Origin: Aliidiomarina iranensis
GTDB taxonomy: Bacteria > Pseudomonadota > Gammaproteobacteria > Enterobacterales > Alteromonadaceae
Reading direction: 5' to 3'
Assembly: GCF_003987135.1 (NCBI RefSeq)
Contig: NZ_PIPJ01000001.1
Coordinates: forward strand, 496,001 to 560,000
DNA: 64,000 nucleotides
In this document: positions 1 through 64,000 of the stretch, in pieces
How the letters are laid out: the number at the start of each line of letters is the position of its first letter
Numbering within the stretch: the stretch's first letter is position 1
The notes under the pieces: model-generated
What the model saw: the letters and a program-made list of their open reading frames with translations, nothing else
What the model was told of the DNA's origin: nothing
The model's database searches: none
Position numbers and translations under genes: made by a program

Positions 1-167
1 TCGATGCTAATAGCAATGGTTTCGTAGCGTTCAATTACCGTGTGCACCAAAGTGGGTAACAAGGCCACAGGTAAGTTATCAACACAGTAGTAGCCGAGAT
101 CTTCAAGTGCTCGAAGTGCTACGGTTTTGCCTGAGCCTGAACGGCCACTAACGATAATTAACTGCAT
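1..167 (-). CDS. rapZ: RNase adapter protein RapZ (partial, N-terminus only)
   Basis: Only the first 55 or so codons lie in the window; the gene continues past base 1. The visible N-terminus carries a P-loop, GRSGSGKT, at residues 8-15, followed by a [15 protein letters not shown] stretch typical of RapZ/YvcJ proteins. RapZ is a nucleotide-binding protein. In enterobacteria it directs RNase E to the small RNA GlmZ and so tunes glucosamine-6-phosphate supply for cell-wall synthesis. Whether it does the same here cannot be seen. Its start codon overlaps the end of ptsN by 10 bp, which fits the conserved rpoN-hpf-ptsN-rapZ order. Confidence 0.93.
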
Positions 168-628
168 GAATCGGCGGTGTATTCCTTTGTGATGAGCTCA
201 TAGAGCTCAGCGCTAGAAGTGGAATGCCGCAACGCTCGGCAGCAATCCTTTTGATTTAGTTTAGCGGCAACTGCAGATAGGGTTTGTAAATGCAGTTCCG
301 GATTATCTTTGGGTACTAATAATGCAAAGATAATATCCACTGGTTGGTTATCAATAGCATCAAAATCAACTGGCTGCGCTAAGGTAATTAACGCCGCAAC
401 CGGTTGGCCGGCATTTTCCAGCCGGCCGTGAGGGATTGCGATTCCCAGCCCAATACCCGTGCTGCCAAGGCGCTCTCGCTGCAACAAACTATCGAAAATA
501 TCAGCCTTACTCACCCCGGCTAATTTCGGCGCCACCATTTGGCTGATGAGCTCAAGAATTTTCTTTTTGCTGCTTTCTTCCACAGCAACGCGCGTACTAT
601 CTGGGCTAAGGATATCTTTTAGTTCCAT
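158..628 (-). CDS. ptsN: Nitrogen-PTS EIIA component PtsN
   Basis: This 156-residue protein is the usual length for EIIA-Ntr. The phosphorylatable histidine is His67 in the motif GIAIPHGRL. In the PTS-Ntr chain, PtsP and NPr pass phosphate to this histidine. The phosphorylation state then regulates potassium uptake, nitrogen-related genes and stress responses; no sugar is transported. It lies 4 bp downstream of hpf and overlaps rapZ by 10 bp, so it is probably cotranscribed with rpoN, as in most gammaproteobacteria. Confidence 0.95.
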
Positions 629-632
629 GATC

Positions 633-920
633 CTAGTGCTTACTCAACTTTTCTTTGTGTTTAATAACTTGGCGATCGAGTTTGTTGATCAGGCCATCGA
701 TTGCGGCATACATATCTTGATGCTCTGATGTGGCAAAAACTTCACCCCCGTTTAGATGTAGGGTAGCTTCCGCTTTTTGCATAAGTTTTTCAACATTCAA
801 AATCACATGAACATTATTGATGTGGTCGAAGTGGCGCTCAAGCTTGGAGAATTTGGTATCAACATAGTTTCTTAGAGCATCGGTAATATCAACATGGTGA
901 CCCGTAAGATTAATTTGCAT
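633..920 (-). CDS. hpf: Ribosome hibernation promoting factor, short form (HPF)
   Basis: The product has 95 residues, the same length as the short HPF of E. coli, and starts MQINLTGHHVDITDALRNYV. It lacks the C-terminal dimerisation domain of long HPF. The family binds the decoding region of the 30S subunit and helps form inactive 100S ribosome dimers in stationary phase. The gene sits between rpoN and ptsN with gaps of 24 and 4 bp, its standard place. Cotranscription with rpoN is inferred from the spacing. Confidence 0.95.
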   Translation of the reverse strand: MQINLTGHHVDITDALRNYVDTKFSKLERHFDHINNVHVILNVEKLMQKAEATLHLNGGEVFATSEHQDMYAAIDGLINKLDRQVIKHKEKLSKH

Positions 921-944
921 AGCACATCTTCCTTCTATTGATAG

Positions 945-2300
945 TTAAAGCAGACTCTTCCGTTGACTCGAAGGCGGGATGTTGAGTGATTCCCGGTACT
1001 TCGCAATGGTCCGTCTTGCTACTTGGATACCCTGGTCAGCCAATAATTGAGCAAGTTTATTGTCACTTAATGGCTTCCCCGGATTCTCCGCTGCAATCAA
1101 CTTGCGAATTAACGCTCGGATTGCAGTAGATGAATACTCGCCCCCTTCATCAGTGCTGACATGGCTAGAGAAAAAATACTTCAGCTCAAAAACACCTTGT
1201 GGGGAATGCATGAACTTTTGCGTGGTTACTCGCGAAATGGTTGATTCATGCATATCTATACTATCTGCGACATCACTTAGAATCATTGGTTTCATTGATT
1301 CTGGACCATACTCAAAGAATGCCTGTTGTCGTTGCACGATACAATGGGCAACTTTAAGTAAAGTTTCATTTCTACTTTCAATACTTTTAATAAACCAGCG
1401 CGCTTCTTGCAAGTGTTGTTTGATATATTCTGCGTCGCCACTACTACAGTTTTCGTTACTTTTACTACTTCCCATTGCTGCATAGGTTTGGTTTACGCGC
1501 AACCTAGGTGCTGAGGCAGGGTGAAGTTCAGCAATCCAGCGGCCTTGATGTTTGCGAACCTGAATGTCGGGAATAACGTAGTTGGAATCGCCACTAGAAA
1601 AACTATCACCCGGTCGCGGATTTAAATTTTGTAAAAGTGCAAGAACATCGCGAATAACCGCTTCTTTTAAACGTGATTTTCGTGCCAATGTTCGATAATC
1701 GTGCTTGCCAAGCAGATCCAGATAATTATCAACTACATTCTTTGTGGCAGCGAGTGCTGGAGTATCTTTAGGTAATTGTTCGAGCTGCAGTAGTAAGCAC
1801 TCACGTACTGTGCGTGATGCCACACCAATGGGTTCGAAGTTTTGAATGCGCTTTAACACCATGGTAACTTCAGCACCGGTTATTTCATCATCTTGCTGTT
1901 GTGCGGCTTCTAGAACCTCATCAAGGGATTGCGTTAAATAGCCACTATCATCGATTGCATCGATGATGATTAATGCGATTTGTTCATCGGTTTCGGAGAA
2001 GTGAGAAAGGCGCATTTGCCAAAGTAGGTAATCTTGCAGCGATTCGTTAGTTTCGCCTTGATAAATATAATCATCTTCGGCAGCGATGCCTGAGCTTGTG
2101 GATATGCCGGCCGACAAGTTTTGTTCCCAGTTAGGCGTGTGTTCTTCTTCGGGCAATTCCAGTAATGGGTTGTTTTCCAGCGCCTCTTGAATTTCTTGTT
2201 GCAGCTCTAAAGACGACAGCTGTAACAGCCGAATTGCTTGTTGCAACTGCGGTGTCATGGTTAGGTTTTGGCCAAACTTCAGCTGCAAGCCTTGCTTCAT
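945..2300 (-). CDS. rpoN: RNA polymerase sigma-54 factor RpoN
   Basis: A 451-residue sigma-54. The N-terminal region I is glutamine- and leucine-rich ([20 protein letters not shown]), as needed for contact with AAA+ activators. An acidic region II follows at about residues 50-110. The C-terminus holds the DNA-binding RpoN box [10 protein letters not shown] at residues 428-437, which reads the -24 promoter element. Sigma-54 directs transcription of nitrogen, motility and other genes that need an enhancer-binding protein. It is somewhat shorter than the 477 residues of the E. coli protein, mainly in the acidic region. It lies 88 bp downstream of lptB. Confidence 0.97.
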
Positions 2301-2388
2301 TGACTTCGTATCTCTCGCTGTTTGCGGGTGAATTTAGTGTATCTTACAAATACGATGCATACCTATATGATGGGTGCACTGGCAAAAA

Positions 2389-3114
2389 TTACAAGGTGAA
2401 TTGATCGCCTAAGTACACGTCTTTCACTTGCTGATTGGCCAAAACCTCATCGGCAGTGCCTTTTGCAATCAGATTACCTTGGCTCACAATATACGCAGTT
2501 TCGCACACAGAGAGCGTTTCTCGAACATTGTGATCAGTTATCAAAACGCCAATCCCGCGATCACTGAGTTGTTGGATAATTTTTTTAATATCCAATACCG
2601 AGATAGGGTCAACACCGGCGAAAGGCTCATCAAGAAGTATGAATTTTGGTTCAGCGGCTAGGGCACGGGCTATTTCAACGCGCCGTCGCTCACCACCAGA
2701 TAAGCTCATGCCTAAATTATCGATGATATGGCTGATATGAAATTCGTTCACGAGCTCATCGAGCTTATCTTCGCGCTGGCTATTATTTAGCTCTTTGCGA
2801 GTTTGCAAAATAGCCATAATATTATCGCGCACACTGAGCTTCCGAAATACCGAGGCCTCTTGCGGCAAATAACCAATGCCCTTGCGCGCTCGCGCATGCA
2901 TCGGCAGCAAGGTAATATCTTCATCATCAAGCAGAATCTGGCCATTATCGTTGGTAACTAGGCCCACGATCATATAGAAAGTTGTTGTTTTACCGGCGCC
3001 ATTCGGGCCGAGTAATCCAACAACTTGGCCTGCTGCAACATCGATACTTACATCTTTAACGACGCTGCGGCCTTTATAAGCTTTCGCTAGGTGCTTAGCT
3101 TTTAGTGTTGTCAT
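2389..3114 (-). CDS. lptB: LPS export ABC transporter ATPase LptB
   Basis: A 241-residue ABC ATPase with Walker A GPNGAGKT at residues 36-43, signature [15 protein letters not shown] and Walker [14 protein letters not shown]. LptB dimers on the cytoplasmic face, with LptF and LptG, pull LPS out of the inner membrane and push it along the LptC-LptA bridge. The gene follows lptA by 2 bp and precedes rpoN, the canonical order. LptF/G are not in this window; in this group they are usually encoded elsewhere. Confidence 0.97.
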
Positions 3115-3116
3115 GC

Positions 3117-3767
3117 TTAATTTTGCTCATTTTCTGTGCGTGAACGCGGCCGGAATATTGTTTCTACTTGTTCTTCGCCGCGGGTGGCGCTTACTTGCAT
3201 TGTCTCTACATAGTAAGTGATGTTTTCGGCACGTACTGAGTTTCCCTCTTGAGTTAATTCAGCGGCGCCTACCAGTTTCAATATACGATTTGTGGCATCG
3301 TATTCAATACGATTTGCATACGCGTTCACAATCATGCCCGGCTCAATTTCTTGTTCGTAGGTGGCAGGGCCTTCGCCATTACCTTCTAAAATAAACAGCT
3401 CATCTTCACCGGTGTTGGTTTCGAAGCCGGTTACTGAAAGCGTGTGGGCGGTGATGCGCATGCTACCTTGGGTGATGCGCACATTGCCGCTCGCCCGATA
3501 AACGTTTTCAGCTAAATCGAGAAGATCATTATCGGCTAGAATTCGAATTGGCGCGGCAAAATCCCGCGCTAGGGTTGTGCCGCGTGCGTTTTCGGAAGCT
3601 TCAGCTACGGGCTGTTGCTCTTGCTCCTGCGCTGAAGGCTCTTGTTGCCCCGCTGAAGGCTCTTGTTCCTGCGCTGAAGGCTCTTGTTCCAGCGCTGAAG
3701 GCTCTTGCGCGCTTGCGCTCGCCAAGCTAAGGGCGAGCAGAGCGAGGATAGTAAATGGTTTCAACAT
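3117..3767 (-). CDS. lptA: Periplasmic LPS-bridge protein LptA with heptad-repeat insert
   Basis: A 216-residue protein with a signal peptide (residues 1-20, cleaved near SASA-Q) and an OstA/LptA beta-jellyroll domain from about residue 65 to 200. LptA polymerises into the periplasmic bridge that carries LPS from LptC to LptD. The oddity is a stretch at residues 22-49 made of four EPSAxxQ heptads, coded by a 21-bp tandem repeat just after the cleavage site; most LptA proteins lack this. The start overlaps lptC by 41 bp, and a GGAG Shine-Dalgarno lies about 10 bp upstream, so the start is well supported. Confidence 0.94.
3625..3708 (-). repeat. Four-copy 21-bp tandem repeat inside lptA
   Basis: Four head-to-tail 21-bp units run at 3625-3645, 3646-3666, 3667-3687 and 3688-3708. 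They share the core gctgaaggctcttg and differ by only a few bases. Each unit encodes one EPSAxxQ heptad, so gain or loss of a unit would keep the lptA frame. The near identity at DNA level suggests recent slippage. Confidence 0.95.
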
Positions 3768-4320
3768 GATGGATAAGCTCCAGTTGCTGTGCTTCTAAAT
3801 CAACGCGCATGCCATTGCCGTTAACGATAAATTGCGTACCCTCAATGGTAACAGGGGAATCGGTGTGCATGGTACGATTTTGTAAATCGATGTAAATAAA
3901 ATCAGTTCGAATTTCATCGATGTATCCCGTATTCGAAAGATTCAGCACTAATACATTGTCTTCTAGCTCTAGGCGTTCACCTTCATAGTATCGACCTGTG
4001 TTCGCCGATACCTCCCAAATACTGCCTGTTTCCGCTGGATTCACCGCTAGTTCATCCAAATAAGTGATATAAACTGGGTTTTCGAGGTTAGTGAGGTTGA
4101 GTGCACTGAAATGAGCCATGTGATCAGCGCGGATTTGTTGCGCAAGGCGGCCATCGGATTCGAATACTCGAGTTTCCAAGCCGGTAGCAGTGAAATCGGG
4201 AATTAAGGCTTCACTGTTTTGGTCAAGCTCGATAGTTTCTTCATCATCAAACGCATTCCAAAGAATGATGGCGGCGATTAACGCCAGAAGAAGAATGATA
4301 ACGATGCTGCGCCGATTCAC
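3727..4320 (-). CDS. lptC: LPS export protein LptC
   Basis: A 197-residue bitopic protein with one N-terminal membrane anchor at residues 4-22 (RSIVIILLLALIAAIILW) and a periplasmic beta-jellyroll. It receives LPS from the LptBFG transporter and hands it to LptA. The length is close to the 191 residues of E. coli LptC. Its start overlaps kdsC by 4 bp (ATGA) and its end overlaps lptA by 41 bp, which implies translational coupling. Confidence 0.95.
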   Translation of the reverse strand: MNRRSIVIILLLALIAAIILWNAFDDEETIELDQNSEALIPDFTATGLETRVFESDGRLAQQIRADHMAHFSALNLTNLENPVYITYLDELAVNPAETGSIWEVSANTGRYYEGERLELEDNVLVLNLSNTGYIDEIRTDFIYIDLQNRTMHTDSPVTIEGTQFIVNGNGMRVDLEAQQLELIHHVETIYYPRSARP

Positions 4321-4886
4321 GTGCTACTCTCCTGCACCTGATGCAACAAGCCTTGGCTCAATAAGAGTAAATCAGCAATTTCACGTACAGCGCCAAAACC
4401 GCCGCGCTGTTGTGTTACGTAATGCGCTCGCTGCTGCACTTGCGGATGGCCATCAAAAACACTGAATGCCAAATGTGAGCCGCCGAAAAGCGCTAAATCT
4501 GGCGTATCATCACCAACACTGGCGGTGTATTCTGGGCCGATGCCAAGATTTGCTTGCAACTCCGTTAACGCCTCGGCTTTATTGTGCTGCCCTTGGTAAA
4601 TGTGTTTTACACCTAAAGCCTGCATTCGGCTTTGCACAATGTTCGAAGATCGCCCGGTAATCACTGCAACCTCGATGCCGGCCGTTAATAAAGCCTTTAC
4701 CCCAAGGCCATCGCGAGTATGAAAGGCTTTCAGTTCCTCACCTTGATCACCGAGGTAAATACGGCCGTCAGAAAAAACGCCATCAACATCGCACACCAGT
4801 AATTTTACCGCGCGAAAACGGCCCATTAAATCGTTATGGATATCACCATACCAAGTTGTGACGTAAGCACTCGATGCTGATTTCAT
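4317..4886 (-). CDS. kdsC: 3-deoxy-D-manno-octulosonate 8-phosphate phosphatase KdsC
   Basis: A 189-residue HAD-family phosphatase. The catalytic motif CDVDGVFSDG supplies the nucleophile Asp33 and acid/base Asp35; the later motif GDDTPDLALFGG binds magnesium. It hydrolyses Kdo-8-phosphate to free Kdo, the sugar that links lipid A to the LPS core. The short cap-less form matches the tetrameric KdsC type. It overlaps kdsD by 1 bp (TAATG) and lptC by 4 bp. Confidence 0.96.
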   Translation of the reverse strand: MKSASSAYVTTWYGDIHNDLMGRFRAVKLLVCDVDGVFSDGRIYLGDQGEELKAFHTRDGLGVKALLTAGIEVAVITGRSSNIVQSRMQALGVKHIYQGQHNKAEALTELQANLGIGPEYTASVGDDTPDLALFGGSHLAFSVFDGHPQVQQRAHYVTQQRGGFGAVREIADLLLLSQGLLHQVQESST

Positions 4887-5878
4887 TAAATTACCCCTGC
4901 CCGCAAGAGATCGTGCATGTTGAAAGCGCCAACCACGGTTTTATCCTTATCTAACACAATCAAGCCATTAATTTTACGCGTTTCCATCAGTTTGAGGGCT
5001 TCGGCCGCTAAGGTATTAGGTGTTGTGGTGATACACCCTGTGGTCATTACCTCAGCAATTTTGGTTTGATGGATATCCACGCGCTGATCAAGGATGCGTC
5101 GCAAATCACCATCGGTGAATAGGCCCAGCAAACGGTTTTCGGCATCAACGATGGTTGTCATGCCTAAGCCTTTTTGCGATATCTCCAATAGTGCTTCGGT
5201 GATGATGGCATCACTTGTAATTTTTGGCACACGCTCATCGGCATGCATAATATCGCTTACTCGCAACAGCAAGCGTTTGCCTAAACTACCGCCGGGATGA
5301 GAAAGCGCAAAATCATTCGCAGTAAACCCACGCGCGTGCAGCAAGGCTACCGCCAGCGCATCGCCCATTACTAAGGTTGCGGTAGTGCTTGCGGTGGGCG
5401 CTAAACCCAGTGGGCAGGCCTCTTCACTAACCGCTACGTTTAAATGCACATCAGCAAGTTTAGCTAGGGTTGATTCCGGTTGCCCGGTGAGCGCCACTAA
5501 AGGAACACCAAGGCGTTTGATCACGGGCAGAATACTCAAAACTTCATGAGTTTCACCGGAATTCGAGATGGCGATTACCGTATCTTGTGGCGTGATCATA
5601 CCTAAATCACCGTGGCTCGCTTCGCCAGGGTGCACAAAAAATGCAGGGGTGCCGGTGCTGGCTAGGGTAGCTGCGATCTTTCCGCCGATATGGCCAGATT
5701 TCCCCATACCAGTAACAACCACACGGCCTTTACAGCGAATGAGTAATTGGCAGGCATTGGCAAAATCATCATTAATTGCGGTTTGCATTGCCTGAATTGC
5801 GGCAGTTTCAATTTCTAGAACCCGCTTGCCTTGCCAAATGTAGCCTTCGGCAGATGCGGGTGAGATATGTTCAGCCAT
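4886..5878 (-). CDS. kdsD: D-arabinose 5-phosphate isomerase KdsD
   Basis: A 330-residue protein with an N-terminal SIS domain (GMGKSGHIGGKIAATLAS, then HPGEASHGDLG) and two C-terminal CBS domains at about residues 208-265 and 275-330. It converts ribulose 5-phosphate to arabinose 5-phosphate, the first step of Kdo synthesis. It is the first gene of the minus-strand kds-lpt-rpoN run, with an AGAGGAA/AGGGAT ribosome-binding region just upstream. The calcium/sodium antiporter gene yrbG, which precedes kdsD in E. coli, is absent; a divergent TetR gene is there instead. Confidence 0.96.
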   Translation of the reverse strand: MAEHISPASAEGYIWQGKRVLEIETAAIQAMQTAINDDFANACQLLIRCKGRVVVTGMGKSGHIGGKIAATLASTGTPAFFVHPGEASHGDLGMITPQDTVIAISNSGETHEVLSILPVIKRLGVPLVALTGQPESTLAKLADVHLNVAVSEEACPLGLAPTASTTATLVMGDALAVALLHARGFTANDFALSHPGGSLGKRLLLRVSDIMHADERVPKITSDAIITEALLEISQKGLGMTTIVDAENRLLGLFTDGDLRRILDQRVDIHQTKIAEVMTTGCITTTPNTLAAEALKLMETRKINGLIVLDKDKTVVGAFNMHDLLRAGVI

Positions 5879-6126
5879 AGATCCCTATTCCTCTTTTGCA
5901 ACGTATTCATTGGCTATTCGGCACGTTATGTACACGCTCGCGATATTCGCTGTGCCAATGTTCGTGTGCTTCCAATATGCTGCAAGTATACCATCGCTTG
6001 CACTTAAATCAGCTATTCTCTGGTGGTTTCTCAATGAATGCAATTGCAACACTGATTCGCTGTTTGAGAAAAAGGCCAAGTAATGATAGTTTACCGGATA
6101 GACGGTTTTCATAATGGGTATCTAAT

Positions 6127-6732
6127 ATGACAGCAGTAAAGAAAACAAATCGCGGCGGCAGACCAAGCAAACGTGATTATATCCTCAAGCAAGCGGAACT
6201 TCTGGTGCAGGAGCAAGGCGCTTCGAATCTAACCTTTGATTCGTTAACTGAGAAAACAGGCATCAGCAAAGGCGGTTTGCTGTATCACTTTGCCAGCAAG
6301 GAAGCCCTAATCGTTGCCATGTTGGAGCGCTACATCGGTATGCGCGAGGCGCGCACGGAGGAGCTGATCAATGAGGGTATTTCTGGGCCAAATGCGGAAA
6401 TAAAAGCGGTTATCCTTGGTGAGTTGAATGTGCCGCAATCGATGCTGGCTGTTGATAGTGCGATTATTGCCGCAGCGGCAAATAACCCGGCCTTGTTAGA
6501 ACCGGTAAAACACAAGTTTGAAGAACTGTGGGCAACGCTAAATGCCAGCGAAAGTGGCGGTGCGCGTGCGCAAGCGGTTTGGAAAGCTGCTGTTGGCGAT
6601 CGTTTATTACGGCAATTTGGTTTGCTCGATAGCGAAAGCCCAGAGCAACGGGAAGCGTTTATTGCAGAAATGATGGCCTTACTCGATGCGCCAGATTTAA
6701 CCAAAGATAATTCCGATAGTGTATTCGGCTAA
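6127..6732 (+). CDS. TetR/AcrR-family transcriptional regulator
   Basis: A 201-residue one-component regulator. The N-terminal helix-turn-helix spans about residues 18-62, with the typical LTEKTGISKGGLLYHFASKEAL recognition region split around residues 41-62. The C-terminal ligand domain is of the kind often annotated TetR_C_37, and the ligand is unknown. It lies between the divergent kdsD operon (248 bp away) and the mla operon (88 bp downstream). Control of one or both is an attractive guess, but no proven operator was found. It is not part of the conserved E. coli-like kds/mla locus, so it may be a lineage-specific insertion. Confidence 0.85.
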   Translation: MTAVKKTNRGGRPSKRDYILKQAELLVQEQGASNLTFDSLTEKTGISKGGLLYHFASKEALIVAMLERYIGMREARTEELINEGISGPNAEIKAVILGELNVPQSMLAVDSAIIAAAANNPALLEPVKHKFEELWATLNASESGGARAQAVWKAAVGDRLLRQFGLLDSESPEQREAFIAEMMALLDAPDLTKDNSDSVFG

Positions 6733-6748
6733 ATAGGCTTTAGCCGAA
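6724..6748. promoter_or_regulatory. Perfect 10-bp inverted repeat over the tetR stop codon
   Basis: TTCGGCTAAA at 6724-6733 pairs perfectly with TTTAGCCGAA at 6739-6748 across a 5-nt loop. The tetR stop codon lies inside the left arm. No T-run follows, so it is a weak intrinsic terminator at best. Its position just upstream of a possible mla promoter would also suit an operator. Confidence 0.55.
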
Positions 6749-6754
6749 CGAAGG

Positions 6755-6785
6755 TTGCCGCTGTTACCCTTATCAATGGTATAAT
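6755..6785 (+). promoter_or_regulatory. Possible sigma-70 promoter for the mla operon
   Basis: A perfect -10 hexamer TATAAT lies at 6780-6785. The best -35 candidate is TTGCCG at 6755-6760, but the 19-bp spacer is longer than ideal. It lies about 35 bp upstream of the mlaF start, so a short leader is expected. Confidence 0.5.
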
Positions 6786-6819
6786 CAGCTGCAATGCGAA
6801 ATGGCATACGAGGCACTAA

Positions 6820-7626
6820 GTGGACAATTTAGTAGAAGTAAAGGATATATATTTCAAGCGCGGCGATACCTTGATTTATGAAGATGTATCAGTGCAAGTG
6901 CCGCGGGGTAAAGTAACGGCCATTATGGGGCCCAGTGGTTGCGGCAAAACCACACTCTTGCGTTTGATTGGTGGTCAATTAAAACCACAAAAGGGCAGTA
7001 TTCGCTTCGCCGATTATGAAATCACCGAGCTTGGGCGAAACCAATTATTCGAAGCGCGCAAGCGTATGAGTATGTTGTTTCAAAGTGGTGCGCTGTTTAG
7101 TGATATTACCGTGTTTGAGAACGTGGCGTTTCCGCTGCGGGAACACACTAACCTACCGGAAAACATTATCGCTACTGTGGTGAAAATGAAGCTAGAGGCC
7201 GTTGGTTTGCGCGGCGCTGGGAAATTATTCCCACAAGAGTTATCCGGCGGGATGGCAAGGCGAGCCGCGCTGGCACGTTCGATAGCACTCGACCCAGAGC
7301 TTATCATGTACGATGAGCCGTTCGCGGGGCAAGATCCTATTTCCATGGGTATGTTAGTGAAGCTTATCCGCTCCTTAAATAGCACCCTTGGGCTTACTTC
7401 CATTGTTGTTTCCCATGATATTCATGAGGTGATGAGTATCGCAGATCATGTGGTGATACTGGCGAACAAAACAGTGGTTGGGCAAGGAACGCCGGAAGAG
7501 TTAAAGCGAGATGGCAATGATTTAGTGCAGCAGTTTCTCCGTGGTGAAGCTGATGGCCCAGTGCCATTCCATTATGCTGCCTCCGAGTATGAAAGTGATT
7601 TGTTGGCAGGAGGCCAGAAGAAATGA
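6820..7626 (+). CDS. mlaF: Phospholipid ABC transporter ATPase MlaF
   Basis: A 268-residue ABC ATPase with Walker A GPSGCGKT at residues 37-44, signature [15 protein letters not shown] and Walker [14 protein letters not shown]. Together with MlaE, MlaD and MlaB it forms the inner-membrane complex that moves phospholipids to keep the outer membrane asymmetric. The start is GTG, with a cGAGG ribosome-binding site about 8 bp upstream; the sequence [10 protein letters not shown] aligns with the family start. It overlaps mlaE by 4 bp. Confidence 0.95.
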
Positions 7627-8396
7627 CATTTTTTATTAAAATTGGCCGCAATACCCTAAATATTTTGCAGGGCGTAGGCGCGGCATCAATTATGCTTTTC
7701 CAAGCCTTAGTGGGTAAACCAGAGCCACGGAAAATGTTCCCGTTGCTCATTCGCCAGTTGTATGTGGTGGGTGTGCAATCGATGCTAATTATCCTCATTT
7801 CCGGTTTGTTTATCGGCATGGTGCTGGGGCTGCAAGGTTATACCATTCTGGTAGATTTTGGTGCTGAGCAAGCCTTGGGGCCAATGGTAGCGTTATCCTT
7901 GCTGCGCGAATTGGGGCCGGTAGTTACAGCGCTCTTGTTTGCTGGCCGGGCGGGCTCGGCGTTAACAGCTGAAATTGGCCTAATGCGAGCTACAGAACAA
8001 CTTTCTAGCTTGGAAATGATGGCTGTGGACCCGTTACGCCGCGTAGTGGCACCGCGCTTTTGGGCTGGTTTTATCAGCATGCCGCTACTGGCGCTGATGT
8101 TTAGTGCTGTGGGTATCTATGGCGGCTTCCTTGTAGGTGTGCAGTGGCTAGGGGTCGATGATGGTGCGTTCTGGTCGGTGATGCAGGCCAGCGTTGAGTG
8201 GCAAAACGATATTCTTAATGGTTTTATTAAAAGTTTAGTATTCGCAATCGTTGTAACCTGGATCGCGCTTTACAAGGGTTATACCGCAGCACCTACCTCG
8301 CCGGGAATTAGCGCCGCCACTACACAAACTGTAGTGTATAGCTCGCTAGCCGTGTTGGGTTTGGATTTTGTTTTGACAGCAGTGATGTTCGGGTGA
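7623..8396 (+). CDS. mlaE: Phospholipid ABC transporter permease MlaE
   Basis: A 257-residue MlaE/YrbE permease with an amphipathic N-terminus and about five hydrophobic segments. The conserved block [20 protein letters not shown] is present, as is the ATPase-coupling region that follows ([21 protein letters not shown]). Two copies form the membrane channel of the Mla complex. The ATG overlaps the mlaF stop by 4 bp, and mlaD starts 3 bp after its end. Confidence 0.95.
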
Positions 8397-8399
8397 TTT

Positions 8400-8867
8400 A
8401 TGGAAACGCGTAAAATTGAATTATTAGTAGGTGTGTTTATTTCGGCTGCGGTAGTAGCGTTGATATTTTTAGCGTTGCAGGTGGCTAATCAAAGCAGTGC
8501 TATGCGAGGCGAAACTTACACGCTATATGCCAATTTCGATAATATTGGTGGATTAAAAGTTCGTTCGCCAGTGAAAGTAGGTGGTGTAGTTGTTGGCCGA
8601 GTTGCAAATATTGAACTGGATCCAGAGTATTTTGAAGCCGTAGTGGAATTGCAGATTAGTAAATCATTTTCTCAGTTCCCAGAAACTAGCAGTGCTTCGA
8701 TTCTTACTTCAGGGTTGTTGGGCGAGCAGTATATCGGTTTAGAACCCGGCTTTATGGACGATGATGTATTCGTTTTAGAAGACGGCGATTCAATTTTTAG
8801 TACCAATTCAGCAGTGGTGCTTGAGGAACTTATCGGCCAATTCTTGTTTAGCCAAGGTGACAATTAA
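8400..8867 (+). CDS. mlaD: MCE-domain lipid-binding protein MlaD
   Basis: A 155-residue protein with one N-terminal membrane anchor (about residues 8-28) and a single MCE domain (TLYANFDNIGGLKVRSPVKV, then GLLGEQYIGLEPGF). MlaD forms a hexameric ring in the periplasm that passes phospholipid between MlaE and the carrier MlaC. E. coli MlaD has 183 residues; the difference is the disordered C-terminal tail, so the functional core ending LIGQFLFSQGD is complete. The next gene starts 1 bp later and is mlaB, not mlaC. Confidence 0.94.
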   Translation: METRKIELLVGVFISAAVVALIFLALQVANQSSAMRGETYTLYANFDNIGGLKVRSPVKVGGVVVGRVANIELDPEYFEAVVELQISKSFSQFPETSSASILTSGLLGEQYIGLEPGFMDDDVFVLEDGDSIFSTNSAVVLEELIGQFLFSQGDN

Positions 8868-8868
8868 G

Positions 8869-9183
8869 ATGGCAGATTTGAGTTTTGAAGTGCAGGATGA
8901 TGGTGTTCATGTTGCTGGGAAGCTGAACCGAGATAACGTGGGCGATGCCTGGCGCTCTCGCCACGATTGGCTTGGTGAGAGTGGCGAACTCGTTTTGGAT
9001 TTTAGCAGTGTAGAGCAGGTGGATTCCTCTGGCATTGCCATGCTTATTCAATTAATTGCTGAGCTTTCTGCTAGCGAGCGCTCACTCTCTTTACGTAATA
9101 CCAACAATCAACTGCGGCAATTTGCTGAGGTGAGTGGCGTTACCGAGCTGCTTTCGTTAAGCTATGAAGATACAGAACAGTAA
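8869..9183 (+). CDS. mlaB: STAS-domain Mla subunit MlaB
   Basis: A 104-residue STAS-domain protein with the characteristic VDSSGIAMLIQLIAE loop and helix, which in E. coli MlaB contacts the MlaF ATPase and is needed for complex stability. The start at 8869 was chosen because it follows the mlaD stop by 1 bp, sits behind the AAGGTGA sequence and gives the normal length. An in-frame start at 8821 would overlap mlaD by 47 bp and adds residues unlike the family. In E. coli mlaC lies between mlaD and mlaB; here there is no room for it. Confidence 0.9.
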   Translation: MADLSFEVQDDGVHVAGKLNRDNVGDAWRSRHDWLGESGELVLDFSSVEQVDSSGIAMLIQLIAELSASERSLSLRNTNNQLRQFAEVSGVTELLSLSYEDTEQ

Positions 9184-9198
9184 CCAACGGATAAGCTC

Positions 9199-10769
<1,571 letters not shown>

Positions 10770-10810
10770 TAAGCAGGTTATTGCAGTTTGGTGGTTGTTG
10801 CTACTAGGGC

Positions 10811-11884
10811 TTATTGCAGTTGCTCTATGGTAACAACAACCGACATTTGCCGGTTACCGCGATAGAATTTGATTTCTAACTCGGTACCTGGCGCCGCTTC
10901 GGCAACAAGATCTAAGCCTTGGTTCACCGACGTTACCGCGCGGCCGCTGATTTCATAAATCAAATCACCTACACGTAAGCCAGCTCGATATGCTGGCCCT
11001 TGCTCAACAACCTCATCAACCTGTAAGCCGCGTGCGCCAATATCATCACTGTAATATTGTCCGGCAGTTATACCAAGAAACCCGCGTGTTACCGTGCCCT
11101 CATCGATAAGCTGGCGCATGATGCGTTGTGCCAGTGGGTAAGCAAGCGCAAAATAAATACCTTGCGAACCGCGGCTGCTAAATTCCGATTGATACGAAGC
11201 GCTCGCAATGCCTACTAGCTCCCCCCGCGTGTTTACCACGGCGCCACCCGAATTACCTTCGTTTATCGCTGCATCAATTTGAATAAACTCAGCATAAGGG
11301 CTGCCCAAGCTAATGCGGCCCGTAGCGGAAATAATACCTTGGGTTACGGTTTGGCCTAAGTTGTAAGGATTGCCAATTGCAAGTACAACATCGCCCGCGC
11401 GAGGGTTGTATTCTTGATTTACGGTAATGATAGGTAAGTTACTTGCATCGATGCGCAGCACCGCTAAATCAGTGAGCTCATCGCTCCCTACTAATTGGGC
11501 GCCAAATAGGCGGCCATCTTGCAGCGCAACTTCGATTTGATCTACATTTTGCACAACATGCAAAGCGGTTAAGATATAGCCTCCCGAATCTACAATAATG
11601 CCTGAGCCTAGGCGCATAGCGGTAGCTGGTTGGCTGCGCAGGCGGCCATCGCGAACTGATTGGGCGGTGTAGATATTAACTACTGCTGGTGCGGCTTTTT
11701 GAAAGGCGCTGGAGAAGCTTACCAATTCGCTGCTGTTTAGCGGGGGTTGTTGTTGTGAACTTGGTTCACGAGTGAGCACCCATAGCACAATAAAAGCAAC
11801 AACCACGCCTAAAAGCGCGGGTTTTAAAAAGTATTGCGTGAACATATCGCTTAGTGTGCTTTTAGGGCGCTGCTTTGCCGTCAT
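10811..11884 (-). CDS. degS: Membrane-anchored serine protease DegS
   Basis: A 357-residue HtrA-family protease with an N-terminal membrane anchor (about residues 22-38), a trypsin-like domain and a single C-terminal PDZ domain. The catalytic triad is His109, Asp139 and Ser212 (INEGNSGGAVV). DegS senses misfolded outer-membrane porins through its PDZ domain and makes the first cut in anti-sigma RseA, which frees sigma-E. A single PDZ plus the anchor separates it from DegQ. It lies downstream of degQ on the same strand, separated by a hairpin at 11995-12017. Confidence 0.94.
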   Translation of the reverse strand: MTAKQRPKSTLSDMFTQYFLKPALLGVVVAFIVLWVLTREPSSQQQPPLNSSELVSFSSAFQKAAPAVVNIYTAQSVRDGRLRSQPATAMRLGSGIIVDSGGYILTALHVVQNVDQIEVALQDGRLFGAQLVGSDELTDLAVLRIDASNLPIITVNQEYNPRAGDVVLAIGNPYNLGQTVTQGIISATGRISLGSPYAEFIQIDAAINEGNSGGAVVNTRGELVGIASASYQSEFSSRGSQGIYFALAYPLAQRIMRQLIDEGTVTRGFLGITAGQYYSDDIGARGLQVDEVVEQGPAYRAGLRVGDLIYEISGRAVTSVNQGLDLVAEAAPGTELEIKFYRGNRQMSVVVTIEQLQ

Positions 11885-11994
11885 GAGAGCCTACAGGTGT
11901 TATATCGCAAATTATCAATGGCCTAGCGGAAGCGAGTTCGGCGGCATAGTAAATCGCATATTGGTGAAATATAACACTAAATATAGCAGGAAAG

Positions 11995-12017
11995 GCTGGC
12001 CTCTGATAGAGGCCAGC
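11995..12017 (-). terminator. Probable terminator after degQ
   Basis: GCTGGCCTCT at 11995-12004 and AGAGGCCAGC at 12008-12017 form a perfect 10-bp stem with a 3-nt loop, 17 bp beyond the degQ stop. On the minus strand it is followed by a short, broken T-rich stretch (CTTTCC). Attenuation between degQ and degS is likely, though full termination is uncertain. Confidence 0.65.
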
Positions 12018-12033
12018 TGATAATAGAAGGGCT

Positions 12034-13464
12034 TTAGTTTGGTAATACGAGGTATAGTTGCGAGTTGCCTCGGCGTAAATTCAAGGCTACTACGCCTTGG
12101 GCATTCTCAATCATATTTTGTAACTCGCGGGTTGTGCTCACTGCTTGCCGGTTTACGGCAATGATCACATCGTCCTCGCGCAAGCCAATGCGTTCAGCAG
12201 GTGAGTTGCTTTCAACCGTGGTTACTACAACGCCTTCGCGCTCCACAGTGCTGAGTTCGGCACCCCGTAAGGCTGGGTGCAACAAATCTGCAGTAATTTG
12301 TTGGCTCTCTTGGCGATCTAGCTCAACGGTAACCTTCAGCTCTTCGCCTTCGCGCAGCAAGGTAAGCTCGATAGTACGCCCTGCACCAATGGTTCCCACT
12401 TTCGCTGCTAACTCAGCGAAGGAGTAAACCGGTGTTCCGTTGAGTTCCAAAATAACGTCACCCGCCTCAATTCCTGCACGTTGAGCCGCGCTATCATCAA
12501 TCACTTCGCTTACCCAAGCGCCTTGTGCGCGGTTGATTTCTAAAGCTTCGGCTAATTCTTGGGTGAGGTTACCACCGCGAACACCTAACACACCGCGGCG
12601 TACTTCCCCAAACTCCACAATTTGTTCAACTAAGTTGTTCATCATGTTCGCGGGAATGGCGAAACCAATTCCAATGTTACCGCCGGTTGGGCCGAGAATA
12701 GCCGTATTAATTCCAATTAAGTTGCCTTCTAAATCAACTAAGGCACCACCGGAGTTACCACTATTAATCGCGGCATCTGTTTGAATAAAGTTTTCTAAGC
12801 GATCAACGCCCAGGCCGCTGCGGCCTAGCGCAGAAACAATTCCAGAAGTAACGGTTTGGCCGAGGCCAAATGGATTGCCGATAGCTACTACAAAATCGCC
12901 CACCCGCAACTGATCAGAATTGCCGATTTCGATAGCCACAAGATTTTCTGGATTTTTCAATTCTAGTAGCGCAATATCCGATTCCTCATCACGGCCTAAT
13001 ACTGTGGCATCAAATTGTCGGCCATCGCGCAGCGTTACCGTAATTTCGGTAGCGTCATCGATTACGTGAGCGTTAGTGACTACAAAGCCCTCTTCGGCAT
13101 TAATAATCACACCTGATCCCAAACCTTGAAAGGGTTGCTCACGCACTTCTTCACGAGGGGAATTAGGTCCAAAAAAGAACCTGAATGCCTCAGGCAAACG
13201 CTGGCGCGTAACGCGTTTCCCTTGCACGGAGATATTCACAACCGCTGGGGTTACTTCCTCGAGCATGGGCGCGAGGGTAGGTACACCGCGCTCATTGGTA
13301 TGGGCGGCCGGAAAGTTGGCATAGGCTTGGCCGTTTGCCTGGGCTGCTTGAGTTACCTGCGGTGCTTGAGCGGCGTGGGCGCTTTGCAATGGTTGCAATG
13401 CAGTTGTTGCTATGAGCGCACTGGTGATCACAACAGTGGTAATAAACGACGTTACTTTTCTCAT
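12034..13464 (-). CDS. degQ: Periplasmic serine endoprotease DegQ/DegP family
   Basis: A 476-residue HtrA protease with a Sec signal peptide (residues 1-31 or so), a trypsin-like domain with His133, Asp163 and Ser238 (INSGNSGGALVD), and two PDZ domains. It degrades or refolds damaged envelope proteins. The start at 13464 was chosen over an in-frame start at 13509: it has a GGAG Shine-Dalgarno 8 bp upstream and gives a clean signal peptide. The short Q-loop (FRFFFGPNSPREE) and pairing with degS suggest DegQ rather than DegP. This rests on family knowledge, so DegP remains possible. Confidence 0.93.
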   Translation of the reverse strand: MRKVTSFITTVVITSALIATTALQPLQSAHAAQAPQVTQAAQANGQAYANFPAAHTNERGVPTLAPMLEEVTPAVVNISVQGKRVTRQRLPEAFRFFFGPNSPREEVREQPFQGLGSGVIINAEEGFVVTNAHVIDDATEITVTLRDGRQFDATVLGRDEESDIALLELKNPENLVAIEIGNSDQLRVGDFVVAIGNPFGLGQTVTSGIVSALGRSGLGVDRLENFIQTDAAINSGNSGGALVDLEGNLIGINTAILGPTGGNIGIGFAIPANMMNNLVEQIVEFGEVRRGVLGVRGGNLTQELAEALEINRAQGAWVSEVIDDSAAQRAGIEAGDVILELNGTPVYSFAELAAKVGTIGAGRTIELTLLREGEELKVTVELDRQESQQITADLLHPALRGAELSTVEREGVVVTTVESNSPAERIGLREDDVIIAVNRQAVSTTRELQNMIENAQGVVALNLRRGNSQLYLVLPN

Positions 13465-13575
13465 CAATATTACTCCGAATAAACATCTATTGTTCAGGGT
13501 ATAAACCATTGAAGGTATAAACTACTGACCATCAAAATCGGAAATAAGTTCGGCGGGAAAAGATTTCAAGGGGTG

Positions 13576-13617
13576 AAATACGCAAACAGAGCGTTGAAAC
13601 GCTCTGTTTGCGTATTT
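13576..13617. terminator. Perfect 20-bp inverted repeat, possible bidirectional terminator
   Basis: The left arm at 13576-13595 begins AAATACGCAAAC and is matched perfectly by the right arm at 13598-13617, with only GA between them. RNA from either strand would form a hairpin ending in AAA/UUU. The short U-run and the GC-rich core (CAGAGCG) suit a terminator, but it lies 183 bp past zapG, so a regulatory role at the degQ promoter is also possible. Confidence 0.6.
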
Positions 13618-13713
13618 AATTGATGAATTAAAGAGCGAGGAAAAGTGTTTGTGCGCTGCAACCGTTATTAAAGTATTTATGCGTTTCAGCTCTAACTCAT
13701 TAGTGCGGCTAAC

Positions 13714-13741
13714 TAATGTTGTTTAACCAATGCTGTTTAAC
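13714..13741. repeat. Two tandem 14-bp repeats upstream of degQ
   Basis: Units TAATGTTGTTTAAC (13714-13727) and CAATGCTGTTTAAC (13728-13741) are directly adjacent and differ at two positions. A partial third unit follows. This could be a pair of binding sites or simply slippage. Confidence 0.6.
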
Positions 13742-13799
13742 CGATGCCTCCATGGCGCTTTAAGTAGTGCACACTCCATGGGGTTTGCTGGTAAAGCCG

Positions 13800-14243
13800 C
13801 TAATCTTCCTTCATGGCTTTCGGCACAGGAGTAAACAAACCACTACCTGGTTCCGAATAATCACGTGGCGGTGTCTCGTCAGCAAGCTCGCTATCATCCC
13901 GGCGATCCCGATTTAGGGTATTGGCTTTGCGAATGGAGCGAATTGTTTCTTCTGAGAATAGGAGCGGCTGCTGCCAATCTTTATCTTGCTCGAGCAAATG
14001 TTGGCTATCTTGCAAAAATAGGTTCAAGCGGTGTTGAATATCCGTTACTTCCGAGGCCAATTGGCGGGCCGAAGCGAGTTGCTCTACCACATCTTTGCGG
14101 TAGGCTTCAAACTGCTGCTGAGAATTTTCAATTTGCATTTTCAGTTCGGCGGCATCGCCGGTTTTCGCTAAATAAAGACGCGCTAAAAAGAAACCAATGA
14201 TAGCACCTGCAATTAGCAGCAAAATCCCAATTAACCAATCCAT
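13800..14243 (-). CDS. zapG: Division- and envelope-associated membrane protein ZapG (YhcB, DUF1043)
   Basis: A 147-residue protein with an N-terminal transmembrane helix (about residues 3-22, LIGILLLIAGAIIGFFLARL) followed by a long coiled coil and a polar tail. These are the features of YhcB/ZapG. The family is linked to the divisome and to coordination of envelope growth with division; the molecular activity is not settled. It is divergent from zapE, 38 bp away. Confidence 0.88.
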   Translation of the reverse strand: MDWLIGILLLIAGAIIGFFLARLYLAKTGDAAELKMQIENSQQQFEAYRKDVVEQLASARQLASEVTDIQHRLNLFLQDSQHLLEQDKDWQQPLLFSEETIRSIRKANTLNRDRRDDSELADETPPRDYSEPGSGLFTPVPKAMKED

Positions 14244-14281
14244 ATCTTGTTCCTCGATTTGGGCTACATATTATATATAGC

Positions 14282-15445
14282 ATGATGGTATCATGTAATC
14301 ATTCCAACAGTCGTCAGATGTCAGGCAAATTTGTGGTTGAAAACGTAAAAACTCCTTTAGCAGCATATGAACGTGATTTAGCCCGCGCAGATTTTCACCA
14401 TGATCCTGCGCAAGAGGAGGCTGTGCGGCATCTTCAACGTTTATATGAAGATCTTATCGAGCATAAACCAGCGAAAGGCTTAAAAAAACTCTCCCGAACT
14501 TTACTTAAGAAATCAAAAGCACCGATAAAAGGGCTGTATTTCTGGGGTGGAGTAGGCCGCGGGAAAACTTATTTAGTTGATACTTTTTATAATGCGCTGC
14601 CCTTTGAGCGCAAGTGGCGCGTGCATTTCCATCGATTTATGCATCGTGTGCACACAGAACTGAAGGCATTAAAAGGCAAATCTGATCCGTTACCAATTAT
14701 TGCGGCTAAATTCGCTGCTGAGGCGCGGGTAATTTGTTTCGATGAATTTTTTGTTCAAGATATCACCGATGCAATGATTCTCGGCACGTTACTCGAAGCC
14801 TTGTTTGCGGAAGGTGTTGTTCTGGTGGCAACTTCGAATATCGTACCCGATGATTTGTATAAAAATGGCTTGCAACGGGCTCGCTTTCTACCTGCCATTA
14901 AGCTATTGAATCAACATTGCGAAGTAGTGAATGTTGATGGTGGCGTAGATTATCGCTTACGCACTCTTACCCAAGCCGAAATTTATCATTCTCCCCTTGA
15001 TGAAGCGGCCGACGACAATCTCGTACGTTACTTCTATCAACTTGCCCCAGAGCATCAGGCACACCGGTGTGATGAGCATATTGAAATTAACGGGCGTAAC
15101 CTATTAGTGCGTTGTGAAGCCGATGATGTTGCGTTCTTTGATTTTAAAGAGCTATGCGAAGGGCCGCGTAGCCAGAACGATTACATTGAGTTAGCACGTT
15201 TATACCACGCGATTTTAGTAAGTAACGTGCCACAACTCGGGCGTGAAAAAGACGATGCCGTACGCCGTTTTATTGCTTTGGTAGATGAGTTTTACGAGCA
15301 CAAAGTAAAGCTGATTATATCGGCGGCGGTACCCATGCAGGATCTCTATTCTGGTGGCACTTTGAACTTCGAGTTTCGCCGCTGTTTGAGCCGTTTACAA
15401 GAAATGCAATCCCATGCTTATTTGGGCCTTGAACACTTACCATAA
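14282..15445 (+). CDS. zapE: Cell division ATPase ZapE (AFG1 family)
   Basis: A 387-residue AAA-type ATPase with Walker A GGVGRGKT at residues 89-96 and Walker B VICFDEFFVQDI. ZapE associates with the Z-ring under stress in E. coli; mitochondrial AFG1 is the distant homologue. The start is uncertain. ATGs at 14282, 14285 and 14318 are in frame and none has a strong Shine-Dalgarno; the one at 14318 (MSGKFVVENVKTPL) gives 375 residues, closer to E. coli. Divergent from zapG. Confidence 0.93.
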   Translation: MMVSCNHSNSRQMSGKFVVENVKTPLAAYERDLARADFHHDPAQEEAVRHLQRLYEDLIEHKPAKGLKKLSRTLLKKSKAPIKGLYFWGGVGRGKTYLVDTFYNALPFERKWRVHFHRFMHRVHTELKALKGKSDPLPIIAAKFAAEARVICFDEFFVQDITDAMILGTLLEALFAEGVVLVATSNIVPDDLYKNGLQRARFLPAIKLLNQHCEVVNVDGGVDYRLRTLTQAEIYHSPLDEAADDNLVRYFYQLAPEHQAHRCDEHIEINGRNLLVRCEADDVAFFDFKELCEGPRSQNDYIELARLYHAILVSNVPQLGREKDDAVRRFIALVDEFYEHKVKLIISAAVPMQDLYSGGTLNFEFRRCLSRLQEMQSHAYLGLEHLP

Positions 15446-15472
15446 TTTAATCGGATCTAAGCATGATCGCCG

Positions 15473-15501
15473 TTGCGTTTAACTACGTCCGTGTATATAA
15501 T
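15473..15501 (+). promoter_or_regulatory. Sigma-70 promoter of rplM-rpsI
   Basis: -35 TTGCGT at 15473-15478 and a perfect -10 TATAAT at 15496-15501 are separated by 17 bp. A GC-rich discriminator (ACCCGCC) follows, typical of growth-rate and stringently controlled ribosomal promoters. The predicted leader runs about 110 nt to rplM and contains a CCCCG/CGGGG hairpin at 15523-15540. Confidence 0.75.
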
Positions 15502-15616
15502 ACCCGCCGCCCACGTTACCTCCCCCGGTTTAAAGCGGGGTGAAACATTATTGGCATTTCGCGGGGAAGCCCGGAGAGCCGCAGGTAAACTCATGAATTT
15601 GGGTAATAGATAACTC

Positions 15617-16045
15617 ATGAAAACATTTGTAGCAAAAGCAGAAACTGTAAAGCGCGACTGGTTCGTAGTTGATGCAGACGGAAAAACTCTTGGTCGTTTG
15701 GCCACTGAAGTAGCAACTCGTTTGCGCGGTAAGCACAAACCTGAATATACTCCACACGTGGATACTGGCGATTACATCGTAATCATCAACGCTGAAAAAA
15801 TTACCGTAACAGGTAACAAAGCGAAAGATAAAATGTATCATTCGCACAGCGGATATCCTGGTGGTCTGAAGTCTATCAGCTTTGAAAAGCTACAGGCGAA
15901 GAAGCCAGAAATGATCATCGAAGCAGCCGTAAAAGGCATGTTGCCGCGTGGTCCTTTGGGTCGTGCCATGTTCCGTAAGCTTAAAGTGTTTGCGGGTCCT
16001 GAGCATGCACATGTAGCTCAGCAGCCTAAAACTTTAGAGATTTAA
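15617..16045 (+). CDS. rplM: 50S ribosomal protein L13
   Basis: A 142-residue protein, identical in length to E. coli L13, beginning [20 protein letters not shown]. It is a core 23S rRNA-binding protein needed early in large-subunit assembly. It is the first gene of the rplM-rpsI operon, 13 bp before rpsI. In E. coli L13 represses its own operon through the mRNA leader. A structured leader of about 110 nt lies upstream here too, so similar control is a reasonable inference. Confidence 0.99.
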
Positions 16046-16058
16046 TACGGAGCATATT

Positions 16059-16451
16059 ATGGCAGATAATCAATACTACGGTACAGGTCGTCGCAAAAGC
16101 TCTACAGCTCGCGTATTTATGCGTGCTGGCGGCGGTGACATCAAAATCAATAATCGTACGCTCGAAGAATATTTCGGTCGTGAAACTGCTCGCATGGTAG
16201 TGCGTCAGCCTTTAGAACTTCTTGAAGTAACTGAGAAGTTTGATTTGTACATCACTGTTACTGGTGGTGGTACTACTGGCCAAGCAGGTGCAATTCGCCA
16301 CGGTATTACTCGTGCGTTGATGCAATACGATGAAGCCTTGCGCGGCGATTTACGTAAAGCGGGTTATGTTACTCGTGACGCGCGTAAAGTTGAGCGTAAG
16401 AAAGTGGGTCTACATAAAGCGCGTAAGCGTCCACAATTCTCCAAACGTTAA
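16059..16451 (+). CDS. rpsI: 30S ribosomal protein S9
   Basis: A 130-residue protein of standard length with the conserved [13 protein letters not shown] start and the basic C-terminal tail [12 protein letters not shown], which reaches the P-site tRNA anticodon. It has an ACGGAG ribosome-binding site 7 bp before the ATG. It is followed by a strong intrinsic terminator. Confidence 0.99.
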
Positions 16452-16471
16452 GTTGGAATTGGCAGACCTAC

Positions 16472-16501
16472 AAAAGCCCGGCTCAGTCCGGGCTTTTTTT
16501 A
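16472..16501 (+). terminator. Intrinsic terminator of rplM-rpsI
   Basis: AAAGCCCGG and CCGGGCTTT form a GC-rich stem around a CTCAGT loop, followed directly by a run of seven to eight T. It lies 20 bp after the rpsI stop. Confidence 0.93.
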
Positions 16502-16635
16502 TTTCAACTGCACTAAATATTATATAAACTTACCTCTGCTAAGCCTCATTTTTACTGCATTTCACAAGAATCAAAATTAAGCTCCTCGAACGAAAAATAA
16601 ACCGCAGATCTATCCGATTTGATCAACCGTTTACC

Positions 16636-16664
16636 TTGTAAATAGAGTGAATTTTCATTATGAT
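16636..16664 (+). promoter_or_regulatory. Probable promoter of petABC
   Basis: -35 TTGTAA at 16636-16641 and -10 TATGAT at 16659-16664 with a 17-bp spacer. It lies about 80 bp upstream of petA. No other obvious regulatory motif was seen between the rpsI terminator and petA. Confidence 0.55.
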
Positions 16665-16744
16665 TGGACAGATTTTTTTTCGTGCGAGCATTGAGTTAAA
16701 TTAGCTGCGTAATTTCGCACAGCGTCCAAATTGGAGAGAGATGG

Positions 16745-17332
16745 ATGAGCAATGCGCCTGTAGATAAAGGCCGCCGTCGGTTTCTGACCGTTGCTACTTC
16801 GGTAGTGGGTGGTGCAGGAGTTGTTGGTGCTGCCGTGCCTTTTATAGCTTCATGGAATCCGAGCGCAAAAGCCCGCATAGCGGGTGCTCCGGTAGAAATG
16901 AAGATAGATAAAATTGAGCCGGGTCAGTTGGTTCGATCTGAATGGCGAGGAAGCCCTGTGTGGGTTATTCGCCGTACTCAAGCCATGATAGATAGTTTAT
17001 CCCTAGTGGAAGACAATCTACGTGACCCAGGTTCCGAACAGCCACAACAACCTGAATATGCGAAGAACCAACATCGGTCGATTGACCCTGAATGGTTCGT
17101 GGCCGTAGGTATATGTACGCATTTAGGCTGCTCACCGCAGTTTATTACCCGCGATTTCGGTTCGATGGAAGGTGTTGATGCGGGCTTCTTCTGCCCTTGT
17201 CACGGTTCTCGTTTCGATATTGCTGGCCGCGTATATCAAGGTGTTCCCGCACCAACTAACCTAATGATTCCACCGCATTACTTCGTTGACGATGCAACGA
17301 TTCTAATCGGTGAAGAAGAGGGAGCAGCCTAA
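16745..17332 (+). CDS. petA: Ubiquinol-cytochrome c reductase Rieske iron-sulfur subunit
   Basis: A 195-residue protein with a twin-arginine-type N-terminus ([17 protein letters not shown]), an uncleaved membrane anchor at about residues 15-36, and the Rieske cluster motifs CTHLGC (124-129) and CPCHGS (150-155). Two Cys and two His of these motifs hold the 2Fe-2S cluster that takes the first electron from ubiquinol. GGAGAGAG lies just upstream of the start. It overlaps petB by 1 bp. Confidence 0.97.
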
Positions 17333-18591
17333 TGTCCTTATTAAACTGGATTGATAAACGCATTCCCTTTAGCAACACCATGAAGTTGCACATTACTGAA
17401 TACCCAGCGCCGAAAAACTTTAACTTTTGGTATCTAATGGGTTCGTTAGCGATTGTGGTGTTAGTGAACCAAATCGTTACCGGTATCTGGTTAACTATGA
17501 GCTACACACCAAGTGCGGAAGGGGCGTTTGCTTCCGTAGAATACATCATGCGTGATGTTGAATTCGGTTGGTTGTTGCGTTACATGCACTCCACCGGTGC
17601 CTCAGCGTTCTTTGTTGTGGTGTATCTGCACATGTTCCGCGGCATGATGTACGGCTCGTATCAGAAACCACGGGAGTTACTGTGGATCTTCGGTATGCTC
17701 ATCTTCCTAGTGTTGATGGCTGAAGCCTTTATGGGTTATCTACTACCTTGGGGGCAAATGTCTTACTGGGGTGCGCAGGTAATCATTTCATTGTTCAGTG
17801 CCATTCCTATTGTGGGTGAAGATCTTACAACCTGGATTCGGGGTGATTATGTTATCTCCGGTGCCACGCTGAACCGTTTCTTCGCGTTACACGTGATTGC
17901 GCTTCCGTTAGTGATTGTGATTTTGGTGTTCTTGCACTTAATCGCGTTACACGAAGTGGGCTCTAACAACCCTGATGGCGTAGATATCAAAAAGCCAAAA
18001 GGTACTGTGAAACCAGAAGAACAGGCTAAATATAAGTTCCACCCACGCTACACTGATAAGTACGATATTGTGGATGCTATTCCGTTCCACCCGTATTACA
18101 CAGTGAAAGATATCGTTGGTTTGGTTGGCTTCTTGATTCTATGTTCTTTGGTGATTTTCTATGCACCAACGATGGGCGGGTTTTTCCTAGAGCCACCAAA
18201 CTTCACAGCTGCAGATCCAATGAAAACACCGGATCACATTGCACCGGTTTGGTACTTCACGCCTTTCTACGCAATTTTGCGCGCCATACCAGATAAGCTT
18301 GGCGGTGTAATCGCCATGTTCTTAGCTATCGTTATGTTGGCGTTGTTGCCGTGGTTAGATAGAGCGAAAGCACGTTCAATTCGTTACCGCAGTAAGCTAC
18401 ATAAGTTGAACTTAGCTCAGTTTGTAATCAGCTTCATTATCTTAGGTTACTTGGGTGTGATGCCGGCAACTGATTTATACACGCTAATGGCTCGAATCTT
18501 TACAGCGTTGTACTTCGGGTTCTTCATATTCCTGTTCTTGTATAGTAAGAATGAGAAGATTAAGCCACTGCCTGAGAGGTTAACGAAATGA
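17332..18591 (+). CDS. petB: Cytochrome b subunit of the bc1 complex
   Basis: A 419-residue polytopic membrane protein, eight or so helices, with the conserved heme-ligand helices (LLRYMHSTGAS, LHVIALP) and the Qo-site PDHIAPVWYFTPFYAILR region with the PEWY-type motif written here as PVWY. It holds two b hemes and both quinone sites of complex III. The Glu of PEWY is replaced by Val, as in a few lineages, so this is worth noting. Overlap of 1 bp with petA and 4 bp with petC. Confidence 0.96.
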   Translation: MSLLNWIDKRIPFSNTMKLHITEYPAPKNFNFWYLMGSLAIVVLVNQIVTGIWLTMSYTPSAEGAFASVEYIMRDVEFGWLLRYMHSTGASAFFVVVYLHMFRGMMYGSYQKPRELLWIFGMLIFLVLMAEAFMGYLLPWGQMSYWGAQVIISLFSAIPIVGEDLTTWIRGDYVISGATLNRFFALHVIALPLVIVILVFLHLIALHEVGSNNPDGVDIKKPKGTVKPEEQAKYKFHPRYTDKYDIVDAIPFHPYYTVKDIVGLVGFLILCSLVIFYAPTMGGFFLEPPNFTAADPMKTPDHIAPVWYFTPFYAILRAIPDKLGGVIAMFLAIVMLALLPWLDRAKARSIRYRSKLHKLNLAQFVISFIILGYLGVMPATDLYTLMARIFTALYFGFFIFLFLYSKNEKIKPLPERLTK

Positions 18592-19325
18592 TGAAGCGAT
18601 TTCTAATGGCTCTTGCCTTACTAATACCTGCTGCAGCTATTGCAGCAGGGTATTCAGGACCGCTAGATAAGGCGGATATTGATCTGAAGGATAAAGCTTC
18701 ATTACAAAGCGGTGCGCAGATATTCATGAACTATTGCCTTGGTTGCCATAGCATGGAATATCAGCGCTATCAGCGTACCTTTGAAGATTTGGATATTCCT
18801 CTAGATCTAGGTGAAGAATTTCTTCAGTTCACTGGTGATGGTGTAGGTTCTCATAAATTTTCAGCGATCGATGAAGAAGCCTCGGCGGATTGGTTTGGTT
18901 TAACACCACCAGACCTAACCATGGTTGCGCGAGTACGTGGTGCTGATTGGCTATACACCTATTTCCGTAGTTTCTATGTTGATGAAAGCCGCCCATTCGG
19001 CGTGAACAACGAAGTATTTGAAAACGTGGGTATGCCGCACGTATTACAAGAACTTCAAGGTGTTCCGCGGAAAACTTGGGAACGTCGTATGGTCGACGGT
19101 GAAATGAAAGAAGTTTACGTGGGTATCAAATCAGATGGCACAGGCTCTATGAGCGAAGAAGAGTTTGATCAGGCGATGCTCGATCTTACTAACTTCCTTG
19201 TTTACACCGGTGAACCAATGATTTTAGAACGTCAGCGCATGGGTATGTTTGTAATTGGTTTCTTACTGGTTCTTCTTATCCTTAGTATCATGCTGAAGAA
19301 AGAATACTGGCGCGACGTTAAGTAA
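18588..19325 (+). CDS. petC: Cytochrome c1 subunit of the bc1 complex
   Basis: A 245-residue protein with a cleavable signal peptide (about residues 1-20), a c-type heme motif CLGCH at residues 50-54 and a C-terminal membrane anchor near 218-236. It passes electrons from the Rieske cluster to soluble cytochrome c. The distal heme ligand is probably a Met in the MPHVLQ region. It ends the petABC operon and is followed by a strong hairpin. Confidence 0.96.
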   Translation: MMKRFLMALALLIPAAAIAAGYSGPLDKADIDLKDKASLQSGAQIFMNYCLGCHSMEYQRYQRTFEDLDIPLDLGEEFLQFTGDGVGSHKFSAIDEEASADWFGLTPPDLTMVARVRGADWLYTYFRSFYVDESRPFGVNNEVFENVGMPHVLQELQGVPRKTWERRMVDGEMKEVYVGIKSDGTGSMSEEEFDQAMLDLTNFLVYTGEPMILERQRMGMFVIGFLLVLLILSIMLKKEYWRDVK

Positions 19326-19364
19326 TTATCCTCGCTAGGTATTTGAAAGATAAGTTATATTTTC

Positions 19365-19391
19365 GGGGGCGAAATTTCGCCCCCTTTGCTG
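19365..19391 (+). terminator. Terminator after petABC
   Basis: A 20-bp perfect palindrome, GGGGGCGAAA followed by TTTCGCCCCC at 19365-19384, with a TTT tail. The RNA would fold as a GC-rich stem with a small AAUU-type loop. The T-tract is short, so some read-through to sspA is possible. Confidence 0.75.
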
Positions 19392-19413
19392 TTTTCAGAG
19401 AGTGGAGAATCTT

Positions 19414-20049
19414 ATGGCTGTTGCTGCCAATAAGCGTTCAGTAATGACCCTTTATTCAGGGAAAGATGATTTGTTCAGCCATCAAACACGTATCGTGTTG
19501 GCTGAAAAAGGTGTAACGGTAGAAATTGCATATGTAGAACAGGACAATCAACCGGAAGATCTGTTGCAGTTAAACCCATACGCCGATAACGTGCCCACCT
19601 TAGTTGATCGTGAGTTGGTGTTGTACAAAGCACAAATCATCATGGAATACCTTGATGAGCGATTTCCACATCCGCCATTAATGCCAGTTTATCCTGTTGC
19701 TCGTGGCACTAGCCGTTTGATGATGTACCGCATCGAGCGCGATTGGTATGCGCTTGCCGATACTATTTTAACGGGCAGCAAAAAAGAAGCCGAAGCAGCT
19801 CGCCAAGAATTGAAAGAGAGTTTGTTAGCGCTTGCACCGGTATTCTCGGAAATGCCGTATTTCATGAGTGAAGAGTTCACGCTAGTAGATTGCTATTTGG
19901 CTCCGCTGTTATGGCGTTTGCCCGTGTATGGTATTGAATTAGCAGGCACAGGCGCAAAAGAAGTAAAATCTTACATGCTACGTGTTTTTGATCGGGAATC
20001 TTTCCGTGATTCGCTTACAGAAGATGAACGCGAAATCGGCCGTAGTTAA
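19414..20049 (+). CDS. sspA: Stringent starvation protein A
   Basis: A 211-residue protein with a glutathione S-transferase fold that binds RNA polymerase rather than glutathione, and affects acid resistance and stationary-phase transcription in E. coli. The start at 19414 (MAVAANKRSVMTLYSG) matches E. coli SspA exactly and has a GGAG sequence just upstream; a GTG at 19402 is in frame but lies inside that ribosome-binding region. The conserved block YLDERFPHPPLMPVYPVARG is present. Confidence 0.96.
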   Translation: MAVAANKRSVMTLYSGKDDLFSHQTRIVLAEKGVTVEIAYVEQDNQPEDLLQLNPYADNVPTLVDRELVLYKAQIIMEYLDERFPHPPLMPVYPVARGTSRLMMYRIERDWYALADTILTGSKKEAEAARQELKESLLALAPVFSEMPYFMSEEFTLVDCYLAPLLWRLPVYGIELAGTGAKEVKSYMLRVFDRESFRDSLTEDEREIGRS

Positions 20050-20073
20050 TTCTATTAGTGAGAAATAGTGTGG

Positions 20074-20119
20074 GCTAACGGGCAAAATTCACGGTAAGTA
20101 GTGCTTTTTGCCTGTTAGC
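20074..20119. promoter_or_regulatory. Long hairpin after sspA
   Basis: GCTAACGGGCAAAA (20074-20087) pairs with TTTTGCCTGTTAGC (20106-20119) over 14 bp with a single G-U pair, around an 18-nt loop. It is not followed by a T-run, so it is not a classical terminator. Confidence 0.6.
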
Positions 20120-20139
20120 TAAAATCGCAAACTAATTAA

Positions 20140-20195
20140 CCGGTAGCGGCTACAAGTATATTTTCTTCCGATTTTTGGCTTGCAGCCTTTACCGG
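20140..20195. promoter_or_regulatory. Second hairpin upstream of sspB
   Basis: CCGGTAGCGGCTACAAG (20140-20156) and CTTGCAGCCTTTACCGG (20179-20195) match at 14 of 17 positions around a 22-nt loop. It ends 45 bp before sspB and could be a leader structure for it. Confidence 0.5.
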
Positions 20196-20239
20196 ATAAT
20201 TGATTCCATTTATTCAATGAAGAGTATGGCAATCTAACT

Positions 20240-20689
20240 ATGACACCTAAACGACCTTATATTTTGCGCGCTCTTTATGAGTGGTTAGTTGAAAATGATT
20301 TAACACCACACCTTGTGGTGGATGCAGAATATCCGCGAGTAGAAGTGCCTCAGCAGTTTGTTCAAGATGGCCAAATTGTACTAAATGTTGCTCCAGGCGC
20401 GGTGCAGAACATGCTTATGGCGAACGAGGAAGTAAGCTTTCGCACTCGTTTTAATGGGCAAGATCAAAGAATCATTCTGCCCATGGGTGCGTTGTTAGCC
20501 ATTTATGCACGCGAGAATGGTGCTGGCACAATTTTTGAGCCAGAAGATGCGTATATTGCAGCTGCTGATAAAGATGGCGGTTCAGAGGGTTTAGTGCCGG
20601 TAGAAACAACAGATACGGATATCAATTCTGAAGCACCAGAAACAACAGAAAAACCCAAAAAAGGCCCAAAACTCACCGTAGTAAAGTAG
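20240..20689 (+). CDS. sspB: ClpXP adaptor protein SspB
   Basis: A 149-residue protein with an N-terminal substrate-binding domain (RPYILRALYEWLVENDLTPH) and a flexible acidic linker. The C-terminal tail KKGPKLTVVK resembles the XB motif that docks on the ClpX zinc-binding domain. It brings ssrA-tagged peptides to ClpXP. It sits downstream of sspA as in most gammaproteobacteria, but is separated by 190 bp with two hairpins instead of the usual few bases. Confidence 0.95.
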   Translation: MTPKRPYILRALYEWLVENDLTPHLVVDAEYPRVEVPQQFVQDGQIVLNVAPGAVQNMLMANEEVSFRTRFNGQDQRIILPMGALLAIYARENGAGTIFEPEDAYIAAADKDGGSEGLVPVETTDTDINSEAPETTEKPKKGPKLTVVK

Positions 20690-20696
20690 AGGCTCG

Positions 20697-20719
20697 GCCT
20701 TAAGGTTTACCCTTAAGGC
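20697..20719. terminator. Hairpin between convergent sspB and dolP
   Basis: GCCTTAAGG (20697-20705) and CCTTAAGGC (20711-20719) form a perfect 9-bp stem with a 5-nt loop between two converging genes. No T-run is seen on either strand, so it is probably a weak shared terminator. Confidence 0.5.
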
Positions 20720-20762
20720 GGAGTAAGTTAACTTATTTCACGTTGAGTGACCGCAAGTTAGC

Positions 20763-21362
20763 TTAGCGAATGGTAAGAACGTCGATAACCTTGTTTACAC
20801 CACGGACATTTCGAGCAATATCAATTGCTCTATCGGCACTTTCACGATCAACAATACCCAGTAAAAACACTTCATTATTTTCAGTGATCACTTTAATACC
20901 TGAAATATCGTATTCTTGATCCCGTAACAGCAAGGCTTTAACTCGAGTGGTAATCCAAGTGTCGTCGGCCCGGGCCACTAAGTTCGCCACATCATCAATA
21001 CGAATTTGATTATATACCCTTACCACGCCCTCTATATCACGCGCTTGTCGCTCGGCTTGGCGAGCGATATCTTCGTTCGCTGCTTGCCCATAAAGCAGTA
21101 TATCGCCGTTGTATACAACAAACTTAACACGTTGATCATCGAACGCATTACTTTCCCGAAAGGCCGATGAGGCTCGCAAACGCAGGCCAGTGTCATCGAT
21201 TTGTTGATTTACTTCCCGGTTATCCAAAACAACCGCAGTACCGCCTACCGTTGCGCCCACTACTGCAGCAGCACAACCTTGTAAGAATGGAACCAGCAAA
21301 ATGATTAAAAGGAACCACTTCTGAAACACGGTGTTACCCCCCATGGAAAATACGTTGCTCAA
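20763..21362 (-). CDS. dolP: Dual-BON-domain outer-membrane lipoprotein DolP (YraP)
   Basis: A 199-residue lipoprotein with a lipobox LQGC (lipidated Cys30 in this frame) and two BON domains, at about residues 56-120 and 130-195. DolP localises to the division site and the outer membrane and supports envelope integrity and BAM function in E. coli. The start may be the downstream ATG at 21344 (MGGNTVFQ), which would shorten the overlap with diaA from 29 to 11 bp. Last gene of the lpoA-yraN-diaA-dolP run. Confidence 0.93.
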   Translation of the reverse strand: MSNVFSMGGNTVFQKWFLLIILLVPFLQGCAAAVVGATVGGTAVVLDNREVNQQIDDTGLRLRASSAFRESNAFDDQRVKFVVYNGDILLYGQAANEDIARQAERQARDIEGVVRVYNQIRIDDVANLVARADDTWITTRVKALLLRDQEYDISGIKVITENNEVFLLGIVDRESADRAIDIARNVRGVNKVIDVLTIR

Positions 21363-21897
21363 TTAAATCACAGAGTAGTTGGCTAAGAAATAGTTGCTGT
21401 TCAACAATACGTAGCGCACTGGTAGTTGGAATCCGCACCTCAATATCAGCAGGCCCCAACAAACTGGTAATTTCTTGCGCATCATCGCCAATAATCGCAA
21501 TGATTGTCATTTCTCGCGAAAGCGCCGCTTCCATAGCTTGGTGCACACGCTCCGATTGTTGTTCACTAACAAAGGCTATCAACAAATCACCCGCCGAACC
21601 TAAAGCGCTAAGTTGCCGCGCTAAACATGCATCTTTACTGATATGCGTAGAATTGCCATTTAAGGTAATTGCCGGAAAAGGCGGGCGTTCAAGCTGGCTA
21701 CCTTGCAACAACAGATCAGTAAAATGCTCGGCAATAAAGCTGCTTTTGCCATCACCACAGGAAAAAACACGGCGGCCTTCAAGTAACGATGAAACCATTA
21801 AATCAGTGGCATGTTGAATCGAAGCAGTAAGGGTATCCGAGGCTGCCACTTGAATCTGTATGCTCTCGTTAAAATAGGCCTTTATGGTATCTTGCAT
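21334..21897 (-). CDS. diaA: DnaA initiator-associating protein DiaA
   Basis: A 187-residue SIS-domain protein, close in length and gene order to E. coli DiaA (196 residues). DiaA tetramers bind DnaA and help it assemble on oriC for timely initiation. It resembles phosphoheptose isomerase GmhA. The position between yraN and dolP is the reason for choosing DiaA. It overlaps dolP and starts 2 bp after yraN. Confidence 0.92.
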   Translation of the reverse strand: MQDTIKAYFNESIQIQVAASDTLTASIQHATDLMVSSLLEGRRVFSCGDGKSSFIAEHFTDLLLQGSQLERPPFPAITLNGNSTHISKDACLARQLSALGSAGDLLIAFVSEQQSERVHQAMEAALSREMTIIAIIGDDAQEITSLLGPADIEVRIPTTSALRIVEQQLFLSQLLCDLIEQRIFHGG

Positions 21898-21899
21898 AC

Positions 21900-22250
21900 T
21901 TAAAATGCGTCCTTAAACCATTCAATATGAAAGGGCTCGCCGGTGATTATTATCAAATCAAAGCGGCAATAAGTTCGATGCTCAATCAGCTTTTCGCTCG
22001 CCATCCAAGCCCTCGCTGCATACTTGATTCGCTCTAACTGCGATACACGGAGCTGTTCTAATACTTTGGCAAAATGCTGATTGCGGCGATATTTTACTTC
22101 AACAAAAACTAAATATTGACCATCTTTGAGAATTAAATCAATTTCCGCGTGATGAACGCGCTGATTTCGAGCTAGCGGCAGTAAGCCCCGCTCCTTTAAG
22201 TATTGTTCAGCCAATACTTCGTAGTTAGTTCCCACCTCGCGAGTTGACAT
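21900..22250 (-). CDS. yraN: UPF0102 family nuclease-fold protein YraN
   Basis: A 116-residue protein with a restriction-endonuclease-like fold: HHAEIDLILKDG followed by FVEVKYR supplies the acidic and lysine residues of a PD-(D/E)XK site. The cellular role of the family is not established. The start at 22250 (MSTREVGTNYEVLAEQYL) fits the family; an upstream ATG at 22286 would lengthen the overlap with lpoA to 62 bp. Confidence 0.88.
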   Translation of the reverse strand: MSTREVGTNYEVLAEQYLKERGLLPLARNQRVHHAEIDLILKDGQYLVFVEVKYRRNQHFAKVLEQLRVSQLERIKYAARAWMASEKLIEHRTYCRFDLIIITGEPFHIEWFKDAF

Positions 22251-24108
22251 AGCTTTGCACTTCCAGTTTGATTTCGTGTTCATCAAACCTAGCCCAATCT
22301 AACTCGCGTTCAACAATTTGATTAGAAATACGTAATTGCCCAGTTAAGCCCGGATATTGATACCCAGGGTAACGCAGCATAATGGCAAATTTTGGCGCCA
22401 TTGCAAACGCATCAAAGCCCATGGCAACTAAACGCTGACGATTGAGTGTCCATGGCAACATAGCATTGCTCAATTGTTGCTTGAGGTTGCTTTCTAAATC
22501 ATCTCGCAATACCCATGGCGCATCAGAGAAAAACACCGAATCGAGGTCATTCTCACCCAAACTACGTTGCTCTTGGTGTATTGCGCTACTTGCGTATACC
22601 GGAATGCGGTTGCCAAAGGCGCTCAAGTTTACATCAATGAAAGGTTTAAGCAGGCGCACTTGGTTGGCATCACCTAATAAATAAATGGCATCAACATCTT
22701 GCCGGCTGCGCACCTCGAAGTAGAGTTCGGGAGCCTCGCCACGGGTTGAACGCAAACTACGATCGTTAACTAAAGCACTCTCTATTGCATCAATTCTGTT
22801 TTGGCTCGACGTTACATTGAGTGCTTCTTGCACGGCATCGGCCATATCATTGCTAGATGCATAAAAATTTGCGCGAATACTGAGCGGCCCGTGCTGATCT
22901 TGCCACCAGTTTTCTAGCCGAGCAGCGGTACCGCGCCCTCGTTGTGTATCGGGGCCCAATAAAATAATATTTTTATGCCCTTTATCAGCTAACCAGCGAA
23001 CAGCACTTTCTGCCTCTGATTCAGAATCCAAGGCGAAAAAAGCATGATTCAAGCGTTCAGAAACCTCTGCCGGTGGTTGGTTTAACCATAACTGGCTCCA
23101 AGGGCCTTCAGAGTAAGGCAGGAAAGCTTCAATCGCAGCGCGATCTAAGGGGCCAATTACAAAATCAACATTCGCCGCTAGCAATTCAGCTTGCAGCGCC
23201 TCAGGATTCAATGTGGCGGTATCATGAAAACTTACAACTTCATCACGATCTGCACTAAGAGCCCCCAGCACGCCATTGCGAACTGACATCCCTAAATCCG
23301 CCATTGGCCCGGTTAGGGGAAGAAGTACCGCGATACGAGTTGGCCGCTCGGTTAAAACATCTACGCTTAGCATCTCGGTTACAATATCTTCGGCTGGATG
23401 CGCCGGATAAGTGCGTTGCCAAGCCTGCAAGGCACTATCAAGAGGGCGGTTGCTATCTAATGCGAGGGTGAGTTGCTCAATAAGGCTAAACCAACCACGC
23501 ACTAGTTCATCGCTCTGGTAACGTGATTGCCGCCAATATTCTGCGGGCACTTGCGTGAGCAACTGCCAAATTTCCGACGCTTCAACGTTATCGCTATAAC
23601 GGCTAAGGAGTATGAGTTGCTGCGCGGCATCTAACCATTCTTCGTTGTTCTGAAACGCTTGAAAACGCAGGGTATAAAGTTGTGTTCGTAGTAGGCGTTG
23701 ATTGAACTTACCATCCAGCTCAGCGGTTAATTCGAGTACTCGTTGCCAGTTCTCTAGTTCGGCAGCAAAGCGCGCCTTTTGCAGTAACAACCGATTAGCT
23801 GCTTCAGGGCGAACTTGCTGAATATTAATAACGCTAAGAACAACCCCTGCCTTTTCCGTGCTACCTTCATCAAGCAATTGTGTGGCAGCGGCAAGCAAGG
23901 CTTCTTGCTGTTGATACCCTGGTGCCGCTTTTCTGGCATCTGCCATTAGCATTTCAGCGGTTGTTTCCGGAGTATCTGGGCGTGCTATTTCAGGTGTAGG
24001 CTCACCTTCGCTCACCGGCTCGGGCGCTGAACTACAACCCGCCAGCGCAAGAGCACTAACGGCGAAAACAAATATGCAACGGGCTAACTTATTTGGCACA
24101 ATAACCAT
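22225..24108 (-). CDS. lpoA: Penicillin-binding protein activator LpoA
   Basis: A 627-residue outer-membrane lipoprotein. The signal peptide ends in the lipobox LAGC (Cys25). The N-terminal part is helical TPR-like (to about residue 240) and the C-terminal part is a periplasmic-binding-protein fold (RIAVLLPLTGPMADLGMSVR onward). LpoA reaches through the peptidoglycan to activate PBP1A. The start at 24108 gives a normal signal peptide; an in-frame start at 24159 would add 17 unlikely residues. It is divergent from rsmI, 88 bp away, as in E. coli. Confidence 0.93.
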   Translation of the reverse strand: MVIVPNKLARCIFVFAVSALALAGCSSAPEPVSEGEPTPEIARPDTPETTAEMLMADARKAAPGYQQQEALLAAATQLLDEGSTEKAGVVLSVINIQQVRPEAANRLLLQKARFAAELENWQRVLELTAELDGKFNQRLLRTQLYTLRFQAFQNNEEWLDAAQQLILLSRYSDNVEASEIWQLLTQVPAEYWRQSRYQSDELVRGWFSLIEQLTLALDSNRPLDSALQAWQRTYPAHPAEDIVTEMLSVDVLTERPTRIAVLLPLTGPMADLGMSVRNGVLGALSADRDEVVSFHDTATLNPEALQAELLAANVDFVIGPLDRAAIEAFLPYSEGPWSQLWLNQPPAEVSERLNHAFFALDSESEAESAVRWLADKGHKNIILLGPDTQRGRGTAARLENWWQDQHGPLSIRANFYASSNDMADAVQEALNVTSSQNRIDAIESALVNDRSLRSTRGEAPELYFEVRSRQDVDAIYLLGDANQVRLLKPFIDVNLSAFGNRIPVYASSAIHQEQRSLGENDLDSVFFSDAPWVLRDDLESNLKQQLSNAMLPWTLNRQRLVAMGFDAFAMAPKFAIMLRYPGYQYPGLTGQLRISNQIVERELDWARFDEHEIKLEVQSYVNSRGGN

Positions 24109-24196
24109 CTCATCTAACGAGCGATGCTCTACTATAAACTGCCAATCGCGGTGAAACAAATATCGCTAACCTACAACTGCGTAAAGAGAGCGAAAA

Positions 24197-25021
24197 ATGA
24201 AAACCGGAACCTTATATATCGTGCCAACACCAATTGGCAACCTCAATGATATCACGTTACGCGCGCTCGAGGTTCTTCGCAGTGTTGATGTTATTGCCGC
24301 TGAGGACACGCGGCATAGTGGTGTGTTGTTGAACCACTTCGGTATCGAGAGCACATTATGGGCGGTGCACGAGCATAACGAACGGCAAAAATCCGAGGCT
24401 ATAATCCAGCGAATTCAAGAGGGCCAGAGTATTGCCCTGATTAGCGATGCAGGAACCCCGCTGATAAGCGATCCCGGTTACCCGTTAGTGAATGCCTGCC
24501 GCAACGCTGGTGTTCCCGTAGTGGCATTGCCAGGGGCATGTGCAGCCATTACTGCGTTATCGGCTTCAGGGCTGCCTACCGATAGGTTCTTATTTTGCGG
24601 TTTCTTGTCACCCAAGCAACAAGCTCGATTAACTGCGCTGCAAGCGCTGGAAGATGAAACTGCTACCCTGGTGTTTTATGAAGCCCCGCGCCGAATACTC
24701 GATACACTCGCCGCCGTATCTGAAGCCTTAGGCCCGGAACGGTATGTTGTTATTGGCCGCGAAATAACGAAACAATTTGAAACCTACTTAACTGGCACAG
24801 TAACTGAAGTGCAAGAAAAAGTGGCCGCCGATACTAACCAACAACGGGGCGAAATGGTGCTGATGATTGCCGGTGCGCCTGCCAATGAACACAATATCCC
24901 GGCAGAAGCGCTGCAACTCCTCAATTTATTGAAAAGCGAAGTGCCGCCGAAGAAAGCGGCAAAGTTAGTAGCTAGCCATTATAATTTGCGAGCGAACGAT
25001 TTATACAAACACATAATTTAG
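24197..25021 (+). CDS. rsmI: 16S rRNA 2'-O-methyltransferase RsmI (C1402)
   Basis: A 274-residue tetrapyrrole-methylase-fold enzyme with the hallmark GTLYIVPTPIGNLNDIT near the N-terminus and SDAGTPLISDPGYPLV as the cofactor loop. It methylates the ribose of C1402 in 16S rRNA, in the decoding centre; base methylation of the same residue is by RsmH, also in this window. The neighbouring divergent lpoA and downstream rnpB are the usual context. Confidence 0.96.
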   Translation: MKTGTLYIVPTPIGNLNDITLRALEVLRSVDVIAAEDTRHSGVLLNHFGIESTLWAVHEHNERQKSEAIIQRIQEGQSIALISDAGTPLISDPGYPLVNACRNAGVPVVALPGACAAITALSASGLPTDRFLFCGFLSPKQQARLTALQALEDETATLVFYEAPRRILDTLAAVSEALGPERYVVIGREITKQFETYLTGTVTEVQEKVAADTNQQRGEMVLMIAGAPANEHNIPAEALQLLNLLKSEVPPKKAAKLVASHYNLRANDLYKHII

Positions 25022-25148
25022 AAATTAAACTGTTGTTAGGGGGTATATCGATGCCCATCTATCTTCGGTTGTTTTCGATTATTTTATTTGCACTTCCAAG
25101 CAAACCCGAAGTGGCCGGATAATGCTTTCCCCAGTAAAAAGGCTGGGG

Positions 25149-25154
25149 TATACT
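25149..25154 (+). promoter_or_regulatory. -10 element of the rnpB promoter
   Basis: TATACT lies 8 bp upstream of the mature rnpB 5' end, with a GC-rich discriminator CCCGCTC. The -35 element is weak (TTTCCC near 25127), as is seen for some stable-RNA promoters that rely on other elements. Confidence 0.6.
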
Positions 25155-25161
25155 CCCGCTC

Positions 25162-25528
<367 letters not shown>

Positions 25529-25548
25529 AATTTATTCTTGCTTTTGCG

Positions 25549-25587
25549 ATGCCGCAGCGCGTTAAGCGCCTGCGGCATTTATTTTTT
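25549..25587 (+). terminator. Intrinsic terminator of rnpB
   Basis: ATGCCGCAG and CTGCGGCAT (25549-25557 and 25570-25578) form a 9-bp stem extended by CGC/GCG, followed by TTATTTTTT. It also faces the end of the converging GGDEF/EAL gene. Confidence 0.9.
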
Positions 25588-25611
25588 CCTGATCTAGTTC
25601 TGGCTCAACGC

Positions 25612-27765
25612 TTAATTTTGTTCACCATAGCGTTCAATTATTGCCGCAATAGGCATCGGCCGAGCAAAATAAAAGCCCTGAATTAAATCAGCACAATGCT
25701 TATTCAAAAACTCTACTTGCGTAATTTGCTCCACGCCCTCAGCAACGACATCAATTTCTAGTGCCCGCGCCATGTGAATTAAAGCCGTTAACAACGCGGT
25801 TTGGTGCTTATCCTCGGGTACCCGATCGACAAAGCTTTTATCAATTTTCAGCATAGATACGGGGAAATGCTGCAGGTAACTGGTAGACGAGTAGCCCGTT
25901 CCGAAATCATCAATGGCTAAGTGGATCCCCTTGTGGTGAATACTTAAAAGTAAATCACGTTGGCGTTCGCGATCTGGTAACAGCATGGATTCGGTGATTT
26001 CGAAGGTAAAGTTCTCCGGTTTAATATCGTGTTTTTCCAAAATAGCAAACCAAGCATCTACCGCCATACGATCATAAAACTGATGCGATGAAAAGTTCAC
26101 CGCTACGCGCCCTTTAATTTTGGCTTTGCGAAACTTGGGGATATCTAGGCAAGTTTGGTTCAATACAAAATTTCCCAACTCGCGGATAGCCCCACTTTTT
26201 TCGGCGATGGGAATAAATGCTTTGGGGGGCATTAAGCCATGTTGTGGGTGTTGCCAACGAACTAAGGCTTCCACACTATGCAAAGAGCCATCTTTCGAAT
26301 TCACCACAGGTTGGTACTCGATAAAAAACTCATCGTTTTTCAGGCCAAGCATAATGGCATGGTGGAGCTCAACATGAGAACTTGCCTGTTCCCGTAACTC
26401 TGCGTTAAAAAATGAGGTAGTGCCACGGCCAGTATTCTTCGCGTTATACATGGCTAAATCAGCTGATTTCAGGAGTTCATCCACGGTTTCGCCATCGCTC
26501 GGATAAATGGCAATACCGATAGATGAATTAATGATCACATCTTGTTCACCCAAAGTTACTGGTTCATGAATGTGTTGCAGCAATTTTTGTGCCTGAATTT
26601 GTGCATGCATGGCTTCAGTTATATTCTTCATCACCACCACAAACTCATCACCGCCCAAACGGGCAACGATATCGTCTTTGCGTAGCGAAGTGCGCAAGCG
26701 ATTAGCAATAGTGACTAAGAGAGCATCACCTGCCGCATGGCCAAGAGCGTCGTTTACTTCCTTGAAATGATCAAGATCTATAAATAACAAAGCACATTTT
26801 TCTCGGCGCCGCTCACAGCTATCCAAATAGCCGGATAGTTGTTCTTGAAAATAATGCCGGTTTGGTAATTCGGTGAGGGTATCAAAACGAGCTTGGCGAG
26901 TAATCAAACGAAAAGCATCGCGCAGCCGATGCTGATTAAACAACACTAAGCTGGTTAAAACGGCGAGCAAGCAAGACACGAAGGTGCCTATTAACCACAG
27001 AAGTGCGTAAGGATAGTTTTCAGGAATCCAAGAACCATTAATTGGAGCCGCCGCCAGCGCCCATGAACCAGTAGGCAAATGAACTTCCTGAGTGATGGGC
27101 TCGCCTTGCCAAACACTGCTATCGCCCAAAATAATAGCACCGTTTATGCCCGAACCATCGATTCCCCGTAAGCTAATGTTTAAAAAGGGATGTTGAACCA
27201 AGCCTGCATCGCGAAAAAGCCGCTCATGATCGATAACTTGGGAAATAATCATCGGTGGCTCACCCTCTTTATACGCCACCGGCACCCGAGCGATTAAAGC
27301 TGTGCCACCTTGAGTAAGCTGAACCGGGCCATTCAAAGTTATTTCGCCACTGCTCACCGCGGTTAAAAATGAGCTAAGTTGTTCGGGATCACTGCGGTAA
27401 TCAAAACCAATGGCATTCTCGTTTCCTTCGAGCGGGTAAATAAGCACAATGCGATAGTTCTTGCCTAAGGCTAAATGGCGGATGTGTAATTCCGGTGAGA
27501 GTAAGCTAGATGCGATTCTACGAAAACGCTGTTCATCAATGACAGGATTTAGCGTGAGCTCTGTTCTCAATTGCCGAATGGCAATAAGGTTCGCTTGTAA
27601 CAGGCCCTCGAGGCGTGCTCGCACTGTGGATAATTGCTCCAAGCCAACATAACGATTTGTTTCCACTAAACCTTCGCGATCGGAGTGAATTATGCGAGCC
27701 ACCACTAATTGGCTACATAAAAACACCACAAGGCCGATCCCTGTAATCCACAGCTTAGCGCGCAC
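25612..27765 (-). CDS. CHASE-GGDEF-EAL cyclic-di-GMP synthase/phosphodiesterase
   Basis: A 717-residue membrane sensor. Transmembrane helix 1 is at residues 5-23, a periplasmic CHASE-type sensor spans about 30-245 (with YPLEGNENAIGFDY), helix 2 is at 253-276, a GGDEF domain at about 290-450 and an EAL domain at about 465-710. The GGDEF motif is intact (371-375), and so is the product-inhibition I-site RKDD at 362-365. EAL is intact at 499-501 (SVEALVRW). It could therefore both make and break c-di-GMP. The signal sensed is unknown. It is not a usual neighbour of the dcw cluster or rnpB. Confidence 0.93.
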   Translation of the reverse strand: MRAKLWITGIGLVVFLCSQLVVARIIHSDREGLVETNRYVGLEQLSTVRARLEGLLQANLIAIRQLRTELTLNPVIDEQRFRRIASSLLSPELHIRHLALGKNYRIVLIYPLEGNENAIGFDYRSDPEQLSSFLTAVSSGEITLNGPVQLTQGGTALIARVPVAYKEGEPPMIISQVIDHERLFRDAGLVQHPFLNISLRGIDGSGINGAIILGDSSVWQGEPITQEVHLPTGSWALAAAPINGSWIPENYPYALLWLIGTFVSCLLAVLTSLVLFNQHRLRDAFRLITRQARFDTLTELPNRHYFQEQLSGYLDSCERRREKCALLFIDLDHFKEVNDALGHAAGDALLVTIANRLRTSLRKDDIVARLGGDEFVVVMKNITEAMHAQIQAQKLLQHIHEPVTLGEQDVIINSSIGIAIYPSDGETVDELLKSADLAMYNAKNTGRGTTSFFNAELREQASSHVELHHAIMLGLKNDEFFIEYQPVVNSKDGSLHSVEALVRWQHPQHGLMPPKAFIPIAEKSGAIRELGNFVLNQTCLDIPKFRKAKIKGRVAVNFSSHQFYDRMAVDAWFAILEKHDIKPENFTFEITESMLLPDRERQRDLLLSIHHKGIHLAIDDFGTGYSSTSYLQHFPVSMLKIDKSFVDRVPEDKHQTALLTALIHMARALEIDVVAEGVEQITQVEFLNKHCADLIQGFYFARPMPIAAIIERYGEQN

Positions 27766-27869
27766 GTTTTTACTCCTCGTTTAATTATTAAACAAATAGT
27801 TAACGAAAGTAATGAAATGCGCAAGTAAAACTGTAAAGCAATATTGTAGAAAACTTAACGCATTTTTCC

Positions 27870-27899
27870 TTGACAGGTGATCAGAGTGACACCTAGACT
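27870..27899 (+). promoter_or_regulatory. Promoter of the dcw cluster (Pmra)
   Basis: A perfect -35 TTGACA (27870-27875) and a -10 TAGACT (27894-27899) with an 18-bp spacer, upstream of mraZ. The predicted transcription start near 27906 lies directly at the MraZ boxes. This is probably the main promoter for the cluster down to ftsZ. Confidence 0.75.
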
Positions 27900-27907
27900 G
27901 TATCATT

Positions 27908-27932
27908 GTGGGGAAAAGTGGAGAGAAGTGGA
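27908..27932 (+). promoter_or_regulatory. Three MraZ boxes
   Basis: GTGGG, GTGGA and GTGGA start at 27908, 27918 and 27928, exactly one helical turn (10 bp) apart with A/G-rich spacers. This matches the tandem GTGGG-type repeats bound by the MraZ octamer ring, which represses its own operon. The boxes overlap the transcription start, so bound MraZ would block initiation. Confidence 0.85.
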
Positions 27933-27958
27933 TCATTCTGTGATCCCGCTATAAAACT

Positions 27959-28417
27959 ATGTTTCGTGGAGCTACTAGTATAAATCTTGATGACAAAGGT
28001 CGCCTTGCGATACCCGCGCGGTATCGTAACCTGTTGTCGTTAGATTGCGAAGGTAAAATGGTTTGCACTGTTGATAACAAGCAACCATGCCTTTTGCTAT
28101 ACCCGCTCCCCGAATGGCAAGTGATTGAACAAAAACTCGCAAGCCTTTCCTCAATGAATCCAGTAGAGCGCCGTTTGCAACGTTTATTGCTCGGCTACGC
28201 AGAAGATTGCGATATGGATAAAAATGGTCGCCTCCTGATTGCGCCACCCTTGCGGCAATTCGCAAATCTAACGAAAAAATTGATGCTTGTTGGTCAGTTA
28301 AATAAGTTTGAGATTTGGGATGAAGCGGTATGGCAACAGCAAGTTGCTGAAGATATAGCAGCTGAACAGGCAGGTGATTTTACATTAACTGATCGACTAC
28401 AAGATTTCTCATTATAA
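27959..28417 (+). CDS. mraZ: Transcriptional regulator MraZ
   Basis: A 152-residue DNA-binding protein with two SpoVT/AbrB-like half-domains, seen as [13 protein letters not shown] and [13 protein letters not shown]. MraZ forms rings that bind spaced GTGGG repeats and repress the dcw operon. Such repeats lie 27-51 bp upstream. First gene of the cluster; its stop overlaps the rsmH start by 1 bp (TAATG). Confidence 0.97.
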
Positions 28418-29376
28418 TGACGCAGACACCGCTTCACGTACCGGTGTTGCTAACCGAGTCGATTACAGCGTTAGCGATCCAACCGGACCAGATATACATC
28501 GACGCGACCTTTGGCCGTGGCGGGCACAGCCGTGCTATCCTGAAAGAACTCGGGCCAGCAGGCAAACTCATTGCTTTTGATCGCGACCCCACCGCGGCTG
28601 AGGCAGCTGAAGCGCTTTCCAACGACCCACGTTTTCAGTTTTTCCACACTCCTTTCTCTAAACTCGCTGACATCATTGCAGCGCAGCAATTAAACGGCCG
28701 CGTGGCCGGAATTTTATTCGATTTAGGCGTTTCTTCCCCACAGTTAGACGATGCCGGTCGAGGATTTAGTTTTATGCGTGATGGGCCCTTGGATATGCGC
28801 ATGGACCCAAGCACGGGTGAATCCGCAGCAGAGTGGCTCTCCCATGCGGATATGGATGAGCTTTGTTATGTGTTCCGAACCTATGGTGAAGAAAAATACG
28901 CTGCTCGTATTGCTCGGGCGATTATTGCGTACCGAGAGGATCATCAATTTTCCCGCACCTCGGAATTGGCCAACCTAATTGCCAAGGTGAACCCGAGCCG
29001 AGAAAAACATAAGCATCCGGCTACACGAGTATTTCAAGCGATTCGGATTCATGTGAATCGCGAACTTGACGAGGTGCGCGAAGCCTTGGTAGCGGCGCTT
29101 GATGCTTTAATGCCGGGTGGTCGCCTTGCGGTAATTAGTTTCCACAGCTTAGAAGATAGGATTGCGAAACAATTTATTCGCGAGCAAAGCCGGCGCGCAC
29201 AAGTACCTGCAGGTTTACCGCTCATGGAGGATCAAATTGAAGATAACCGAACCTTGTTGCCAATTGGTAAAGCGATAAAACCTAGCCAAGCTGAATTGCA
29301 TTTGAACCCGCGCGCCCGCAGCAGTGTGTTGCGTATTGCTGAACGTTTAGCAACAGGAGATGAGGCCGGTAGATGA
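28417..29376 (+). CDS. rsmH: 16S rRNA m4C1402 methyltransferase RsmH (MraW)
   Basis: A 319-residue SAM-dependent methyltransferase with the cofactor loop YIDATFGRGGHSRAIL and the conserved HSLEDRIAKQFIRE near the C-terminus. It adds the N4 methyl group to C1402 of 16S rRNA, while RsmI adds the ribose methyl. It overlaps mraZ by 1 bp and ftsL by 4 bp. Confidence 0.97.
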   Translation: MTQTPLHVPVLLTESITALAIQPDQIYIDATFGRGGHSRAILKELGPAGKLIAFDRDPTAAEAAEALSNDPRFQFFHTPFSKLADIIAAQQLNGRVAGILFDLGVSSPQLDDAGRGFSFMRDGPLDMRMDPSTGESAAEWLSHADMDELCYVFRTYGEEKYAARIARAIIAYREDHQFSRTSELANLIAKVNPSREKHKHPATRVFQAIRIHVNRELDEVREALVAALDALMPGGRLAVISFHSLEDRIAKQFIREQSRRAQVPAGLPLMEDQIEDNRTLLPIGKAIKPSQAELHLNPRARSSVLRIAERLATGDEAGR

Positions 29377-29708
29377 AAAAGCTCGATTTAAAGCGCTTTG
29401 ATGCCCACCAAGCTTTACTGCAGATTATCCTTGCGGATATCAAGCAGTATCGTGGCCTATTGGTGTGGGTATTAATTGCTTTAGGTAGTGCTTTGTTAAC
29501 CGTGTATTTAACCCATTTAAACCGTGAGCTTATCGCAGAACGCGAAGAATTACTGAAACACCGCGATGCCATTGATGTTGAATATCGGCATTTGGTAATC
29601 GAGCAAACCACATTGAGTTCTCACAATCGCATTGAATCATTGGCGCAACGGGAACTTGGTATGCAACGCCCCACCGACGAACAGGAGGTATTAGTACCAT
29701 GGCGGTAA
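29373..29708 (+). CDS. ftsL: Cell division protein FtsL
   Basis: A 111-residue bitopic protein with one transmembrane helix (about residues 30-47, GLLVWVLIALGSALLTVYL) and a periplasmic coiled coil. It forms the FtsQLB complex that activates FtsWI. The low sequence conservation is normal for FtsL, and position between rsmH and ftsI supports the call. It overlaps ftsI by 10 bp. Confidence 0.93.
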   Translation: MKKLDLKRFDAHQALLQIILADIKQYRGLLVWVLIALGSALLTVYLTHLNRELIAEREELLKHRDAIDVEYRHLVIEQTTLSSHNRIESLAQRELGMQRPTDEQEVLVPWR

Positions 29709-31432
29709 AACGCAATGAAAAAATACTTCGGCCTGAGCCATTGCCTGGGCGTTTTATGTTTTTGCTGGTATGCATTTGCTTAGGCTTTGTATCCTTGGTG
29801 GCGCGAGCGGCTTACATTCAAGTTATTGAGCCAGATCGGCTGCGTTACGAAGGTGATTTGCGGTCAATTCGTGTGGCGCATGATCGGGTACAACGCGGCA
29901 ATATCACCGATAGAAACGGTGTTGAGCTCGCCGTGAGTGTGCCGGTGCACACGATTTGGGCTGACCCGAAAGTAGTACATGATCGCGGTGGCTATACCGA
30001 TACTCGGCGCTGGCAGGCGATGGCGGATGTGTTGAATACCACGCCAGAGCAATTATTAAGTAAAGTTGAAAATCCTGAACGTCGATTTGTGTATCTTGAG
30101 CGCATGATCACCCCTGCGGTTGCAAATTACATCCGCGATCTACGTATTCCAGGAGTTGGTTTGAAAGAAGAATCACGGCGCTTTTATCCGGGCGGCGAAA
30201 TAAGCGCGCAAGTTGTGGGCATTACTAATATCGATGCGGAAGGCTTAGATGGTGTGGAATCGGTTTATAACGAACTACTTACCGGCACGCCCGGTCAGCG
30301 CCGTTATCGCAAAGATGGCCAGGGCCGGTTAATTGAAGAGTTAGAGATCACCGCCTCAGAACAACCACAAAATTTAACCTTGAGCATTGATCAGCGCATT
30401 CAATCGATTGCTTACCGAGAATTGGCGAAGGCGGTTCGTTTTCATCAGGCCAGTTCCGGTTCTGTGGTGGTGGTTGATGTGCAAACCGGTGAAGTACTCG
30501 CGATGGTGAATAACCCTTCGTACAATCCGAACAATCGCACAAACGTAGAAGCACACCAAATGCGAAACCGGGCAATCACTGATAGTTTCGAGCCCGGCTC
30601 AACGGTGAAGCCCTTGGTTATTCTGGGTGCTCTTGCTGCTGGAACGGTGAACATTGATAGCACTTTAAACACCAGCCCAGGTTGGATGCGCGTGGGTGGC
30701 CGCCGGGTTCAAGATGCGCGTAATTATGGCGAGTTAGATTTGGCCGGCGTGTTGGCCCATTCAAGTAACGTAGGTACTTCGCGTTTAGCACTTGATTTAG
30801 AACTTGAAGATTTCTTGGATTTGTACAGCATGGCGGGTTTTGGTTCTGATACCGGTATTAACATGTTGGGAGAGAGTATGGGCATGTTTCAACACCGTAA
30901 CCGTTGGTCGGATTTTGAAGTGGCCGCTTTATCCTACGGTTATGGCCTCAGTGTAACTACACTGCAGCTCGCCCAGATGTATGCAATTTTAGGCAATGGT
31001 GGCAATCGGCAACCTCTATCGATTTTGAAACTCGATGAACCTCATCCCGGGCGGCAAGTATTCAGCCGCGAAATCTCGCGCCAAGTGTTAGAACTCATGG
31101 AAGCGGTGGTAGCAGAAGATGGTACCGGTAATCGCGCTCGCGTATCGGGCTATCGTGTGGCAGGAAAAACGGGTACAACTCGCAAAGCGGTAGCGGGTGG
31201 TTATGGTGATGAATATGTTGGTTTGTTCGCTGGTGTATTGCCAGCAAGCCGACCACGAGTGGCGATTGCCGTGATGATTAATGAGCCAGCTGGTGATAGC
31301 TACCACGGTGGTACCGTGGCCGCACCGGTTTTTTCCGCAATCGCAGAAGAAACCATGCGCATTTTAAATGTGGCACCGGATAATTTAAGTGGACGTGAAC
31401 TGCGAGTTGCCGGATTTGGAGGGCGCCAATGA
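29699..31432 (+). CDS. ftsI: Septal peptidoglycan transpeptidase FtsI (PBP3)
   Basis: A 577-residue class B penicillin-binding protein. It has a membrane helix at about residues 20-37, a pedestal domain, and a transpeptidase domain with the three active-site motifs: STVK at 301-304 (nucleophile Ser301), SSN at 355-357 and KTGT at 490-493. It crosslinks septal peptidoglycan together with the glycosyltransferase FtsW. It overlaps murE by 4 bp. Confidence 0.97.
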   Translation: MAVKRNEKILRPEPLPGRFMFLLVCICLGFVSLVARAAYIQVIEPDRLRYEGDLRSIRVAHDRVQRGNITDRNGVELAVSVPVHTIWADPKVVHDRGGYTDTRRWQAMADVLNTTPEQLLSKVENPERRFVYLERMITPAVANYIRDLRIPGVGLKEESRRFYPGGEISAQVVGITNIDAEGLDGVESVYNELLTGTPGQRRYRKDGQGRLIEELEITASEQPQNLTLSIDQRIQSIAYRELAKAVRFHQASSGSVVVVDVQTGEVLAMVNNPSYNPNNRTNVEAHQMRNRAITDSFEPGSTVKPLVILGALAAGTVNIDSTLNTSPGWMRVGGRRVQDARNYGELDLAGVLAHSSNVGTSRLALDLELEDFLDLYSMAGFGSDTGINMLGESMGMFQHRNRWSDFEVAALSYGYGLSVTTLQLAQMYAILGNGGNRQPLSILKLDEPHPGRQVFSREISRQVLELMEAVVAEDGTGNRARVSGYRVAGKTGTTRKAVAGGYGDEYVGLFAGVLPASRPRVAIAVMINEPAGDSYHGGTVAAPVFSAIAEETMRILNVAPDNLSGRELRVAGFGGRQ

Positions 31433-32886
31433 TTACGCTTTCTCGATTAATCCCTGATTGCCCTATGCCGCTGCCGGAATTAACGATTTCTGGGTTGAAA
31501 CTTGATAGCCGGAAAATTGCGAGTGGTGATGCTTTTATCGCCGTTCCAGGGGCCGCAACCGATGGCCGCGAATATATTGATTCGGCCATCGCTGCTGGCG
31601 CAAGTGTAGTGCTTGCCGATATGGATGAATGGACTCGCGGTGAGCTCGATGGTGTGCCACTAATCGGCATTCCCAATTTAGCCAGTGAAATTTCTCATAT
31701 TGCCGGGCGTTTCTTTCAGCAACCAGATTCCCAATTACGTTTAATTGGGGTTACTGGCACTAACGGTAAAACCACAGTAAGCCATTTAGTAGCGCAACTA
31801 TGGCAACAGCTTGAGCCAAGCGCTGCGGTACTTGGAACCCTCGGTAGTGGCGTGTTGCCGAACTTATTGCCAGAAACCAACACAACACCTGATGCGGTAA
31901 CAGTGCAGCAACGGCTTGCTAGCTTTGCTGCTGAGGGTGCGAAAAACGCAGCCATGGAAGTATCTTCCCATGCCTTGGTGCAAGGGCGGGTAGAGGCGCT
32001 GCATTTTGATACCTTAATTGCTACCAATTTAACCCGCGATCATCTCGATTATCACGGCAGTATGGCTGAATATATTGCGGCAAAAGCGCGGCTCTTCAGT
32101 GATTTCCCCGCACGAGTAAGAATTCTAAATGCCGATGATGGCGTTGTTGCGGCTTGGGGCACTGCTGATGATTATTGGTATAGCCTGAATCGGCAAAAAA
32201 TCGGCCAAAAAAATACCCTGGTGGCCAGCGAAATCCAATATACCCATGCCGGAACTAGCATGGTTCTTCACTGGCAAGATCAACAAATATCTGTGCTCAG
32301 CCCATTGTTGGGTGATTTTAATGTGGCGAATTTGTTAGCCGCTTTGTTAAGCCCTTTAACCAGTGGTTTCAGTTTAACGTTTGCCGCCGCGCTTGTTCCA
32401 CAATTGCAATCGGTTGCGGGCCGTATGGAAACATTTAGCGCTGAGGGCAAACCCTTAGTGCTCGTTGATTACGCACATACTCCTGATGCCCTTGAACAAG
32501 TGTTGGTAGCTGCTCGCCGTCATTGCAGCGGCACACTTTGGTGCGTGTTTGGTTGTGGCGGTGATCGCGATCGTGGCAAACGGCCACAAATGGGTGAAGT
32601 GGCCGCACGCTTAGCAGATCATGCCGTTGTAACCGATGATAACCCCCGCACTGAAGCGCCTGAAGCCATTATTCAGGATATCATTAGCGGCATGCCCAGT
32701 GGTTCTGTGTACACAGCGCTCCCCGGCAGAGCTGAAGCGGTGCGGCAAACAATTGCGAAAGCGCAGCAAAACGATGTTGTAGTGTGTGCAGGTAAAGGCC
32801 ACGAAACCTATCAAATCATTGGTACTAAAGTGCAGGATTATGATGAGCGAGCTTGGGTTGCGGAAATACTTGGGGGTGGCCAATGA
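31429..32886 (+). CDS. murE: UDP-MurNAc-L-Ala-D-Glu:meso-DAP ligase MurE
   Basis: A 485-residue Mur ligase with the ATP loop GVTGTNGKTTV at about residues 104-114. The DNPRTEAP motif near residue 405 is the signature of meso-diaminopimelate specificity, so the peptidoglycan is of the usual Gram-negative DAP type. It adds the third residue of the stem peptide. It overlaps ftsI and murF by 4 bp each. Confidence 0.96.
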   Translation: MITLSRLIPDCPMPLPELTISGLKLDSRKIASGDAFIAVPGAATDGREYIDSAIAAGASVVLADMDEWTRGELDGVPLIGIPNLASEISHIAGRFFQQPDSQLRLIGVTGTNGKTTVSHLVAQLWQQLEPSAAVLGTLGSGVLPNLLPETNTTPDAVTVQQRLASFAAEGAKNAAMEVSSHALVQGRVEALHFDTLIATNLTRDHLDYHGSMAEYIAAKARLFSDFPARVRILNADDGVVAAWGTADDYWYSLNRQKIGQKNTLVASEIQYTHAGTSMVLHWQDQQISVLSPLLGDFNVANLLAALLSPLTSGFSLTFAAALVPQLQSVAGRMETFSAEGKPLVLVDYAHTPDALEQVLVAARRHCSGTLWCVFGCGGDRDRGKRPQMGEVAARLADHAVVTDDNPRTEAPEAIIQDIISGMPSGSVYTALPGRAEAVRQTIAKAQQNDVVVCAGKGHETYQIIGTKVQDYDERAWVAEILGGGQ

Positions 32887-34358
32887 TTCCAGTATCACTC
32901 GCATGGGTTGCAGAAAAAACTCAAGGTCAGTTACAGGGCGGCAGTGGCGAAGCCTTGCTACCGAGCTCTTGCGTGGCAAAGCATGTAGTAACGGGAAATG
33001 TAGTGATTGATAGCCGGCAGGTGCAACCTGGTGATTTGTTTATCGCACTCAAAGGCCCAAATCATGATGCTCACGATTATGCCGATGGCGTAGCTGCCGC
33101 CGGTGCTATCGCCATTATTTGTTCACGGCCATTAGATTGCGATGTGCCACAGATTTTGGTGGCTGATACGCACGCTGCGCTTGGTCAATTAGCTGCCGCT
33201 GTTAAGGCTGAAGTGGCACCGAAGAGTGTGGCCATAACGGGAAGCAGTGGGAAAACCACGGTGAAAGAAATGGTTGCCGCTATTTTAGTGCAAGCGCCTA
33301 GCGTGTCGGGTAAGGTTTTAGCCACTAAGGGGAACTTTAATAACGATATTGGCGTGCCATTAACTTTATTGGCGCTTACCGATGAGCATACCTATGGCGT
33401 ATTTGAATTAGGTGCTAATCATCGCGGTGAAATTGCCTACACTACTGATTTAGTGAAACCAGATGTGGCCCTAATCAACAACATTGCACCAGCTCATGTT
33501 GAGGGCTTTGGCGATGTGTGTGGCGTAGCGAAAGCGAAAAGTGAAATTTTTCGAGGGTTATCACCCGAGGGCATCGCCATCACCAATGCTGATTCTGATT
33601 TTCATGAGCACTGGCAACGTGATCTCGCTGATGCCCAGCACTTAACCTTTGGGTTATCGGCAGCAACAGCCGATATTGCGGCTTCTGATATTCAACTCGA
33701 TAACGATGGCTGCGCCCAATTCCAATTACATGTGCGCAATACCGGAGCAGAAAAGGCAGCAAAACCCGAGGCTACAGCGAGTGTGAAACTAACGCTGCCA
33801 GGCAAACACAATGTGAAGAATGCATTAGCCGCGGTAGCCATTTGCCACGCGCTAGGCGTGCCACTCAACGAGATCATTACTGGGTTTAGCGCAATGGTAG
33901 CCGTACCGGGGCGCATGAATGTGCATACGCCACGAGCAGGGCTGCGAGTTATCGACGATACTTACAATGCCAATGTTGGGTCGGCCAAAGCGGCGATTGA
34001 TGTGTTAGCCAGCTTGCCAGGCAAACGCATTTTTGTATTTGGCGATATGGGTGAACTTGGCACCCAAGCGCGCGCTTATCACGAAGAAGTGGGCGCTCAT
34101 GCGATAACCGCCGGTATCGATGGTTTATTCACCCTTGGGGTGTTAAGCCAAAGCGCCAGTGAAATTTTTAACGGCCATGGCGGCCAACATTTTGATAGCG
34201 TTGAAAGTTTAACCACGGCACTGCTGGAAATGATTCAGCAAACGCCGGAGATCACCATACTGGTGAAAGGATCACGTAGCTCGCGTATGGAACGCATTGT
34301 GGAATCTCTTTTAACTGAAGATGTACAAATCCACTCGCGAGGACAAGCCGCATGTTAG
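32883..34358 (+). CDS. murF: UDP-MurNAc-tripeptide D-Ala-D-Ala ligase MurF
   Basis: A 491-residue Mur ligase with the ATP loop [13 protein letters not shown]. It adds D-Ala-D-Ala to finish the stem pentapeptide. The start at 32883 ([14 protein letters not shown]) was chosen because it overlaps the murE stop as ATGA; an in-frame ATG at 32853 would lie 34 bp inside murE and add non-family residues. It is longer than E. coli MurF (452), with small insertions in the middle and N-terminal domains. It overlaps mraY by 7 bp. Confidence 0.95.
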
Positions 34359-35437
34359 TTTGGTTGGCAGAATATCTACAAGCAAATGTAGCCACGGGCT
34401 TTAACGTTTTTTCTTATCTCACGATGCGAACCATTATGGGCATACTCACGGCATTGTTCCTTTCTTTGTGGATGGGGCCGTGGCTGATTCGGAAATTACA
34501 GGTGCTGCAAATTGGCCAAACTGTTCGCGATGATGGCCCACAAAGCCATTTGAGCAAATCAGGTACGCCAACGATGGGCGGCTTGATGATTTTGTTCAGT
34601 ATCCTGGTTGCGGGTTTGTTGTGGGCTGATTTAAGCAATCGGTATGTGTGGGTAACTTTATTAACCCTTACCGGCTTCGGTTTGATTGGCTTGGTGGATG
34701 ATTATCGTAAGGTGATTCGCAAAGACCCAAATGGGCTTATTGCGCGCTGGAAATACTTTTGGCAATCGGTATTAGCAGCCACAGTGGCCGTGTATTTGTT
34801 CTGGAGCGCAAAGCAACCGGTAGAAACGCAATTGCTCATTCCATTTGTGAAGGATGTGATGCCACAGCTGGGGGCGCTTTATATTTTACTCGCATATTTT
34901 GTGATTGTAGGCACCAGTAACGCAGTAAACCTCACTGATGGCCTCGATGGCTTAGCGATTATGCCTACGGTCATGGTGGCGGGTGCTTTAGGGGTTTTTG
35001 CCTATGTAACCGGGAATGTGAATTTTTCGAGCTACTTACAGATTCCTTATATCCCTGAAGCGGCTGAACTTACGGTGGTTTGTGCGGCAATCGTAGGTGC
35101 AGGGCTTGGGTTTTTATGGTTTAACACCTATCCAGCACAAGTATTTATGGGCGATGTGGGCTCTTTGGCCTTGGGCGCGGTGCTTGGTGTTATCGCCATT
35201 TTGGTACGGCAAGAATTAGTGCTGTTCATTATGGGCGGCGTGTTTGTTATGGAAACGATGTCGGTGCTGCTGCAGGTAGGCTCTTTTAAAATGCGTGGAA
35301 AACGTATTTTTCGCATGGCACCGATTCATCATCATTATGAACTGAAAGGTTGGCCAGAGCCCCGGGTAATCGTGCGGTTTTGGATACTCTCGTTGATTCT
35401 AGTGCTAATTGGTTTAGCCACATTAAAACTGCGTTAA
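34352..35437 (+). CDS. mraY: Phospho-MurNAc-pentapeptide translocase MraY
   Basis: A 361-residue polytopic membrane enzyme, ten helices expected, with the catalytic signature [13 protein letters not shown] and the cytoplasmic loop [14 protein letters not shown]. It joins the MurNAc-pentapeptide to undecaprenyl phosphate to make lipid I. Length is the same as E. coli MraY (360). It lies 9 bp before murD. Confidence 0.98.
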
Positions 35438-35446
35438 GGGTTGAGC

Positions 35447-36802
35447 ATGCATAAGCAATTACGCGAATTAAACACGATCACTGTATTAGGTTTCGGCCTA
35501 ACAGGAGTTTCGTGCGCGCGCTATTTGCTATCGCTTGGGATTACACCTGTTGTACTCGATACGCGCAGTGAGCCTCCGGGCTTGCATGATGCACCAGAAA
35601 TTGCGGCGCAATGTGAAACCTATTTTGGCCCTTTGCAGCTCGAGCATTTGTTGCAATCCGATTTGCTGTTGGTAAGCCCAGGGCTTGACCGCCGTGAGCC
35701 ATTATTGGAAATGGCGGTTGATGCCGGCGTTGAAATGATTTCCGATATCGAATTATTTGCCTGGCAGGTAGATGTGCCTGTTGTTGGTGTTACCGGTTCG
35801 AATGGTAAATCAACTGTGGTTGAACTTACCGCTCATATTCTTCGTTCTTGCGGCCTCAATGCCATTGCCGCCGGAAATATCGGCGTACCCGTTTTAGATA
35901 GCTTGCTTCCGGGTGCGGAAAAAGCTGATTGTTATGTGTTGGAGCTATCGAGTTTCCAATTAGAGTTGGTGAACTCGCTGCAATTAACGGCCGCTACGAT
36001 TCTAAATATCACTTCTGATCATCTTGATCGCTATGATGATGAACGGGCTTATGAGCGCGCTAAACATCGTATTTATCAGAATACCAAATCCTGTATTTGG
36101 AATCGTAATGATAGTAAAACGAAACCGCTTTTTCGCCGCAAGGGTATGCAGCTAGTAAGCTTTGGTAGCGCTGATGCGGCGAAAGATTATGGCATTACCA
36201 AGGTTAACGGCGAATTAGCGCTCACTTACAATAATAAGCCTTTAATAAAAGAAAGTGCCTTGCCAGTACAAGGTATTCACAACCTGCTAAACGTACAAGT
36301 GGCAATAGCGTTAGCGCAGGCGCTTGGATTAACTTTAGCAGAGGCGGTAAAAGGTGTTCAGGGTTATCGTGCGCTACCACACCGCTGTGAGCTAGTGGGC
36401 GAATATAATGATGTTCGTTGGATCGATGATAGTAAAGCAACAAATCCGGGCGCTACCATTGCCGCTATTTCGGGCATTCGCCCTGGCGTAAAAGGAAAGC
36501 TAATTTTAATTGCCGGCGGTGATGGTAAAGGTGCCGATTTGGCTGTGTTAGAAGAGCCTTTAACGCAAGTGGATGTGCTGATCACGCTGGGCCGTGATGG
36601 CGATAAAATAGCCCAACTAAAAGCCAAGAGCCGGAAAGTACACAGTTTGAATGAAGCGGTAGCGTTTGCTGCGAAAGAGGCAACAAAAGGAAGTGTAGTA
36701 TTACTTTCACCGGCCTGTGCCAGCTTGGATATGTTCAGAAACTATGCCGAGCGTGGGCAAAAATTCCGAGAAGCAGTGGAGGCATGGCATGCGCTCAACT
36801 GA
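35447..36802 (+). CDS. murD: UDP-MurNAc-L-Ala:D-Glu ligase MurD
   Basis: A 451-residue Mur ligase with the ATP loop GVTGSNGKSTVVEL. It adds D-glutamate as the second residue of the stem peptide. The start at 35447 (MHKQLRELNTI) is preceded by TAAGGG at a spacing of 6 bp; a TTG at 35441 is in frame but lies within that region. The conserved C-terminal LLSPACASLDMFRNYAERG is present. It overlaps ftsW by 14 bp. Confidence 0.95.
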   Translation: MHKQLRELNTITVLGFGLTGVSCARYLLSLGITPVVLDTRSEPPGLHDAPEIAAQCETYFGPLQLEHLLQSDLLLVSPGLDRREPLLEMAVDAGVEMISDIELFAWQVDVPVVGVTGSNGKSTVVELTAHILRSCGLNAIAAGNIGVPVLDSLLPGAEKADCYVLELSSFQLELVNSLQLTAATILNITSDHLDRYDDERAYERAKHRIYQNTKSCIWNRNDSKTKPLFRRKGMQLVSFGSADAAKDYGITKVNGELALTYNNKPLIKESALPVQGIHNLLNVQVAIALAQALGLTLAEAVKGVQGYRALPHRCELVGEYNDVRWIDDSKATNPGATIAAISGIRPGVKGKLILIAGGDGKGADLAVLEEPLTQVDVLITLGRDGDKIAQLKAKSRKVHSLNEAVAFAAKEATKGSVVLLSPACASLDMFRNYAERGQKFREAVEAWHALN

Positions 36803-38057
36803 ACCGCAACTAGAACTTGAAATTCGCGCCGAGAATAATCTCTGGCAACAATTTACTGGGCTTTTTCAAGGCTCAGGCACCTACCAATTGTATGATCGCC
36901 AATTGCTCTGGCTATCCATTGTATTGATCGGTTTTGGTTTAGTGATGGTGGCATCGGCATCGTTACCCGTGGGTGAACGCTTAACCGGTAACCCTTTCCA
37001 CTTTGTGATTCGCCATTCGGTTTATTTGGTATTGGGTACTTGTGGCGCAATTATTGTAACCATGATTCCAGTTGCAAAATGGCAGCAGTTTAGTGGCACG
37101 CTGTGTTTATTGGCAATTCTATCGTTGGTAGTGGTTTTGTTTGCGGGGCACACCGTGAATGGCGCTACTCGCTGGTTGAAGTTAGGCCCACTTACTTTAC
37201 AAGTAGCGGAATTGGCCAAGCTATTTTTTGTAATCTATTTAGCTAGCTATTTAGATCGCCGTTATGATGAGGTTCGGAAGAATTGGCGCGGCTTTATCAA
37301 AGCTTTATTTGTGCTCGGTATTCTCACCATTCTACTGCTTATGCAGCCAGATTTAGGGTCGGTTATTGTTCTTGGGGTTACGGCCGTGGGAATGCTTTGG
37401 GTAGCGGGCGCTAAAATGGTGCAGTTTATTTCGTTAGTTATTACCTTGCTTGTTGCCTTTGTGCTGCTGATTATGTTCGAGCCCTACCGAATGGCGCGGG
37501 TTACCTCTTTTATGGACCCATGGGATGACCCGTTCAACAGCGGTTACCAGTTAACTCAATCGTTAATGGCGTTTGGCCGAGGTGATTGGTTTGGCCAAGG
37601 CTTAGGGAATAGCGTGCAAAAACTGCAGTATTTACCCGAGGCCCATACTGATTTCATTCTATCGGTAATTGGCGAAGAGCTTGGCTTTATCGGTGTAGTT
37701 AGCGTAATCGCCGTGTGCTTTGTGTTGGTGATTAAAGCGTTATTGCTGGGGCAGCGAGCGTTACGGCAAAAACGGCCTTTCTCCGGCTACCTAGCCCAGG
37801 GCATTGGGATTTGGTTTGCCTTTCAAGTGGGTGTAAACGTTGGTGCCGCATCGGGGTTAATTCCAACCAAAGGCCTTACTTTACCCTTATTAAGTTACGG
37901 TGGTAGTAGTTTGATTATCACCATGGCAGCCGTTGCTATCTTAATGCGCATTGATTATGAAGTGCGTACCGGCTACCGATTGGCGCGTTCCGCCGGTGAA
38001 GCGGCACAGCAAGCTGGTCAACGCGCACGCCGGAAAGTTCGGGGAGGTGCCCGATGA
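36789..38057 (+). CDS. ftsW: Septal peptidoglycan glycosyltransferase FtsW
   Basis: A 422-residue SEDS-family protein with about ten transmembrane helices. It polymerises glycan strands from lipid II at the septum with its partner FtsI. Conserved parts include the segment after the fourth loop (GYQLTQSLMAFGRGDWFGQGLGN) and the C-terminal GLTLPLLSYGGSS motif. The start at 36789 (MRSTEPQLELE) has a GGAGG site 6 bp upstream, inside murD; longer in-frame starts lack one. It overlaps murG by 4 bp. Confidence 0.95.
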   Translation: MRSTEPQLELEIRAENNLWQQFTGLFQGSGTYQLYDRQLLWLSIVLIGFGLVMVASASLPVGERLTGNPFHFVIRHSVYLVLGTCGAIIVTMIPVAKWQQFSGTLCLLAILSLVVVLFAGHTVNGATRWLKLGPLTLQVAELAKLFFVIYLASYLDRRYDEVRKNWRGFIKALFVLGILTILLLMQPDLGSVIVLGVTAVGMLWVAGAKMVQFISLVITLLVAFVLLIMFEPYRMARVTSFMDPWDDPFNSGYQLTQSLMAFGRGDWFGQGLGNSVQKLQYLPEAHTDFILSVIGEELGFIGVVSVIAVCFVLVIKALLLGQRALRQKRPFSGYLAQGIGIWFAFQVGVNVGAASGLIPTKGLTLPLLSYGGSSLIITMAAVAILMRIDYEVRTGYRLARSAGEAAQQAGQRARRKVRGGAR

Positions 38058-39202
38058 GCCACGTATTGATTACCGCTGGTGGCACTGGTGGCCATGTATT
38101 TCCAGCGTTGGCGGTAGCACATGCGCTGAAAGCAGAAGGCCATACTATCACCTGGTTAGGCACACAAGATCGCATGGAGGCAGAGCTGGTGCCGGCTCAC
38201 GGCTATTCGTTTATCGGCATGCAGCAGCAAGGCTTACGCGGTAAAAGCAAGCTTAGTTTACTGGCGGCACCGTTTCGATTAATGAAGAGTATTTTGGCCT
38301 GCCGAGCCTTGCTAGCACGCGAGAAACCCGCGTTAGTTTTAGGATTTGGCGGATATACCGCCGGGCCAGCAGGTATGGCGGCATGGACCAAGGGTATCCC
38401 TTTAATTATCCATGAACAAAATGCGGTTCCAGGCCTCACAAACAAGTTGCTTGCGCGGGTGGCAAAGCGTACCCTGCTCGGCTTTTCTAGCGCTAAGCGT
38501 TTTTTACCTGAGGGTGAACTGGTGGGTAACCCCGTGCGAGAGGAAATTGCGAGCTTGCAGCAAGAGCCTGTGAAGGTGAAAGGGGATTCCTTAAACGTGC
38601 TGGTAATTGGCGGGAGTTTAGGCGCGGCGCATTTGAATAAAGTAGTGCCAGAGGCTGTACGAGTTTTACTCGCCGCAAAGCCGGCGTTAAAGCTTAGTGT
38701 TCGCCATCAAGTGGGTAAAGGCAATGTAACTTCAGTTGAGCAGGCTTATGGGGTGGTGCGTGCGGATAGGGAAACTAATATCGACATTGAGGTTAGCGAG
38801 TTTATTGCTGATATGGCAGTAGCTTACAACTGGGCTGATATCGTGATATGCAGAGCGGGGGCGTTAACAGTGGCGGAACTCAGTGCCGCTGGGAAAGCAT
38901 CTATTTTAGTGCCATACCCCCACGCAGTGGATGATCATCAAACTGAGAATGCTAAAACATTGAGTAGTTCTGGAGCGGGCGTATTGATGCAGCAACATGA
39001 TTTCACCGAGCTCAGTTTAGCGCAGCAGCTAACCCAGTTCATTGCCCATCCGGAGCAATTAGAGGTAATGCAACTTGCCGCGAAAAGCACTGCCCAATTA
39101 AGTGCTGTTGAACAGATTATTGCGGTTTGCAACGAATATTTGCCACGTTCTGCTGCCGCAACAAAAGAACAAGCTAAACAAACGGAAACAAAGATTTTAT
39201 GA
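38054..39202 (+). CDS. murG: Lipid II synthase MurG
   Basis: A 382-residue GT-B glycosyltransferase. The N-terminal glycine-rich loop [14 protein letters not shown], the central [12 protein letters not shown] and the UDP-sugar site [17 protein letters not shown] are all clear. It adds GlcNAc to lipid I at the inner face of the membrane. A 20-residue tail rich in Ala, Lys and Thr extends past the usual end. It overlaps ftsW and murC by 4 bp each. Confidence 0.97.
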
Positions 39203-40665
39203 CAGTAGCAAAAGAGCAAGCCTTCACCGTTGTAACCGTGCCAGAAATGCGCCGGGTTCGCCGTATCCACTTTGTGGGTATCGGTGGCGCTGGCATGGCC
39301 GGTATAGCTGAGGTTTTACTCAATCAAGGCTACCAAGTATCAGGCTCAGATATAGCCGAAAACGCAAGTACGCTGCGCTTACGCAATTTAGGAGCAGATG
39401 TAGCCATTGGCCACACGGCGGAAAATGTACGCAGTGCAAATGTTATTGTGGTTTCCACCGCGATTAACCCGAATAACCCGGAATTAGAAGCGGCACGCGA
39501 ATTATTAATTCCCGTTGTGCGGCGAGCGGAAATGCTCGCTGAATTAATGCGTTTTCGGCACGGAATTGCGATTTCTGGAACTCATGGAAAAACCACAACC
39601 ACTAGCTTAATTGCAAGTATATTTGCTCAAGCCCAGCGGGATCCTACCTTTGTAATTGGTGGGCTGTTAAATAGTGCTGGCACTAATGCGCGATTAGGCA
39701 GCAGTAAATATCTGATTGCTGAGGCGGATGAAAGTGATGCTTCGTTTTTGCATTTGCAGCCCATGGTTGCGGTGGTTACGAACATTGAAGCTGACCACAT
39801 GGACACTTATGAAGGTGATTTCAATCGCATGCAGGATACCTACATTGAGTTTCTGCATAACCTGCCATTTTATGGTTTGGCGGTGATGTGCGTAGATGAT
39901 CCAACAATAGCGAGTTTGCTCACACGGGTAGGCCGACAAATTACCACTTACGGCTTTTCTGAACATGCAGATGTTCAGGCAAGTGAGTACCAACAAACTG
40001 GCAATCTAAGTAAATTTAAGGTGTTGCGCAAAGACATGGCGCCACTAACCATTGAATTAAACTTGCCCGGTAAGCACAACGCACTGAACGCGTTAGCGGC
40101 AATAGCCGTTGCCACCGATGAAGGGATAGAAGATGCCGCGATTGTGGCCGCCTTAGCGAAATTTGAGGGCATTGGCCGCCGTTTTCAACAATACGGGAGT
40201 TTTCCTTGTGGTGAGGGAGATGTGCTTTTAGTTGATGATTATGGCCACCATCCTTCCGAAGTAGCCGCCACTATTAAAGCTACCCGAGCGGGCTGGCCGG
40301 AGCGCCGCTTAGTGATGTGCTTTCAGCCTCACCGTTACAGCCGAACGCGAGATCTTTATGAAGATTTTGTGGATGTTCTCAGTGAGGTTGATGCCCTATT
40401 AATGCTCGAAGTTTACGCTGCGGGTGAAGAGCCGGTGGCGAATGCCGATAGCCGTGCATTGTGCCGTTCTATTCGGCAGCGGGGCAAAGTTGATCCAGTA
40501 TATGTAAAAGAGGTGGAGCAATTGCCAGAGCGGTTAGCAGAATTGCTGCAACCTGGCGATATTGTGCTTACCCAAGGCGCCGGTAATGTAGGTGGGTTAG
40601 CTAAAATTTTAAATGAATTACAGTTAGATAAGCAGCGCATGCAAGGTTTTGGAGTAGCCATATGA
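39199..40665 (+). CDS. murC: UDP-MurNAc:L-alanine ligase MurC
   Basis: A 488-residue Mur ligase with the NAD-like N-terminal loop [17 protein letters not shown] and the ATP loop [13 protein letters not shown]. The C-terminal domain keeps [12 protein letters not shown]. It attaches L-alanine, the first amino acid of the stem peptide. It overlaps murG and ddl by 4 bp each. Confidence 0.97.
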
Positions 40666-41585
40666 AGCAGTTTGGCAAAGTAGCGGTACTAGCAGGTGGG
40701 CAATCGGCGGAGCGAGAGGTTTCTTTGCGCTCGGGTGCGGCTGTGCTAGAAGCACTTTGTGATGCTGGGGTTGATGCCTTTTTGTTTGATACGGCCGAGC
40801 AATCTTTGTTGAAGCTTGCAAATATGCAAGTGGATCGAGCCTTTATTGCGCTGCATGGCCGTGGCGGCGAAGATGGCCAGGTGCAGGCTGTGTTAGAAGT
40901 GATGGGAATACCTTACACCGGTAGTGGTGTTCTGGCGTGCGCCCTAACTATGGATAAAAGCAAAACCAAAGCGCTTTGGCATGGGGTGGGTTTGCCTACG
41001 GCCGCAGCGGCAACAGTAACGGCGAAAGAGTTAAATTCGGTTGATTGTGCCGAGTTGCTGGCTCGTTTAGGCGGCAAGGTCATGGTGAAGCCGGCACATG
41101 AAGGCAGCAGTATTGGGATGGGTTTAGCGAGCAATGCCGATGAATTAGCGAAAGCGTTAGCCGAAGCGGCGCGGTTCGATGGTGATATGTTGGTAGAGGC
41201 TTGGTTGAGTGGCCCCGAATATACCGTTGCGGTTTTAGGGGATGAAGCTTTACCTGCGATCAAGGTGCAAACCCCCAATGCATTTTATGATTACGCGGCG
41301 AAATATCAGGCGAACAGTACCCAGTATATTTGCCCCGCAGAGTTAGCGGATGAGCAAGAAAATAATGTTCGACAACTGGCGCTTGCTGCATTTAAAGCGG
41401 TGGGTTGCGAAGGTTGGGGCCGGGTAGACATGATGATGGATAGCGCGGGCCAACTGCAGTTATTAGAGTTGAATACAGTGCCGGGAATGACAACGAAAAG
41501 CCTAGTGCCGATGGCAGCAAAGCAGGTGGGCTTATCGTTTTCGGCGCTGGTGCTAAAGGTTTTGGCTACAACGTTGGACGCCTAA
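40662..41585 (+). CDS. ddl: D-alanine-D-alanine ligase (DdlB type)
   Basis: A 307-residue ATP-grasp ligase with the serine loop EGSSIGM, the omega region and the metal-binding [17 protein letters not shown]. It makes the D-Ala-D-Ala dipeptide used by MurF. Its length and dcw location match DdlB of E. coli (306). The Tyr-Lys region keeps the D-Ala (not D-Lac) specific features as far as can be judged by eye. ftsQ begins 1 bp after its stop. Confidence 0.96.
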
Positions 41586-41586
41586 T

Positions 41587-42363
41587 ATGGCAGCGGCTGG
41601 GGTGAAAAGAACGAAAGAGGAAAAAACGAATGAGGAAAATACGCCGAGCCGTTGGGAGTTTATCGCTGGCGTTAGTGTATTTTTCGCCATTGTGTTGGGA
41701 TTTTTAATTGGTGGCTACCAGCTATTAGATTGGATTACCGATGCTGAACAGGTGCCATTAGAAGGTGTGATTATTCAAGGCGATCGCACTTACACCGAAG
41801 ACAGTGAGGTGTTAAACGCGATTTTAGCAGGTGAGGTTGGCAGCTTTTTTACCGCCGATGTCGATCAAATTCGCCAACGCATTGAAGCATTGCCTTGGGT
41901 TTATTCAGCTTCGGTTCGAAAAGAATGGCCCCAGCGCTTACGAGTATATGTGGTGGAGCAGGAGCCAATAGGCATATGGAATGATGCTCAGGTTTTGAAT
42001 CGTTTCGGCGATGTGTTTGCGGCTAACCCTGAGCTAATACGCGGTCATGTTCCATTGTTTGCGGGGCCCGAGGGTGCAGAAGACGAAGTGTTACGGCAAT
42101 ACCGGCGAATTATGGAGTTACTTGTAATTCATGATTATGCCATTAGCCGCATCGCCTTGAGTGAACGATTTTCGGTTCGCTTGTGGTTGAACAACGGTGT
42201 TGAGCTGCAACTTGGGCGTGAGGCTCGATTAGAAAGAATTCAGCGTTTTTTAGATTTATATCCGCTGATACAGGCAGAAAGTGAAAAAGCGGTGGCTTAT
42301 GCAGATTTGCGTTATGACACCGGCATAGCAATCGGTTGGAAAGAGCAATCGGATAGTGAGTAA
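41587..42363 (+). CDS. ftsQ: Cell division protein FtsQ
   Basis: A 258-residue bitopic protein with a charged cytoplasmic tail (residues 1-24), a transmembrane helix at about 25-47, a POTRA domain (VIIQGDRTYTEDSEVLNAIL onward) and the FtsQ domain up to about residue 250. It links FtsL/FtsB and the early divisome. The start ATG lies 1 bp after ddl. The Shine-Dalgarno is weak, so it probably depends on coupling to ddl. Confidence 0.94.
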   Translation: MAAAGVKRTKEEKTNEENTPSRWEFIAGVSVFFAIVLGFLIGGYQLLDWITDAEQVPLEGVIIQGDRTYTEDSEVLNAILAGEVGSFFTADVDQIRQRIEALPWVYSASVRKEWPQRLRVYVVEQEPIGIWNDAQVLNRFGDVFAANPELIRGHVPLFAGPEGAEDEVLRQYRRIMELLVIHDYAISRIALSERFSVRLWLNNGVELQLGREARLERIQRFLDLYPLIQAESEKAVAYADLRYDTGIAIGWKEQSDSE

Positions 42364-42384
42364 CCTTTGCAATACATGTAGTTA

Positions 42385-43647
42385 ATGGTAAGTGAGAGAG
42401 CTGTGATCGCAAAAAATGATAATGACAACATGATCGTGAGCCTCGATGTTGGCACCAGCAAAGTGACAGCACTGATTGGCGAGATTTTACCAGACGGCGA
42501 TATTAATGTTATCGGTGTGGGGGTTACACCTGCGCGAGGCATGGATAAAGGCGGGGTGAATGATTTAAATCTTGTGGTGCAATCAATTCAACGTGCGGTA
42601 AATGAAGCCGAACTGATGGCCGATTGCAATGTATCTACGGTGTATTTGAACATCTCGGGCCGCCATGTAGCCTGCCAAAACGAAGATGGCATGGTGCCGA
42701 TCAATGATGCTGAAGTAACACAAGATGATGTGGATAGCGTAATTCATGCTGCGAAATCAGTGCCTATTGCGCAAGAGCGCCGGATTTTGCATGTATTGCC
42801 GCAAGAATTTGTGATTGATTCGCAAGAAAGTATTAAAAGCCCAGTAGGCATGTCTGGTGTGCGAATGGAAGCGCGGGTACACATTATTACCTGCGCCAAT
42901 GATATGGCGCGGAATATTGTAAAAGCAGTAGAACGCTGTGATTTGAAAGTAGAATCATTGGTGTTTTCGGCGTTAGCTTCAAGCCATTCAGCCTTAACGG
43001 AAGATGAGCGTGAATTGGGTGTGGCCCTTGTTGATATGGGGGCTGGCACTATTGATATTAGTATTTTTAGCGGCGGAGTGTTGCGGCACACAGCGGTTAT
43101 TCCCGTTGCCGGCAATCAAGTTACTAACGATATTGCGAAAATATTCCGCACACCGTTAAGCCATGCCGAAGATATTAAAGTGCAGTATGCCTGTGCGTTG
43201 CGGCAAATGGTAAGCATGGAAGATAACATTGAAGTGCCTTCGGTAGGTGGCCGGCCAGCTCGTTCAATGTCGCGCCACACCTTAGCTGAGGTTGTGGAGC
43301 CACGGTATCAAGAATTATTTGAGCTCATCCGCGATGAAATATATGGCAGTGGTTTGGAAGAGCAAATTGCAGCCGGTGTTGTGTTAACCGGCGGAACCGC
43401 AAAAATGGAAGGTGCCGTTGAATTTGCTGAAGAGGTATTTCAAATGCCTGTGCGGTTGGGAACACCAGTTGGAATCAAGGGTTTAAGTGATTATGTAGAT
43501 GATCCAGAATACGCTACCAGCGTTGGATTACTGCGCTTTGGGCAAATAATGCTCGCCGAACAACAAGAAGAACGGCAGCGCAGCCAAAAGCCTCATTGGG
43601 GACAATGGTTTCAGCGAATACAAAGCTGGTTCCGAGGCGAATTTTAA
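42385..43647 (+). CDS. ftsA: Cell division actin homologue FtsA
   Basis: A 420-residue actin-fold ATPase with the phosphate-1 motif SLDVGTSKVTALIGE, the phosphate-2 motif LVDMGAGTIDISIF and the C-terminal amphipathic membrane-targeting helix (WFQRIQSWFRGEF). It tethers FtsZ to the membrane. The start is uncertain: the ATG at 42385 has no clear ribosome-binding site, whereas GTG at 42403 follows a GAGAG sequence and gives 414 residues, closer to family length. It lies 21 bp after ftsQ. Confidence 0.95.
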   Translation: MVSERAVIAKNDNDNMIVSLDVGTSKVTALIGEILPDGDINVIGVGVTPARGMDKGGVNDLNLVVQSIQRAVNEAELMADCNVSTVYLNISGRHVACQNEDGMVPINDAEVTQDDVDSVIHAAKSVPIAQERRILHVLPQEFVIDSQESIKSPVGMSGVRMEARVHIITCANDMARNIVKAVERCDLKVESLVFSALASSHSALTEDERELGVALVDMGAGTIDISIFSGGVLRHTAVIPVAGNQVTNDIAKIFRTPLSHAEDIKVQYACALRQMVSMEDNIEVPSVGGRPARSMSRHTLAEVVEPRYQELFELIRDEIYGSGLEEQIAAGVVLTGGTAKMEGAVEFAEEVFQMPVRLGTPVGIKGLSDYVDDPEYATSVGLLRFGQIMLAEQQEERQRSQKPHWGQWFQRIQSWFRGEF

Positions 43648-43715
43648 ATTAAGAAGAAACTTTGCAATTTTTGGGGTAACAACAGAAAATACGGGTAAGT
43701 GGAGAGGTAATTATT

Positions 43716-44882
43716 ATGAGTACATTTGAAGTTCAGGATGATTTCGAAGCCGATGCGGTAATAAAAGTTATCGGCGTTGGTGGTGGCGGCGGAAACGCAG
43801 TGCAACATATGGTTTCGCAACAAATCGAAGGCGTTCGTTTTATTGCAGCAAACACTGATGCACAAGCGTTACGTAAACATGATGCCGATGTGCTAGTGCA
43901 GCTTGGTAGTGAAGTAACCAAGGGCTTAGGTGCGGGTGCGAACCCGGAAATTGGGCGCATTTCTGCGGAAGAAAACCGCGAAGAAATTGCTCGCCAACTT
44001 GAAGGCGCCGATATGATCTTTATCGCCGCTGGTATGGGTGGCGGTACGGGCACAGGCGCGGCGCCTGTGGTTGCAGAGATAGCGAAGGAACTCGGCATCT
44101 TAACCATCGCTGTGGTAACCAAGCCTTTCCCATTTGAGGGCAAGAAGCGCATGGCTGCCGCTGATGAAGGGATTGCGCAATTGAGCAAGCATGTTGATTC
44201 CTTGATTACCATTCCTAACGAAAAACTATTGAAAGTTTTAGGTAAGGGCACCTCGTTGCTCGATGCCTTTGGCGCCGCAAACAACGTATTAATGGGTGCG
44301 GTACAAGGCATTGCTGATTTGATTACGCGCCAAGGTTTAATCAACGTTGATTTCGCCGATGTGCAAGCGGTTATGCGCGAAATGGGTACGGCCATGATGG
44401 GTACCGGTGTTGCGAGTGGGCCAGATCGAGCTCAAGAAGCTGCGCAAATGGCAATTAATAGCCCATTATTGGAAGATATCGATCTTTCTGGCGCGCGTGG
44501 CGTATTGGTTAACGTAACAGCGGGCATGGATATGGGCATCGATGAATTCGAAACTGTGGGTAGTGTTATCCGCTCGTTTGCATCGGAAAATGCCACGGTA
44601 ATCGTAGGTACGGTTATCGATATGGAAATGTCGGATGAAATGCGCGTAACAGTAGTTGCTACGGGCATTGGTGCTGAGCGTAAGCCAGATATTTCGCTGG
44701 TAGAGAAGAAAGCGGAGCAAGGTTCATCGCGACCAACTTCTTCGGGTTACTCGCAACGGCAAGCAACCGCACCGAAAATCGATGAAGAGCTTGAATTCGA
44801 GTTGGAAGAACGCAGCCCTCGGAAATCAGGTGAGCCAGATATCTTAGATATTCCGGCATTTTTGCGCCGACAAGCAGATTAA
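43716..44882 (+). CDS. ftsZ: Cell division GTPase FtsZ
   Basis: A 388-residue tubulin-like GTPase with the signature GGGTGTG at residues 108-114 and the T7-loop region [11 protein letters not shown]. The C-terminal linker is acidic and ends in the conserved peptide [15 protein letters not shown], which binds FtsA, ZipA and ZapD. It polymerises into the Z-ring. A GGAG site precedes the ATG. No strong terminator follows it before lpxC. Confidence 0.99.
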
Positions 44883-44991
44883 GCGCAAGAAAGTAGGGAA
44901 GATAGAATTGCAACGCTTAGCGCTAGGCTAACTTTAGAAAAAGTTATTTGGCTTAGGTGCTTGGCGCCAAGATGGGTTTGTATGATCTGGA

Positions 44992-45020
44992 TTGACCAGT
45001 GCTTTATCATTTGGTATAGT
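44992..45020 (+). promoter_or_regulatory. Sigma-70 promoter of lpxC
   Basis: -35 TTGACC at 44992-44997, 17-bp spacer, -10 TATAGT at 45015-45020. It is one of the best promoter matches in the window. The expected start near 45027 leaves a leader of about 225 nt. It lets lpxC be expressed apart from the dcw cluster. Confidence 0.8.
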
Positions 45021-45184
45021 ATCGCCCCTTTACCCGTTACTAGCTGCGGTTTTAATGACCAACAGGGTTATAGAACCAGTAGTTAGTGGGGAAGTATTAG
45101 CTAAATGAATACACGGCAATTGGGAACATGCTGAGCCGGTATCGAAAATAAGCTGGTATCTACATAGAGAACAGATGAAATGGT

Positions 45185-45245
45185 GGGCCCGTACTTAGGT
45201 AGTTTGCGGGCTCAAACGCGAGCATCGTCATAGAGATGATGGAGG
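45185..45245 (+). promoter_or_regulatory. Leader hairpins at the lpxC ribosome-binding site
   Basis: Hairpin 1: GGGCCCG (45185-45191) with CGGGCTC (45207-45213). Hairpin 2: CATCGTC (45223-45229) with GATGATG (45235-45241), loop ATAGA. The 3' end of hairpin 2 uses the first G of the GGAGG Shine-Dalgarno (45241-45245), so folding could affect ribosome access. Confidence 0.55.
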
Positions 45246-45253
45246 ATTCAGTT

Positions 45254-46168
45254 ATGATTAAACAGCGCACAATCAAGCAAATGATTGCAGCTACTGGTGT
45301 TGGCCTACATAAAGGTAATAAGGTCAATCTAGTATTGCGGCCGGCTGCGCCAGATACGGGGATCGTATTTCGCCGTTCTGATCTGAATCCTATGGTGGAA
45401 ATCAAGGCATCACCAGAATTGGTAAAAGATACGCGCATGTGTACGTGTTTAATAAACGACGACAACGTACGTATTTCTACTGTTGAGCACTTGCTCGCAG
45501 CGATCGCAGGTATGGGTATCGATAACTTAATCGTGGAAGTTGATTCTCACGAGATCCCGATCATGGACGGCAGCTCGCATCCGTTCATTTATCTATTGCA
45601 ATCAGCTGGCGTGCAAGAGCAAGGCAAAGCAAAGCGCTTTATTAAAGTGAAGCAGCCAATTCGCGTGGAAGAAGGCGATAAATGGGCCGAATTGTTACCC
45701 CACAAGGGCTTTAAAATCGACTTCGCCATTGATTTCGATCATCCAGCAATTGCTGGCACGAACCAAGTTGTATCAATGGATTTCAGTAGCCAGAGCTTCA
45801 TTCGCGATATCAGCCGCGCGCGTACGTTTGGCTTTATGAAAGATATTGAACACTTACGAGCAAACAACTTAGCGCTTGGCGGTGGTTTTGATAATGCGGT
45901 AGTGCTCGATGATTTCCGTATTTTGAATACAGATGGTTTGCGTTACGACGATGAGTTCGTAAAACACAAAATATTAGATGCGGTAGGCGATTTGTACATG
46001 GGCGGGCACAGTATTTTAGGCCATCTTCGTGCATTCAAATCAGGCCACGCGTTGAATAACAAATTGCTTGTTGCCCTAATGCAACAACAAGAGGCATGGG
46101 AATTCGTTACTTTCGAAGAGCCAGCCGCAGAAGCACCCATAAGTTATCTCAACCCGGTGCTAGCATAA
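45254..46168 (+). CDS. lpxC: UDP-3-O-acyl-N-acetylglucosamine deacetylase LpxC
   Basis: A 304-residue zinc amidase that performs the committed step of lipid A synthesis. Zinc-site motifs are [14 protein letters not shown] (Glu78, His79), MDGSSHPF and [15 protein letters not shown]. The start at 45254 ([10 protein letters not shown]) has GGAGG 8 bp upstream and matches the 305 residues of E. coli. An in-frame ATG at 45236 lies before that site. E. coli LpxC is turned over by FtsH through a C-terminal degron; the tail here (SYLNPVLA) ends in small hydrophobic residues that could act similarly. Confidence 0.98.
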
Positions 46169-46173
46169 CAAGA

Positions 46174-46206
46174 AAGGCCGCTGTTAAAATAAGCGGCCTT
46201 TTTTGC
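46174..46206. terminator. Terminator after lpxC
   Basis: AAGGCCGCT and AGCGGCCTT form a 9-bp stem around GTTAAAATA, followed by a run of six T (to 46204) and touching the stop codon of the converging dciA. Efficient on the plus strand; the A-run on the other side is short. Confidence 0.9.
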
Positions 46207-46511
46207 TATTTGAGTGTTGGTTTTATTTGGATATCTAGACTACGAATTTGCGTATCGGGCAACTCCCGAAATTTATTCATAATATGAGCCTGTAATAAAC
46301 GAATTCGGGTCGACCAGGAACCATTTCTGGCGTAAATTACAAGTGTTTGCCCCTGAACCGCAAAACAGCGAGAGTTGGCAGCAAGATCAGCCGGAACTGT
46401 TGCTACCCAAAGAGCTTGTAAACGAGAAGTTTTAGCATCTTTCTTTTGCAGCTTGCTAAGGCTTCCCTTCGAAAGGAGCTCTTGCACTGATTTGGGTGGG
46501 CGGTTTAGCAT
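46206..46511 (-). CDS. dciA: DciA-family protein (DUF721), replicative helicase operator/loader
   Basis: A 101-residue DUF721 protein with the KH-like core (VWATVPADLAANSRCFAVQG region) and a LVIYARNGSWSTRIRLLQ strand-helix segment. DciA proteins help place the DnaB helicase and are found in bacteria without DnaC/DnaI. It is shorter than many DciA proteins, lacking the disordered tail. The location between lpxC and secA, on the opposite strand, is shared with Pseudomonas and Vibrio relatives. Confidence 0.85.
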   Translation of the reverse strand: MLNRPPKSVQELLSKGSLSKLQKKDAKTSRLQALWVATVPADLAANSRCFAVQGQTLVIYARNGSWSTRIRLLQAHIMNKFRELPDTQIRSLDIQIKPTLK

Positions 46512-46540
46512 AACGTATACACTTTTATTCAGGACATTGC

Positions 46541-47494
46541 ATGAGTTTAGCCATTATATACCGTGGTAAAAAAATCCGCATGAAACTTCGCTTTAGTCAG
46601 CGTCGTTTATTATCACTATTGGGTATCTCTTTGTTCTTGCTCATCGCTTATATGCAGCCTTGGAAGGGGCTGAGCAGCAACGCTCTAGTTGTGCAAGAAA
46701 AAATAGAGGCGGAACAGCGGTCTTTAGCAATGCAAGCCGAAGCCGTGCAAGAAGTTCGCACTCAAGCCCAACGTGAATTAACGGCACTTACAATGAAGCT
46801 GGGTGAACTACAAGCGCAAACCATGCGCCTTGAAGCACTAGGGCAGCGCTTAGCTTCGGAAGCGCAACTAGATACCGGTGAATTTGATTTTTCTCAATCC
46901 TTGCCTATTGGTGGTCCAGATCAAAGCCCTTATCAGAGTATTGACCATAATATTGCTGAGTGGCCTGTGGTTACTGAGCACCAGCTTCTTTCCGATATTG
47001 ATTTAGCCTTAGAACAAATCTCTAGCCGACAGAAACAACTTAGCCTCCTTGAATCTTTGATGTTGAATCACCATATCGAAGAAGAGCGTTTTATTGTTGG
47101 CCGGCCCATTCAAGATGGTTGGTTATCTTCACAGTATGGCGTGCGTAAAGATCCGTTTCACGGTAACCCGAGCATGCATAACGGCATTGATTATGCGGCG
47201 CCAGAAGGGGCACCTATCTTAGCTACTGGTGCAGGTATCGTAACTTTTGCAGGTCATCGCTCGGGATATGGTAAACTAGTGGAAATCGATCACGGTGCAG
47301 GTTTACGCACTCGTTATGGCCACATGCGAGCCATTAATGTGCAAGTTGGCGATGTGGTTACACGCGGGCAAACAATAGCCGAGGTAGGCAACCTTGGCCG
47401 TTCTACAGGCCCGCACGTGCATTATGAAATTTTGGAAAATGGTAAACACGTTAATCCAGCGCGCTATGTTCTGCGGCAAATGCCTGGGGAATGA
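46541..47494 (+). CDS. M23-family metallopeptidase (LytM domain) with coiled coil
   Basis: A 317-residue inner-membrane-anchored protein with a transmembrane helix at about residues 23-40, a coiled coil at about 50-110 and a C-terminal M23 domain. The zinc motifs HNGID (His213, Asp217) and HVH (292-294) are complete, so it should be an active peptidoglycan endopeptidase, unlike the degenerate EnvC and NlpD. The start at 46541 has AGGA 8 bp upstream. The family regularly precedes secA in this lineage; the exact substrate is unknown. Confidence 0.88.
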   Translation: MSLAIIYRGKKIRMKLRFSQRRLLSLLGISLFLLIAYMQPWKGLSSNALVVQEKIEAEQRSLAMQAEAVQEVRTQAQRELTALTMKLGELQAQTMRLEALGQRLASEAQLDTGEFDFSQSLPIGGPDQSPYQSIDHNIAEWPVVTEHQLLSDIDLALEQISSRQKQLSLLESLMLNHHIEEERFIVGRPIQDGWLSSQYGVRKDPFHGNPSMHNGIDYAAPEGAPILATGAGIVTFAGHRSGYGKLVEIDHGAGLRTRYGHMRAINVQVGDVVTRGQTIAEVGNLGRSTGPHVHYEILENGKHVNPARYVLRQMPGE

Positions 47495-47515
47495 TAGCGG
47501 TTAGGGCGCAATATC

Positions 47516-47547
47516 CGGCACCCTTTGGCGGTGCCGTTTTATTTTTT
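47516..47547 (+). terminator. Terminator between the M23 gene and secA
   Basis: CGGCACC (47516-47522) and GGTGCCG (47530-47536) form a 7-bp stem with a 7-nt loop, followed by TTTTATTTTTT. secA must then have its own promoter or depend on read-through. No secM-like arrest gene lies here. Confidence 0.85.
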
Positions 47548-47586
47548 CGAACTCTGAAAATAAATCTTATAGGAATTTGAATCCAC

Positions 47587-50283
47587 ATGTTAGGTAGTTT
47601 ATTCAAGCGAATTTTTGGTAGCCGTAACGATCGCGTTATTCGCGGTACCCGCAAGCAAGTTGAGCGCATAAACGCTATGGAAGCGGAATACGAGGCGCTT
47701 AGTGAAGAGGCCTTACGTGGTAAAACTGCAGAGTTCAAGGAGCGCTTAGAAAAAGGCGAATCTCTTGAAAGCCTGCTTCCAGAAGCGTTTGCGGTAGCCC
47801 GTGAAGCGAGTAAACGCACACTCGAAATGCGCCCGTTTGATGTGCAGCTTATCGGTGGCATTATCTTGAATGAACACCGTATCGCAGAAATGCGTACAGG
47901 TGAGGGTAAAACCTTAACCGCTTTGTTACCTGCTTACTTAAATGCGCTCACGGGTAAAAGCGTGCACATTATTACTGTGAACGATTACCTAGCACGCCGA
48001 GATGCAGAATCGAGCCGGCCGTTTTTTGAATTCCTCGGCTTAACCGTGGGTGTTAATGTTGCGGGCATGCGCCCGAACGATAAAAAATCGGCTTATGCTT
48101 GCGATATCCTTTATGGTACCAACAACGAATTTGGCTTTGATTACCTTCGGGATAATATGGCGTTCACGAAAGATGAACGCGTACAACGGGATTTATACTA
48201 TGCAGTTGTGGATGAGGTGGATTCAATCCTTATCGATGAAGCGCGTACGCCGCTAATTATCTCTGGCCCAGCTGAAGATTCTTCTGAACTCTACAAACGC
48301 ATTAATGCCTTAGTGCCACAATTGCAGCGGCAACCGGATGAACATCCTGATGATGCTGAACCGGGTGATTTCACGATCGATGAAAAAGCGCGGCAGCTCT
48401 ACCTCACTGAGTATGGCCAAGAGCATATTGAAGAAATGCTGCAAGAGAATGGCTTGTTATCGAGTGAAGATTCTTTGTATTCGGCAACGAATATTTCGTT
48501 ATTACACCACGTAAATGCGGCTTTGAGAGCGCATCACTTGTTCCACAAAGATGTGGATTACATTGTAAAAGACGATGAAGTGATCATTGTTGATGAACAC
48601 ACCGGCCGTACAATGGAAGGGCGCCGTTGGTCTGAAGGTTTACACCAAGCAGTTGAAGCTAAAGAGGGTGTGAAAATTCAGAACGAGAACCAAACGCTCG
48701 CTTCCATTACCTTCCAGAACTATTTCCGGTTATACGATAAATTAGCGGGAATGACCGGTACTGCCGATACAGAGGCGTTTGAATTTCAATCGATTTATGG
48801 TTTAGAAACAGTAGTTGTACCAACCAATAAAACCATGATTCGTGAAGATCAGCCGGATTTGATTTTCTTAACGGCGGAAGAAAAATACCAAGCCATTGTT
48901 GAAGATATCCGTGAGCAACGTGATGCTAAGCGTCCAATTTTGGTGGGTACTAGCTCCATTGAAAGTTCGGAATTGGTGGCGAAATTACTGAAAAAAGAAA
49001 AGATTAAGCACAAGGTTCTTAATGCTAAATTCCACGCCCAAGAAGCCGAGATTATTGCGCAAGCAGGCCAGGCAGGGGCGGTAACCATTGCAACGAACAT
49101 GGCTGGCCGTGGTACCGATATCGTATTAGGTGGTAGCTGGCAGGCAGAAATTGCAAAAATTGAAGAGCCCACGGAAGAGCAAATTGAAAAGATTCGCAGT
49201 GCGTGGCAAGAACGGCACAATGCGGTAATTGCCGCTGGTGGTTTGCACATTATTGGTACTGAGCGCCATGAATCGCGCCGTATTGATAATCAGCTTCGCG
49301 GCCGTGCTGGCCGTCAAGGCGACCCTGGTTCATCGCGCTTCTACTTATCACTTGATGATAGCTTAATGCGTATCTTTGCTACCGAGCGCATGGGTACCAT
49401 GATGAAGCGTTTAGGCATGAAGCCGGGTGAAGCAATTGAGCACCCATGGGTAACGAAGGCTATTGAGAACGCCCAGCGCAAAGTTGAAGCGCGGAATTTT
49501 GATATTCGTAAGCAATTGCTCGAATACGATGATGTGGCTAACGATCAACGTAAAGTGGTTTACGAGCAGCGTAATGAATTGCTTGATGGCGATGATATCA
49601 AAGACACCATTAGCGTAATTCGTGAAGATGTCATGAACCGGGTAATTGATGAGTACATTCCACCGCAATCACTGGAAGAAATGTGGAATATCGATGGCCT
49701 AGAAGATCGCCTGCGGGCAGATTTCGATCTCGAGCTACCGATTCAGAAGTGGCTCGATGAAGACGATAAATTGTTCGAGGAATTGCTGCGCGAGAAAATT
49801 CTTGAAGAAGTGGTAAAAGCCTATGAATTGAAAGAACAGCAAGTAGGCGAAAAAGTGCTTCGTCATTTTGAGAAGGCTGTAATGCTGCAGAGCTTAGATT
49901 CCCATTGGAAAGAGCATTTAGCGGCAATGGACCATTTGCGCCAAGGTATTCACCTTCGTGGTTACGCGAATAAAAACCCGAAACAAGAATATAAGCGCGA
50001 AGCCTATAACTTGTTTACCGATATGCTAGAAGCTTTAAAAACCGAAGTGATTAGTATTTTGAGTAAGGTTAAAGTTCGTGCCGAAGAAGATGTTGAAGAA
50101 ATGGAAGCGAAGCGCAGACAAGCGGAACAATCTGCACCACGCGAATTTCAGCACGAAAGCTCACCTGCCAGCGGCAGCGGTAGCCAGAGCACGGCACAAG
50201 ATACTGCAAAAGTAGGTAGAAATGAGCCATGTCCATGTGGATCTGGGAAAAAGTATAAGCACTGCCACGGCAAGCTTGCTTAA
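47587..50283 (+). CDS. secA: Preprotein translocase ATPase SecA
   Basis: An 898-residue DEAD-like motor. Walker A MRTGEGKT spans residues 102-109, Walker B is [15 protein letters not shown], and helicase motif VI reads [19 protein letters not shown]. The C-terminal zinc-binding element [13 protein letters not shown] (Cys882, Cys884, Cys893, His894) binds SecB. It drives secretory proteins through SecYEG. The C-terminal linker before the zinc element is Ser/Gly/Gln-rich. No upstream SecM gene was seen, as expected outside the enterobacteria. Confidence 0.99.
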
Positions 50284-50315
50284 CTCAGTATGCTTAACCC
50301 AGTGTGTTTGACTTA

Positions 50316-50341
50316 GGTTGGCCAAGTTAGCTTGGTCAACC
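50316..50341. promoter_or_regulatory. Hairpin in the secA-mutT gap
   Basis: GGTTGGCCAAG (50316-50326) pairs with CTTGGTCAACC (50331-50341) over 11 bp with one G-U pair and a TTAG loop. No T-run follows. It could slow transcription or stabilise the secA mRNA 3' end. Confidence 0.5.
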
Positions 50342-50407
50342 TGGCTTGAGTAACCAGGCTAAAGCCGATGGCGCAAGTGGACCTTGAAATCAAATAGGAA
50401 GCCTGAA

Positions 50408-50842
50408 GTGGAAAACGCAGCGGCGGCAAAGGAAACTAAGAAGCATGTTCACGTGGCGGTGGCCGTGGTGCTAAATAGAGCCGAGCAAGTGCTCGTGAGT
50501 AAACGTGCAGCTCATCAGCATCAAGGTGGGTTGTGGGAGTTTCCGGGTGGTAAAGTAGAAGCTGGTGAAACCGTGTTAGCGGCGTTAGATCGAGAACTCC
50601 ATGAAGAATTAAATTTACGGGTTCAGCGCGCCGATGCCATAATGGAAATAAAGCACAACTATAGCGACAAGCAGGTGCTGTTAGATGTGTGGTTAGTTCA
50701 GGAATTTAGCGGTGAAGTGCAGGCTAACGAGGGCCAACAATGGCTTTGGGCTGATCTTAATACTTTGCAATCGCTGCAGTTTCCCGCAGCAAATGTTCCT
50801 ATTTTAGAAAGTATTGAAAAATTACTTGCCGGCGCCCATTAG
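50408..50842 (+). CDS. mutT: 8-oxo-dGTP diphosphatase MutT family (Nudix)
   Basis: A 144-residue Nudix hydrolase with the Nudix box GGKVEAGETVLAALDRELHEEL. The last variable glycine of the usual box (EExG) is Asn here (EELN), which is uncommon but outside the catalytic glutamates. It removes oxidised guanine nucleotides from the pool, as its place downstream of secA suggests. The GTG start at 50408 follows AGGAA at 7 bp; an in-frame TTG at 50384 has no such site. Confidence 0.92.
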   Translation: MENAAAAKETKKHVHVAVAVVLNRAEQVLVSKRAAHQHQGGLWEFPGGKVEAGETVLAALDRELHEELNLRVQRADAIMEIKHNYSDKQVLLDVWLVQEFSGEVQANEGQQWLWADLNTLQSLQFPAANVPILESIEKLLAGAH

Positions 50843-50876
50843 CCGTTAAAACTCAGCACAGAATCAATAACTGCAA

Positions 50877-51071
50877 TTAAAACTCATCATCTTCGTTAGC
50901 AGTAAGCGGTAATTCATCGCCAGGAATACGCTTTTCTTCCGCTGCCCACTCGCCTAAATCGATTAACTTACACCGTTCGCTACAAAATGGACGAAACTTT
51001 GATTCCTCGCCCCAAACCACATCTTTCTCGCATGTAGGGCAGTTAACCGTAAGTGGTGATTTTTTCGACAT
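50877..51071 (-). CDS. yacG: DNA gyrase inhibitor YacG
   Basis: A 64-residue zinc-binding protein with four cysteines, Cys11, Cys14, Cys30 and Cys34, in CPTCEKDV and [14 protein letters not shown]. In E. coli YacG binds GyrB and blocks DNA binding by gyrase. The acidic C-terminal tail is typical. It lies downstream of zapD, with 146 bp between them, and converges on mutT. Confidence 0.95.
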
Positions 51072-51099
51072 GACGTATAAATCCTTCTGGGTGTTTTAT

Positions 51100-51138
51100 A
51101 TAAACTTGCCGCGCACTTTTCGCATAAACTTGCCACGC
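51100..51138. repeat. Short direct repeat between zapD and yacG
   Basis: ATAAACTTGCC occurs at 51100-51110 and again at 51124-51134, each followed by a CGCGC-like sequence (24-bp offset). Probably a small local duplication upstream of yacG. Confidence 0.6.
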
Positions 51139-51217
51139 GCTTAGCGAGGGCTGTTGTTATTTTCCAAGCGGGTTGTTGTTGGTATTTGCTTTGCGGCCAG
51201 CCTAGCTCACAATACTC

Positions 51218-51964
51218 TTAAACACAGCGAGCTAATTCAAAATTAACCGCTTCTTGATAAGCGGTACGCTCAGCTGTGCCGGCATTCATAAAGCGAATAT
51301 TGTAGCGCTGGCGATGGCCGCTAATTAGCGGATATACTGGCAGATCGGCCGGTACTCGAACTCGAAGTAGTGCCAACTTTTCTTCATTGCCGAGCCAGTT
51401 GCCATTTTCCGCAACTACGGGTACAAAATGTGTTTGTTCCCGAAGCATTGTCATTTCCATAGCGAGTGCATCGCGAAGCACACTTAATTGCTCAAGCCAC
51501 GTATGCGCATCATGCCGCCGATCCGATGCGCTAGTTTGCAACCAATACTGCAAATCAGGTAATTCGTTGTGGCACTGCCCACCCATAATTCCCATACGTT
51601 GGCGAATATTACTCAGCAAACGATGATCCCGTAAAGCGTAGCCAAATTTTCTGCCTTCGCAAAGGGCTTGCAAAATAGCACGTAGATCTTGATGAATTTC
51701 TTGTAAACGCTGTTGATCAACATCAGGATGATTGAAGAAAGCGAGCAGCTTGGCTTCTCGCCGCTCCAAATCTTTTATTAAATCAGCGCGGGTATCAGTG
51801 CGATCGAGCAAATCTAAAAGATTAAACAAGCCACCAAAAAACAATGGGTAATTCACTGAATTAACTTGCTCGGCAGCAAGTTCCAGTTGGTCGAGCAGCG
51901 CTTCGATACGTAAATATACCCGAACCCGCTCTTCTAACGGATGTTCGTATGTTTTCCAGGCCAT
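51218..51964 (-). CDS. zapD: Z-ring-associated protein ZapD
   Basis: A 248-residue protein (E. coli 247) with an N-terminal helical bundle (YEHPLEERVRVYLRIEALLD) and a C-terminal beta-domain. ZapD crosslinks FtsZ filaments by binding the FtsZ C-terminal peptide, which is intact in this window. It lies between coaE and yacG in the standard order pilD-coaE-zapD-yacG. Confidence 0.96.
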   Translation of the reverse strand: MAWKTYEHPLEERVRVYLRIEALLDQLELAAEQVNSVNYPLFFGGLFNLLDLLDRTDTRADLIKDLERREAKLLAFFNHPDVDQQRLQEIHQDLRAILQALCEGRKFGYALRDHRLLSNIRQRMGIMGGQCHNELPDLQYWLQTSASDRRHDAHTWLEQLSVLRDALAMEMTMLREQTHFVPVVAENGNWLGNEEKLALLRVRVPADLPVYPLISGHRQRYNIRFMNAGTAERTAYQEAVNFELARCV

Positions 51965-52039
51965 CTTCTTCTTCTAATTAGTGAAACCATCCCCATGATA
52001 ACGAACCGCATAACGAGTGCAATGGTTTTTCCTAGGATT

Positions 52040-52642
52040 TTAAGCCAGCGCTCGATACTGTGCATGTAAACGCTGTACCTGATCTTTCAGCGCTGCAGGG
52101 CTACCACTGTTATCAATCACATCATCGGCTTTTTGTAGGCGTTGTTTACGTGGCATTTGCGCACCGATAATAGCCGCTACTTGTTCTTGAGTAACGTCGT
52201 CACGTTGTTGCGTGCGTGCGAGCTGCAATTCTTCCGGTATATCCACCACTAACACACGCTGACAGTACTTTTCCAAACCATTTTCGAGTAGCAAAGGCGC
52301 TGAGAGCAACACATAAGGCGATTGGGCTGCGGCTAGCTGGCGCAATATGTCATCTCGAATAGCTGGGTGCATGGTGCTGTTTAACCAATTTTTAGCTTCA
52401 GCATGGCTAAAAATAATTTCTCGCAAGCGCGCACGATTCAGGTTTCCCTGACCATCGAGAATATCTTCGTGGTAGTGTTCGGCGAAGTGTTTTGTAATTT
52501 TTTCTAGCAATGGGGTGCCTGGGTTAACGATTTCGCGCGCAATCACATCGGCATCCACCACTTCAATGCCAAGTTCGGCGAATAAATTGGTAACCGTTGT
52601 TTTTCCAGAACCAATCCCACCTGTAATGCCAATAACAATCAT
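52040..52642 (-). CDS. coaE: Dephospho-CoA kinase CoaE
   Basis: A 200-residue P-loop kinase with Walker A GITGGIGSGKTT at the N-terminus. It phosphorylates dephospho-CoA, the last step of coenzyme A synthesis. The start at 52642 (MIVIGITGG) overlaps the pilD stop by 4 bp (ATGA) and matches the family; an in-frame ATG at 52657 lies inside pilD. Confidence 0.96.
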   Translation of the reverse strand: MIVIGITGGIGSGKTTVTNLFAELGIEVVDADVIAREIVNPGTPLLEKITKHFAEHYHEDILDGQGNLNRARLREIIFSHAEAKNWLNSTMHPAIRDDILRQLAAAQSPYVLLSAPLLLENGLEKYCQRVLVVDIPEELQLARTQQRDDVTQEQVAAIIGAQMPRKQRLQKADDVIDNSGSPAALKDQVQRLHAQYRALA

Positions 52643-53511
52643 ATGGCAAAGCTCCAATACCAGCGGTAAATGGGTTCGGCATAAAACAAGGCTATACCAC
52701 CAGCAACCGCCAAGTAGGGGCCAAATGGCATCGGGTTACCTTGTTTATGTTTGCTCATTATAATCATTAAAATACCGTATGCCGCGCCTACCAATGAACT
52801 TAATAAAACAATTAATGGCAACGCTTGCCAGCCAAGCCAAACACCAAGCACCGCTAAGAGCTTAAAATCACCATAGCCCATGCCCTCTTTACCTGTAGTT
52901 AGCTTAAAGAGCCAGTAAACCGACCATAAGAACAAGTAGCCTGCCGCACCACCTATAATGGCATCGGTAGGGCTCACAGGCAGAACATGAATACTTAACA
53001 GCAAACCAAGCCAGAGCAACGGCAAGGTAATTTGATCGGGTAACAGCATGGTTTCCGCATCGATTAACGTAAGCAATAGTAGTGCGTAGAGAAAAACAGC
53101 GAAAGCGAGTGCTGCATAGGTAAAGCCAAAGCTAGCCACAACGGCTAAAGTGAGCAGCGCGGCGGCTAACTCGGTTAGCGGGTAACGCAGAGAAATATGC
53201 GCTTTACAACCGCGGCAACGCCCTCGTTGTAGCAAGTAGCTCAACAATGGGATATTTTCAAACCAGCGTAATCCATGGCCACACTTAGGGCAATGGGATG
53301 CAGGGTAGGCTAGATTAAAGCGCTTTTCTTTTATGGTTGGCTTTTTTTCTTTTTCATCTGCAAACGCCTCTTGGCACTCTTGCCGCCATTGTTGCTCTAA
53401 CATTCGAGGTAACCGCGCCACTATAACGTTACCAAAGCTCCCAAACACGAGGCCAAATAAGGCTGCAAACAAAAAACCAATCCACGGATATAGCTGAACA
53501 ATTTCTGCCAC
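52639..53511 (-). CDS. pilD: Type IV prepilin peptidase PilD
   Basis: A 290-residue polytopic A24 aspartic peptidase/methylase. The N-terminal cytoplasmic loop has the tetracysteine zinc site (Cys74, Cys77, Cys99, Cys102). The catalytic aspartates are in LTLIDAETMLLPDQ (Asp151) and in GYGDFK. It cleaves the leader of PilA-like pilins (and T2SS pseudopilins) and methylates the new N-terminus. Downstream of pilC by 25 bp. Confidence 0.97.
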   Translation of the reverse strand: MAEIVQLYPWIGFLFAALFGLVFGSFGNVIVARLPRMLEQQWRQECQEAFADEKEKKPTIKEKRFNLAYPASHCPKCGHGLRWFENIPLLSYLLQRGRCRGCKAHISLRYPLTELAAALLTLAVVASFGFTYAALAFAVFLYALLLLTLIDAETMLLPDQITLPLLWLGLLLSIHVLPVSPTDAIIGGAAGYLFLWSVYWLFKLTTGKEGMGYGDFKLLAVLGVWLGWQALPLIVLLSSLVGAAYGILMIIMSKHKQGNPMPFGPYLAVAGGIALFYAEPIYRWYWSFAI

Positions 53512-53536
53512 TTTAAGCTCCTTTTTAACACCTATC

Positions 53537-54724
53537 TTAGCGCACAGTTTGCCCTAGCTGGAAGAGCGGTAAATAAAGCGCGAGTAATAATACGAGTACA
53601 ATAACGCTCACCGCGATTAAAACTAGGGTTGGCAGAATATGCATCACGTTTTGCTGTTGCTGATTGAGCGCTAGCGTAACCTGTTTTTTGGCAAAGGTTA
53701 ACTGCCGGTTGAGTTGGCCGCTTTGTTCGCCCGCAGCTATCGCTTGTAGCAGTATATCTGGCATGTTGCTCGAAGCTAAGGTTTGGCTGAACGTTAAACC
53801 CTGGCTCAAACCTGCGCTTGCGGTTTGCCATTGCTGTTGCCAATAGCCACTTGCAGCGTGTTGGCCCACTAATTGGCAGCTCTGTTGCAAGGGAATGGCA
53901 CTCTCAATTGCCAATAGCAACATATCGAGATCATGCAATAGGTGTTGTTGGCATAACCAATTACCGATTAAGGGCAAGCGATAAATGCGATCACAAACTT
54001 TTGCTGAGGCAATGTAACGGGGCCACAGCGCCCGTGCGATGCTAAATAAAGCAATAGCAAAACCAATACCCATTAGCAGTTTGCGCTGAGTGTTAGGGCG
54101 CTCAAGCTGCATAACGGCTTCGGTGATCGCGGGTAGGGATACCTCAAGTTGCGCATAAATCTCAGCGAATCGTGGTAGTAGAAAAAACACCATTCCGAGT
54201 AAGGTTAACCCGGCAACCGCTAGCACAATAAGTGGATAGCGCAATGCATCGTTCATTTGCTTTCTGCGTTCCCGCTCAAGCTCCAAAGTGTTTACTAGGC
54301 CTTTAAGAACCTCGGGCAGGCGCCCTGTGCTTTCGCCAACATCAACCCAGGCACAAAGTTGTGGAGAAAATAGATTTGGGTGGCTCGCAATTGCATCGGC
54401 GATACTGCTACCTTGAGTTAGCGCACGCAGAACATCGGCGCAGGCTTCTGCTTCTGCTTGGGTTTGGCAGTTTCGTTGTAAATGCTGCCACGCTAATTGC
54501 TGATCAAAGCCGGCTTCAAGCAAGCTTTGCCATTGGAATAAAAAGCCCGGCAAAAACTGCCGGGAATGCCGAGTACCGATTTTTTTCGGTAATTTCGACA
54601 GGGAACGAACATATATTTGCTGCAACAATAGTTGTTGTTTTGCACTCGCGGCATTGTTCGCCGCGATTACGCCTTTTTGCGGGCCGTGTTCATTGTGAAG
54701 CCCTTGCCAATGAAACCACATCAT
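53537..54724 (-). CDS. pilC: Type IV pilus inner-membrane platform protein PilC
   Basis: A 395-residue GspF-type protein with two tandem GspF domains and three membrane helices (around residues 155-185, 210-230 and 365-390). It sits under the pilus and is turned by PilB. The start ATG ATG at 54724 overlaps the end of pilB by 35 bp. It is near normal length (E. coli HofC 400). Confidence 0.95.
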   Translation of the reverse strand: MMWFHWQGLHNEHGPQKGVIAANNAASAKQQLLLQQIYVRSLSKLPKKIGTRHSRQFLPGFLFQWQSLLEAGFDQQLAWQHLQRNCQTQAEAEACADVLRALTQGSSIADAIASHPNLFSPQLCAWVDVGESTGRLPEVLKGLVNTLELERERRKQMNDALRYPLIVLAVAGLTLLGMVFFLLPRFAEIYAQLEVSLPAITEAVMQLERPNTQRKLLMGIGFAIALFSIARALWPRYIASAKVCDRIYRLPLIGNWLCQQHLLHDLDMLLLAIESAIPLQQSCQLVGQHAASGYWQQQWQTASAGLSQGLTFSQTLASSNMPDILLQAIAAGEQSGQLNRQLTFAKKQVTLALNQQQQNVMHILPTLVLIAVSVIVLVLLLALYLPLFQLGQTVR

Positions 54725-55805
54725 AAGCTTCTTTTTCCTGAGGTTGGTTTAAGCACTGCTGTAAATGCTGCCAATAATTTTCATTGTTTGGCCCTGAGAG
54801 TAATGCCCTGCGCAAAGCATTGTGCATGGGTTGCAAGGTGAAAACGCCGCGCCGCTTGCCATCTACCGTAATTAATCGCTGATTTATTAGTAGTTGCCAA
54901 CAAGCCGCAAGTTGATAGTTATCCACACCGAGTTGTTGCAGCCGAATGATTGCGCTTAGCGATTGGCTTGCGTGCAATGTAGCAAGAACCAAGTGCCCGG
55001 TTTGGGCTGCCTGCACGGCAATTTGTGCCGTTTCCGCATCACGAATTTCACCCACCATTAGCACATCGGGATCTTGCCGAAGCATTGCCCGAAGAGCGGT
55101 AGCAAAGGTTAGGCCCACGCTGGTTTTTATGGGCACTTGATTCACGTTAGCTAGGGTAACTTCTACTGGATCTTCCACCGTGGCGATATTTTTCGCCTCG
55201 GCGGCAAGAATTTGCAGCATGGCATAAAGTGTTCGCGTTTTTCCGCTCCCAGTTGGGCCGGTAACTAGGATAAGCCCCTCGGGTGTTTTTAATATCTTTT
55301 CAATTACGGCACGCTGCTGCGGTAAAAGGCCGAGGGCGCTTAAGGGTAATGCTTCCTGCTCGCTAAGTTGCAAGCGTAACACCAGCTTTTCGCCATGCAG
55401 GGTGTTCAAGGTGTTGATTCGGCAATCTACTTTTAATGTTTGTTGATTGCCGGCACTTTGATTTGCACTAGTGGTTGCGGCAGGGGTTGGATTCTTAGTT
55501 GTATTCTTAGTTGCATTCTCATTTGTACTGGCGGTTGCACTCTCGTTTACATTGGGGATTGCCAGATGCAGGCGGCCATCTTGGGGCAGCCGCCGCTCTG
55601 TTGTATCTAACCCGGCGGCAGTTTTTAGTGCGGCGATAATTCGAGCCCCCTCTGCCACGTGCATTTTTGCTATGGGTTCGAGTAAGCCAAGGCGCCGTCC
55701 ACGCCAACGATAATGGTCAGGTTGTGCCTCCAGGTGCAGATCTGATACGCCCTGCTTGGCTTGTGTGCAGATAAAGGTTGTGAGTTCCGAATTTAGAGTG
55801 TGCAC
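54690..55805 (-). CDS. pilB: Reduced type IV pilus assembly ATPase PilB
   Basis: A 371-residue secretion ATPase with Walker A TGPTGSGKTRTLY, the Asp box (VEDPVE), Walker B VLMVGEIRDAETA and the His box TGHLVLATLHA. It lacks the N-terminal MshEN/T2SSE_N domain (about 150-180 residues) and the CxxC zinc element usual near the C-terminus. It also has an Asn/Thr/Ala-rich insert at about residues 95-130. The start is probably GTG at 55805, with GAGG 8 bp upstream. Another GTG at 55832 is possible but would overlap pilA. It assembles the pilus in the family; function here needs care. Confidence 0.88.
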   Translation of the reverse strand: MHTLNSELTTFICTQAKQGVSDLHLEAQPDHYRWRGRRLGLLEPIAKMHVAEGARIIAALKTAAGLDTTERRLPQDGRLHLAIPNVNESATASTNENATKNTTKNPTPAATTSANQSAGNQQTLKVDCRINTLNTLHGEKLVLRLQLSEQEALPLSALGLLPQQRAVIEKILKTPEGLILVTGPTGSGKTRTLYAMLQILAAEAKNIATVEDPVEVTLANVNQVPIKTSVGLTFATALRAMLRQDPDVLMVGEIRDAETAQIAVQAAQTGHLVLATLHASQSLSAIIRLQQLGVDNYQLAACWQLLINQRLITVDGKRRGVFTLQPMHNALRRALLSGPNNENYWQHLQQCLNQPQEKEAYDVVSLARASQ

Positions 55806-55809
55806 CGAA

Positions 55810-56277
55810 TTATCCTCGGCTATCAGCAACACAGTGCGGAATACGCATACCTACACCATCATTAGTGCCAAAATCAGAGCAGGCAACGGCCCATTGTAAT
55901 TGGGTTGCTGTGGCCGCGGGGCGAAGCTCTACCAGTAGGGGGTTACCCTCGCGATCATTTACTTCTAAGGTAGCTTGAATAGAACCGGGTACAGAGCCTG
56001 GCTGTAGTGTTGTAATACCGGTAGGTAAGGGTGCTTCAACAGCGGGAATGCCCCTTTGGCCAAAGCTGGCGCAGGGGGTGAGTGAGCCCTCCATTTGCCA
56101 ACAAATATTGATAGCTGTTTGCCATGGCTGCAAGCCCATGAGGGCAGTGCTAGCTTTTGCGCGCTGGGTATAATCGGTGTAGGCCGGCACTGCCACTGAG
56201 CTCAACACACCAATGATGGCAACAACAATCATTAATTCAATTAAATTAAAACCCAGTGCTCGATGATACGCTTTCAT
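55810..56277 (-). CDS. pilA: Type IV pilin PilA (PpdD-like)
   Basis: A 155-residue prepilin. The leader MKAYHRALG is followed by the mature [18 protein letters not shown], with Glu5 for pilin assembly. PilD cuts after Gly. A C-terminal pair of cysteines (CSDFG and PHC) forms the usual D-region disulfide; two further cysteines lie at CWQ and PCASF. The start at 56277 has AGGAG a few bases upstream; an in-frame ATG at 56295 lacks one. First gene of pilABCD. Confidence 0.94.
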
Positions 56278-56382
56278 GTGCAACTCCTTTTGCAAAATTA
56301 AGATGCAAAAGTAATAGCGGTAAAAGCCAGAAGGGTAAAGTTAAATGCAGAAAATTCAGCAAAAGCTGAACAAGTAAGAAGT

Positions 56383-56445
56383 TGGGGTCGTTGCTGCGTT
56401 ACTCTGGCCCCTCTTAGGTGCCGGAGTAACGCAGCAACGACACCA
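56383..56445. terminator. Very long near-perfect hairpin between nadC and pilA
   Basis: Arms 56387-56412 and 56416-56441 (26 bp, two mismatches) lie around a 3-nt loop. The pairing continues outward to about 30 bp (56383-56445). Both genes are on the minus strand; the hairpin begins 6 bp after the nadC stop. The core is gtcgttgctgcgttactc. There is no clear T-run, so it may be an extended terminator, an mRNA-stabilising structure or a repeat element. Confidence 0.65.
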
Positions 56446-56450
56446 TTCTC

Positions 56451-57344
<894 letters not shown>

Positions 57345-57389
57345 TTACCTTTACTAGTTGAGTTTGTTTAGTTCGAATTTTTATCGACG

Positions 57390-57905
57390 TTATTGGCGAA
57401 TGGTGAGGGTTTCATTACGTTGGGTGAACTCCAAACTTCGTAATGCACTCATGCCCAATAGAATATGGCGGCTATCGTAATCGGGAACAATGGTAGCAGC
57501 AACATTATTTAAGCGAATTTCACCTAATTCGAGCTCTGCAACTTCGGTTTGGAATGCATTTGCTATCCCGTTTGCCGTTCTTACTTGTACCCGAGTACCT
57601 TGCGTAAGCCCGAGTTGCCCCGCCAAACGGCCGGGCACCGCAACTTGCGTAGCGCCGGTATCCAACAAAAAAGTGACCTCGCGGCCATTAATAAAACCGT
57701 TCGCAATGTAGTGCCCTCGGGAATTTTGTTCAAGCACTACAACAGCATTACCGTTCTCTTGATAACTTAAAACTTGTTGATTAGGATTCTCTTTGTTTTG
57801 TAAAAAGTTATCGAAGGTCCAGTACAACACAAACAGCGCAGCTATCCAGGCAAACCAAGAAAACAGGCGGCCCATTTGTTTACTAGAATCACTCGAACTA
57901 GGCAT
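57390..57905 (-). CDS. Membrane-bound retroviral-like aspartic protease (TIGR02281 type)
   Basis: A 171-residue protein with an N-terminal transmembrane helix at about residues 13-31 and a clan AA aspartic protease domain. The active-site motif FLLDTGATQVAVPG puts the catalytic Asp at residue 82. As in retropepsins, a dimer is needed for two aspartates. The cellular substrate of this family is not known. It lies 54 bp upstream of nadC and diverges from ampD. Confidence 0.87.
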   Translation of the reverse strand: MPSSSDSSKQMGRLFSWFAWIAALFVLYWTFDNFLQNKENPNQQVLSYQENGNAVVVLEQNSRGHYIANGFINGREVTFLLDTGATQVAVPGRLAGQLGLTQGTRVQVRTANGIANAFQTEVAELELGEIRLNNVAATIVPDYDSRHILLGMSALRSLEFTQRNETLTIRQ

Positions 57906-58016
57906 AACTGTGCGCTCCTCGCTTTACCTTTTTACGTTAAGTACGGATACTGAGCACTGGTATCAAAATGAATAATAACAAGAGAACCTATTATAACGAA
58001 AACTATAGAGGTTACC

Positions 58017-58565
58017 GTGCTAAATTTAACCGCGCATCGATTACATCCGGTTCGATGGGAAGCATCGCCCCACGCCGATGAGCGCCCCAACAGCAATGAT
58101 ATTAGCTTGCTGGTGATTCACGGGATTAGTTTACCCGAGGGTAATTTTGGTGGCCCCTACATTACTGAGCTTTTTTTAGGCCGCTTAGATTGTGAGGCAC
58201 ATCCTACATTTGCCATCTTAAAAGGGTTACGTGTATCGGCTCATTGTTTGATCAGGCGCAATGGTGAAATTATCCAATATGTTGATTTCAATCGCAGGGC
58301 TTGGCATGCCGGAGTTTCTAGCTGGAATGGGCGGGAACGTTGTAATGATTATTCGATTGGCATTGAACTTGAGGGAACTGATTCCACCCCCTACACTAAA
58401 GAACAATATCAAGCGTTGGCGGCGGTAACGCAAGTAATACAGCAACACTATCCAGCTATCACTAACGAGCGTATTGTTGGGCACGAGCACATCGCGCCGG
58501 GCCGCAAAACAGATCCTGGGCCAGCGTTTGATTGGCAACACTATCGCGCACTTTTAAATAATTAG
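58017..58565 (+). CDS. ampD: 1,6-anhydro-MurNAc-L-alanine amidase AmpD
   Basis: A 182-residue zinc amidase. Zinc ligands are His35 (LVIHGIS), His156 and Asp166, the catalytic pair being Glu117 and Lys164; the signature GHEHIAPGRKTDPGPAFDW is intact. It trims recycled muropeptides in the cytoplasm. Loss of AmpD induces ampC in species that have it. The start is GTG with AGAGG 5 bp upstream. Followed by ampE. Confidence 0.96.
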   Translation: MLNLTAHRLHPVRWEASPHADERPNSNDISLLVIHGISLPEGNFGGPYITELFLGRLDCEAHPTFAILKGLRVSAHCLIRRNGEIIQYVDFNRRAWHAGVSSWNGRERCNDYSIGIELEGTDSTPYTKEQYQALAAVTQVIQQHYPAITNERIVGHEHIAPGRKTDPGPAFDWQHYRALLNN

Positions 58566-58633
58566 AAGCGCTAAGAAAAATAATATAGCGAGCTGAATTC
58601 CGCGCCGGTAGGCGCTTGAGAGGAAACAAAAAT

Positions 58634-59437
58634 ATGATGGTGTTTTCACTGTTTGTAGCTTTAATTTTAGAGCGATTACGGATAACTCCGGAGGCTTGGA
58701 AACTAGATCCTACCGCAGAACGCTGGGATAACTGGCTCAATCAAAAAGATGATATCCAACGCTGGCGCAATCATGATTTGTTTGGGCCGTTGTTATTGGT
58801 GGCGCCGGCCATTTTGTTAGCTGTTTTGTTGTCGTTGAACAATAGCGTGTTAGCGGCGCTATTAATAAACATTATTGTGCTTACTCTCGTAATCGGTTGC
58901 CGTTCCTATCGCACAGCGTTGCGCCAGTATTTCTTAGCGGCAAAACGCGGTGATGAAGAGGAATTAGAGGCGCAAGCGGAAACTTTGGAATATCTGAAAG
59001 ATGCCGGCTTAAGCACCGGGCAGCAACTGGTATGGCTTAACTTTCGTTTTTATGCCGCGGTATCGATTTGGTTTATTTTGCTCGGCGCTCCAGGCGCTCT
59101 GGCGTATGGTTTACTGCGCTCGCGCGCGGAAGTTTTTCCACACGTGTTAGCCTGGGTTGAGTGGTTACCACTGCGTATCTGCGCTTTTGGTTATGTATTA
59201 GTTGGGCACTTCTCGAAGGCAATGCCGGTTTGGCTAAAAATGGTACCTGAAGGCGTTGATAACCCGCCGCAGCAGCTTGTGGATGTAGCCGTTGCGGCAG
59301 AAGAACTGCCACAGCACGTTAACGATGACGAAAAACACTGGGTTGAGGCGGAGAACCTAGTTAATTTAGTGCGCCGAAATATGATACTGATACTCGTAAT
59401 TGTTGCGTTTGCCACGCTTTTAGGTTGGGTGGTATGA
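58634..59437 (+). CDS. ampE: Inner-membrane protein AmpE
   Basis: A 267-residue polytopic protein (about four membrane helices) with the opening MMVFSLFVALILERLRI, typical of AmpE. It is encoded with AmpD and was linked to beta-lactamase induction and later to regulatory signalling; its biochemical role is not known. The start at 58634 has GAGGAA about 9 bp upstream; a TTG at 58616 is in frame. Length is close to E. coli AmpE (284). Confidence 0.93.
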   Translation: MMVFSLFVALILERLRITPEAWKLDPTAERWDNWLNQKDDIQRWRNHDLFGPLLLVAPAILLAVLLSLNNSVLAALLINIIVLTLVIGCRSYRTALRQYFLAAKRGDEEELEAQAETLEYLKDAGLSTGQQLVWLNFRFYAAVSIWFILLGAPGALAYGLLRSRAEVFPHVLAWVEWLPLRICAFGYVLVGHFSKAMPVWLKMVPEGVDNPPQQLVDVAVAAEELPQHVNDDEKHWVEAENLVNLVRRNMILILVIVAFATLLGWVV

Positions 59438-59458
59438 CCAATAATCCTGCTTATAAAT

Positions 59459-59487
59459 TTGGTTTAAGCTCAAATAAGGGATATAAT
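59459..59487 (+). promoter_or_regulatory. Promoter of pdhR-aceEF
   Basis: -10 TATAAT at 59482-59487 and a weak -35 TTGGTT at 59459-59464 with a 17-bp spacer. The predicted start near 59494 lies just upstream of the PdhR operator, so bound PdhR would block clearance. Confidence 0.65.
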
Positions 59488-59502
59488 TACAGCCTTTGGT
59501 AA

Positions 59503-59517
59503 ATTGGTATTACCAAT
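59503..59517. promoter_or_regulatory. PdhR operator
   Basis: ATTGGTATTACCAAT is a perfect palindrome that matches the known PdhR site ATTGGTnnnACCAAT. It lies 26 bp before pdhR, just after the predicted transcription start, in the usual place for autorepression. Confidence 0.92.
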
Positions 59518-59543
59518 AATTCGAAAAATCACATAGGTAACAA

Positions 59544-60314
59544 ATGATTCAACGCGTGGCACAAACTAAGTTGTCGGATATCATCGTTTCGCAAATTGAA
59601 TCGATGATAGTTGATGGCACTTGGGCGGCCGGAGAGCGCTTACCCTCAGAACGGGATTTAGCCACGCGATTTCACGTTTCTAGGCCTTCGTTACGAGAAG
59701 CGATTCAAAAACTCGAAGCTAAAGGCTTGGTGTCGCGCCGGCAAGGTGGTGGTACCTTTGTGAGTAACGCCTTAGATCAGCAGGTGCGAGAGCCGCTATT
59801 TGAGTTGCTCGCACGGCATCCAGAATCACAATTCGATTTGCTTGAATTTCGCCACGCAATGGAAGGTGTTTCCGCTTTTTATGCGGCTATGCGAGGCACT
59901 GATTCAGATTTACAGCATATCGCCAACAGTTTCGCTGCAATTGCAGCCAAGCGCTCAGAGCCTATTGTTGAGCAAGCGCAAGCCTTGATGGTGTTTTACA
60001 CCAGTATTGCTGAAGCTTCACATAACGTTGTTTTACTGCATTTAGTGCGCGGCATGCGCGAGTTATTGCAGGAAAATATGCGGCGCAATCTAGAAGTGCT
60101 CTCTGAGCGTAGTGATGTACGAGAACAACTTCAAACCCATCGGCAAGCGATTGTTGATGCAATTATTGCAAGAAAGCCAGAACAGGCGCGCGATGCGTGC
60201 CATCAGCATTTGGCCTATATAGAAAAAACATTGTTACACCTGAATCGGGAACACACCCGGCTGCAACGCTCGTTGCGGCGGAGTGAACCTTTATCGACTC
60301 CAATGGAGAAGTAA
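59544..60314 (+). CDS. pdhR: Pyruvate dehydrogenase repressor PdhR (GntR/FadR type)
   Basis: A 256-residue regulator with an N-terminal winged helix-turn-helix (GERLPSERDLATRFHVSRPSLREAIQKLE) split over about residues 32-62 and a C-terminal FadR-type all-helical ligand domain. Pyruvate releases it from DNA and switches on pdhR-aceEF. A perfect operator is present upstream. The gene leads the operon and lies 9 bp before aceE. Confidence 0.96.
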   Translation: MIQRVAQTKLSDIIVSQIESMIVDGTWAAGERLPSERDLATRFHVSRPSLREAIQKLEAKGLVSRRQGGGTFVSNALDQQVREPLFELLARHPESQFDLLEFRHAMEGVSAFYAAMRGTDSDLQHIANSFAAIAAKRSEPIVEQAQALMVFYTSIAEASHNVVLLHLVRGMRELLQENMRRNLEVLSERSDVREQLQTHRQAIVDAIIARKPEQARDACHQHLAYIEKTLLHLNREHTRLQRSLRRSEPLSTPMEK

Positions 60315-60323
60315 GGAATCAGT

Positions 60324-62990
60324 ATGGCAGATTTAGATCAGCACGATATCGACCAGCAAGAAACGCAGGAATGGCTAGATGCACTTGAAGCCGTTCTCGA
60401 TGCTGAAGGCCCAGAGCGGGCGCATTTTATTCTTGAGCAACTGATTGATAAGGCGCGCCGCAGCGGTGCTTATTTGCCTTATCAGCCTACCACCGCGTAT
60501 TTGAATACTATTCCGGTGAGCCAAGAGCCGGTGATGCCTGGCGATCACACGTTAGAAGCGCGGATTCGGGCCGCTATCCGTTGGAACGCATTGGCCATGG
60601 TTCTGCGCGCATCGAAAAAAGATCTTGAACTGGGCGGCCACATTTCGAGCTTTGCTTCTTCAGCCATGTTGTACGATGTGGGCTTTAATCATTTCTTCCG
60701 GGCGCCGGGTGAAGATGGCGGCGATTTCTTGTTTATTCAGGGGCATGTTTCCCCAGGTATCTATGCGCGAGCATTTTTAGAAGGGCGTATTACCGAAGAT
60801 CAAATGAATAAATTCCGCCAAGAAGTAGATGGCGATGGCCTTTCTTCTTATCCGCATCCGAAATTGATGCCCGATTTTTGGCAATTCCCAACGGTTTCTA
60901 TGGGCCTTGGCCCCATGCAGGCTATTTATACAGCGCGGTTCTTAAAATATCTTACCGATCGTGGCATTAAAGATTGTTCAAAACAGCGTGTTTATTGCTT
61001 CTTAGGTGATGGCGAAGTAGATGAGCCAGAAAGCTTAGGTGCAATTGGCTTAGCCACTCGCGAAGGCTTGGATAACCTAACCTTTATCGTGAATTGTAAC
61101 CTCCAGCGCCTTGATGGCCCGGTGCGCGGTAACAGCAAAATTATTCAAGAACTCGAAGGTACTTTCCGTGGTGCAGGTTGGGAAGTGATCAAAGTTATTT
61201 GGGGTCGTTATTGGGATCCGCTGCTATATCGTGATACCGAAGGCAAGCTTGCTGAAATTATGCAAACCAGCGTAGATGGTGAATACCAGAACTACAAAGC
61301 TAAAGGCGGCGCTTACACGCGCGAACACTTCTTTGGCAAAACTGAAGAAACCAAAGCCATGGTAGCGAATATCTCCGATGAAGATATTTGGCGCCTCAAC
61401 CGTGGTGGCCACGATCCAGTAAAAGTTTACGCTGCTTATCACAAAGCGGTGAACACGAAAGGCCGGCCACAGGTTATTTTGGCGAAAACCGTAAAAGGCT
61501 ACGGTATGGGTGCAGCCGGGGAAGGTAAAAACGTAGCGCACCAAGTGAAGAAAATGGATATTGAGGCGATTAAACATTTCCGTGATCGCTTTAATATTCC
61601 AATTAAAGATGCGGATCTTGAAGATATGCCGTTCTATCGCTTCCCAGAAGATAGCGATGAAATGAAGTATATGAAAGAACGCCGCGAGAAACTCGGCGGT
61701 TTCACTCCAGTGCGCTTAGCCGAAACAGATAAAGAGCTAGATGTGCCGAGTTTGAAAGCCTTTGATTCGGTACTTAAAGGCAGTGGTGATCGGGAAATTT
61801 CAACCACGATGGCGTTTGTACGCGTACTTACCGCCATGCTGAAAGACAAGAAAATTGGCTCTCGTGTGGTGCCAATTATTCCCGATGAAGCGCGCACCTT
61901 TGGGATGGAAGGTTTATTCCGCCAAGTGGGTATCTATTCAAGCCAAGGCCAGAAATATACGCCACAAGATGCGGATCAAGTGGCTTATTATCGGGAAGAT
62001 AAGAAAGGCCAGGTATTGCAAGAGGGTATTAACGAATTAGGCGCTATGGCTTCGTTTGTGGCGGCAGGTACCAGCTACTCCACCAACAACGAACCTATGA
62101 TTCCGGTTTATATCTACTATTCAATGTTCGGTTTCCAACGGGTAGGTGATTTAGTTTGGGCTGCAGGCGATAGCCAAACTCGTGGTTTCCTAGTAGGCGG
62201 CACGGCAGGCCGAACCACGCTCAATGGCGAAGGCTTACAGCATCAGGATGGCCATAGCTTATTGCACTTCGGCACGGTGCCAAATTGTGTAAGTTATGAT
62301 CCAACTTACGGTTACGAAGTGGCGGTTATCGTACAAGATGGCTTACGCCGTATGTTCGCTGAGCAAGAAAATGTTTTCTATTACATCACCGTAATGAACG
62401 AAAACTATAAACAACCAGAAATCGCTGAGGGCGTGGAAGAAGGTATTCTCCGCGGCATTTATAAGTTAGATGAAGTTAAAGCGAAAAAAGCGAAAGCAAA
62501 AGTGCGTTTGCTTGGCTCTGGTACCATTTTGCAGCAAGTGCGCAAAGCGGCTACTGTGTTAGCCGATAAATATGATATCGATGCGAGCGTATTCAGTGCT
62601 ACTTCATTTAACGAACTTGCCCGCGATGGTTTGGATGTAGAACGTTACAACATGCTGAATCCAACCAAGAAAGAGAAAAAAGCCTTCATTACTTCTGTGC
62701 TTGAGAAAGAAGAAGGCCCAGTAATTGCAGCCACCGATTATATGAAGCTTTATGCGGATCAAGTGCGTGCCTGGGTGCCGGGTAGTTACCGTGTGTTGGG
62801 TACCGATGGTTTCGGCCGCTCGGATAGCCGCGAAAACTTACGCCGTCATTTTGAAGTGAATGCCGATTATATTGTGGTAGCTGCACTCAGTGATTTGGCG
62901 AAAGCAGGGGATATCGATAAAAAAGTAGTGGCGCAAGCCATCAAAGATTTCGGTATCGATGTTGATAAATTAAACCCACTCTACGCATAA
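60324..62990 (+). CDS. aceE: Pyruvate dehydrogenase E1 component AceE
   Basis: An 888-residue thiamine-pyrophosphate enzyme, homodimeric E1 type, with length near E. coli AceE (887). The TPP-binding motif GDGEVDEPESLGAIGLATREGLDNLTFIVNCN (split, residues about 230-260) and the catalytic segment GLGPMQAIYTARFLKYL are typical. It decarboxylates pyruvate and transfers the acetyl group to lipoyl-AceF. It lies 10 bp before aceF. Confidence 0.98.
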   Translation: MADLDQHDIDQQETQEWLDALEAVLDAEGPERAHFILEQLIDKARRSGAYLPYQPTTAYLNTIPVSQEPVMPGDHTLEARIRAAIRWNALAMVLRASKKDLELGGHISSFASSAMLYDVGFNHFFRAPGEDGGDFLFIQGHVSPGIYARAFLEGRITEDQMNKFRQEVDGDGLSSYPHPKLMPDFWQFPTVSMGLGPMQAIYTARFLKYLTDRGIKDCSKQRVYCFLGDGEVDEPESLGAIGLATREGLDNLTFIVNCNLQRLDGPVRGNSKIIQELEGTFRGAGWEVIKVIWGRYWDPLLYRDTEGKLAEIMQTSVDGEYQNYKAKGGAYTREHFFGKTEETKAMVANISDEDIWRLNRGGHDPVKVYAAYHKAVNTKGRPQVILAKTVKGYGMGAAGEGKNVAHQVKKMDIEAIKHFRDRFNIPIKDADLEDMPFYRFPEDSDEMKYMKERREKLGGFTPVRLAETDKELDVPSLKAFDSVLKGSGDREISTTMAFVRVLTAMLKDKKIGSRVVPIIPDEARTFGMEGLFRQVGIYSSQGQKYTPQDADQVAYYREDKKGQVLQEGINELGAMASFVAAGTSYSTNNEPMIPVYIYYSMFGFQRVGDLVWAAGDSQTRGFLVGGTAGRTTLNGEGLQHQDGHSLLHFGTVPNCVSYDPTYGYEVAVIVQDGLRRMFAEQENVFYYITVMNENYKQPEIAEGVEEGILRGIYKLDEVKAKKAKAKVRLLGSGTILQQVRKAATVLADKYDIDASVFSATSFNELARDGLDVERYNMLNPTKKEKKAFITSVLEKEEGPVIAATDYMKLYADQVRAWVPGSYRVLGTDGFGRSDSRENLRRHFEVNADYIVVAALSDLAKAGDIDKKVVAQAIKDFGIDVDKLNPLYA

Positions 62991-63000
62991 GGAGAACATG

Positions 63001-64000
63001 ATGGCAGATGCAAAAGAAGTTCTAGTTCCCGATGTAGGTGGGGAGAGCGTTGAAGTTATCGAGGTGTTGGTAAGTGAAGGCGATAGCATTGATGCAGAAG
63101 AATCACTGGTAACTGTTGAGAGTGATAAAGCCTCAATGGATATCCCTGCGCCTTTTGCTGGCAAGGTAAAAAGCCTGAAGGTAAAAGTTGGTGATAAAAT
63201 TAGTGAAGGCGATTTGCTGGCGCTGATGGAAGCGGCTGATGATGGGGATGACGATTCTGGCGATGATTCTGAAGAGAAATCATCAGAAGAAGAGGAAAAA
63301 TCTGCTGATAAAAATGAAGCGGATGAGAGCAAAGAAGATTCTAGCGAGGAAAAAGATACCTCGAGTGAATCGAAAAACGATGATTCGAAATCTGAAAGTA
63401 AGAAAAAATCTTCTGGTGGCACCGAAACCATCGAAGTGAATGTGCCCGATATCGGTGAAGAGGGTGAAGTTGAAGTTATCGAGGTTCTCGTTGCTGAAGG
63501 TGATGAAATCTCCGAAGAAGATGGCTTGATTACCCTAGAAACCGATAAAGCCACGATGGATGTGCCCAGCCCGAAAGCCGGTAAAGTAAAAAGCTTGAAA
63601 GTGAAAGTTGGCGATAAGGTGAAAGAAGGCTCGCTTGTGCTTGAGCTGGAAATTGCCGGCGAAGATGAGGGCGAAGAAGCTTCTGAGAGCGAATCTAAGC
63701 AGGAAGAGAAGCGAGAATCTAAGCAGGAAGATAAGAAAGAAGAAAGTAGCTCTTCTAGCTCTGAATCATCTAGCTCCGAATCTTCTAGTAATGAAAGCAA
63801 AGATTCCGGCCGTAAAGAGCCCCCAGTTCCTGATCACCCCCTTGGCCGCAAAGGTAAAGACGATGCTCTAGTGCATGCTTCACCTGCCGTGCGCCGGGTA
63901 GCACGTGAGTTTGGTGTTGATCTTAGCAAGGTAAGCGGCAGTGGCCCGAAAAACCGCGTATTGAAAGAAGATGTGCAAGAGTTTGTGAAATATGAACTTT
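63001..64000 (+). CDS. aceF: Pyruvate dehydrogenase E2 (dihydrolipoyl acetyltransferase) AceF, partial
   Basis: The first 333 residues are visible; the catalytic core lies beyond the window. There are two lipoyl domains with lipoylated Lys43 (ESDKASMD) and Lys183 (ETDKATMD), and a peripheral-subunit-binding domain at about residues 290-328 (HASPAVRRVAREFGVDLSKV). The linkers at 79-140 and 219-285 are made mostly of Ser, Glu, Asp and Lys, not the Ala/Pro-rich kind seen in E. coli. The start follows AAGGAGAAC directly upstream. Confidence 0.95.
   Translation, partial: MADAKEVLVPDVGGESVEVIEVLVSEGDSIDAEESLVTVESDKASMDIPAPFAGKVKSLKVKVGDKISEGDLLALMEAADDGDDDSGDDSEEKSSEEEEKSADKNEADESKEDSSEEKDTSSESKNDDSKSESKKKSSGGTETIEVNVPDIGEEGEVEVIEVLVAEGDEISEEDGLITLETDKATMDVPSPKAGKVKSLKVKVGDKVKEGSLVLELEIAGEDEGEEASESESKQEEKRESKQEDKKEESSSSSSESSSSESSSNESKDSGRKEPPVPDHPLGRKGKDDALVHASPAVRRVAREFGVDLSKVSGSGPKNRVLKEDVQEFVKYEL

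Follow-up and report, generated by a model that had tools for sequence, protein, structure and literature searches.

LpxC, the enzyme of the committed step in lipid A synthesis, is an antibiotic target, and to our knowledge its control is less well known outside E. coli. Promoters under stringent or growth-rate control, of the rRNA P1 type, carry a G+C-rich discriminator directly after the −10 element, and such discriminators accompany growth-rate and ppGpp control. In E. coli, LpxC is controlled mainly by FtsH proteolysis, according to the available portion of PMC12444477, and growth-rate-dependent control of the enzyme also acts through FtsH proteolysis (PMC6339880, available portion). The nearest precedent for control through a leader, likened to the present locus by position and by a predicted hairpin, is the lpxC leader of P. 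aeruginosa. Section 4.2 of PMC4651636 describes an RNA from the ftsZ-lpxC interval of that species and states that a C-to-A substitution lying 11 nt before lpxC, within a predicted hairpin, is accompanied by 3-fold higher lpxC expression. That leader, the PA4406 sRNA region, resembles the one described here in its place between ftsZ and lpxC, in the lpxC sense, and in a hairpin predicted close to the ribosome-binding site; unlike ours, the PA4406 RNA is 84 nt long and is said in the same text to be experimentally verified, and a mutation there accompanies higher expression. lpxC of E. coli K-12 (NC_000913.3) likewise has its own −10-like TAAACT between ftsZ and lpxC, followed by the G+C-rich stretch GGCCCGCC, whereas its intergenic region is 100 nt long and its leader would be about 51 nt by the rule applied below. 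A literature search, with subscription journals mostly outside its reach, gave no title on an lpxC leader in Alteromonadaceae among the best matches listed.

The window analysed here is a 64-kb stretch of an Aliidiomarina genome of 2.65 Mb, in which ftsZ (43716–44882, + strand; an ORF with Pfam Tubulin and FtsZ_C domains) is followed by lpxC (45254–46168, + strand; Pfam LpxC, 5e-110, with LpxC chains in PDB also matched, best 3nzk). The start codon was set at the ATG at 45254, since the resulting MIKQRT aligns with the start of E. coli LpxC. At the other end the window's LpxC has PVLA where that of E. coli has AVLA, and the degradation tail may thus be kept as well. No terminator-like site turned up between the two genes in the scan, and read-through from ftsZ may therefore add to the transcripts of the lpxC promoter. 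A terminator-like site for lpxC lies at 46180–46197, between lpxC and the DciA-family gene (Pfam) that comes next on the opposite strand (46206–46511, − strand).

From the sequence alone, an earlier reading of this DNA had proposed that lpxC has a promoter of its own at 44992–45020, followed by a long, structured leader. The promoter is present there on the + strand as TTGACC-17-TATAGT, matches the consensus at 10 of 12 positions and has the TG of an extended −10. Promoter-like matches as such were not above chance (2 in 43600–46600, against 5.4 expected), and it is conservation rather than score that makes this one credible: a TTGAC/−10 pair precedes lpxC in all 17 genus genomes compared and in A. 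celeris, that is, in 18 of 18 Aliidiomarina. A comparable layout was chosen in 146 distinct ftsZ-lpxC regions, mostly from the same GTDB family but taking in some other genomes, e.g. Photorhabdus, Pantoea, Marinobacter, Halomonas, Chromatium and Vibrio. These regions were obtained from 166 parsed ones by merging near-identical regions (same last 60 nt), and the sample includes 60 that were added from the 117 family matches whose listing lacked a locus. Loci were dropped when the ftsZ end was missing (L027 and L040), when the FtsZ tail pattern was unmatched (13 Pasteurellaceae loci), or when the start codon was not at the expected base or the ftsZ end was lacking (L165 and L168). The −10 scan demanded A at position 2 and T at position 6, which makes invariance at those positions uninformative, and the pick in Chromatium (L116) is doubtful.

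Following the −10 is a G+C-rich discriminator (45023–45028, + strand), covering positions +3 to +8 after that element. Over the 146 lpxC promoters these positions have a G+C content of 87.9%, compared to 38.2% for the whole intergenic regions, and 145 of the 146 −10 picks stayed the same when G+C content was left out of the choosing. The lpxC promoters therefore have the G+C-rich discriminator of stringently controlled promoters, a likeness to the rRNA P1 type that is read from base composition. As judged from these comparisons, the promoter is the conserved part of the locus. It is probably strong and growth-rate-controlled, and from the composition of its discriminator we infer control by ppGpp.

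The leader behind this promoter was delimited by placing the start of transcription 7 nt after the −10 in all genomes alike. The distance from the −10 to the lpxC ATG is 233 nt in the window, which gives a leader of about 227 nt (45027–45253, + strand) from this inferred start, close to the 225 nt first proposed. Leaders of the 18 Aliidiomarina genomes measured 25, 47, 50, 68, 93, 93, 98, 99, 101, 106, 115, 121, 126, 130, 139, 173, 209 and 227 nt, and those of the 128 distinct regions outside the genus had a median of 46 nt and a maximum of 187 nt, so that the window's leader is the longest of the 146. Its nearest relatives illustrate the spread: L003, with an LpxC 99% identical to the window's, has a leader of 139 nt, and L004, with an LpxC 95% identical, has one of just 25 nt. 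On this sampling, both length and sequence of the leader turn over fast between species, and the leader is not conserved. A leader peptide was considered and rejected, five short ATG ORFs (7–17 codons) ending inside the window leader with no convincing Shine-Dalgarno sequence by eye; no peptide shared with the L003 or L005 leaders was seen to be conserved. The ATGs at 45236 and 45239 in the leader are both in frame with lpxC. Elsewhere in the genus, CGGACCAG, which resembles a FadR half-site, occurs in 6 of the 18 leaders (L009–L014), in five of them 15–18 nt from the inferred start, and A. haloalkalitolerans (L005) has repeated TGACTTAACTGAGGCGTCTGTGAC units upstream of its lpxC promoter.

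Folded together with 37 nt of lpxC, the window leader has a z of −3.28, a value equalled by 1 of 200 shuffles. The predicted structure, all on the + strand, begins with a 5′-proximal stem-loop (45033–45091), to which similarly placed stem-loops correspond in the folds of L003 and L005, and continues with a stem-loop at 45094–45159 for which no counterpart was found in L003 by eye or by fold. It ends with hairpin A (45184–45214) and hairpin B (45223–45241), drawn from the fold and from comparison with L003 and, for hairpin B, also L005. These two lie within the last 70 nt, and the last base of hairpin B is the first G of the Shine-Dalgarno sequence GGAGG (45241–45245); the sequence-only reading had placed both hairpins correctly. 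Conservation of the hairpins in relatives was a different matter, since they are kept no further than one or two nearest relatives. Hairpin A keeps 9 of 9 outer pairs in L003; none is broken although five differ, four of them on one side and one on both. These compatible changes come from two sequences, and 286 of 500 shuffles scored as high. The pairs of hairpin B are identical in L003 and absent from L005, whose own fold has hairpins placed like the 5′ stem and hairpin A. The window leader could not be aligned with that of L005 by MAFFT, and no other genus member was seen to have the hairpins; MAFFT also misplaced the 5′ stem of the leaders, which was compared through folds only. A search of 44700–45400 against Rfam, up to E 10, returned two matches, both far under the gathering threshold (18.7 against 35 and 13.4 against 51). 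By eye, the inferred lpxC transcripts of Colwellia/Thalassotalea-like and Enterobacterales genomes (L069, L172, L147, L184, L076, L119, L123 and similar) carry a hairpin right at the 5′ end, with bases that differ on both arms. A 5′-terminal hairpin was not significant as a general feature of the leaders (p = 0.33 for 17 genus leaders and p = 0.13 for 86 others), and in a 45-nt test outside the genus the 5′ ends folded no better than control DNA from upstream (mean z −0.66 against −0.64).

Folding was compared between the two strands. The 34 long lpxC leaders (80 nt or more) had a mean z of −1.45 on sense against −0.41 on antisense, and 26 of the 34 had the lower z on the sense strand (p = 0.0002); leaders of relatives are not independent in this count. 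The 47 stretches taken from upstream of the promoter had means of −1.54 and −1.28, 27 of them being lower on sense (p = 0.16), and the two sets differ in strand bias (p = 0.011). A first run with 60 shuffles agrees with the later one. Overall folding of leaders and upstream DNA does not differ (p = 0.60), so it is strand bias alone that distinguishes the leaders. Taken singly, the window leader scores −4.4 on sense and +0.2 on antisense, and here the proposal of a separately promoted, long and structured leader is supported. After removal of five rows, which were near-duplicates or, in one case, had a doubtful −10, 21 of 29 leaders were lower on sense (p = 0.0007); the bias was 17 of 20 outside the genus (p = 0.002) and 8 of 14 within Aliidiomarina (p = 0.07, not significant), the p values of these three subsets being computed from rounded z values. 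We consider this moderate evidence, drawn from predicted folds, that long lpxC leaders are RNA and are kept folded.

Several elements around the promoter were considered as operators. The 12-bp palindrome CTTGGCGCCAAG (44960–44971), suggested earlier as an operator, was rejected: among 209 loci, including that of the window's own genome, the exact form is found in the own genome only, and at up to 2 mismatches its 6 matches in the window are near the 4.5 expected by chance. Over the −35 lies an inverted repeat, CTGG-ATTGA-CCAG (44987–44999), and TGGNTTGACCA encloses the −35 in 12 of 18 Aliidiomarina ftsZ-lpxC regions, its best form being ACTGG-N-TTGA-CCAGT. At up to 2 mismatches this repeat has 17 matches in the own genome, compared to 9 for the reversed control, and it was rejected as an operator used widely there. 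A PdhR operator at lpxC promoters was weak and also set aside: with up to 3 mismatches allowed, 6 of the 146 had a match, against 1.2 expected. In E. coli a PdhR site is located inside the ftsL-to-lpxC cluster, near murE and not at lpxC, in the portion of PMC7660256 available to us. A second regulator in the window (59604–60059, + strand) scores 32 bits with the FadR model, below its cut-off, and is perhaps PdhR.

FadR operators are described for fab and fad genes in E. coli and Shewanella (PMC4537474, in part). The −35 repeat resembles the FadR operator consensus and has its half-site GACCAG, while the window lacks the central TCCG. FadR is encoded in the window's own genome (TIGR02812, 380.7 bits, cut-off 249.2), in 17 of 17 genomes of the genus and in 142 of 147 of the family. 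A site with the core GTCCGACCA lies upstream of fadR in 17 of 17 genus genomes, and the conserved form TTGTCCGACCA there (L185, L240–L255) suggests FadR autoregulation in Aliidiomarina. A matrix was made from 11 distinct fadR-upstream sites, which were chosen with the FadR consensus; 23 of 47 fadR loci had the GTCCGAC core. At thresholds of at least 6, 8 and 10 bits, this matrix found sites at 27, 16 and 7 of the 146 lpxC promoters, where shuffles led us to expect 1.0, 0.7 and 0.3 and the rate in real flanking sequence 6.0, 2.5 and 0.8; among 100 control stretches of 250 bp after lpxC, 8, 3 and 2 reached these thresholds. The best sites were those of L175 (18.2 bits), L067 of Agarivorans (15.4) and L094 and L130 (14.5). 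In L175, L067, L094, L130 and L133 (11–18 bits), placement relative to the −10 varies. The positive control was poor, with 1 of 29 fabA promoters at 8 bits (one of the 30 loci was left unscored). In the window, the site ATCTGGATTGACCAGTG has no GTCCGAC core and scores 5.7 bits, compared to 13.9–23.4 for the 11 matrix sites. FadR at the lpxC promoter is not reported in the accessible text of PMC6339880, lpxC is not named as a FadR target in that of PMC4537474, and the word lpxC is absent from the main text of PMC5343134 and PMC3223726.

The explanation we favour, and to which we give somewhat less than an even chance, is a strong lpxC promoter followed by a fast-evolving leader that is kept folded as a passive protector and spacer. 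A strong extended −10 promoter of its own would drive lpxC in Aliidiomarina, with possible read-through from ftsZ, and because the discriminator is of the growth-rate and ppGpp kind, initiation would probably be the main control. The leader would be kept folded most likely because an open, untranslated stretch of 80–230 nt would invite RNase E or Rho, and it would not serve as a switch operated by a ligand or a protein. That nothing past the promoter is functional, the leader being neutral spacer DNA that folds by chance, is in our judgement unlikely. The leaders of relatives do vary freely in length and sequence, upstream DNA is equally folded overall, 8 of 14 genus leaders show the strand bias, and pairing at the 5′ end is not above that of shuffles; yet sense folding beats antisense folding in 26 of 34 long leaders, with −4.4 against +0.2 in the window, and hairpin A holds nine pairs despite five changed pairs in L003. 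Against a passive leader stands the state of the window's Shine-Dalgarno sequence, which is mostly paired, as would suit a local switch. Its last four bases pair with CCUU at 45027–45030 in the minimum-energy folds of the window and of L003, and it is unpaired at only 0.11, compared to 0.44 in shuffles, 90 of 100 of which were at least as open. The leader might be a cis-acting regulatory RNA limiting LpxC translation, in which a signal opens or closes this pairing beside hairpin B, and the P. aeruginosa hairpin mutation near the lpxC ribosome-binding site, with its 3-fold higher expression (PMC4651636, section 4.2), offers a parallel. We regard this as distinctly unlikely. L006, at 0.04, is closed like the window, but the remaining 15 genus leaders range from 0.36 to 0.68, and over 17 of the 18 genus leaders (that of L004 being too short) there is no trend to occlusion beyond the shuffled level (mean 0.45 unpaired in native and 0.43 in shuffled leaders). 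Moreover, the long-range helix consists of four pairs only, hairpin B has no pair change that could test it, and L004, so close a relative, is nearly leaderless. Control of LpxC through the hairpins of its mRNA, as the sequence-only reading had raised it, is thus not supported: closure of the ribosome-binding site is not common in the genus and may be a species-level effect, and a switch is possible but unsupported.

Control could also lie in a FadR-type operator over the −35, through which FadR, as a sensor of acyl-CoA, would tune lpxC transcription, the leader being incidental. The 16 of 146 promoters at 8 bits or more, the strong sites in four relatives and the wide presence of FadR argue for it, but the window's site ranks 15th in the 64 kb and is without the core that all 17 genus fadR-upstream sites have, the −35 hexamer itself accounts for part of the match, and the hits are common to related species. 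With a matrix whose sites were picked by consensus, and which finds a single fabA promoter and places 3 of 100 control stretches at 8 bits, we hold this account to be doubtful, indeed improbable, at the window's locus; FadR control of lpxC is a reasonable proposal for some relatives, and for the window a weak one. Still less credence goes to a wider scheme in which LpxC would be controlled at the mRNA level across Alteromonadaceae, with a promoter that answers to ppGpp and, through separate origins in several lineages, to FadR, with leaders selected for fold and not sequence, and with the ribosome-binding site closed by 5′-end pairing in the window's clade.

If the sense bias holds across leaders as divergent as these, selection could act on foldedness itself, which covariation searches miss. 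The widely kept lpxC promoter with its G+C-rich discriminator predicts that lpxC transcription would drop as ppGpp rises.
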